The notes beneath the pieces are model-generated. The model was not told the DNA's origin. It was given only the letters and a program-made list of their open reading frames with translations, and did not search any database. A stretch of DNA of 33,122 bases from a virus: the IMG/VR virus record IMGVR_UViG_3300022752_000236, positions 1-33,122 of that record. The stretch is one strand, 5' to 3'. Each line of letters opens with the position of its first letter. The first letter of the stretch is position 1. Shown here in pieces: positions 1-33,122 of this stretch. Both the position numbers and the translations under genes were made by a program.

Positions 1-1
1 G

Positions 2-2014
2 TTGCTGTCTAGTCGTCAGCTCAGAAAAGACTGGGTGAAGCTAAAGGGTGAGCTTCACTATAAGTGGGGTAAGCAATTTAAGACACGCGAAGAGTATCTT
101 CAATATCGTAACGTCTTTAAGAAAGACGACGTGTATTCTATCTTTGACCCAAAAGAATCGGCAATGGTCAAAGACGGCATTACTTATTTTAAAAACATGA
201 CACTAAAAGATGTGTCAGTTTTAAGCTTTGACCTTGAAACAACCACGCTTGATCCAAAAGATGAATCAGCAAAGATTCTTTTGATCAGCATCACACACCG
301 TGCGGGGAAAGCAAAAACCCTTGCCAAGCGGTTAATTTGTTTTGACGACTACCAATCGCAGGGAGAAATGATTGAGGACTTCTGTGCGCAGGTTCGCGCG
401 TTTGATCCGTCGATCATCCTTGGTCACAACATTTTTGGATTTGACCTTCCTTATCTTCGTGGCATCGCTGAGAAAGAAAACGTTGACCTTGCGCTTGGGC
501 GAGACGACTCTTGCGCACAGTTTGATAGCTACGAAAGTCAGTTCAGAAAAGAATCCAATCAGTTCATTAAGTACAACAAGTGTCGAGTGTATGGACGCGA
601 AATCATCGACACGTTGTTTCTATCCATTAAGCACGACGTCGCTGCTCGCAAGTATTCCAGCTACGGATTAAAGTCAATCATCAAGGAAGAAGGTCTTGAG
701 AAGAAGGACCGCGAGTTTTATGACGCATCGCTGATTCGATATAATTACACAGACAACGACGAGTGGGAAAAGATTAAACGTTATTGCGCAGACGACGCTG
801 ATGACGCTCTTGCTCTTTTTGACTTGATGGCGCCGCCGTTTTTTTACATGACACAATCTATTCCAAAGTCGTTTCAAAGTATTATTGAATCGGCAAGCGG
901 AAGCCAGCTGAACAGCCTAATGGTTAGAAGCTACCTTCAGGAAGGACACTCTATCCCCAAAGCGTCGGCTCAAGATGCGTTTGAGGGTGCTATCTCAGAA
1001 GGCAACCCGGGCATCTACAGGAACGTACATAAGGTTGACGTGTCATCGCTCTATCCCTCCATCATTCTTCAGTACGAAGTTTACGACAGGGCAAAAGATC
1101 CAAACGCAAACTTTCTAAACATGGTAAAGAGTTTCACCGAAACTCGTTTAAAGTATAAAAGACTGCTAAAGGAAACCGGAGATGCAAAGTACGACGCGCT
1201 TCAGGGTGCGTTTAAGATTCTCATTAACTCAGCGTATGGGTTTATGGGAGCGCCGGGGCTTGCCTTTAATAGCCCAGAGAACGCCGCGTTCATCACGAGC
1301 AAAGGACGCGAGATTCTTACAACAGCAATTGATTGGTCTAAAAGAAACGGATACGTTCTGGTGAACTGCGATACTGATTCAATCAGCTATTGCAAGTTTG
1401 ACAACCAAGAGTTTAACGAGTCTGAACGCGAACATCTTCTTCAAGATCTAAACGCGCTGTACCCCGACAAGATTAAGTTTGAAGACGACGGTTACTACAA
1501 GACCGTAATTGTTCTTAAGGCAAAAAACTACGTGCTATGGGACGGAAAAAAGATTAAGACCAAGGGAAGCGCATTGAAAGCTACAACAAAAGAGAAGGCG
1601 CTGAAAGAACTTATTTCCGAAACCGTGAATTACATTTTAAGCGGCAAAGAGTCCGAGCTTGTTTCTCTTTATCATAAGTATGTTAAAGAGGCGCTGAACG
1701 TTACCGACATTAAGCGTTGGGCTTCTCGAAAGTCAATTACTGAAGCGGTACTAAATCCAGAACGAACCAACGAGCAGAAGGTCGCGGATGCCCTTGAGGG
1801 ACAAGAGTTTCAGCCCGGAGATCGTCGTTACTTCTATTTTAAATCAGATGGTTCATTGTCGGTTGTTGAAAACTTTGATGGAGATTACGACCGCTACAAA
1901 CTTATCGAGAAGATCTGGAAGACACTTCAGGTGTTTTCCACCATCATTGACATTTCCACTTTTCCCAAGTATCATCTAAAGACGAAGAGGCACTTGTTGG
2001 AAGAGATCGCATGA
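2..2014 (+). CDS. Family B DNA polymerase with 3'-5' exonuclease (probably 5'-truncated by the window edge)
   Basis: Replicative DNA polymerase of the phage. The exonuclease domain has ExoI (D77, E79 in SFDLETT), ExoII (HNIFGFD, about 142-148) and ExoIII (Y261-x3-D265). The polymerase domain has motif A (DVSSLYPSI, 346-354), motif B (K405 with NSAYG), motif C (DTDS, 457-460) and KxY (508-510). All catalytic residues are present, so it should be active. Motifs A and B are only about 60 residues apart, which leaves little room for the TPR1 insertion of protein-primed polymerases; priming by RNA is therefore more likely (inference). The reading frame is open to the window edge. The first codon is TTG without a visible ribosome-binding site, so the true start is probably upstream. 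The stop overlaps the next start by 4 nt (ATGA), indicating an operon. Confidence 0.95.
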   Translation: MLSSRQLRKDWVKLKGELHYKWGKQFKTREEYLQYRNVFKKDDVYSIFDPKESAMVKDGITYFKNMTLKDVSVLSFDLETTTLDPKDESAKILLISITHRAGKAKTLAKRLICFDDYQSQGEMIEDFCAQVRAFDPSIILGHNIFGFDLPYLRGIAEKENVDLALGRDDSCAQFDSYESQFRKESNQFIKYNKCRVYGREIIDTLFLSIKHDVAARKYSSYGLKSIIKEEGLEKKDREFYDASLIRYNYTDNDEWEKIKRYCADDADDALALFDLMAPPFFYMTQSIPKSFQSIIESASGSQLNSLMVRSYLQEGHSIPKASAQDAFEGAISEGNPGIYRNVHKVDVSSLYPSIILQYEVYDRAKDPNANFLNMVKSFTETRLKYKRLLKETGDAKYDALQGAFKILINSAYGFMGAPGLAFNSPENAAFITSKGREILTTAIDWSKRNGYVLVNCDTDSISYCKFDNQEFNESEREHLLQDLNALYPDKIKFEDDGYYKTVIVLKAKNYVLWDGKKIKTKGSALKATTKEKALKELISETVNYILSGKESELVSLYHKYVKEALNVTDIKRWASRKSITEAVLNPERTNEQKVADALEGQEFQPGDRRYFYFKSDGSLSVVENFDGDYDRYKLIEKIWKTLQVFSTIIDISTFPKYHLKTKRHLLEEIA

Positions 2015-2370
2015 AGTCAAGATTTTTTAATCTAGCAAAAAAGCTCTCATACAAATCGGATTATCACTCACACCGTTTGGGTGCGGTAATTGTACGCGGC
2101 GGGGAAGTGATTGGTGTTGGGTTTAACAAAAGAAAAACCCATCCAATGTCACACACCCGGTTTAACAACATACACGCCGAACTGTCTGCTGTTCTTAGCG
2201 CAGGGCTTGAGGATCTAAAGGGGTGCGCAATCTATGTTTACAGGGAAACAAAACAGGGACAGCCGGCAATGGCTCGACCGTGTGAGCATTGTATGAAGCT
2301 TTTAAAGCAGCTCTCTATTTCCAAGGTTTACTACAGCACCGACGTTGGCTTTTCAAAAGAGAAGATCTAA
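2011..2370 (+). CDS. dCMP/cytidine deaminase-like zinc enzyme
   Basis: A 119-residue protein of the cytidine/deoxycytidylate deaminase superfamily. The zinc and catalytic motif HAE is at 55-57 (IHAELSAV) and the second zinc motif PCEHC is at 90-94, the usual spacing for this fold. The N-terminal GAVIVRGGEVIGVGFN is the typical first strand pair. In phages such enzymes usually turn dCMP into dUMP for dTTP synthesis, which fits the dUTPase about 2.5 kb downstream. Substrate (dCMP, cytidine, or a base in nucleic acid) cannot be read from the sequence. It starts inside the polymerase stop (ATGA), so translation is probably coupled. Confidence 0.85.
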   Translation: MKSRFFNLAKKLSYKSDYHSHRLGAVIVRGGEVIGVGFNKRKTHPMSHTRFNNIHAELSAVLSAGLEDLKGCAIYVYRETKQGQPAMARPCEHCMKLLKQLSISKVYYSTDVGFSKEKI

Positions 2371-2516
2371 TGTCATTTTTTTGGTTGCTAGTTTTGACAG
2401 GAGCGCTCTGCTTGTATACAATGGAATATAGGGAAGCGCCGTTGTTCATCAAGTGGGCGATTGCTCTTCAAGGGATTATACTGGCCGTACTGATCATAAC
2501 CTTAAAGTTAATATAA
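2370..2516 (+). CDS. Small two-helix membrane protein, 48 aa
   Basis: A short hydrophobic protein, unrecognised. I chose the ATG at 2370 because it overlaps the upstream stop by one base (TAATG) and has a purine stretch before it; longer in-frame starts run far into the deaminase gene. Two likely membrane segments are residues 3-17 (FFWLLVLTGALCLYT) and about 28-48, joined by a short loop with E19, R21 and E22. Its own stop overlaps the start of the AAA+ ATPase, again as TAATG. Function unknown; coupling on both sides suggests a real gene. Confidence 0.6.
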   Translation: MSFFWLLVLTGALCLYTMEYREAPLFIKWAIALQGIILAVLIITLKLI

Positions 2517-3481
2517 TGTCACACTTTGTTGTCAAAAAAATAACAGCAGTTTCTGACCTCAAAGTGGGAGACGAAATCCCTGAGTCAGATTATAGCACTG
2601 TTACTCCCGACAACAAGTTTGTTCAGCTTGAATATATCTCAACAGAAGAAGAGGGAATTGTAGAAGCCGTGCCCGGTATTTACACCCTCAAGCCTGTTCC
2701 CGGTGGCCTTGAGCTTCAGAAAACCGCATTCGTTCAAGACGCAATTCTCGAAGAATTTGTCCACACCAAAGACATTGAAGAGCGTATTAATTGTTTTTTT
2801 AATCGCCTTCATGTTTACAAGAAGCACGGCATTGAAGTTCCAAAGCGTAACGTTTTGCTGTATGGACCTCCCGGATCAGGGAAGTCAACTGGGTTAATTA
2901 AGATTGCCAACAAGTACAACGCGGACGGCAAAACTCTTGTCGTTATTTATCCAACCGATAAAGTTGAATCGTTTGAGGTTAAGTCGTTTGTAAAGCGCCT
3001 TGTATACAAAGACGTTGATAAGCTTATCCTTATCGTTGAAGACATTGGCGGGGTTGAGATTGATCAAGTCAAGATGAGATCAGACAGTAGTCTTCTTAGC
3101 CTTCTCGACAACCAAGAAAAAACTTTCAAGCTTCCAACGCTCATCATCGCAACCACAAACTTCCCGGAAATCTTTCTTGGTAATCTCACGAACCGTCCCG
3201 GAAGATTCGACGACAAGATTGAAGTTGGTTATCCCGACGGAGAGCAACGCAAGCGCTTGCTTATGTTCTTTACTCAAGACACCGCCTCTCCAGAAGCGCA
3301 AGCTCTAATGTCTGAAAAAAGAACTCAAGAGTTTTCTCCGGCGCACATCAAGGAAGCCGTCATTCGATCTGAGATTTACGACAAGCCGCTTCACGTTGTG
3401 ATCGACGACATGCTTAAGGAGATCGAGCTATATAAGAAAGCATTTACAAAACGTAAATCAATGGGGTTGATGGATGACTAA
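2516..3481 (+). CDS. AAA+ ATPase
   Basis: A 321-residue ATPase with one AAA+ module. Walker A is GPPGSGKS at 117-124, the Walker B strand is LILIVEDIGG at 170-179 (E175, D176), sensor 1 is ATTN at 212-215, and an arginine-finger-type segment NRPGRFD is at 226-232. This set is typical of the FtsH/proteasomal-ATPase-like group of AAA proteins found in phages. The first 100 residues form a separate N-terminal region I do not recognise, perhaps the substrate-binding part. The start ATG at 2516 is chosen because it forms TAATG with the upstream stop; an in-frame ATG 63 nt upstream lies wholly inside the previous gene. Role is unknown (remodelling factor, replication helper, or unfoldase). Confidence 0.88.
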   Translation: MSHFVVKKITAVSDLKVGDEIPESDYSTVTPDNKFVQLEYISTEEEGIVEAVPGIYTLKPVPGGLELQKTAFVQDAILEEFVHTKDIEERINCFFNRLHVYKKHGIEVPKRNVLLYGPPGSGKSTGLIKIANKYNADGKTLVVIYPTDKVESFEVKSFVKRLVYKDVDKLILIVEDIGGVEIDQVKMRSDSSLLSLLDNQEKTFKLPTLIIATTNFPEIFLGNLTNRPGRFDDKIEVGYPDGEQRKRLLMFFTQDTASPEAQALMSEKRTQEFSPAHIKEAVIRSEIYDKPLHVVIDDMLKEIELYKKAFTKRKSMGLMDD

Positions 3482-3707
3482 AACACACAGCCTCCGCGAT
3501 TACAAACAAGCAAAGATACTTGAGAAAGATTTAAAGCAAGTAATCAAGATTATTAACTTGGCTATAAGCGCGTTGCACCATTACTCAAAGTATGCGCCTG
3601 TCTCTGTCATAATATCTTCTTTACAAACGAACAAAACTATATTAGAAATACACTACAACAAGTACGAGAGAATCCTTAAAAGCAAAGGTGAGCTAAAAAG
3701 TGATTAA
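3474..3707 (+). CDS. Hypothetical small helical protein, 77 aa
   Basis: Unrecognised. It is basic and predominantly helical in composition, with hydrophobic residues spaced as in amphipathic helices (IINLAISALHHYSKY). There is no signal peptide or metal motif. It begins 8 nt before the end of the ATPase gene, preceded by a G-rich stretch (GGGGTTG) that could serve for ribosome binding, and it ends 8 nt inside the next gene. Position between the ATPase and the metallopeptidase-like gene hints that it works with one of them, but nothing in the sequence shows it. Confidence 0.6.
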   Translation: MTKTHSLRDYKQAKILEKDLKQVIKIINLAISALHHYSKYAPVSVIISSLQTNKTILEIHYNKYERILKSKGELKSD

Positions 3708-4017
3708 CTGGAAATCACTCACAAAGCGGATACCGCACCGAGTCCAAGTGTCACGCAAATCTTTTTATGAGATTTGTTATGTGGATACTTTTGTGGACAA
3801 AGACGTGCTGGGGGAAACCCGCTTTGACAGAAAGCAGATTGCCCTTAAGGATGATCAGCCGCCCAAGGAAAAGGTTCATACGTATTTGCATGAGCTTCTC
3901 CATGCAATTAGTGAAGAGTACGACGTTGGTTTAACAGAAAGTCAGGTACGCGCCCTTGAAAAAGCCATTTATTATATGCTTAAATCAGGTAACGTGTTTA
4001 GGAAAATCAATCGATGA
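3700..4017 (+). CDS. HExxH zinc metallopeptidase-like protein
   Basis: A 105-residue protein with a classic zincin motif HELLH (residues about 64-68), flanked by a helix before it and a second acidic helix after it (LTESQVRALEKAI) that could give the third zinc ligand. The length and layout resemble the minimal predicted metallopeptidases common in phage replication regions; they are sometimes grouped with ImmA/IrrE-like or SprT-like peptidases, but assignment to either is uncertain here. No signal peptide, so it acts in the cytoplasm. The start is GTG at 3700, supported by AAAGGTGAG about 8 nt upstream; there is no ATG alternative nearby. It overlaps both neighbours (8 nt upstream, ATGA downstream). 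The target is unknown. Confidence 0.7.
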   Translation: MINWKSLTKRIPHRVQVSRKSFYEICYVDTFVDKDVLGETRFDRKQIALKDDQPPKEKVHTYLHELLHAISEEYDVGLTESQVRALEKAIYYMLKSGNVFRKINR

Positions 4018-4808
4018 GTAAAAAGCTTGGACCTAAAATACTTATTTTAGATATTGAAACGGCTCCCGTTCTTGCGCACGTATGGGGATTGTGGGATCAA
4101 AACGTTGGTCTTAATCAAATCAAAGCAGACTGGCACGTTCTGTCTTGGGCTGCAAAATGGTTTGGTGAAAAGAAAGTCATGTATCAGGATCAACGTGATG
4201 CTAAAAACATAGAAGATGACAAAAAGATTTTGCAGGGCATTTGGGATCTTTTAGACGAAGCCGACATTATTGTAACCCAAAACGGCAAAGCGTTTGACCA
4301 AAAGAAACTAAATGCTCGGTTCATACTAAACGGGATGCAACCACCTAGCTCGTTTAAACACATCGACACAAAACAAATCGCATCAAGGCACTTTGCGTTT
4401 ACATCAAACAAGCTTGAGTATCTAACCGCCAAGCTATGCAAAACGTACAAGAAACTAAAACCTAAGAAGTTTCAAGGCTTTGAACTGTGGAAAGCCTGTC
4501 TTGCTAAAAACAAGGAAGCTTGGAAAGAGATGGAACTGTACAACAAGCACGACGTTCTTTCTCTTGAAGAGCTATATACGAAGCTCATTCCTTGGGACAA
4601 CAGTATTAACTTCGCCCTTTACACGGATAAGGAAGTTTTGCTTTGTTCCTGCGGGTCATCCGAGCTTAAGCGCAACGGGTTCTGTTATAGCAGCATCGGA
4701 AAGTATCAACGATATAAATGTACAAAGTGTGGTGCTGAATCAAAAAGTGGGAGCAACGAGTTCTCTAAAGACAAACGGGACTCTTTGCTAAGGAAAGTTC
4801 CAAAATAA
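4014..4808 (+). CDS. Stand-alone 3'-5' exonuclease (RNase H-like, DEDD) with C-terminal zinc ribbon
   Basis: A 264-residue nuclease. ExoI is ILDIETAP (D13, E15), ExoII is QNGKAFD (N90, D95) and ExoIII is YNKHDV (D180), matching the PolB-type/DnaQ-like exonuclease group. The C-terminal 60 residues carry a zinc ribbon: C211 and C213 (CSC) with C236 and C239 (CTKC), probably a nucleic-acid binding element. The phage polymerase already has an exonuclease domain, so this is a second DEDD nuclease, possibly for recombination, RNA primer removal or host DNA degradation (inference). It begins in the stop of the metallopeptidase-like gene (ATGA) and ends 47 nt before the dUTPase gene, the largest gap in the rightward block. 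Confidence 0.85.
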   Translation: MSKKLGPKILILDIETAPVLAHVWGLWDQNVGLNQIKADWHVLSWAAKWFGEKKVMYQDQRDAKNIEDDKKILQGIWDLLDEADIIVTQNGKAFDQKKLNARFILNGMQPPSSFKHIDTKQIASRHFAFTSNKLEYLTAKLCKTYKKLKPKKFQGFELWKACLAKNKEAWKEMELYNKHDVLSLEELYTKLIPWDNSINFALYTDKEVLLCSCGSSELKRNGFCYSSIGKYQRYKCTKCGAESKSGSNEFSKDKRDSLLRKVPK

Positions 4809-4844
4809 CATTGTCTAACAATCGTTAATTTGTTATTCTTATTT

Positions 4845-4852
4845 AGAGGTGA
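4845..4852 (+). promoter_or_regulatory. Ribosome-binding site of the dUTPase gene
   Basis: AGAGGTGA lies 3 nt before the ATG at 4856 and 9 nt before a second in-frame ATG at 4862. The spacing is better for the second ATG, so the mature start could be two codons later (MFNDLP). I kept the upstream ATG in the gene coordinates. Confidence 0.5.
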
Positions 4853-4855
4853 ACA

Positions 4856-5320
4856 ATGTCTATGTTTAATGATCTACCAGTTGTTGAAGTAAAGCGTCTT
4901 TCAAATACTGCAGTTGTGCCGACCTCCGCACACGGCGCTGACGCCGGACTGGACCTTTACGCAAACGAAGACGTTTTTATCAAGATCGGCGAAACGGGAA
5001 CCATTCGAACCGGGGTTGCTCTTGGTATTCCCAGAGGGTTTTACGGCAAGATTGAAGACCGAAGCAGTCTTGCTTTGGCCGGAATTAGAAGCGGAGCTGG
5101 TGTTGTAGACGCCGGCTATAACGGAGAGATCAAGGTTGTTCTTCACAATCTAAACAACGGCAATGAGTCAACACACTTGGGTCGTGGTTATCAAATCAAA
5201 CAAGGTCAAAGAATCGCACAGTTGATTGTTCAATCAGTTGTTCCGGTTCGATTGGTTGAAGTGGAAGCACTTGAAACCAGCGAACGTGGAGCAAACGGAT
5301 TTGGCAGCACTGGACGATAA
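4856..5320 (+). CDS. dut: dUTPase (deoxyuridine 5'-triphosphate nucleotidohydrolase)
   Basis: Trimeric-type dUTPase, 154 residues, the normal length. All five family motifs are visible: motif 1 DAGLDLYA (29-36), motif 2 DRSSLA (68-73), motif 3 GVVDAGYNGEI (82-92, catalytic D85 and substrate Y88), motif 4 GQRIAQLIV (117-125) and the glycine-rich motif 5 RGANGFGSTG (144-153), which closes over the substrate. It hydrolyses dUTP to dUMP, keeping uracil out of phage DNA and supplying dUMP for dTTP. Together with the deaminase it forms a small nucleotide-pool module. The start at 4862 is an equally reasonable choice (see the binding site). Confidence 0.97.
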   Translation: MSMFNDLPVVEVKRLSNTAVVPTSAHGADAGLDLYANEDVFIKIGETGTIRTGVALGIPRGFYGKIEDRSSLALAGIRSGAGVVDAGYNGEIKVVLHNLNNGNESTHLGRGYQIKQGQRIAQLIVQSVVPVRLVEVEALETSERGANGFGSTGR

Positions 5321-5322
5321 TA

Positions 5323-5604
5323 ATGGCGAAAAAAAAAGACGACAGTGAGATTGATCGACTAGAACAGCAGGTTAGAGAACTAAAAAGCATCAACAGAAGT
5401 TTGATGAAACGACTTAGAAAAGTCGATCGACATTACAAAGAAGTTATCAATGAACCAGAAGAAGACAGAGGGCCGCAAGAAGAGAGAGGCAAAAGAACCT
5501 GCCCTCATTGCACACGAGGGGAAATTACAGAAGTCAATCTCCTCGGACGCGTCTTCGAACGATGCACAGTCTGCGACTGGAGATCAAAAACCAAAAAGGG
5601 CTAA
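5323..5604 (+). CDS. Coiled-coil plus zinc-ribbon protein, 93 aa
   Basis: Residues 5-42 are highly charged with heptad-like leucines and isoleucines, a likely coiled coil (dimerisation). Residues 57-88 form a small zinc ribbon with two knuckles, CPHC (60-63) and CTVC (81-84), separated by 17 residues including GEITEV. Such proteins are often nucleic-acid or protein adaptors; the function here is unknown. The start lies 2 nt after the dUTPase stop. The whole zinc-ribbon half is encoded by DNA that also encodes the first 51 codons of the next gene in the +1 relative frame. Confidence 0.7.
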   Translation: MAKKKDDSEIDRLEQQVRELKSINRSLMKRLRKVDRHYKEVINEPEEDRGPQEERGKRTCPHCTRGEITEVNLLGRVFERCTVCDWRSKTKKG

Positions 5605-5944
5605 CCTAAAGCGGTTTTTAATTTCAATCTTAAGACGAGCAACCTACCGCTGGCCTCCGCGATCAGAGGCGTTAAAAGAAGGACGTAAAGATCGAAATGC
5701 ATACGAGTGTGCGATGTGTAAAATATTGCACAAGAATAACGAAGTTGTTTTAGATCACATAAAACCAGTGGTCGATCCTAAGTTGGGATTCACAACGTGG
5801 GACGATTACATTAACCGGATGTTCCCCGAAAAGGACGGATTTCAAGTTTTGTGTTCAAGCTGCCACGACATTAAGACGGAGCTAGAAGACGAGATGAGAA
5901 AACATTTTACAAAGGAAAGAAAAAAAAATGAACGCTCTGACTAA
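5450..5944 (+). CDS. HNH endonuclease-like protein
   Basis: A 164-residue protein whose C-terminal half is an HNH/McrA-like zinc finger nuclease: CAMC (87-90), the DH of LDHIKPVV (102-103), an N in the DYINRMF helix (122), then CSSC (135-138) followed by HD (139-140). The pattern of residues 70-142 matches HNH proteins common in phage genomes. The 50 N-terminal residues are low in structure and overlap the zinc-ribbon gene by 155 nt. No other ATG, GTG or TTG start exists downstream before the domain, so either this long overlap is real or an unusual start is used. It could act in packaging (HNH proteins near terminase), in recombination, or against host DNA. Confidence 0.75.
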   Translation: MNQKKTEGRKKREAKEPALIAHEGKLQKSISSDASSNDAQSATGDQKPKRANLKRFLISILRRATYRWPPRSEALKEGRKDRNAYECAMCKILHKNNEVVLDHIKPVVDPKLGFTTWDDYINRMFPEKDGFQVLCSSCHDIKTELEDEMRKHFTKERKKNERSD

Positions 5945-6680
5945 AAGTATCGCAAAAGGTGCAGCTGCTGGACTTGTTGTTGGTCTTATCTTGGCGGGGG
6001 TTGTTGATGTTATCTCAATTTTTACCTCCAATAAGAACGAGCTAACCAATCAAAACAAATCGGTTGTAACTCCTTCTGTTCCCATTCAGCCCACTGAAAA
6101 GCTTGAATCACGCACGTCGAAGATTAAGGACATTCAGCTTCTAAAGCTTAATCCAAATCGCACCCTTGTGATTAATGAGCAGATTACTTTTTTCTCTGAA
6201 CGACTTGCTGATCAAATTCTTGAAATGGGCGACTCCTCAGAGCCAATTGTTATTCTGATTAACTCTCCCGGCGGAAACGTGTTTAGCGGAGAAAAGATAT
6301 TGAGCGCAATGGAATCTGTTAAGTCCGATATTTATACGGTCTGCGACGGACTGTGTGCATCAATGGCAGCCATCATTCACCAATATGGCACCAAGCGACT
6401 GGCGACCGATCGTTCGGTGCTAATGTTCCACGACGCAGCCGGCGGCATACAAGGGCGCCTAAGCGAAATGCTCAGTATGTTAACCATGGTTAAGCGAAAG
6501 ATTGAGAAGGCAAACCATTATATTGCCAACCGTTCAAAGATTTCCTATGACGAACTTGTTCGCCTAGAAGCCAATAACTATTGGATTGATTCTGAAGACG
6601 CAATGGAGCGAGGTCTTGTTGATGGCCTTGTGCGTCTAAAGAATAAGCCCAAGCCAGAAGGCGGCGTGTTCGGTCTGTAA
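5928..6680 (+). CDS. Membrane-anchored ClpP-like serine protease
   Basis: A 250-residue protein of the ClpP/crotonase fold. The N-terminal segment (about 10-32) is one transmembrane helix, followed by a linker (33-65) and the protease domain. INSPGG (111-116) is the oxyanion strand, the nucleophile is S145 in LCASMAA, and the general base is H168 in MFHDAAGG. At the place where Escherichia coli ClpP has its catalytic Asp171, my alignment by eye gives N217 (ANNYWIDSEDAMERGLVD), so the triad is altered. Typical ClpP is soluble; an N-terminal anchor is unusual. It starts 17 nt inside the HNH gene with a good AAAGGA site. The protease may act at the inner membrane; whether it is a capsid maturation protease cannot be told. 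Confidence 0.8.
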   Translation: MNALTKSIAKGAAAGLVVGLILAGVVDVISIFTSNKNELTNQNKSVVTPSVPIQPTEKLESRTSKIKDIQLLKLNPNRTLVINEQITFFSERLADQILEMGDSSEPIVILINSPGGNVFSGEKILSAMESVKSDIYTVCDGLCASMAAIIHQYGTKRLATDRSVLMFHDAAGGIQGRLSEMLSMLTMVKRKIEKANHYIANRSKISYDELVRLEANNYWIDSEDAMERGLVDGLVRLKNKPKPEGGVFGL

Positions 6681-6681
6681 T

Positions 6682-6945
6682 ATGGAAACCGATCTTTTAT
6701 TGGCTCTTCTTTGTGGTCTTGGTGTTTTTGTTCTTCTAAAAAAGAACAAGAGCACTGAGGCTCAAGCTGAAAACCTTGAAACCAAAGAAAAGCTTCTTGA
6801 GCTTGAAAAAGAATTGATTAAAACTAAGGCAACGCTTGAGTCAGAAGAGACCAAGCGAGACGAAATAAAAAAAGAAATGACGGAAAAGGTCAATGAAACG
6901 CTTACGCCAAAAGACATTGCCGATTATTTCAATCGTAATAAGTAG
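6682..6945 (+). CDS. Membrane-anchored coiled-coil protein, 87 aa (i-spanin-like layout)
   Basis: The first 20 residues are hydrophobic (LLLALLCGLGVFVLL) and end in KKNK. The rest (22-75) is a long Glu/Lys-rich coiled coil, followed by a short tail (PKDIADYFNRNK). This is the layout of many small phage membrane proteins, including inner-membrane spanins, but the Lys-rich flank after the helix would by the positive-inside rule place the coil in the cytoplasm, unlike a spanin. It starts 1 nt after the ClpP-like gene and overlaps the next gene by 53 nt. Function unknown. Confidence 0.6.
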   Translation: METDLLLALLCGLGVFVLLKKNKSTEAQAENLETKEKLLELEKELIKTKATLESEETKRDEIKKEMTEKVNETLTPKDIADYFNRNK

Positions 6946-7309
6946 TGCAATTATATCAAATATTGCATTCGCGGGAGAAGATGCCGTGTATCTGGAGAAA
7001 GACAGCAAAGCTCCGTATGCCGGTATTCTTCTCCCCGTCGAAAAAGCCACAAACGTAAGGAAAAGTCTAATTGAGCTAGACGCCCTGCGCGCAATTAACG
7101 AGTCGTATGTAAAAAGTATACAGATGTACCAGAACGCAATACAGCTCAACGATCAAAAATATAATACACTATCCGAACAGAACGATAAGCTTTCGGTTGC
7201 GTTGGTTGAGAGCAGAAAAAGCGCCGACCTGCAGAAGATCATTTGGTTTGGATTTGGCGTTATAGCCACCGGATTTGCCGTATATGGAGCGAAAAAGATT
7301 ACCCAGTGA
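6893..7309 (+). CDS. Exported coiled-coil protein with C-terminal membrane anchor, 138 aa
   Basis: Residues 1-27 form a good signal peptide: a basic start (MKRLRQK), a hydrophobic core (IISIVISSAIISNI) and a cleavage site after AFA. There is no Cys for lipidation. The middle (45-112) is a helical, coiled-coil-like region beginning with KAPYAGILLP, and residues 115-133 (IIWFGFGVIATGFAVYG) make a C-terminal transmembrane helix followed by KK. The protein would span from periplasm back to the inner membrane. The start at 6893 is required to supply the basic end of the signal peptide, hence the 53-nt overlap. A lysis (spanin-like) role is possible but unproven. Confidence 0.65.
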   Translation: MKRLRQKTLPIISIVISSAIISNIAFAGEDAVYLEKDSKAPYAGILLPVEKATNVRKSLIELDALRAINESYVKSIQMYQNAIQLNDQKYNTLSEQNDKLSVALVESRKSADLQKIIWFGFGVIATGFAVYGAKKITQ

Positions 7310-7922
7310 TACACCCCTAGACGCCTTAATTGAGGCGGCTATAAACGAATCTGAAGAGCTAACGTCAGATGCAGAAGTCTTTGCGTCTGACGTTATTGCT
7401 TTTTTAAGCCATTATAAAATAACGACGGGAAATAATAGAATCTCAATCGGTCTTCTTTACAAACTATATAAAGTTTGGTCAAAAGAAAAGCTTAAACAAA
7501 CTCAGTTTACTAATGAAGTTTCTCTTTACATCCCTAGAAAAAATCGATATTATTTAATTAATAAGAATCCGTCAGAATTAATAGCAGATTTAGCGTCTGT
7601 TATTAAAAAAAGAAAACCCCCCGCAGTAAGAAAACGAGCCAACTGGGAGCATTTTAAAGCGTTTTTAAACGCTTACGAAATCTCAGCTGGAGGGGAATGG
7701 ATAGAGGTACACATCCTCTACCACTTCTACGACAAATGGGTATATAACAAAAAGAAAAAAAAGAGCATAAGTAACTTAAATATCTTAGGATTTTTAAAAG
7801 TTCTTTTTGAAATAAAACAAACAAAGGACGGGTTTATGACTAAAATTAATCACAACTTTGATCAAAGTTCAATTCAGAATTTGCGTGACGCATGGAAAAC
7901 AAAACAAAAAGGGCGAAAGTAA
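7284..7922 (+). CDS. Unknown protein with two tandem copies of one domain, 212 aa
   Basis: Not recognised. The protein contains an internal duplication: FLSHYKITTGNNRISIGLLY and then KLYKVW in the first half (about residues 40-65) matches FLNAYEISAGGEWIEVHILY and then HFYDKW in the second half (about 127-152), each followed by a basic stretch and a strand-rich end. The shape suggests a small helix-turn or winged-helix-like DNA-binding fold, as in C-terminal domains of some primases and replication proteins, but this is a guess. The ATG at 7284 is preferred over a TTG three codons earlier. DNA here is clearly richer in A+T than the polymerase region. It overlaps both neighbours by about 30 nt. 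Confidence 0.6.
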   Translation: MERKRLPSDTPLDALIEAAINESEELTSDAEVFASDVIAFLSHYKITTGNNRISIGLLYKLYKVWSKEKLKQTQFTNEVSLYIPRKNRYYLINKNPSELIADLASVIKKRKPPAVRKRANWEHFKAFLNAYEISAGGEWIEVHILYHFYDKWVYNKKKKKSISNLNILGFLKVLFEIKQTKDGFMTKINHNFDQSSIQNLRDAWKTKQKGRK

Positions 7923-8269
7923 AATACTCCGCCCTTGATCCAACTGTAAACTTAAAAACCAGATACGAACTTATTTCGGATTACGATTATCTCGACAAGC
8001 TTTCTGACAAAGAAAAAGCTTGGTTAAATAAGTTTACTAAAGAATACGTAAACGCTGACCTAGACACAAAGAATCGCTCTAAAAACTTACATAGAAGCGA
8101 GCGACTAAAAAAGGACTGTTACGACAGGAACAATTCCAGAAATAGATGTGTCTGGACAAAGTGTAAAGCGTCTGGAAAGTTCAATAGCATTGAAGACATA
8201 TCAAACAAAGTAACAGACAACGACAACTACGAAGATTTTTTAATAGAAAAGCTGGATAAGAAGAAGTAA
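7892..8269 (+). CDS. Hypothetical charged protein, 125 aa
   Basis: Unrecognised with certainty. It is a hydrophilic, mainly helical protein. Notable segments are LNLKTRYELI-like residues 20-28, LSDKEKAWLNKFTKEYVNA (37-55) and LKKDCYDRNNSRNR (72-85), the last of which looks like a conserved signature because it is dense in unusual residues. There is no membrane segment or obvious catalytic motif. Two cysteines (86, 91) do not make a clear zinc site. It overlaps the previous gene by 31 nt and is the last gene of the rightward block; its stop touches the stop of the leftward holin gene. It could be a small packaging or virion-associated factor, but the sequence does not show this. Confidence 0.6.
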   Translation: MENKTKRAKVKYSALDPTVNLKTRYELISDYDYLDKLSDKEKAWLNKFTKEYVNADLDTKNRSKNLHRSERLKKDCYDRNNSRNRCVWTKCKASGKFNSIEDISNKVTDNDNYEDFLIEKLDKKK

Positions 8270-8650
8270 TTACTCGTCGTTTTTAGAGCCAAGCTTCTTA
8301 ATAATCTGCTTAAAAATATCACCGTCAACAATGGCGTTTGAGTTCTCCATAAAGGACTTGAACTCCACCATTCCAATCATCCCACCAACAACGTTAACAA
8401 CCGGCAGGGCGTCACCGAGAAGGTAGCGCTGAAGAAGAAAACCGGTCACAACGGCAGTTTGATATACAACCATTTTGCTAACTGTGCGACCAAGCGCTGC
8501 GCTTGTGATTGGCTCTTTCCTCTTGTATGCAGCCCAAACGCCAGTAATTAGGTCTGAAACGATAAGAATACCAACCGTAATCATCACCGGCTTTATGGGA
8601 GCAAGTGCTGCCATTGCCGAAATCATTAAGTTTGAAAGATACTGCTTCAT
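8270..8650 (-). CDS. Holin
   Basis: A 126-residue protein with three hydrophobic helices: about 20-40 (ending in SDLITGVWAAYKRKEP), 58-76, and 82-97, followed by a charged tail. The SDxxTGxxxAxxxKE pattern followed by a variable loop and two more helices is that of the TcdE/phi-LC3-type holin families in phages. It would make inner-membrane lesions that end the infection cycle. It starts with TAATG on the stop of the upstream virion gene with GGAGGA directly before it, so it is translated from the late virion message. No endolysin is seen in the window. Confidence 0.8.
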   Translation of the reverse strand: MKQYLSNLMISAMAALAPIKPVMITVGILIVSDLITGVWAAYKRKEPITSAALGRTVSKMVVYQTAVVTGFLLQRYLLGDALPVVNVVGGMIGMVEFKSFMENSNAIVDGDIFKQIIKKLGSKNDE

Positions 8651-10557
8651 TATTCCTCCAAGAAAGGAACCAAGTCTTTTCGAAGAGATTCAGTTTGAGC
8701 TAATGTAAAAATAACCCCGCTCATTGCAAAAGAGTTGTTCGTTGCGGCGGCTTCTGCTAAGTGATTTCCGAGGTTTCTCAGTCGAGGTGAATCAGAGGCG
8801 GCCAGTTTTTGGCCTAAACTTAGAATCTTTTCTTTCGGCATCGCAACAAGTGTCCGAGTCAGGTCAACCGGTGTTTTAATAACAGAGGGAGTTGCTTTAA
8901 CTAGGGACTGAACCCCTTTCTCGGCTTCACCGACAAGACCAGCAACTCTGAATAACGCACCAGAGGGAGAAGCAATGTTTGCAAATTTAGATTTAACTTG
9001 TTCCTGTTGCTCTATGCCGTGAATTCCTCGCGAAATAGCAGAAACATCGGCTTGTCTTTTAATGTCAGAAAGTATCTTATCGGGCTCTAACCCAAACCGC
9101 TTAAGCGACTCGCCATGTGTTTGTTTTAATTCGTTAAGACCACGCTCAAGCTGTTGAAACGCAGCGACTTTTTCATCCGAAGAGGTAGCTCCAGTTTTAA
9201 GTTTCTCAACCATGGATTTAAAGTCTTTGAAAACGTCAGCAAAAGACTTGTCACTAAAAGAAGGAATTCCAGTTTTTATTAACTTAGCTTCGCCCGTGAC
9301 CGGATTGATTATCTGAACTGTCTCAGGAAGGCCCTTTCCGCCCGCAGCTCCGGTTATTTTTCTAGCAACGTTTTCATATAGTTCGTTGCTTTTTTTAAAA
9401 TCAGGAATAGTGTCTAACTTAGTCTTGAGCGCACTAAGCAGCTCACTAACACTTTCGCTTTCTTTAAACCCAATCTTCCCTTTTTCGGCGGCGTCAGCTA
9501 AAGCATTTCTAATTTCTCTTCTTAAGGTATTTACTTCAGACGGACTTATGCCTCCCTCAATTAAACGACCGGTGGCGTGTTCTGTTTTTTTTAAAAGATC
9601 AGTTAGTTTTGAAACAATAGCTGATGTTCCTGACCCAAAGATACCGCTTTCTTGAAGCGCATCAATTCCTTTTTTGATTACAGGAGCACTGGCATCATCT
9701 GCCGCAATTTTAACGCCCTGCTTTCCAGCGGCAATCAACGAATCGTCAATTGCCTGACCAATTCCCCAAAGGGCACCGTGAATCTTTTCAGCAAGACCTT
9801 TTGAAAACTCAGAAGATTGAGTTCGAAACTCATCTGAAATAAGGTTAGTTCCTTTTTTTGCTAACTCTCTAGCCAGCGCTGTTTGTCTACCAAGATCTGT
9901 TGACCCTAACTTTTCAGCACCCCACTTTAGAGCACCTTTTAATCCAGATCCAACCGCGCTTAATCCAGTTCCTAAAACTGCACCGCCCGCGCCCGCAATT
10001 GCTGCCTTTTTAAATTCTTCTTCGTTTAATTCTTTTGCTTCGCCAAGGTGTCCAACTGCGGCGCTGATTGCGCTAGGTATTGCTGCTCTAGCGACTGTAC
10101 CTAAAAGAGTAGGAGCAGCAGTTGCCGCTGCGGTAGCTCCGCCAGTAAACAAAGCGGGAGCGATTGCTCCACCTACTTCAGCCACAGTCGAAAGGACGGG
10201 AGAGCGCTCTTTAGCACGAGCATATCGCTCTTCTTCAATATCTCTGTATTGTTTGTACAAGCGCTCAAGATCGTTTTCTTTTGTTAGATCTTTTGATGCG
10301 ATTATATCGCGATACGCTTTTAATTTTCCAAGCATTTCTTCGGACCAACCGGCAGTAAGGCCATGCGCGCCTGAAGAAAGAATATCTTCAACGGACTCAG
10401 CGGCGCTTGTTCCAAGATTAGAAAGCGGTGACTCTTCTTTACCCCGCAACTCAGCCTTTTCTTCTTCAGTAGGAAGACGAAATCCGTGATCAGACGGCGA
10501 TTGTTCGTACTTAGCTTTTTCTTCTTCAGTAGGAAGACGGAATCCATGATCAGACAT
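8650..10557 (-). CDS. Internal virion / DNA-ejection protein candidate, 635 aa
   Basis: A large protein with no enzyme motif. The N-terminus has two tandem copies of SDHGFRLPTEEEKA (residues 2-15 and 22-35). After a charged helical stretch come Ala/Gly-rich hydrophobic segments (about 120-215, for example GGAIAPALFTGGATAAATAA and AIAGAGGAVLGTG), then a long helical coil-rich part. Ala/Gly membrane-active segments plus long helices, and position behind tail-tube genes, are typical of ejection proteins of podoviruses (compare T7 gp14-16 by position and composition only; no homology seen). No lysozyme or transglycosylase motif is visible. The stop overlaps the holin start. Confidence 0.7.
   Translation of the reverse strand: MSDHGFRLPTEEEKAKYEQSPSDHGFRLPTEEEKAELRGKEESPLSNLGTSAAESVEDILSSGAHGLTAGWSEEMLGKLKAYRDIIASKDLTKENDLERLYKQYRDIEEERYARAKERSPVLSTVAEVGGAIAPALFTGGATAAATAAPTLLGTVARAAIPSAISAAVGHLGEAKELNEEEFKKAAIAGAGGAVLGTGLSAVGSGLKGALKWGAEKLGSTDLGRQTALARELAKKGTNLISDEFRTQSSEFSKGLAEKIHGALWGIGQAIDDSLIAAGKQGVKIAADDASAPVIKKGIDALQESGIFGSGTSAIVSKLTDLLKKTEHATGRLIEGGISPSEVNTLRREIRNALADAAEKGKIGFKESESVSELLSALKTKLDTIPDFKKSNELYENVARKITGAAGGKGLPETVQIINPVTGEAKLIKTGIPSFSDKSFADVFKDFKSMVEKLKTGATSSDEKVAAFQQLERGLNELKQTHGESLKRFGLEPDKILSDIKRQADVSAISRGIHGIEQQEQVKSKFANIASPSGALFRVAGLVGEAEKGVQSLVKATPSVIKTPVDLTRTLVAMPKEKILSLGQKLAASDSPRLRNLGNHLAEAAATNNSFAMSGVIFTLAQTESLRKDLVPFLEE
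10453..10555 (-). repeat. Direct repeat, 43 bp units at 60-bp period
   Basis: The two copies, 10453-10495 and 10513-10555, differ at 3 positions by eye. They encode the duplicated SDHGFRLPTEEEKA peptide at the N-terminus of the ejection protein; the 60-bp period keeps the frame. Two of the differences are synonymous, so selection for the peptide is suggested. Confidence 0.9.
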
Positions 10558-10558
10558 A

Positions 10559-12757
10559 TTATTTAATTTGTCCTGAGTCTTTTAAGAATTTTTCCATTTT
10601 TTCATAAGACATGCCAGCTTCTTTAGCGGCAGCCTCAATTCTGTCTCTTGAAACATTTACGGGAGCAGTTTCGTCTTCTTCGTCAAAATTTAAATTTAAA
10701 CTGGTTATTTTTTTAAATTCTTTTTTAACGTCTTTTCCCGTCATCCCAGATTGCGTTTTTAGGTCTTCGTAAAGAGGTTTTAAATCAATAGTATATTCTT
10801 GTCTAAGCTGATCGCGTTGAATTTTAAGAACCTCAAGCATTTCTTGCCTTTGTTCTGCGGAAAACATGTCCCCCTTAAAAAACCTAGCCATTTTAGCTTT
10901 CATTCTTGACGATAAACTTCCCAAAGAAAGACCCAAACGAGCCTCGGCCTCTCTAATAACAGAATCGTCTTGTTGGATAGTTTTCATAAAACCAAAAAAT
11001 CCGGCCAAATCCTTTGCCCCACTGGGATCACCCTTAGAGTACTTATCAAAAAGATCTATACTATTTTCAGCTTTAATTAATCGACTTCGCACTTTACCAA
11101 GATCTCCCGTTGTAGCATAACGGCGGGCACCAGCTATCCAAGATCCAAGTTTTTCTTCTTTTGCGTCTTCTTTCTCGGACTTTCGTCGCGCATCCGCTTC
11201 TCTTTTGCTAGCAAGAAGATTAAAATGCTGATAGTTTTTTTCAATAAAAGCAGCTGTAACTGTTTTGGGAACATTAATGCCTAAATCCTTAAGCAAGGCT
11301 CTAGCCGACTCCGATTCGGGACTACTTGGATCGTTGCGTCGGATTTCTTCTTGAATGTCTTTAAGTTCCTTAACTTTTTTAACTCTTCCTTCGGCAGCTT
11401 GAGCTTGTTGTTTCCACGGAGAAACGTCGCCAACCTCAACACCTGCAATTGCAGCACCAAGTCTTTGTGCAGCCTCCCCCAACCCCGCTCCAAGTCGCCC
11501 TTGGTTCTCACTTTCGCGAGCGCGCATTAGTTGCTCGTTAAACATATTGGTTAAAGAAAGCTGTTCAGCAAGCTTTTCTCCAACAATTGGCGTAAGTATT
11601 TGTTTTTTAGCAAGCCGATCAACCTGCTCTTTATCAGGCTCTCCAGCTGAAATGGTTCTTGCTTCTGGAGCCAGTGCATTTTTTTCTTGATTTGGTGGAA
11701 GACGACTAACGTCTTCGGCGATTAGATTAGCACTGTCTTCTTTGGAGCTAAAAAGATTTCCTTTAGGAACGTCAACCTTTGAATAAAGACGTGATAAAAA
11801 ATCCTTATCCATTTCAGGGATAGGAGAGCCCTCTGGGGTTGGATAAAACGCCTCTCTTGAACTTAAAATATCATCAACTAAGTCTTGTCTTGTTGGCATT
11901 CTGCCAAATGCGTGTATTTTATCAATGTCAAAGGGACCCTTTTCAAGAGGATCAAAGGGTAGTGTACCGGCTCCTCCGGCTGCGTTTTTTAAAGAAGAAG
12001 CAATGATTTTACCTAATGGAGTTCTGGATAAAGAAGCGATACTTCGACTTGCTGCATCAATCTTGTCTTTTGAAATAAAACGATTCAAAATAGATGGAGC
12101 ACTTTCTTCAACTGCCGCTGCTGTTGAAGTTGGTGAAATTTTAGGAGGTTGACCCGGAGCAGAGGGGGGTGCGTCGCCGTAAACAGTCTCTCCAAACGTT
12201 TTAGACGGAGGAAGACGAGCCTCATTTTCAACAACTTCTGCCGCTTCCTTTACAGGAGACACAGGAGGAGCAGCTTCTTCTGCTTTTTGTAAAGCATTTG
12301 CGGCCACTTCTTCTGTCGCAGCGGTATTTACGCTTGGAACTTCAGAAGCGGCTTTAACTGGAACTTCAGGAGTTGTTTTAATCGGAACTTCGGGTTCGAG
12401 TGACGTTAGTTTTTTTGTTGGACCTTCAGACCATTCGTCAACGTCTGCGCTTAGACTTTTAGCATAGTCAGACTTTTTAGGTGCGGGCGGGGTTGGTTTT
12501 TTAGCAGCAGCCTTGGGAGAAGCCGGCTTTTCCACTGATTTTTTTGGAGCTGGTTTTTTTTCTGAAGCAGCAGCTTTTGAGGGAGGTGCTTTTTTTTCTT
12601 CAACGGAAGGCTTCTCGGCAGGAGCCTTTTTTTGAGCAGATTTTTTAGAAGCAACTTTTTTAGTCGCACCAATTCCAGCAGCAAGACCCCCCATCATTTC
12701 TTCTGAGTTGGACTCGTCGTTTTCGCCAAGCATGTTAAACAAATTAAAAGGTTCCAT
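10559..12757 (-). CDS. Internal virion protein candidate with histone H1-like Lys/Ala/Pro-rich region, 732 aa
   Basis: No family recognised. Residues 32-96 are almost only K, A, P, S and E, with motifs such as KKSAQKK and AAAKKPTPPAPKK, similar in composition to histone H1 tails. A Pro/Val/Glu-rich linker (115-215, with repeats EVPIK, EVPVK, SEVPS) follows. From about 260 the protein is helical and charged, with no catalytic motif. The size, composition and place in the run of four large helical proteins argue for an internal or ejected virion protein. A basic tail could bind packaged DNA (inference). It ends 1 nt before the next gene starts. Confidence 0.65.
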   Translation of the reverse strand: MEPFNLFNMLGENDESNSEEMMGGLAAGIGATKKVASKKSAQKKAPAEKPSVEEKKAPPSKAAASEKKPAPKKSVEKPASPKAAAKKPTPPAPKKSDYAKSLSADVDEWSEGPTKKLTSLEPEVPIKTTPEVPVKAASEVPSVNTAATEEVAANALQKAEEAAPPVSPVKEAAEVVENEARLPPSKTFGETVYGDAPPSAPGQPPKISPTSTAAAVEESAPSILNRFISKDKIDAASRSIASLSRTPLGKIIASSLKNAAGGAGTLPFDPLEKGPFDIDKIHAFGRMPTRQDLVDDILSSREAFYPTPEGSPIPEMDKDFLSRLYSKVDVPKGNLFSSKEDSANLIAEDVSRLPPNQEKNALAPEARTISAGEPDKEQVDRLAKKQILTPIVGEKLAEQLSLTNMFNEQLMRARESENQGRLGAGLGEAAQRLGAAIAGVEVGDVSPWKQQAQAAEGRVKKVKELKDIQEEIRRNDPSSPESESARALLKDLGINVPKTVTAAFIEKNYQHFNLLASKREADARRKSEKEDAKEEKLGSWIAGARRYATTGDLGKVRSRLIKAENSIDLFDKYSKGDPSGAKDLAGFFGFMKTIQQDDSVIREAEARLGLSLGSLSSRMKAKMARFFKGDMFSAEQRQEMLEVLKIQRDQLRQEYTIDLKPLYEDLKTQSGMTGKDVKKEFKKITSLNLNFDEEDETAPVNVSRDRIEAAAKEAGMSYEKMEKFLKDSGQIK

Positions 12758-12764
12758 ATTAAAC

Positions 12765-13781
12765 CTAGGCTTTTACTTTATATATTTTTTTTAACAGGTC
12801 CATTTCAGCTTGGTTTTGAAGATACTGAGAATACTGACCAAAACCCTGACCAACTGCGGCACCGCCTTGTGCCCACTGCCCCGCAGTCCTGCTTCCTTGT
12901 TGACCATATACATTACCCATATTCATCTGCGATCCAGCCAGAATTTGTGCGCGGTTGAGCCCCATGTTATACATTTGAGCCTCAGCATCTCTTTGGCGAA
13001 TGCGTTCTTGATTAGTCATAGCAACGTTTTGATCGCGAATCCTTTGACGTGCCGCAAGATTTTGTTGTTGCGCAAGATTGAGAGCACCAACATTTTGTGT
13101 TTGACGACGAGTTGCTTCTTTAAAGCGCTCAGCGGCATTTTGATCTTGAGCCTGAGCCATCACGTTCGCAACGTTAAAATCTTGTTGACGAATATCACCA
13201 GCAAGGCGACCAGATTGACCTATTGCCTCAAGTGAGCTTCGAGCCGCCTGAGCCTGAATCTGATTGGCTTGTTCAGCGGCCAGCGCGGACCCAGCCGAAG
13301 CTGCTTGTTGTCGAGAAATAAGCTCAGCTCCGCCTCCCCCTAGCCCGCGTTGTTGATAATTTTGAACAATTTGTTGTTGTTTTGCTTCAGTGTCTCGGGC
13401 TTGCTGTAGCGCTGCTTGTATCAAATCAGCTCGGAATTCCGGTGAAAATCCGCCAGTTGCGCGTTGCTTTAGTAAATTTAAAGCAGAAAGTTGCGCTTGC
13501 TTGGTGGTTGGACTTTCTTTAATCTGAGCAACTTTAGACGCTTCAAGATTAATGGCCTCTTCTAATTTAGGCTCTAAAACTCCGACTTGTTCAAATTTAT
13601 CAAGAAGAATTTCTCGCGCTAAATTAGGCGGCGCCCCCAGCCTTTGTATTATATTAAACGCGTCTTGATACGCTTGCATCGCGCGATCACGATCGTCGCC
13701 CGACAGCATATTCCCAATAAATCCCGATATAATCGGGGCCGCAACTGAGGCTATTAAATAATCGTCTGCACCAAATGGCAT
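12765..13781 (-). CDS. Internal virion protein candidate, Gln/Ala-rich, 338 aa
   Basis: The N-terminus (8-27, LIASVAAPIISGFIGNMLSG) is hydrophobic with glycine spacing and may insert into membrane. Residues 30-130 are helical and charged. From about 130 to 290 the chain is a long Gln/Ala-rich helix (LISRQQAASAGSALAAEQAN and similar), ending in a Gly/Gln-rich stretch (VYGQQGSRTAGQWAQGG). This composition is common in podovirus ejection proteins. There is no enzyme motif. AGGATAA upstream of the ATG is a good binding site. Alternative roles (scaffold, inner core) cannot be excluded. Confidence 0.65.
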   Translation of the reverse strand: MPFGADDYLIASVAAPIISGFIGNMLSGDDRDRAMQAYQDAFNIIQRLGAPPNLAREILLDKFEQVGVLEPKLEEAINLEASKVAQIKESPTTKQAQLSALNLLKQRATGGFSPEFRADLIQAALQQARDTEAKQQQIVQNYQQRGLGGGGAELISRQQAASAGSALAAEQANQIQAQAARSSLEAIGQSGRLAGDIRQQDFNVANVMAQAQDQNAAERFKEATRRQTQNVGALNLAQQQNLAARQRIRDQNVAMTNQERIRQRDAEAQMYNMGLNRAQILAGSQMNMGNVYGQQGSRTAGQWAQGGAAVGQGFGQYSQYLQNQAEMDLLKKIYKVKA

Positions 13782-13808
13782 TTTATTATCCTACACTAAA
13801 ATTAAGAA

Positions 13809-15440
13809 TTAAACAAGTTGAATTCTTTTGTTGTACGCCTTCATTAACTTCATAAGAGTAGCATTTGCTAACTCAAGTCTTTTTAGTTCTTGTCTGCGAG
13901 GACTAACGTACCTGTCATAAGAAGATGTGTTTTCGGCGTTTTCTTCCTGTTTTATTTCTCGGGCTAATTGGTTGTAAGCGGTTCCCAGTCTTTTCATTTC
14001 TTGAAGACCGTTTTCATAATTAAAAGATCCGTCTTTATACACATTAGAAAGATCTAACCCTTCAACATATTTGTCTGGAGTAAACCTTGTTCCAGTAAGA
14101 GGGTCGTACTGTTCAGGAACACCTTGGTGTCTTAATAAAGTCGAATCAATTCCCTCAATTTGTTCTTTAAAAGCTTGCTCTTGTTTTTTTAAATAATCGG
14201 GATCTTTCATTTTAAGGGCAGCTTTTGGATCAACGGTTGTTCCAGTTGATTCCAGATCTTGTTTTGTAAAAAAATCAGACATTCCTTGCAGTCTTTTTAG
14301 AGCATTTAGTTTAGCAGCTTGCTCTTTTGTTGCACTGGATGCAAATGTTGCCGGGCCGCTCGATTCTAAATTAGAAGCAAGCGTTTCAAAATCACCACCA
14401 AAAAGAGAAGAACCTTCTTTAATGCCAAACTGAGACAGCACGTCAAGGGTTTCTCTTGAAACTTTTCCGGTAGCAAGTTCTTTTTTGGCCTTGTCATACA
14501 TGAGGGGAAACTCACGTTGAAAGCGGTCTAACTGACTCTGAACTGCCGCTTTTTGAGAAGCCTCCATTGCGCTTACATCTTGCCTTAACGCTTGTCCTTT
14601 GCTTGCAAATTGTTCTCCAGCTTGACGAGCTTGTTCTTCCGCTAATTTTTCCTGAGTCTCTAATCGTTTTTCAAGCCCGGCGGCACCACGACGAGATTGA
14701 GCAAGCTGAGCTGAGTTTTGACCAAGAAGAAGAGCATCTAGTGCAGTTTGTCCCCTTGTGTATTGTTGCGAGCCTCTTCCTAAGAGTTGCTGTAAAAGAG
14801 CAGTTCTACCTTTAGTTGTTTGAGTTTGTCCAGCAAACGTTTGGGCTAATCCGGCTTGAGAACGGACTCCTTCAATGTCTTCAAGGCCGCTTGGACCGGC
14901 ATATCGACCCGAAGAAGCTGCAAGATATGCGGCAATTTCTTCTTGAGAGGGATTAAAATCAACAGCTTGACCAGTTTGAACTGGTTGTTGTGAACCAGAA
15001 AATTGCTGAAGAGCACCCCGAGCAGCCGCCTCTTGAGCAGAAAAAGTTCCTTGTTCTTTACCCAACCCAGTTTGAAATCTACCAACAGCTTCGCCTAAAC
15101 GTTGTTGTGCTTGTTGACCGGCCTGAGCAACTCTACCGGCAATTTGTTCGCCTAAACGAGAACCAACGTTTGCCTGTAAAAAACGCCCAACTCCGGTAAA
15201 TCCAGAACCTTTTGCCGGTCCGCTTGCTTGTGCTGAACGCGCTTGTTGCGGCGTTGATGGAGCTGCCGCCGAACTAAACACTTGCTGTCCAGACGGAGAA
15301 GAAGAAAGCTTACCGACCCCAGACGAACCCAAAGCCCCTGCCTTGGCGACGCCCGGCTGACTTTTTTTTGGGTTTCCGTTTTCGTCTGTTTCAGAATCAT
15401 CAATAAGCTGGACGTTTTGTACGTTTTGTCTATCGCTCAT
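13809..15440 (-). CDS. Internal virion protein candidate, Gln/Ala/Gly/Ser-rich, 543 aa
   Basis: Residues 1-80 are low-complexity and probably disordered (SSPSGQQVFSSAAAPSTPQQ). Residues 90-310 are helical and rich in Gln, Ala and Gly, and 310-543 are more normal helical sequence with a basic C-terminus (KAYNKRIQLV). No family motif or catalytic site is seen. It is the first gene after the 15475 upstream element, thus the promoter-proximal gene of the ejection/holin sub-block. With its two similar neighbours it probably forms the set of proteins ejected with the DNA. Confidence 0.65.
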   Translation of the reverse strand: MSDRQNVQNVQLIDDSETDENGNPKKSQPGVAKAGALGSSGVGKLSSSPSGQQVFSSAAAPSTPQQARSAQASGPAKGSGFTGVGRFLQANVGSRLGEQIAGRVAQAGQQAQQRLGEAVGRFQTGLGKEQGTFSAQEAAARGALQQFSGSQQPVQTGQAVDFNPSQEEIAAYLAASSGRYAGPSGLEDIEGVRSQAGLAQTFAGQTQTTKGRTALLQQLLGRGSQQYTRGQTALDALLLGQNSAQLAQSRRGAAGLEKRLETQEKLAEEQARQAGEQFASKGQALRQDVSAMEASQKAAVQSQLDRFQREFPLMYDKAKKELATGKVSRETLDVLSQFGIKEGSSLFGGDFETLASNLESSGPATFASSATKEQAAKLNALKRLQGMSDFFTKQDLESTGTTVDPKAALKMKDPDYLKKQEQAFKEQIEGIDSTLLRHQGVPEQYDPLTGTRFTPDKYVEGLDLSNVYKDGSFNYENGLQEMKRLGTAYNQLAREIKQEENAENTSSYDRYVSPRRQELKRLELANATLMKLMKAYNKRIQLV

Positions 15441-15453
15441 AATTGTATATAAA

Positions 15454-15475
15454 CTCGCTATATATAGTTGTTAAA
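15454..15475 (-). promoter_or_regulatory. Late upstream element, copy A (T7-like promoter candidate)
   Basis: On the minus strand this reads TTTAACAACTATATATAG followed by CGAG, ending 13 nt before the ATG at 15440. Compared by eye with the T7 promoter (TAATACGACTCACTATAGGG and AGA), 14 of 23 positions agree, including the ACxACT core, TATAG and the GAG of the initial transcribed region. The same 13 bases TTTAACAACTATA recur before the gene at 24022. It is the only sizeable gap between the nozzle/137-aa genes and the ejection genes. Confidence 0.5.
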
Positions 15476-15485
15476 AAACAACAAA

Positions 15486-15899
15486 TTACCCTTCAAAAGC
15501 AACCAAAGATAATGTAAATGGTTGATTAGCCGGAAGTCCTTTAACGCTTGAAATAACTATGTTTTTATTTTCTTGCACAAAAGAGATAAAAACACCAGAA
15601 GTAGGTAGAACCGTTGGGTTTTTTGTGTTTACGGCATTTAATACACAAATCCCAAGTATTCGATTAGTTGTGTTTAAGACAAAAACGGTTTTAGTTTTAG
15701 GACTTCCGTTTGCGTCTACCTCTAAAGACACGTCCTTAACGGTACATGCAATATTATCTTTTAAAGAAAGAGCGTTATTAAGGGCTTGGTATACTGACTC
15801 TATTCCATTATTAATGGAAAAAGAAAGAGTTTCAATCAAAGATTGATATTCCTCTTTATAATCGCTTTTAATAAGGCGTTTAAAAGTGGGTAGTCTCAT
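15486..15899 (-). CDS. Virion-associated protein, 137 aa
   Basis: Begins RLPTFKRLIKSDYKEEYQSL; residues 17-50 are helical (IETLSFSINNGIESVYQALN) and residues 52-137 strand-rich. The layout, a short N-terminal helix pair and a beta domain with VFVLNTTNRILGICVLNAVN and GVFISF, fits small tail-associated proteins encoded next to tail tube genes in many environmental phages; an exact function is not known to me. It starts 3 nt after the nozzle-protein stop, and there is no strong binding site, so translation is probably coupled. Confidence 0.6.
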   Translation of the reverse strand: MRLPTFKRLIKSDYKEEYQSLIETLSFSINNGIESVYQALNNALSLKDNIACTVKDVSLEVDANGSPKTKTVFVLNTTNRILGICVLNAVNTKNPTVLPTSGVFISFVQENKNIVISSVKGLPANQPFTLSLVAFEG

Positions 15900-15902
15900 A
15901 TA

Positions 15903-18900
15903 TTATCTATAAGCCCTAGTAGATTGCCCAACTTCACCGGTCAACGTGATGCCATAAATAGCAAACTGCTCACGGGCGGTTTGATGGGCAAATCCGACAT
16001 TAATATATCGACACCTTTGACACTGACGTGGAACATATGTTCTAAACGGAGCCGAATTAGACGCACCCCCAAAGAATCCACTGCCAAACGATTGATGACC
16101 AAAAATACCGTTCCCGTCTCCGCTAAACTCAACCGAAATAAACTCAGGTAGTAGATCCGTTGAAAAGCTCATTTCAGCAGCCGTAAACGCTTTGTTTGCA
16201 AACATTACGGTTGCCTCTCTTAAGTGCTTCAAACCAAGAGGATCGCCCATTGTTAAAGGAGAATAAACAAATGAACAAGGGATGGCTTTATACACACTAA
16301 TCGGTCCAATCACGTAATCAAGAGCCAAATTTAATGTTATTGTTTTTGAAGAACTATTAATCGATTCAATAATAGATTCTTGAATAGTATTGTTATCAAT
16401 TGGACGATAATTACTATAAGAAACAATTGGATCGGTGTTTAGTCTTGAAACAATCAAATTGTAACAAACCTTAATATCATAAAAATTTTCGTCTATGGTT
16501 GAAAAGGCGCCACCGGTTCCAGCAACCAGAAGATCAACTGGAATTGTGAACGTTGTGGAGCCAGTAACCGTCACTTCAAAATTACCATTTATATCACCAG
16601 CGGTGCTGCCCGAAATGGTGACGCGCCTTCCGGTTTGCAATCCATGATCAACCGCCGTTGTTATCACAACAGGATTTGATACCGCAGCCGTTGTTATTGA
16701 TTCACTCAAAGAACCAATAACATCGCTGTATCCAAAAGTAAGTTCGCTATCTAGTTTTGTGGCAAGAGACACCAGTTTAGACCGAAGATTATCTCCCGCT
16801 TGTGCAGCAAGTGTCGAATAGTAATCTGCACTAGGAACACCCGGATCAAGGTCAAGTTTTTCAAGTAATGAATTAAACTCAAAAACAGTAAGAGTTTGAT
16901 CTTGAACAACAACGTCGCCAACGCTCAAAGTAGACACGGTGGGCAAAGAGATTGTTTTATTTGAAAAAGAACCGCTGACAATTGAAAGTGATAATTCTCG
17001 GTCTGCGTAATCGTAACGTGTAAATTCCTTGCGTTCTTTTTCTAAATAATTCACGTCTCCGGCGCCAAGGTAAAGCTTGTCATCAGAAGGATTCACAATT
17101 CCACAAGTCGCGGTTTTATCGACAGTTGTCCAAGAATTAGTTAAATTACTATAACGAAATCCGATTGTTCCAACAGTATCATTTGTTTCATTGGTTGTAT
17201 AAACCGTATAAGAATTATCTGATTCGTATCCAATTCCCCAAGTAGCCGAGCTAAAGTTTAAAAACTGACTAGACGCTTTTTTTAGAATTTCAGTGTCGAT
17301 TGGACGTGAAATAACGTTGACGCCCGCTTCTGTTATAGTACAGACACCTTGTGTTGTCCAACCATAAAGCTGGTTATTTGCAACAGAAAGGGAATCTGGC
17401 GCAAAAAGAATGCAACTGCTGTCAAATAGTGCAACGGTAAACGGAGCTGTTTCCCCAGAAAGACGGTACAGGCCATCTTCTTTAAAAACAAATAACGAAT
17501 CACGAAGGGGAAAAATTCGAAGAATGGCTTTATCTGTGGCACCAATATCAATGTAATTTGCAATTGGAACAGACTCAGGCTGTTGATATTTAGAATAATA
17601 AATACGATGAGGCTGCTCTTCATTTGAAGAAGATTCAGCGGCAGTTGTTAACTCAAAACAACCTTTAGTTGACGGACTTGAAATTCCAACCGGGATACTA
17701 AAAGTAGTTGCGGACAGCCACGTTATCTCGTGTACTCCGTCTGTTATTGGAGTTCCGACAGACGGAGGAACCGAAGGCGTTGCGTCCGTATTGGATATAA
17801 TCGCCTTATTGCCGTTAAAAAGGTTATGGTTAGCTGATGTTGTAACAAGAGACGAGGAAGCATCAATACTTGTAATAGAACTAATTGAAACTCCCGAAGG
17901 CGAAATATCCGGATTAAACGACTCCCCAATAATAGAGTCGCTTCCAACAACATAAAATTCATTTGAATTTAAAGTTCGCCCTTCGATTAAAAAAGTTCCC
18001 GGAGTTGAGTTTGTTCCGGAAATATAAAAAGCGTTTACAATATCATTATCATTTTTGTTTATAACACGGATTAGGCTTTTTGCAGTTTCTTCAATTGCTA
18101 TCCCAACCGATGCGTTTGATGAGAGAAGAACTTGTCTATTTGAAACATTTTCTCCGCGACCGTTTTGTGCTGTTGTAATTGAAAACCCAAGGGGGGGAAT
18201 TGACGGAAAAGTTGAGTCCGTTGTCTCACCTGATTCAAGCGTTTTTATTAAAACACTAGATCCCGATGTTGATAGTCTATATACCCCTATGGTTGCCGAT
18301 CCATCTGTTGTAAAGTCAACCACAGTTCCACCAAGGGTCAAAGACAATTGAAAAGTGTTTAATCCGGCGTTTACAATATAATAACTATCGTTATTTAATT
18401 CCCTTGGCAATTCTCCCGTTGACGCAAGTTGAATAATGTCACCATTTGATAAGCCGTGAGATGGCGAAGTAAACGTATTGGTTAATGCCGAAGCAGACGC
18501 AGTTACTATTAAGTTAAAAACGTTTGCAATGAATGAGTTTAAAACGTTTGAAATTGCATTTTTTGTTTTGTTTGCAACAACAGTCGCTGAGTCTATTGTA
18601 TTAACTGAAACCGCTATTCCGATTTTTTCAGAAAGAGCAGGAACTGTTAATTTTGGATCGATAGATAAGCCCACTTTATACCAAACATAATACAATAATT
18701 CATCGTTTGCTGAATTAATTGTAAAATAACTAGCAGTGCTTGCACTGGAAACTAAGTTCGACGCTAGTCCACACCCCAGCTCCGTTACTTCAATTTTTCC
18801 AGTAACAAACTGATATGTATTAGTTGTTGTTCCGTCACTAATTGTGAGTTTATACGGGTCAGAAAGATTGAAGTTATTAATCATATTAACAACCCCAATA

Positions 18901-21314
18901 AGCGTCAAAGTTTTACGCTGACGAGTGCTTGTATTTGAAAAAAATGTATAGCCTTTAAAACGATTAATATCCAAAGCAAACGGTGGAACGTCGTTTGCCT
19001 GTAACCCACCCTCTCCGGAGCGTTCGTTTGTGTAAAGATAAGCACCAGTTCCGGCAATTGATTCAGGCGTATTATCAATAAAACTAGCAACTCCTGAACT
19101 TAACTCTAAACTGGTCGGAAATTTTTCTTCAATTTGATAATATTCTTGAATAATCGCAATATCACTAATTGAAGACACACCCGTTACGGTGGCGATAGCC
19201 GTTCTGTATACCTGATAGAAGTAGGGATTATTATCAACCGAATACTGTCTAACAACTTCTGGAATCGTTGTTTTTAAAGTAACAGAAGCGTTCGATGTTA
19301 CGCCAAGCGTTTCCAAATAATAGGTAAAAACTGAACTTGAAATAATATTACTTCCGCGAGCTGAAACAAACTCTTGCAAAGATGAAATAATATTTGAAAG
19401 ATATTCTTGTAAAGACAAAAGCTGATCGTTGGTTGCGGGAATATTTTGCTCAACTGGCTGTTCTATTGAACGAAACAAGTTGCCTTCAAGCTTAGCAGTT
19501 GTTGTTCCATCGACAACCACGTTCCAAGACGCTGAAGAACCCGCTTGAGTGACAAGCTTCGCCACCGTCCCAGATCCTGTCAAAGTATTTGCTGAACCAT
19601 TAGAAACAGTTGAAACGCGGAACGTATTTGTCGCTAATCCGGCAGAAAGAACATAATACTGCGTGCCAGTAATAACACGGTTCATTGTTCCGGTTCCGGC
19701 GGTGAAAGTGATTGCCGTACCGCCAGCGGTTGTTGCAAGTTGAAACGTATTAGTTGCAACATTTATAACGTAATACGTTTTATTTTGATCAACTCCGGTT
19801 GTTCCGCCTCCAACTGTTGGAAATGTTACTGTATTTCCATTCTGAAGTCCATGCGCCACAACGGGGGACAAAGAAACAGTGTTTCCAGCGTTAAAGGTAA
19901 TTGATTCATTTGTTGGGGTTGTAACGTTAAAAGAAACCGTATCTCCAGCTACATAGCCGTGATTGGCTGAAGTAATATCAGTACTTAATGGACTTGAAGT
20001 CGAAAATGACTTTTTCAAATCAATACTGAACGTATCTTTTGAAAGATATGAAATATTATACGTTCCATTTATTGAGGGAACTGAATTAGATCCTGATATA
20101 GTTATCGTTTGTGTATTTTTTAATCCGTGATCTCCGCACGTAATAACACAAACACCGGATCCTTGAGCGGGAACCGTCGAGATGTTAGTGATCGTTCCGC
20201 TAACGCCAACTGGATTACTTGCTGTATAATTTTTTGCAGTAAATGTAACAGAGCCAGCAGCAACGCCCGTTAGTATTTGATCGGTATTAATACCATCAAC
20301 TGAAACGCCGTTTGACGTAAACCCTAAAATAGAGCTTACTGAATCAACCGGAATGTTTATTTTGTCGCCGCTAATAAAGTAATTAGTTGCTGTTCCAGCT
20401 GAAAAATTAACCGTAACGACCCCAGAAGAGACTGTAGCTCCGCTGATGTTAAGCTGAGAATACGCTGCCCCTGTTCCACTATCGTTTGCAAACAGAAGAT
20501 CTTCATCAAGCTTTTTAGCAAGTGAAATTAAGTTATTTCGAAGCTCAACCGAAGTTGCACTAATCGGAAGCGCCAATGACGAATAATAATTGGTGTCATT
20601 TAAAAGCGAACTTCCGGAGTTTGTTACGTTGTCTAATTGAAAAAGAAAATTTGAAAAATCACGAAGAGTAAGATCAAGAAGAGGATTCAAAACTGTAACG
20701 GCATCACTAGGGGCACCAAGCACTAGATTTCCGTTTGAGTCCTTTGTTCCCCAGACTATTTTATAAGCAACACCGCTGTCCGAAGTTAAAAAACTTGAAA
20801 CGTCACCAAGAGAAACGTTTAAAGTCGCTTCCGCGTCAAGCGCTTTTACTCCGCCGGCTTGTGTAATATTTGAAGCACTAAACGTGTCTGAGGATTTCGC
20901 TGAGATTTTTCGAACGCCCTCAGAAGATGTAAAATAAAGATTGCTATTAGCTTCGATTGATTTGATTCTAAGACCAGATTGTGCTTCAGAAATGGACGCG
21001 ACCCACTCATTCCCATTAACAATTTCGTTAAAATCAAAAAACGAAGTAACACCCGCATTATTTAAACCGTTTTCATATTGAAGGCGATTTGAAAAATGGC
21101 GAATTAATTTGTTTTTGTATGTGAGAAGTTGCTTACAGCGGTCACTCACGCTACCCATTGCCGTGCCATAAAGAGCATATCCACGACGAGACTCAATAAC
21201 GTTATCACGACGGATAATAACGTTTGATGCCTCAACAAGACTCCCGGGCTGAGCTTCTAGTTGATTGGGAGAAAAGTTAAGACCGAGTGCTTTGAGTAAC
21301 GGAAGCGAAGGCAT
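15903..21314 (-). CDS. Very large tail tubular B / tail nozzle-like protein, 1803 aa
   Basis: The N-terminus (NFSPNQLEAQPGSLVEASNV, then DNVIESRRG and RCKQLLTYKNKLIRHF) is the signature of podovirus tail tube/nozzle proteins that carry a beta-propeller; T7 gp12 has a related role in 794 residues. Here the protein is more than twice as long. Inserted sequence is strand-rich and holds six HG-type modules near H396, H452, H488, H953, H1163 and H1557 (for example AHGLQNGNTVTF). A second duplication pairs residues 216-273 with 1476-1525 (NYYSSLA...LISLAKKLDEDL against DYYSTLA...LVSLATKLDSEL). Residues 1235-1420 look propeller-like (YYSKYQQPESVPIANYIDIG, then LFVFKEDGLYRLSG). The C-terminus (1690-1803) is a compact end. 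AAGGG precedes the ATG. Confidence 0.8.
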   Translation of the reverse strand: MPSLPLLKALGLNFSPNQLEAQPGSLVEASNVIIRRDNVIESRRGYALYGTAMGSVSDRCKQLLTYKNKLIRHFSNRLQYENGLNNAGVTSFFDFNEIVNGNEWVASISEAQSGLRIKSIEANSNLYFTSSEGVRKISAKSSDTFSASNITQAGGVKALDAEATLNVSLGDVSSFLTSDSGVAYKIVWGTKDSNGNLVLGAPSDAVTVLNPLLDLTLRDFSNFLFQLDNVTNSGSSLLNDTNYYSSLALPISATSVELRNNLISLAKKLDEDLLFANDSGTGAAYSQLNISGATVSSGVVTVNFSAGTATNYFISGDKINIPVDSVSSILGFTSNGVSVDGINTDQILTGVAAGSVTFTAKNYTASNPVGVSGTITNISTVPAQGSGVCVITCGDHGLKNTQTITISGSNSVPSINGTYNISYLSKDTFSIDLKKSFSTSSPLSTDITSANHGYVAGDTVSFNVTTPTNESITFNAGNTVSLSPVVAHGLQNGNTVTFPTVGGGTTGVDQNKTYYVINVATNTFQLATTAGGTAITFTAGTGTMNRVITGTQYYVLSAGLATNTFRVSTVSNGSANTLTGSGTVAKLVTQAGSSASWNVVVDGTTTAKLEGNLFRSIEQPVEQNIPATNDQLLSLQEYLSNIISSLQEFVSARGSNIISSSVFTYYLETLGVTSNASVTLKTTIPEVVRQYSVDNNPYFYQVYRTAIATVTGVSSISDIAIIQEYYQIEEKFPTSLELSSGVASFIDNTPESIAGTGAYLYTNERSGEGGLQANDVPPFALDINRFKGYTFFSNTSTRQRKTLTLIGVVNMINNFNLSDPYKLTISDGTTTNTYQFVTGKIEVTELGCGLASNLVSSASTASYFTINSANDELLYYVWYKVGLSIDPKLTVPALSEKIGIAVSVNTIDSATVVANKTKNAISNVLNSFIANVFNLIVTASASALTNTFTSPSHGLSNGDIIQLASTGELPRELNNDSYYIVNAGLNTFQLSLTLGGTVVDFTTDGSATIGVYRLSTSGSSVLIKTLESGETTDSTFPSIPPLGFSITTAQNGRGENVSNRQVLLSSNASVGIAIEETAKSLIRVINKNDNDIVNAFYISGTNSTPGTFLIEGRTLNSNEFYVVGSDSIIGESFNPDISPSGVSISSITSIDASSSLVTTSANHNLFNGNKAIISNTDATPSVPPSVGTPITDGVHEITWLSATTFSIPVGISSPSTKGCFELTTAAESSSNEEQPHRIYYSKYQQPESVPIANYIDIGATDKAILRIFPLRDSLFVFKEDGLYRLSGETAPFTVALFDSSCILFAPDSLSVANNQLYGWTTQGVCTITEAGVNVISRPIDTEILKKASSQFLNFSSATWGIGYESDNSYTVYTTNETNDTVGTIGFRYSNLTNSWTTVDKTATCGIVNPSDDKLYLGAGDVNYLEKERKEFTRYDYADRELSLSIVSGSFSNKTISLPTVSTLSVGDVVVQDQTLTVFEFNSLLEKLDLDPGVPSADYYSTLAAQAGDNLRSKLVSLATKLDSELTFGYSDVIGSLSESITTAAVSNPVVITTAVDHGLQTGRRVTISGSTAGDINGNFEVTVTGSTTFTIPVDLLVAGTGGAFSTIDENFYDIKVCYNLIVSRLNTDPIVSYSNYRPIDNNTIQESIIESINSSSKTITLNLALDYVIGPISVYKAIPCSFVYSPLTMGDPLGLKHLREATVMFANKAFTAAEMSFSTDLLPEFISVEFSGDGNGIFGHQSFGSGFFGGASNSAPFRTYVPRQCQRCRYINVGFAHQTAREQFAIYGITLTGEVGQSTRAYR
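16740..20669 (-). repeat. Internal duplicated segments in the nozzle-like gene
   Basis: Codons for residues 216-273 (about 20496-20669) and 1476-1525 (about 16740-16889) encode the same type of helical unit: FxxxLxxLD, a spacer, [ND]YYS[ST]LA, then a helix with LxSLAxKLD[ES][DE]L. Each is followed by strand sequence and, further on, HG modules (CGDHGL at 20129 and VDHGL at 16646). The copies are diverged, so the duplication is old or the units are independent copies of a common module. Confidence 0.7.
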
Positions 21315-21324
21315 GTTATAGCCC

Positions 21325-21585
21325 TTAACCGTTTGACCAAGTAATTAAAATAACAGAGTTAGATGGTTCGCTTAAAGTATAACCGTTTTCAACTAAAAAC
21401 GCTTTTAATTGCGTAATTTTTTCAGAGCTAAGTTGATGTGCTTGTTTGTCATAAGTATATGTGGTAAGACCAAGATCGGCATTTGCCTTAATTCTAGCAT
21501 CTAAAAACTCAACAGCGTTTTTAAATGCTGCACTATTAGCTACTCTTGTTCCGGCTTGAGAGGCGGTTATCATTGTTAATGGCAT
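21325..21585 (-). CDS. Hypothetical small protein, 86 aa
   Basis: Unrecognised. It begins PLTMITASQAGTRVANSAAF and has a mid helix (KNAVEFLDARIKANADLGL), then a second helix (SSEKITQLKAFLVENGYT) and a short strand end (NSVILITWS). It is neither membranous nor low-complexity. AAAAGGAAAA precedes the ATG well. It lies between the tail tubular A-like and B-like genes, so a small tail or completion protein is plausible. A weak copy of the late upstream element lies 20-30 nt upstream. Confidence 0.6.
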   Translation of the reverse strand: MPLTMITASQAGTRVANSAAFKNAVEFLDARIKANADLGLTTYTYDKQAHQLSSEKITQLKAFLVENGYTLSEPSNSVILITWSNG

Positions 21586-21600
21586 ATTTTTTCCTTTTGT

Positions 21601-21618
21601 TAATTGTTAGTTGTTAAT
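21601..21618 (-). promoter_or_regulatory. Weak copy D of the late upstream element
   Basis: The minus strand reads ATTAACAACTAACAATTA, then ACAAAAGG before the ATG at 21585. It shares TTAACAACTA with the stronger copies but lacks the TATA part. It may be only a fortuitous AT-rich match. Confidence 0.25.
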
Positions 21619-21622
21619 AAAA

Positions 21623-22900
21623 CTACATGCGTTTACGCACACCCATTTTAAGGTAGCGAAGAATAGAATGTCTAGCGGTAATTTTTTGAGGAGCACCCTC
21701 AACACGGTCATCAAGCAAGCTTCCTTGCCGATATTCCATTTCTTTAATTTTATCGTTTGCCATTGCAAGCCCAGCTTGATCGCCAAGCGAAGCTAGAATG
21801 CGAGCTGCTGTTTTTTCAGCAAGCATATTATGAAGATCTGGCGGAATCTGCGGAATAATAGACTCTCCAGCCAAGCAAACGTAATCGCCTGTTAAAATGT
21901 TAGCAATCTGCGGAACGAATCCGTATCCGTTCGAAAGTTCAATTAAAAGATCATTACGATTTACTTTGAGGCAGTATACACCCACAGAAGGATTAGTAAC
22001 CGCTTTAACTCTAACATCAAATACGTAAGTCTTATGACCCGGCTTAGTTTGAAGGAAATCAATTTTAGAACCCACTGAATAAAGCGAGTTCACTTCTGTA
22101 CCAAAATTGAATCCAACTTGAGTAGAAATAGACAGCGCTGTTTCATTTAATGCGACAAATGATGTTGTAATATCATCAAATGTAAACGTAACGGTTGCGC
22201 CACTTGCAGAAGCGCTTACTCCATCAATTGCGGCTAATGTGACCGCTGAAACAATAGCGGCGGCGGTTGCTGCGGCGTTTACGCCGGCAACAATGGGAAT
22301 GTCAGTTGCAATCGGCTGAACGCTCTGTGTTCCGGTTGTAACGGTGATTACATCCCCGGCAACAATGGCTCCGTTGTTTGTGATTGTAATATCTTGAGAA
22401 AACGACTGAATGACCCTTGCGCGGTCGTTTGCAACAAGCTGATTTGGACGAAGAAAAATAAAGAAATTAAGGTTCCCAGTAGGGCCGCCAATGACGCTAG
22501 GGGTTAGCACAACGTCATTGTTTTCTAAATAAAACTTGTGAATAGCTTGATTGGCACCAATATTGCGCTGAAAAAACGCTTTATCATCGGCACCAATACG
22601 GGTCATTTCAAAGAAATTCCCGCTTGAGTCTGACCACATTAGGTCGCGAAGACGCATTCCAATCGCACGATCCGGAATAGGATAGCGACTGATGTTACTA
22701 ACTAACGGAGTCTGTACGCGGTAAACGAAGTATTCTTCGTGATATTGCAGAACCGAAGGAACCTGAGAGATAAACATTTCTTCGTTTGCAAAACGGAGAA
22801 TGTCTTCTTCAGAGAACGTATTTTGAGATACAGGGAACGCAATTTTACGCTTTACAGCCTCAATAATGTCATTGGAGGTCATCCAAGGATTTGAGGCCAT
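21623..22900 (-). CDS. Tail tubular A-like adaptor (connector) protein with inserted beta domain, 425 aa
   Basis: The opening (PWMTSNDIIEAVKRKIAFPV, then FSEEDILRFANEEM and VLQYHEEYFVY) matches podovirus head-tail adaptor/tail tubular A-type proteins, which sit between portal and nozzle; the position next to the nozzle-like gene agrees. T7 gp11 is 196 residues; this one is twice that. Residues about 170-268 form a strand- and Ala-rich insert (ITITNNGAIVAGDVITVTTG, GVNAAATAAAIVSAVTLAA) that looks like a fibre-type or Ig-like decoration domain. The adaptor sequence resumes afterwards, and the helical C-terminus (PPDLHNMLAEKTAARILASL) is again typical. Confidence 0.75.
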   Translation of the reverse strand: MASNPWMTSNDIIEAVKRKIAFPVSQNTFSEEDILRFANEEMFISQVPSVLQYHEEYFVYRVQTPLVSNISRYPIPDRAIGMRLRDLMWSDSSGNFFEMTRIGADDKAFFQRNIGANQAIHKFYLENNDVVLTPSVIGGPTGNLNFFIFLRPNQLVANDRARVIQSFSQDITITNNGAIVAGDVITVTTGTQSVQPIATDIPIVAGVNAAATAAAIVSAVTLAAIDGVSASASGATVTFTFDDITTSFVALNETALSISTQVGFNFGTEVNSLYSVGSKIDFLQTKPGHKTYVFDVRVKAVTNPSVGVYCLKVNRNDLLIELSNGYGFVPQIANILTGDYVCLAGESIIPQIPPDLHNMLAEKTAARILASLGDQAGLAMANDKIKEMEYRQGSLLDDRVEGAPQKITARHSILRYLKMGVRKRM

Positions 22901-22903
22901 AAA

Positions 22904-23320
22904 TTAGCTCATCTTTTCGATTTTAGCTTTTAGCTCTGCAAGTTCAGCAAGAAGCTCTTCTTTTGACTTTTCTTCGCCAGCTTCTTCGGATGCTTCGGCT
23001 GCTTCTTCGCCTTCACCCATGTGCATGCCGCCGCCGTCTTCAGCGTCAGCCACCATTTGTTCTTCAGATTCCTTCGCTTCGTCCATTCCGGACTTTTCAG
23101 GCATCTTTTCGGTAAGCTTTTCAGCGAGCTTTAGACCTTCTTGAAGACCTTTCTTAGAAGGAGCAGCAACGCTGACCTTCTTAAGATCGGAAAGACGATC
23201 CTTCATCATACCACTAGCTGTGTCGCTAAGATCCTTGAGAACAGAAGATTTGGCCTTAACTTCGTTTTCAGAAAGCTTTTTGCCCTTCTTCTTTTCCATA
23301 AGTTTTTCCATTTTATGCAT
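22904..23320 (-). CDS. Small charged helical protein, 138 aa
   Basis: N-terminal half basic (MEKLMEKKKGKKLSENEVKA, with SVLKDLSDTASGMM), middle acidic with AEDGGGMHMGEGEEAAEASE, and a coiled-coil C-terminus (LLAELAELKAKIEKM). There is no enzyme motif. Such Lys/Glu-rich proteins are common near the connector genes of podoviruses; chaperone, scaffold-like or minor virion roles are possible. The ATG at 23320 has GGTGA 5 nt upstream; a second ATG 3 codons in is an alternative. Confidence 0.65.
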   Translation of the reverse strand: MHKMEKLMEKKKGKKLSENEVKAKSSVLKDLSDTASGMMKDRLSDLKKVSVAAPSKKGLQEGLKLAEKLTEKMPEKSGMDEAKESEEQMVADAEDGGGMHMGEGEEAAEASEEAGEEKSKEELLAELAELKAKIEKMS

Positions 23321-23330
23321 AGATCACCAA

Positions 23331-23555
23331 TTAGCTGTAGGTTTCTTGGGTGGAATTTGCGCCGTGCGTGGTGACTGCCGGATCGGTGTCGCGAACAGTG
23401 ACCTGAGCGGTTGCTGAAATATTAGCGCTGTTGATAGCGTTAATATAATTAGCGACAGCATTAAGAGCTTCTGGTGAACTCTTGGTCGCCTGAATCTTTG
23501 AATTCAGTTCGTCAATGCTGTCCGGTGAATTAATAACAATAACTAGATGTGCCAT
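23331..23555 (-). CDS. Hypothetical small protein, 74 aa
   Basis: Unrecognised. I chose the ATG at 23555 (MAHLVIVINSPDSI) because AGGGGT stands 6 nt before it; a longer version would run 63 nt into the upstream gene. It has a helix (SIDELNSKIQATKSSPEALN), a second helix (AVANYINAINSANI) and a C-terminal strand (SATAQVTVRDTDPAVTT). The alternation of helix and strand suggests a small globular domain. It is located among connector genes, probably in the same message. Confidence 0.6.
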   Translation of the reverse strand: MAHLVIVINSPDSIDELNSKIQATKSSPEALNAVANYINAINSANISATAQVTVRDTDPAVTTHGANSTQETYS

Positions 23556-23563
23556 TTTAACCC

Positions 23564-24022
23564 CTATTTTTTTAAGATAATCAATCCAATAATTGTAAGT
23601 GTTTGCAAAACAAGACACACCACAATAATCGGTTGAATAGTTTGTTTTTTCTCAGCCACAGCACCGTCTTTAACGATGATTGGCTTTTCAATTTCCTTGT
23701 ATACGGTTTTCTCTATTATAACAGGTTTATCGACGTATACAATCTCTTTTTGTGTTACAACAACCTGCTTTTCAACCTCAACAATTTGAGGTTCTTTAAC
23801 AATAACAACTTCGGTTTTAGACGAGGGTTCCAGCTTCATTACCGGAACAAGCTCAGCCAAGCCTTCTTTAACAGCAGATGCTACCGATGTTGCAATCTGC
23901 GAGGTGTCAGCGTTGACTTTAATGTCAGCCCCACCAACGATATAAACACGCTTAGCATCGATAGATTCATCGTGCTCGTGGCGCTCAATTTGGTTATTAT
24001 CTCGCTGGGTTAGGTTACTCAT
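23564..24022 (-). CDS. Tail-anchored rod-like membrane protein, 152 aa
   Basis: N-terminal half soluble (SNLTQRDNNQIERHEHDESI, then AKRVYIVGGADIKVNAD and a helix). Residues 70-118 are a run of short strands made of alternating V/I and charges (EVEKQVVVTQKEIVYVDKPV, IIEKTVYKEIEKPIIV), which would make an extended rod. Residues 129-150 are a clear transmembrane helix (PIIVVCLVLQTLTIIGLIIL) ending in KK. No signal peptide, so this is a C-tail-anchored protein with its bulk in the cytoplasm. A membrane protein in the middle of connector genes is odd. There is no ribosome-binding site: the 13-nt late element sits where it should be. Confidence 0.6.
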   Translation of the reverse strand: MSNLTQRDNNQIERHEHDESIDAKRVYIVGGADIKVNADTSQIATSVASAVKEGLAELVPVMKLEPSSKTEVVIVKEPQIVEVEKQVVVTQKEIVYVDKPVIIEKTVYKEIEKPIIVKDGAVAEKKQTIQPIIVVCLVLQTLTIIGLIILKK

Positions 24023-24039
24023 ACAGTATAGTTGTTAAA
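24023..24039 (-). promoter_or_regulatory. Late upstream element, copy B
   Basis: The minus strand reads TTTAACAACTATACTGT directly before the ATG at 24022 and directly after the stop of the 1075-aa gene. Its first 13 bases are identical to copy A. A TATAAT runs across the stop codon just upstream. If it is a promoter, the transcript would be nearly leaderless; otherwise the conserved bases have another role. Confidence 0.4.
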
Positions 24040-27000
24040 TTATATAGTTAGAGCCTGTGCCCTAAAGTGTACAGAACCAGAAGTAAATCCTGTGATATTT
24101 CCAACACTTACCTGAACCTGCCCAGCGGCGGTCACATTAAATCCGATTCCTGTAATAAGATCTCCGGTAAATTCGGTTGAAACCTCCCAAGAAGCACCTT
24201 TTTGAATTCCATCCAACGTATATTTTGCATATAGATTGGAGGTGGCGCTAATTCCAATAGTTAGTTCAGCCTTAAAACCACGATTTGTGGCGTTTGCAAA
24301 AGAAAGACCCGTGATGCTTTGGTTTGCTGTATTATTTACAAGCCCCGACCAAGAAGACTCTGGAATATCACCAAGCACCTTTTGCTTAGGTGTTGAAATG
24401 TTAACAAGGATTTTACCCTGAGTTGGGTGTGCGTAAGCAACAACACCGACTTCAACTTCATAATTTGGAGAAACCGGAGGAGTTGCGGTGAGTTCACCGG
24501 CAGTTGTTGCTGATAAATAAATTGTTTGTCCCGCAATAAACGTGTTTGTGCTGACGTTTTCAAGAACACCAAACGTGAGAGCATCTGTAAAAGCACCATC
24601 AAGAACGTCTTGCTGTGTGATTGCAATAACTTGAGCGGTGGAAGCGGAGTTAGCGTTTGCAAGAGCAATTGTGGGATATTGCGATGTTGCTCCGTTAACG
24701 TAAACAGCTTTTCCTTTAAGAATGGTTGAACCGGTTACGTTTTTTGCACGAATAAAACTTGTGTATCCAAGGCGAGCTGCTACACCGGTAATGTCTGTGT
24801 AATAAGAAAGAGCATTGGCCTGTTGATCGTAAAAAAGACGAGCTTGTGTATACGTTGTTCCTGCACCATTTGTAAAATCAATGTAATCAGCGCTGGAAAC
24901 GTGACCGGTTAACGCGATGCTGTTCTGTGCAGTAAGAAGCGCCGAGAAGGTCTTAGCTCCGTTAATTGTTTGAGCACCTTCGCTCATCACAAAGTTGGCG
25001 TTTGCTCCAACATCTGGAACAGTATACGTTAAGTTTGCAGCAACGCTTGCTGGAGGCGTAATGGTGAGGGTATTTTGACCGTTTGCAAGCGCTTCAGAAA
25101 GGGTAATGGTGCCACGATTTGGAAGGCGAAGACTTCCTGTATCGCTCGTTAGTCCAACGGCAATAACCGTTGCTGCAAATCCGCCACCAAGACCAGCATT
25201 TACGTTATTTGAATGGTAAAAATAACCTGTTCCAGTGACTGAAGAAGTTGCGGCTGGAACAATGAATCCGCAGTTTGTGGCAGCAACACCAAGAACATTT
25301 GTGCTTGTTGTTGTAATTGCGGGGCCAGAATTAGTTGTAATCGAACAAACTGAAATAGCGCCAGTTGAAGTTTGAGTAAACGAAAGAAGACCGCTAATTT
25401 CAGTATTAGAAGCGGTAAAAAGAGCACCATCAGAAACAGTCGCTGCAGTTCCAGCTGCGCCACTTTGTGTGATTACCGAATTTCTAATGTCCACCCAACC
25501 AGCAGAAAGCGTAATTGGAATCTTAACGGCGCTTGCTTCAATTAAAAACTGACAATTGTTAACTGTGACTTTACTATTTGTTCCACTGTTGTCAGCAAGA
25601 AGGATTGAATTTGCTGAAGAATAAAAGTAACAATCCTGAAAATGAATGCGTTGTGGATTTGTTCCAGTAAAACGAATAAAACTGTCGGCTGCTTTTGTAA
25701 AAAAGATGCTGCTGACGTAAACAAGCGAAAGGGTAGCAGCGGCGTCCGGAGTATTACTTAACTTATTAAAAGTAAGCGAACCGGTAATGCGAGTCATCTG
25801 GTTAAGCTGCGAGTCTTCTCCAACAAGGAAAATACCGGTCTTAGAGATCGTAAGATCTTCAGTAAAAGTGCCGTGTACGAAGATAAACTTTGGAGACGCA
25901 TAAGAAGCACCAGCAGTTTCAGCCGCATTAATTGCGGCCTGAATGCTAGAATATTGACTTCTTCCATCGTTACTAACGTGATAATGAGCGTTACTAAACT
26001 TAGCGTAATCAAATGACAGCGCACCACTGCCATCCGTAGTTAGCCCTTGATATTGAAGTCCATCATCAACAGGAAGAGTTAAAGTATAACTACCAGCAAG
26101 AGTCGGAGCTTGAACGGTAACTGTTTGGGTTCCAACACCCGGATCTTCAAGAATGAGAGATGTTTGCGACTTTAAAGAGCCGCTAAATGTTTTATCTCCA
26201 GCAAAAGTTTGAGTTCCAGTGCTTACAACACCCGGATTGCTTGCATTAGCTGGTTGTAAAGTAATCTGTTGACCACTGAGAGACGCACCGTTGCCATTAG
26301 GCGAGCTACCGACCGCAGCCAGTGTCACAGGGTCATGTGACGATTGGTTGATCGTTATACCCGAAGCTCCGGGCGTAATTGTCGCAATACCAGCAGTATT
26401 AGGAGCTTTTAATCCCCAGCTATTGCGGTCAGCGCTAACTTCAACGTAACCGGTAATGCTGCCGTTTTCTTCAACATCAATCCCCGCTGTAGCGCCGCTC
26501 CCCACGGAGCCACCGGAATTAAGTGTAATATTTTTATCAGTAACGTTAAGATTTGTTACTGTTTGGTTGATGGTGGTCCCAACGATATTAACAGTAGCGC
26601 CAGAGCGACCAATATTAACAACGTCGGCATTCGATCCGCCAATCGTAAGGGTATCAGTTCCAGCTGTTGCAGTAACATCAATCCCACCATCCGTGTTTAC
26701 CGTGCTTGAAAGTGTTTTAGCACCGTTAATTGTTTGAGCTGATTCTGTAAGGACAACAGAAGAATCCGCGCCAGCGTCTGGAATTGTAACAATGCGATTA
26801 GCTGCTGGATTTGGAGCGTTTAAAGTCGTTGTCTTAGTCGTCCCAAGAACAAGTTGATTCGACGCTTCATCGATTTTAACTTGGTCGAGAAACGTTTTAG
26901 CGCCCGCAAGAGACTGAGTAGTAGTAGATACTCCACCGGGATTTGTCGCATCAGCGGGTTGAAGAACAAGAGTTCTACGTCGAATATTCGCGGTAGAATC

Positions 27001-27267
27001 GTCCGTTCCAATTGTTTGACCCTGCGCGTTTGGCGTAGAGCCAAAAGTCGCCGACGTAATCCCCGTGTCAACCCAGCGACTACTTGTCGCATCCCAAACA
27101 TAAATCTTGTCTGTATCAAGTGTTACGCGTGCTTCACCATTTGAATTCCCTACAAGCGGAAGAGCTGCTTCATTAGCAACCGGTTCACGCCATTCTGCGG
27201 CACCAGCGGCACCGCCGCCGGTCAGATCGAGGCCAGAGAAAATCAAAGGGTTAAAGCCGTATCCCAC
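24040..27267 (-). CDS. Tail fibre/spike protein with central beta-helix, 1075 aa
   Basis: The N-terminal 1-80 part probably attaches to the tail (WREPVANEAALPLVGNSNGE). Residues 100-420 are fibre-type repeats: four copies of a unit like TxxxxGAKTFS (near 116, 178, 352 and 766) and two copies of LQPAxAxNPGxVS (102 and 337). Residues 428-690, beginning with YHVSNDGRSQYSSIQAAINA, look like a right-handed beta-helix as in depolymerase tail spikes. Then comes a 110-residue module (GKAVYVNGATSQYPTIALAN...), related by eye to one in the 538-aa fibre. The final 95 residues resemble the end of the 177-aa protein. Start is GTG with AAGAGG 8 nt upstream. Function: host receptor recognition, possibly polysaccharide cleavage. 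Confidence 0.75.
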   Translation of the reverse strand: MGYGFNPLIFSGLDLTGGGAAGAAEWREPVANEAALPLVGNSNGEARVTLDTDKIYVWDATSSRWVDTGITSATFGSTPNAQGQTIGTDDSTANIRRRTLVLQPADATNPGGVSTTTQSLAGAKTFLDQVKIDEASNQLVLGTTKTTTLNAPNPAANRIVTIPDAGADSSVVLTESAQTINGAKTLSSTVNTDGGIDVTATAGTDTLTIGGSNADVVNIGRSGATVNIVGTTINQTVTNLNVTDKNITLNSGGSVGSGATAGIDVEENGSITGYVEVSADRNSWGLKAPNTAGIATITPGASGITINQSSHDPVTLAAVGSSPNGNGASLSGQQITLQPANASNPGVVSTGTQTFAGDKTFSGSLKSQTSLILEDPGVGTQTVTVQAPTLAGSYTLTLPVDDGLQYQGLTTDGSGALSFDYAKFSNAHYHVSNDGRSQYSSIQAAINAAETAGASYASPKFIFVHGTFTEDLTISKTGIFLVGEDSQLNQMTRITGSLTFNKLSNTPDAAATLSLVYVSSIFFTKAADSFIRFTGTNPQRIHFQDCYFYSSANSILLADNSGTNSKVTVNNCQFLIEASAVKIPITLSAGWVDIRNSVITQSGAAGTAATVSDGALFTASNTEISGLLSFTQTSTGAISVCSITTNSGPAITTTSTNVLGVAATNCGFIVPAATSSVTGTGYFYHSNNVNAGLGGGFAATVIAVGLTSDTGSLRLPNRGTITLSEALANGQNTLTITPPASVAANLTYTVPDVGANANFVMSEGAQTINGAKTFSALLTAQNSIALTGHVSSADYIDFTNGAGTTYTQARLFYDQQANALSYYTDITGVAARLGYTSFIRAKNVTGSTILKGKAVYVNGATSQYPTIALANANSASTAQVIAITQQDVLDGAFTDALTFGVLENVSTNTFIAGQTIYLSATTAGELTATPPVSPNYEVEVGVVAYAHPTQGKILVNISTPKQKVLGDIPESSWSGLVNNTANQSITGLSFANATNRGFKAELTIGISATSNLYAKYTLDGIQKGASWEVSTEFTGDLITGIGFNVTAAGQVQVSVGNITGFTSGSVHFRAQALTI

Positions 27268-27276
27268 AAAAACCTC

Positions 27277-27537
27277 TTACGCTATGCGCTCAACAGAAGC
27301 AAGAATTGCTTTAGATGACGTAGTATAGATTACACGAATTGTGTATAAAAGGGTAGTGCCGTCGTAAAAACTGTAATCGTCACCAACCGTAAGATAATCA
27401 GAACGCGTGATTCTGTGTCCTACTTTACCAACGATAAATCCATTGACGCTTAAAGTCTTGTCAACGTCGTTATACGCACCCTGAAGGGTTTGCGAATAAT
27501 CTTTTTCCGATAACGGTTTAGTCGTTTCAACAGACAT
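27277..27537 (-). CDS. Small virion-associated protein, 86 aa
   Basis: The sequence SEKDYSQTLQGAYNDVDKTL then SVNGFIVGKVGHRI, and a strand-rich second half with DYSFYDGTTLLYTIRVIYT, describes a small alpha/beta protein of the type frequently found beside tail fibre genes in podovirus genomes. Exact function unknown. It begins 1 nt after the stop of the small gene upstream and ends 9 nt before the fibre GTG start, whose ribosome-binding site overlaps its stop codon. Confidence 0.6.
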   Translation of the reverse strand: MSVETTKPLSEKDYSQTLQGAYNDVDKTLSVNGFIVGKVGHRITRSDYLTVGDDYSFYDGTTLLYTIRVIYTTSSKAILASVERIA

Positions 27538-27538
27538 A

Positions 27539-27712
27539 TTATTCTTTCTTCATTGCTTTCTTAAGCAGAGGAAATTTCTTTTTGCCACCGGGAGACTTGC
27601 GGGCTTCTGCAAGAGAGGCCGCGATTGCTTGCTTCTGCTCGTGACCACTGCGCATCATTTCGCGAATATTTTCGCTAACTACTTTTTGAGAAGAACCTTT
27701 TTTAAGCGGCAC
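27539..27712 (-). CDS. Small basic phage protein, 57 aa
   Basis: A short gene between two tail genes. It reads MPLKKGSSQKVVSENIREMM, then RSGHEQKQAIAASLAEARKS and a basic tail with KKKFPLLKKAMKKE. The pattern of a basic start, SENIxxxxxxGxxQKQAxAxxxxxA and a Lys-rich end recurs in small proteins of many tailed phages, whose role I do not know. The start is GTG at 27712, 6 nt after the upstream stop, with AAGG upstream overlapping that stop; the stop TAA is 1 nt before the next gene. Close packing in the gap supports expression. Confidence 0.8.
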   Translation of the reverse strand: MPLKKGSSQKVVSENIREMMRSGHEQKQAIAASLAEARKSPGGKKKFPLLKKAMKKE

Positions 27713-27718
27713 AGTTAA

Positions 27719-29890
27719 CTACCTTGAACGAATCCAAACGTTTGATGATGCGTTAGCAGATAACGCACCGCCCGCATAATTCAAAGACGTGCTTGGGCGA
27801 ATGTCAATATAATCACCCGCGTTTAGTTGAACCAAAGTGCTACAAGCAAGATTAAAACCCGGCGTAGCTGGGCCATAATTTATTAATTTATACGCAGATC
27901 CGTTTTTATACAGCGTGATATATACGTTTGTTCCTGCTGTCTGGTTGCCCACAAATCCCACGGTGTACCAATCAGACCGGGGGGCTGTAAATCTCCAAGA
28001 TACCCCCGTTGTTACGGTACCGTGACTATCAAACTCTTTTGAATCAAAATTAAATGGCGCGGTGGTACTTGCGGTTCCGTTTGCGCTCGCCCAATATGAC
28101 GCAGCAATTTGCTCACTCGCGGCAATGGCGGACGGGCCGGAAAGTCGAAACAATGAAAGACTATTAACAATAGATGAAACAAAAACAGGGCTTGTGCAGT
28201 CGGTTCGAAGCCGAATGGTCAGAAGATCCCCTGCCTTCAAGTTCGGGATTAGGACACTTCCTGCAATGTATTGGTTGTTTGCGGTCGGTTTACTCGGAGT
28301 TTCTGCAACCTGAGTACCGTTCACAACGTAACAAATTTCCCAAAATGTCCCTCCGGTTCCCTGAGTTTCAAACTTAGCAGAACACGAATAGTCACCGGCA
28401 ACCGGAATGGTGATAACACCATTTGAATAGATGCCATGAGAATCTTTCGTTGGAGTTGTGTTCCAGTTAACAGTAGTACAACTTGAAAACGCCAAAGCTA
28501 TTGTTCCGGTAGGCGTAATTCCTGAGGTTGGATTGATCGAAAAATCAACCACCCTCGTATCCGTGTCATTCGACATTTGGACTGAGGATGACCAGCCGAG
28601 GATTGGTGTCCTTAGAAATAAACGAAACCCTACCGAAGAATCAGAAAAGGCGAAGTTAGTCCCCCATCCTTCGTCAACCTCGGAACCTCCCGCTCCGGCA
28701 CTAGTTTGAGAGGATGTAACAATTGCATAAAACTGATTTGAACTATAAGCGAATAATTCAAGATTGGCATTATATCCGGTGGCAGAATTCCACTGCAGCT
28801 GCCCGTATCCAATAGAACTTACCGCCCCAGCTCTACCAGACTGAATCAATCCGCCACTAGTGGTCACTTTTCCGGTATCAAACGAAAATCCAGATGGAAG
28901 ACTAAAAAGATATGTTCCTGTTCCTGCCGTACCAGCTGTTGACTGAGCATATTCATAAACAAGCTCTGCAGAGTCCCCCACTCGCCTCATTAAAACCCTG
29001 TCTACAGACCTTGTTCCACCCTTTGTTGGAGCAGTGGTTGTTGCTCCAATTGTTATCGCTCCCATGTTTTGAGTGTCCGTCACCGGAGCGCCATATTGTA
29101 CAACTTGTGGACCAAGCACAAAGTCATCAAGATATACAGTAATAGCACCGGTTGATGCATTAGGGAAATAAACGGCTAGACGAACCTGTGTCGCATCCGA
29201 AGGAACTTGAAATGTTCCAGCCGCTTTTGCGGTAACGGCAGCGACAGAAGATGCTGTATTAACACTCCATACGCCAGCGGGTTGAATCCACGTGCCAGCA
29301 AGTGCTCCATCAACCACATAGATCGCAACGCCGATTGAGTTGCTGGATGTACCAGAAAAGTTACCGTTAGACGCACCGGAAGTGACGCGGTAGTAAAAGC
29401 TAAAAGTTTGTACAGACGCTTGCGCTTCAAGGTCAAGAGTAAGGGCATCAGTAACGAGCATGTCACCGGCAGTTGTTGCTGCGCTTGATGCTAGAGAAAG
29501 AGATGCAACACCAGAAAGTTGACCACTTGTGACAATCGTGCGTGAAAGAGTACCGGCAGCGGCAGTCCATGAGCCAGATGCTTGATTTGGAAGTTTTGTT
29601 GTGGCGTCAAGAGTGGAGCGAGCGAGATTCCAGCCGGAAGTGCTGCTGTTCTCAAAGTTACCGTTTGTGATGTAATTCTTTACCCCCGAAGCTGAAGCAC
29701 TTACTTCAACCCAGTTTCCTGCACCCAGATCGGTTGCAAACGAAGCTGTAGAGGTATGAGCAATCAAACAACGATAAAGCTTATCGCTATTGATGACAAG
29801 TTGATTGACAACGTAAGAAGTACTTGATGCCCAAATTGTTGCCAATTCTTGCATCGATGTAAAGTGATTTAGTGTTCTGCTGTATGCCAT
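27719..29890 (-). CDS. Tail fibre protein with carbohydrate-binding-like domains, 723 aa
   Basis: Residues 19-63 (W, then SYVVNQLVINSDKLYRCLIA and a final GNWVEV) resemble the small CBM5/12-like carbohydrate-binding fold. Residues 72-262, starting KNYITNGNFENSSTSGWNLA, look like a beta-sandwich carbohydrate-binding module. Then follow about 120 residues of trimer-forming type and at least two C1q/TNF-like sandwich modules toward the end (for example TGTIALAFSS, AGDYSCSAKFET and DWYTVGFVGN). Such a protein would bind host surface glycans. The first residues (YSRTLNHFTSMQELATIWAS) may be the attachment to the tail. AAGGAT precedes the ATG. Confidence 0.7.
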   Translation of the reverse strand: MAYSRTLNHFTSMQELATIWASSTSYVVNQLVINSDKLYRCLIAHTSTASFATDLGAGNWVEVSASASGVKNYITNGNFENSSTSGWNLARSTLDATTKLPNQASGSWTAAAGTLSRTIVTSGQLSGVASLSLASSAATTAGDMLVTDALTLDLEAQASVQTFSFYYRVTSGASNGNFSGTSSNSIGVAIYVVDGALAGTWIQPAGVWSVNTASSVAAVTAKAAGTFQVPSDATQVRLAVYFPNASTGAITVYLDDFVLGPQVVQYGAPVTDTQNMGAITIGATTTAPTKGGTRSVDRVLMRRVGDSAELVYEYAQSTAGTAGTGTYLFSLPSGFSFDTGKVTTSGGLIQSGRAGAVSSIGYGQLQWNSATGYNANLELFAYSSNQFYAIVTSSQTSAGAGGSEVDEGWGTNFAFSDSSVGFRLFLRTPILGWSSSVQMSNDTDTRVVDFSINPTSGITPTGTIALAFSSCTTVNWNTTPTKDSHGIYSNGVITIPVAGDYSCSAKFETQGTGGTFWEICYVVNGTQVAETPSKPTANNQYIAGSVLIPNLKAGDLLTIRLRTDCTSPVFVSSIVNSLSLFRLSGPSAIAASEQIAASYWASANGTASTTAPFNFDSKEFDSHGTVTTGVSWRFTAPRSDWYTVGFVGNQTAGTNVYITLYKNGSAYKLINYGPATPGFNLACSTLVQLNAGDYIDIRPSTSLNYAGGALSANASSNVWIRSR

Positions 29891-29893
29891 ATA

Positions 29894-30103
29894 TTATCCT
29901 TCAGCAACCTTACTTTGAATCTTATTATCAACGATTTCAAGTTCTGGACGAAGAACGGAAACCCATTGGTCATCAACAAATGCAACCGTGTAGTGATCAG
30001 TTTGATCAGGAAGAGAACCGGCAACGGAATGCTCCGGCTGTTCATCGGCTTCAATCGATTCTACGTATAACAAAGTGTCTGGGTCGTATTTGTGATAAAG
30101 CAT
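29894..30103 (-). CDS. Small tail fibre-associated protein, 69 aa
   Basis: Unrecognised by name. The sequence (LYHKYDPDTLLYVESIEADE, then TVAFVDDQWVSVLRPELEIV) is a small acidic strand-rich protein of the kind often found next to collar or fibre genes; it may assist fibre assembly. It starts 1 nt after the stop of the collar gene and ends 3 nt before the next fibre gene, so it is part of one message. Confidence 0.55.
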   Translation of the reverse strand: MLYHKYDPDTLLYVESIEADEQPEHSVAGSLPDQTDHYTVAFVDDQWVSVLRPELEIVDNKIQSKVAEG

Positions 30104-30104
30104 A

Positions 30105-30824
30105 TTAGAATTTGATGATGTAGTTTACGGAGATGTTGGAAGGGCGGGTTTCATTGCCCCCATTGGAACCAGTCGTTCCTGAGTAGTTTGGAGATCCCCA
30201 ATTAGAGCCCGACGCTAAATTTCCCATGCTTGGTCCCGCCGTGGTACTGTGTCCATGACTCATAAATGCATGATCTTGATAAGCACCGACGTTTGCCGCT
30301 GAATTTCCACCCACAGTGTTTGCAGCACGAGAAGCAGCATCCGGATCTTCATATTGCACAATCACAGCGCTATTAGCTCCGCTAATTGCAGCGCGAGTGC
30401 CAGCAATCGCGTTTGCTTTAGAAGTAGCAAAAGCGAGAGTATTTTCGTTTACAACAATTACCCAATAATCAGTTGATGCAGCAAGACCGGAAAGAGTTCC
30501 GCTTGAAAGACGCGCTTTAACGCCCGTGCGATTAAAACCGTGGGAAGTAAAGGTCGCTTGATTGCTTGATGCAGTTCCACTTCCCGTTACCGAAATGTTA
30601 CTACCTCTTCCGCGAAGAAACGTCCATCGATAATCGGGAAGATTAAAAGTGGTTGATCCATCGCCAGAGCCGTGGGATGTTCCAATTGCAGCAAATAGCG
30701 CGGCGTATGTTGTGCGATTCACCGCACTTCCGTCGCAAATAAGCCATCCTTCTGGTGCGCTTGCACCTGCATACGGAAGAACAGCGGCTGGTGGAATAAT
30801 TTCTGATATTGCTAAAAATCCCAT
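30105..30824 (-). CDS. Tail collar domain protein, 239 aa
   Basis: The first 72 residues form the phage tail collar domain: GASAPEGWLICDGSAVNR, SxxF followed by LPDYRWTFLRG. The end (ETRPSNISVNYIIKF) is the usual last strand of such proteins. Between these lies an insert (about 90-155) with the same HG-type module as in the nozzle-like protein: TFTSHGFNRTGVKARLSSGT, then STDYWVIVVNENTLAFATS. The protein is part of short tail fibre or collar structures that contact the host. Start with AAGG about 9 nt before. Confidence 0.8.
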   Translation of the reverse strand: MGFLAISEIIPPAAVLPYAGASAPEGWLICDGSAVNRTTYAALFAAIGTSHGSGDGSTTFNLPDYRWTFLRGRGSNISVTGSGTASSNQATFTSHGFNRTGVKARLSSGTLSGLAASTDYWVIVVNENTLAFATSKANAIAGTRAAISGANSAVIVQYEDPDAASRAANTVGGNSAANVGAYQDHAFMSHGHSTTAGPSMGNLASGSNWGSPNYSGTTGSNGGNETRPSNISVNYIIKF

Positions 30825-30833
30825 AATTAAACC

Positions 30834-32450
30834 TTAGATTAAGAAGAAATTAGTTCCGTCGCTAATAATGGTTAAACTGCTGTATTGAGAAGCAAGCGAC
30901 TTACTAGCGGCACCGTCAATTGTACCACTTGGCGGACTAATTGTCACAGCATTCAGACTTGAGTCAATCTTTTTAATATGAAACACCTTACCTGAAGTTG
31001 GAGCAGGAAGAGTGATTGTCCTTGTTCCAGCAGAGGCGTTTACAAGAACAGCTGTATATCCATTTGTTAGAGTTGTGTTAGAAGAAACTGTAACAATCGA
31101 AGTGTAAACAATCGGATCGACTTCTGACGTAATTTTAACAGCCGTTGCGCTACCAGCAGCATTAACTGTCAAAGTAGATGCGCTTGTTGCAACACCAAGC
31201 GGAACAACCCATTGACCAGCAAGGGTCGGAGAAGAAGCTTGTGTAGCACCCGGAGTTGCAACGCTTGCAAACACTTGCTTACCAAGAGTAAGACCTGAAA
31301 ATCCGGTAATACCACCACCAACCTGAACGCGAACGGCGCTACCGGCAGAAACGGCATCAAGAGCGAACCCAACAAATTCAATACGAGCATCGTTGGTTGC
31401 ATCAACTTTGTAAACTCGACCCGCCGTGCGCCCACCATCAGCCGCGCCAACGGAAACATATACGGCATCGTTAACCGAAAGAGATTCACCGGCAGTAAGG
31501 TTAACAACAAGATTACCACCAACTCCGCCAATAACCATCCAGCGCGAAGCTGTCGAGTTGTACAAAAGCGTTAGGGATGCATTATTATCAAGGGCAACAG
31601 CACCAGCTGTACCGGTTAGAATACGGTTAGCGGCAGTTGCTCCTGTTTCATTATTAACAACAACGGTGACACCTGTACGGTTAGAAAGAACAACAATTTG
31701 TCCGTCTGTCCCGGCAGGAATACCGTCAATGCTTGCAAGAGAGCCGTTTGTAAGCTGAATGTAAGACTTTGTGGGGGTAGCAACAGTGGCGTTGCTTCCG
31801 GTTGTTGCAGCGTCAGTCTGCGCGTTTAACGCAAGTTTAGAAGTAACCGCAGTAAGGGAAGCAAGCTGAACCTGTCCAGTTCCTTGCGCTTGAACAACAA
31901 GATTTTGATTGCTTGCAGATTGAACAGTAAGAGTTGAGGCTCCACCTGTTACGGTGTTTGTGTCAACGCTAAGTGATTCAAGTTGAACAACGCCAGTTCC
32001 AGCCGCTTGAAGTGAAAGATTACCAGTGCCCTGTGCTTGAACAGTAATGTTTTGATTGCTTGCTGATTGAACCGTAAGAGCGGCAGCACCACCAGTTACA
32101 GTATTTGCGTCAATTGTAAGAGATTCAAGTTGAACCGTTCCTGTGCCACCAGCTTGAAGAGAAAGATTTTGATTGCTTGCTGATTGAACGGTAAGCGCAC
32201 CACCCGCAATACCGGTGATGGTGTCGGCAGTTGGGGTGTTAATGACGGGAGAAGTGAGGGTTTTATTTGTTAAGGTAGCTTGATGTGCTTCGGTAACAAC
32301 GGGAGAGGTGCTAGTACCGTTGTGGTAATTAAGTGTACCATCGGACTCTTTTACCTGTAAATCGCCCTTTTCGCACTGAAGATCAGGCGTAAGAGTAGCT
32401 TTCGGAATAATCCGAAGACCCTCTAAAAATTTACGAAATGAAGTAGCCAC
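30834..32450 (-). CDS. Tail fibre protein with tandem repeats, 538 aa
   Basis: After an N-terminal base (ATSFRKFLEGLRIIPKATLT, then LNYHNGTSTSP and a GTSTSPVVTEAHQATLTNKT stretch like other phage fibres), residues 86-198 hold three repeats starting LTVQSASNQN, each with QAxGTG and QLxSLxxDxNTVTGGA. The middle part has SYIQLTNGSLASIDGIP and a domain near 340-460 (AVYVSVGAADGGR, GFALDAVSAG, GLTLGKQVF, VPLGVA) related by eye to residues 838-955 of the 1075-aa protein. The last 80 residues form a beta end domain. Start is GTG with AGGAG 7 nt upstream. Confidence 0.7.
   Translation of the reverse strand: MATSFRKFLEGLRIIPKATLTPDLQCEKGDLQVKESDGTLNYHNGTSTSPVVTEAHQATLTNKTLTSPVINTPTADTITGIAGGALTVQSASNQNLSLQAGGTGTVQLESLTIDANTVTGGAAALTVQSASNQNITVQAQGTGNLSLQAAGTGVVQLESLSVDTNTVTGGASTLTVQSASNQNLVVQAQGTGQVQLASLTAVTSKLALNAQTDAATTGSNATVATPTKSYIQLTNGSLASIDGIPAGTDGQIVVLSNRTGVTVVVNNETGATAANRILTGTAGAVALDNNASLTLLYNSTASRWMVIGGVGGNLVVNLTAGESLSVNDAVYVSVGAADGGRTAGRVYKVDATNDARIEFVGFALDAVSAGSAVRVQVGGGITGFSGLTLGKQVFASVATPGATQASSPTLAGQWVVPLGVATSASTLTVNAAGSATAVKITSEVDPIVYTSIVTVSSNTTLTNGYTAVLVNASAGTRTITLPAPTSGKVFHIKKIDSSLNAVTISPPSGTIDGAASKSLASQYSSLTIISDGTNFFLI
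31857..32195 (-). repeat. Protein-coding tandem repeats in the fibre gene (3 units)
   Basis: Units start at about 32195, 32078 and 31931. The first is 39 codons; the second is 49 codons because it has an extra 10-residue QAxGTG subunit; the third is incomplete. DNA copies share long matches such as TTTTGATTGCTTGC (plus strand), allowing slippage or recombination that would change the fibre length. Confidence 0.85.
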
Positions 32451-32459
32451 TTAAAACTC

Positions 32460-32993
32460 CTAGCTAGTTTGTGATAGAGCTTGTGCCGCAAACGATAGTT
32501 TGCCTGTATAGTTAGTGCCCGTTAAAGCCTTTACTGTGTAATATACCTGTCCATCGTCATTTATTCTAAAATTAATTCCGGAAATTGTCAACCCATCGCC
32601 TGAACTTCCTTCCGGGGTGAGATTTCCAATAAAATCTCTTTGAATTTCCCATTTTTCATTAAAACCGGCGTTTGGATTATAAACAACGGTAAGAAGCCCT
32701 GTTTCAGTATGATTGCCAGTGGTGCTGTTTCGGTATACGCTATATCTGATATTCGCGGCTCTTACCGAATCTGTTGGAAACGCCAAAGAACGTGATGCGG
32801 TTTGAACCGTTTGTTCGTTGTCGTTGTTTAGAATGTCCATGACTTGTGGAGGAATGTCATTTGGACCAACGATTCCGTTAAGAGCATCCGCCGTATTTTG
32901 AGCAAACTCAATTAGAGCTGGTGCCCAATTTGGAGATTGAGCAGAAGAAGGGAAGTCAATTGGGGTGCTGTTTACTATAATGGTAATTGACAT
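32460..32993 (-). CDS. Tail protein, 177 aa
   Basis: Residues 14-65 (FPSSAQSPNWAPALIEFAQN, TADALNGIVGPNDIPP) are helical and typical of small tail base proteins of environmental podoviruses. Residues 60-177 form a beta domain (RAANIRYSVYRN, GLLTVVYNP, KWEIQRDFIGN, GLTISGINFRINDDGQVYYT, KLSFAAQALS). The same order of strands ends the 1075-aa spike protein, so both use one domain, perhaps for trimerisation or for docking. It is the first gene of the fibre sub-block, under upstream element copy C; AAGG stands before its ATG. Confidence 0.7.
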   Translation of the reverse strand: MSITIIVNSTPIDFPSSAQSPNWAPALIEFAQNTADALNGIVGPNDIPPQVMDILNNDNEQTVQTASRSLAFPTDSVRAANIRYSVYRNSTTGNHTETGLLTVVYNPNAGFNEKWEIQRDFIGNLTPEGSSGDGLTISGINFRINDDGQVYYTVKALTGTNYTGKLSFAAQALSQTS

Positions 32994-33011
32994 AATTGCC
33001 TTACAAATAAA

Positions 33012-33033
33012 GGTCTTATATAGAGTTGTTAAA
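33012..33033 (-). promoter_or_regulatory. Late upstream element, copy C (T7-like promoter candidate)
   Basis: The minus strand reads TTTAACAACTCTATATAAG then ACC, 18 nt before the ATG at 32993. By eye 12 of 19 positions agree with T7 TAATACGACTCACTATAGGG over -17 to +2, including ACxACTC and TATA. It heads the leftward tail block, in a 129-nt non-coding stretch at the window edge. Confidence 0.5.
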
Positions 33034-33040
33034 TATAGAT

Positions 33041-33057
33041 ATGTATTAATAATACAT
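33041..33057 (-). promoter_or_regulatory. Perfect 17-bp palindrome, operator candidate
   Basis: ATGTATTAATAATACAT: 8-bp arms with a single central base. It lies 7 nt upstream (minus strand) of element C, where an activator or repressor could sit. AT-rich DNA makes chance palindromes more likely, so I hold this loosely. Confidence 0.4.
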
Positions 33058-33103
33058 TGGTGATTATTTAAGTATTTTATTACTTTTTGCTAAATTTTCT
33101 TCG

Positions 33104-33114
33104 CCCCAAAGGGG
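33104..33114. other. Short GC hairpin in AT-rich intergenic DNA
   Basis: CCCCAAAGGGG, a 4-bp G:C stem with a 3-nt loop, stands out in an AT-rich intergenic stretch. It has no T-run following on either strand within the window, so it is not a convincing terminator. It may belong to the end of a neighbouring gene cut by the window edge. Confidence 0.3.
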
Positions 33115-33122
33115 TTGTAAGT

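Follow-up and report, generated by a model that had tools for sequence, protein, structure and literature searches.

The window analysed here, meaning the whole stretch of DNA, is a 33,122-base IMG/VR virus record and is probably a fragment of its virus genome. Its genes follow the order fibres, adaptor, nozzle and internal virion proteins. The nozzle protein gene P0001 (15903..21314, minus strand) is an open reading frame of 1803 aa that is assigned as a nozzle by fold. It lies near a gene for a presumed adaptor of 425 aa (21623..22900, minus strand) and upstream of the internal virion proteins, represented by a phrog_342 match at 8650-10557. The window adaptor has no Pfam match; in relatives, the family PF24175 (SU10_adaptor) is matched over the cut-off by the adaptor of L015 and just under it by that of L012. 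Comparison of the adaptor profile A9 with the SU10 adaptor, T7 gp11 and the PDB gave nothing significant. A fibre-like protein is encoded at 27719-29890, with a CBM_5_12 match (28.8 bits vs a cut-off of 26.2) at aa 20-49, close to its N-terminus.

AlphaFold2 models were obtained for a 964-aa relative (L016; pLDDT 88.7, pTM 0.84) and for aa 1130-1803 of the window protein (pLDDT 87.4). Both display the platform and seven-bladed propeller of solved nozzles. For the L016 model, Foldseek ranks 1-24 are phage nozzle or tail chains without exception (E 5.8e-27 to 4e-10), including T7 gp12, SU10 and the crAss001 muzzle. The best 30 rows of VIA-align are again nozzle and tail chains of short-tailed phages, with Z values of 31.7 for Pa223, 29.5 for the crAss001 muzzle, 28.8 for SU10 and 24.7 for T7 (rmsd 4.0 over 514 for the T7 nozzle). 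Nozzles are also the best structure matches of the window model. Judged by these models, the core is a podovirus nozzle, and the matches of L016 and of the C-terminal window model thus bear out the nozzle identity that had been proposed from the DNA.

The original prediction had taken T7 gp12 as the reference. This likeness holds by fold and by neighbourhood order, but not by sequence, where profile comparison makes SU10 gp17 (Kuravirus) the nearer nozzle. The SU10 gp17 profile matches the family with E values of 1.7e-4 and 1.8e-4, colinear over 156 columns; the value of 1.7e-4 comes from a single comparison with an hhalign probability of 49% and covers the propeller part only. The window family has no match to the T7 gp12 family (PF25675 / phrog_457), both profiles of which T7 gp12 itself matches, and hhalign against one T7 sequence or nine T7-like nozzles was not significant. 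Kinship with T7 gp12 at the sequence level was dropped, as Pfam, PHROGs, NCBIfam and hhalign gave no match. None of the nozzle families of Pfam, NCBIfam and PHROGs matches the window protein, and in sequence searches of the PDB neither the core profile A3 (14 sequences) nor P0001 returned anything meaningful. According to the SU10 report, sequence similarity is undetectable between the SU10 and T7 nozzles as well (PMC9509320).

The length of the protein, 1803 residues on the minus strand against 794 for T7 gp12, was confirmed for both proteins. The core common to the family comprises 826 columns (alignment of 43 relatives, counting columns with residues in 75% of rows or more), and four insertion regions contribute about 980 residues to the window nozzle. 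Insert 1 (aa 212-675; 19290..20681), which holds helical unit A and HG modules 1-3, is absent or nearly absent in short relatives. Insert 2 (aa 813-1048; 18171..18878) was delimited by the family alignment and contains HG module 4. Insert 3 (aa 1141-1223; 17646..17894) is HG module 5, modelled as a small domain made of beta strands only. Insert 4 (aa 1475-1643; 16386..16892), defined by alignment and model, consists of helical unit B with HG module 6 set into it. These inserts, like all features of the gene given below, are on the minus strand, and the insertion anatomy as a whole is well supported.

With a profile made from the family, exactly six HG modules are detected in the open reading frame, as many as the original prediction had counted. 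Modules 1 (aa 388-434; 20013..20153), 2 (aa 444-483; 19866..19985; the weakest of the six), 3 (aa 483-530; 19725..19868) and 4 (aa 945-994; 18333..18482) were located by profile. Module 5 has HN in place of HG (profile aa 1155-1211, within insert 3), and module 6 was located by model (aa 1535-1609; 16488..16712) and profile (aa 1549-1595). The modules themselves stand, but the literal tail of the proposed pattern, YYV..TFxL, occurs in only some of them. The HG profile was trained on the nozzle family itself, and independent support comes from Pfam PF16190 (E1_FCCH), which matches the window protein with an E value of 3.7e-11 (43.4 bits vs a cut-off of 29.5); single excised modules score 12-21 bits or do not match, below this cut-off. 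A family-wide scan found 71 HG modules in 32 of 1004 open reading frames and none in the same 1004 reversed or shuffled. H24 and F56 are nearly invariant across 61 modules. Pairwise identity among the six window modules is only 15-39%, which rules out recent duplication as their origin.

Two copies of a helical unit had also been noted, and both are present. Located at aa 243 (A) and aa 1498 (B), they align with a local score of 74, where 2000 shuffles reached 48 at most. A copy-B profile made from relatives also finds copy A, with an E value of 8e-4 (Z set to 1000). From these sequence comparisons, units A and B are homologous. In the window model, the first helices of unit B (aa 1477-1533; 16716..16886) are followed by module 6, which sits between the helix at 1529-1533 and the closing helix at 1611-1627 (16434..16484), so that a six-stranded barrel precedes the closing helix. 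At the same site L016 has four helices (710-721, 731-735, 743-757 and 772-788) and no barrel. Since these helices occur without a barrel in L016 and are split in the window protein, the helical unit is a bracket and the HG module its guest. Unit A seems to follow the same order, with N-terminal helices (aa 214-276; 20487..20675), recognised by sequence, and a presumed closing helix (aa 629-650; 19365..19430), placed by sequence and alignment with L001, on either side of modules 1-3. All inserts had been predicted to lie between the N-terminus and the propeller; this does not hold throughout, as module 6 and the second helical unit come after the propeller.

Relatives were collected by scans of viral contigs, which gave 2, 45 and 5 overlapping loci, and by tblastn of 50,697 phage records, which gave a single relative, a phage of Silvanigrella aquatica (CP017838) whose protein has one HG module. 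Kept were 43 unique proteins longer than 600 aa (708-1803 aa), after setting aside L003 (the window), L006 and L040 (on the same contigs as L001 and L002), seven exact duplicates and L048 (474 aa, open end). L002 is represented by its downstream open reading frame of 768 aa alone. Its nozzle gene (7977-11590) consists of two open reading frames of 435 and 768 aa with a junction at 9284, which may reflect a frameshift or an assembly error; the last 300 aa or so of the first look foreign.

The window protein is the longest of the family, followed by L015 with 1799 aa. Seven of the 43 relatives (L027, L029-L032, L037 and L045; 823-868 aa) have no insertion of more than 6 aa at the listed sites, and 15 of the 42 scanned lack an HG module (L014, a near-copy of L005, was left out of the scan). 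The modules are thus insertions; an integral place in the core of all relatives, which would have spoken against the original prediction, was not what the family shows. Of the alignments A6 (36 rows) and A7 (34 rows), both subsets of the 43 proteins, the former has Pfam E1_FCCH called on 10 members. In a quickly built tree of 41 proteins, which leaves out L046 and L014 and has support below 80 on 9 of 38 inner branches, the presence of HG modules changes at least seven times at site 282, four times at 1140, three times at 1474 and twice each at 96 and 812. Identity to eight close relatives is 51-54% in the core and 33-41% in the inserts, where the alignment is less sure, suggesting that the inserts diverge faster than the core. 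A search of whole records found modules in 11 of 11, with 26 of the 29 modules in nozzle open reading frames and 3 elsewhere. In the 1481-aa nozzle of L053 (6986-11431), the first profile detects no HG module, but phrog_6002 repeats occur in five stretches, so the insertion sites take other domain types too; with an extended profile, the L053 record gives one weak HG match (1.1e-5).

The modules match two known domains. In its predicted structure, module 6 adopts the barrel fold of the FCCH domain (PF16190) of ubiquitin E1, aligning with that of UBA6 at Z 12.9 and an rmsd of 1.3 Å over 75 residues. The module thus resembles E1 FCCH in both fold and sequence; E1, in contrast, is a eukaryotic enzyme, and nothing points to ubiquitin chemistry in the phage nozzle. 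FCCH is also an inserted domain within ubiquitin E1. The E1 FCCH barrel is not known to bind glycans, and hence the function cannot be read from the FCCH fold by itself. Two proteins of uncultured Caudovirales named 'Ubiquitin-activating enzyme E1, FCCH domain containing protein' (A0A6J5LGE5 and A0A6J5L3G3) match the window model by their predicted structures (E 7e-15 and 1.1e-13). Similar folds are therefore already in the databases under an FCCH-type automatic name. Among 14 control genomes, PF16190 was over its cut-off in one, that of the bacterium Caulobacter vibrioides. In the open-licence library searched we found no paper linking FCCH to phage tails, nothing on nozzles with inserted carbohydrate-binding domains and none on the cyanophage A4 nozzle.

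The second is the beta-barrel of the K1F and phi92 endosialidases (PF12195), which matches the HG module; these propeller enzymes are trimeric tailspikes with one barrel and not nozzles. Compared with all PDB sequences, the profile of 61 modules finds Uba1 (1.4e-6), the phi92 endosialidase (9.8e-6) and the K1F endosialidase (4.8e-5), followed by weak matches. Across 119 frames of the K1F region, K1F gp17 is the sole match to the module profile (5.9e-8), with one significant stretch at aa 432-488. It is on these two profile searches that the relationship rests and not on the Pfam cut-off of 35, which module 6 (18.1 bits) and the L012 adaptor (19.9 bits) do not reach with PF12195. According to a preprint, K1F has three sites for polysialic acid, of which the barrel is one, and the substitutions S460R and S468D discriminate host strains (PMC12632334). 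S460 and S468 both lie in the loop downstream of the HGLxxGDxV strand. As counted roughly by pattern in 44 of the 61 modules, this loop measures between 2 and 40 residues. Inside this loop, L026 and L036 have a W/Y stretch resembling CBM5/12, by pattern only. Pfam finds CBM_5_12 in the L026 nozzle outside the loop (44.2 bits vs a cut-off of 26.2); the L036 match stays below this cut-off (21.3 bits), and the window nozzle has no accepted CBM match in Pfam. The homology with the endosialidase barrel and the CBM_5_12 of L026 strengthen the case that the modules may bind glycans, as had been suggested.

We read the window protein as the nozzle of a short-tailed phage and propose, with about even confidence, that its mobile barrels bind host surface polysaccharide. 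As a nozzle it would be a subunit of the distal tail hexamer, and six copies per virion would amount to 36 barrels. Inserts 1-3 would lie in the stretch that forms the distal-tip nozzle domains of SU10, and insert 4 near the adaptor-facing platform. The barrels, which may be exposed in a ring around the nozzle, would present their variable loops outward and grip the polysaccharide, individually weakly and together through their number, before the phage commits to genome release or while it does so. The module set would be altered by gain and loss at a few tolerant loops.

The inserts could instead be structural, with a part in building, extending or locking the tip, in holding fibres and in rearrangements at genome release but none in host binding, as the Ig-like domains of SU10 would suggest. 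SU10 gp17 shares with the window protein the fold, the profile match and domains inserted in the propeller region. According to the SU10 report, four extra domains between blades 2 and 3 of the propeller touch their neighbours and a fibre and swing from an L shape into a line, as part of a 277 Å lengthening (PMC9509320). From aa 1226 (model residue 97) onward, the window protein aligns with SU10 from residue 611 onward, which places inserts 1-3, three of the four, upstream in the stretch of the SU10 nozzle domains; this placement follows from alignment ranges and not from a residue map. The four SU10 inserts differ, however, in being Ig-like, and no HG module was found in SU10 gp17 or in the nine T7-like nozzles. 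The crAss001 muzzle gp44 offers a second parallel in its nozzle fold, its enlargement by Ig-like insertions and a length that varies by insertion (PMC10172136). Its inserts are Ig-like and 'crass' domains. The HG profile has 63 PDB matches at E up to 1, and the 60 listed include none of the muzzle chains. A structural role sits less well with the wide variation in module number and site among relatives that share the same core, with the seven relatives without insertions, and with the faster divergence of the inserts relative to the core, which is unlike what a conserved moving part would show. We regard it as possible rather than probable; it is not far behind the binding role, and both may hold.

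SU10 also has a loop with three Trp on which its trimeric short fibre docks (PMC9509320). Insert 4 was rejected as the counterpart of this loop, because SU10 residue 830 corresponds to residue 642 of L016, in which insert 4 comes clearly later (708-803). Three aromatic-Gly repeats (FGHQSFGSGFFGG; aa 1738-1750; 16065..16103) form part of the core and occur in 35 of the 43 relatives by a loose pattern. They read WGxxxWGxxxWGG in short relatives and FG..FG..FFGG in the window, and have low pLDDT in both models. By analogy they could be a fibre dock, which is only a guess, as the positions of the SU10 loop and the repeats do not correspond.

A further explanation is that the modules are nearly neutral mobile passengers in tolerant surface loops of virion proteins. 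They are gained and lost many times and also occur in the L012 and L015 adaptors and in other open reading frames of the virion region. At the corresponding place the window adaptor has an insertion of about 100 aa with another module type. The L016 phage, whose nozzle lacks modules, carries one elsewhere, in a protein of 222 aa. Module-free proteins of the window (177 aa, 32460-32993) and of L001 (167 aa) align with this protein, and orthology is likely though not certain, the identity to the former being only 28%. Even so, about 980 extra residues in a multi-copy virion protein are a large cost, and the H24/F56 signature is kept across the 61 modules despite their divergence, which makes mere passengers unlikely. 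A tail collar protein (PF07484; window 30105-30824) has an HG-like stretch at aa 90-135 that also matches the phrog_38233 tail fibre, but was rejected as a further module carrier for its weak match (E 7.5e-4). Finally, some other propeller-bearing virion protein such as a tailspike, which the absence of Pfam, NCBIfam and PHROGs nozzle family matches and the insignificant T7 profile comparison would allow, is hardly credible given the nozzle fold matches, the adaptor-nozzle-internal virion protein gene order and the SU10 profile match.

Beyond the binding nozzle proposed here, we tentatively suggest that a single HG/FCCH/endosialidase barrel family moves between phage nozzles, adaptors, fibres and tailspikes, where it serves as an exchangeable polysaccharide grip. 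It would be plugged into helical brackets and make the nozzle a host-range organ, with the E1 FCCH domain of the same descent. The link between module, endosialidase and FCCH names and gives a fold to a motif that has been automatically labelled as part of a ubiquitin enzyme. In the usual view the nozzle is a channel, and recognition is left to fibres and spikes. Here, a nozzle family that extends from about 820 to 1803 aa via plug-in barrels, kin to a domain that binds capsule, makes the part of a channel protein in host recognition directly testable. If the barrels bind, recognition of bacteria may be shared by the tail tip itself.
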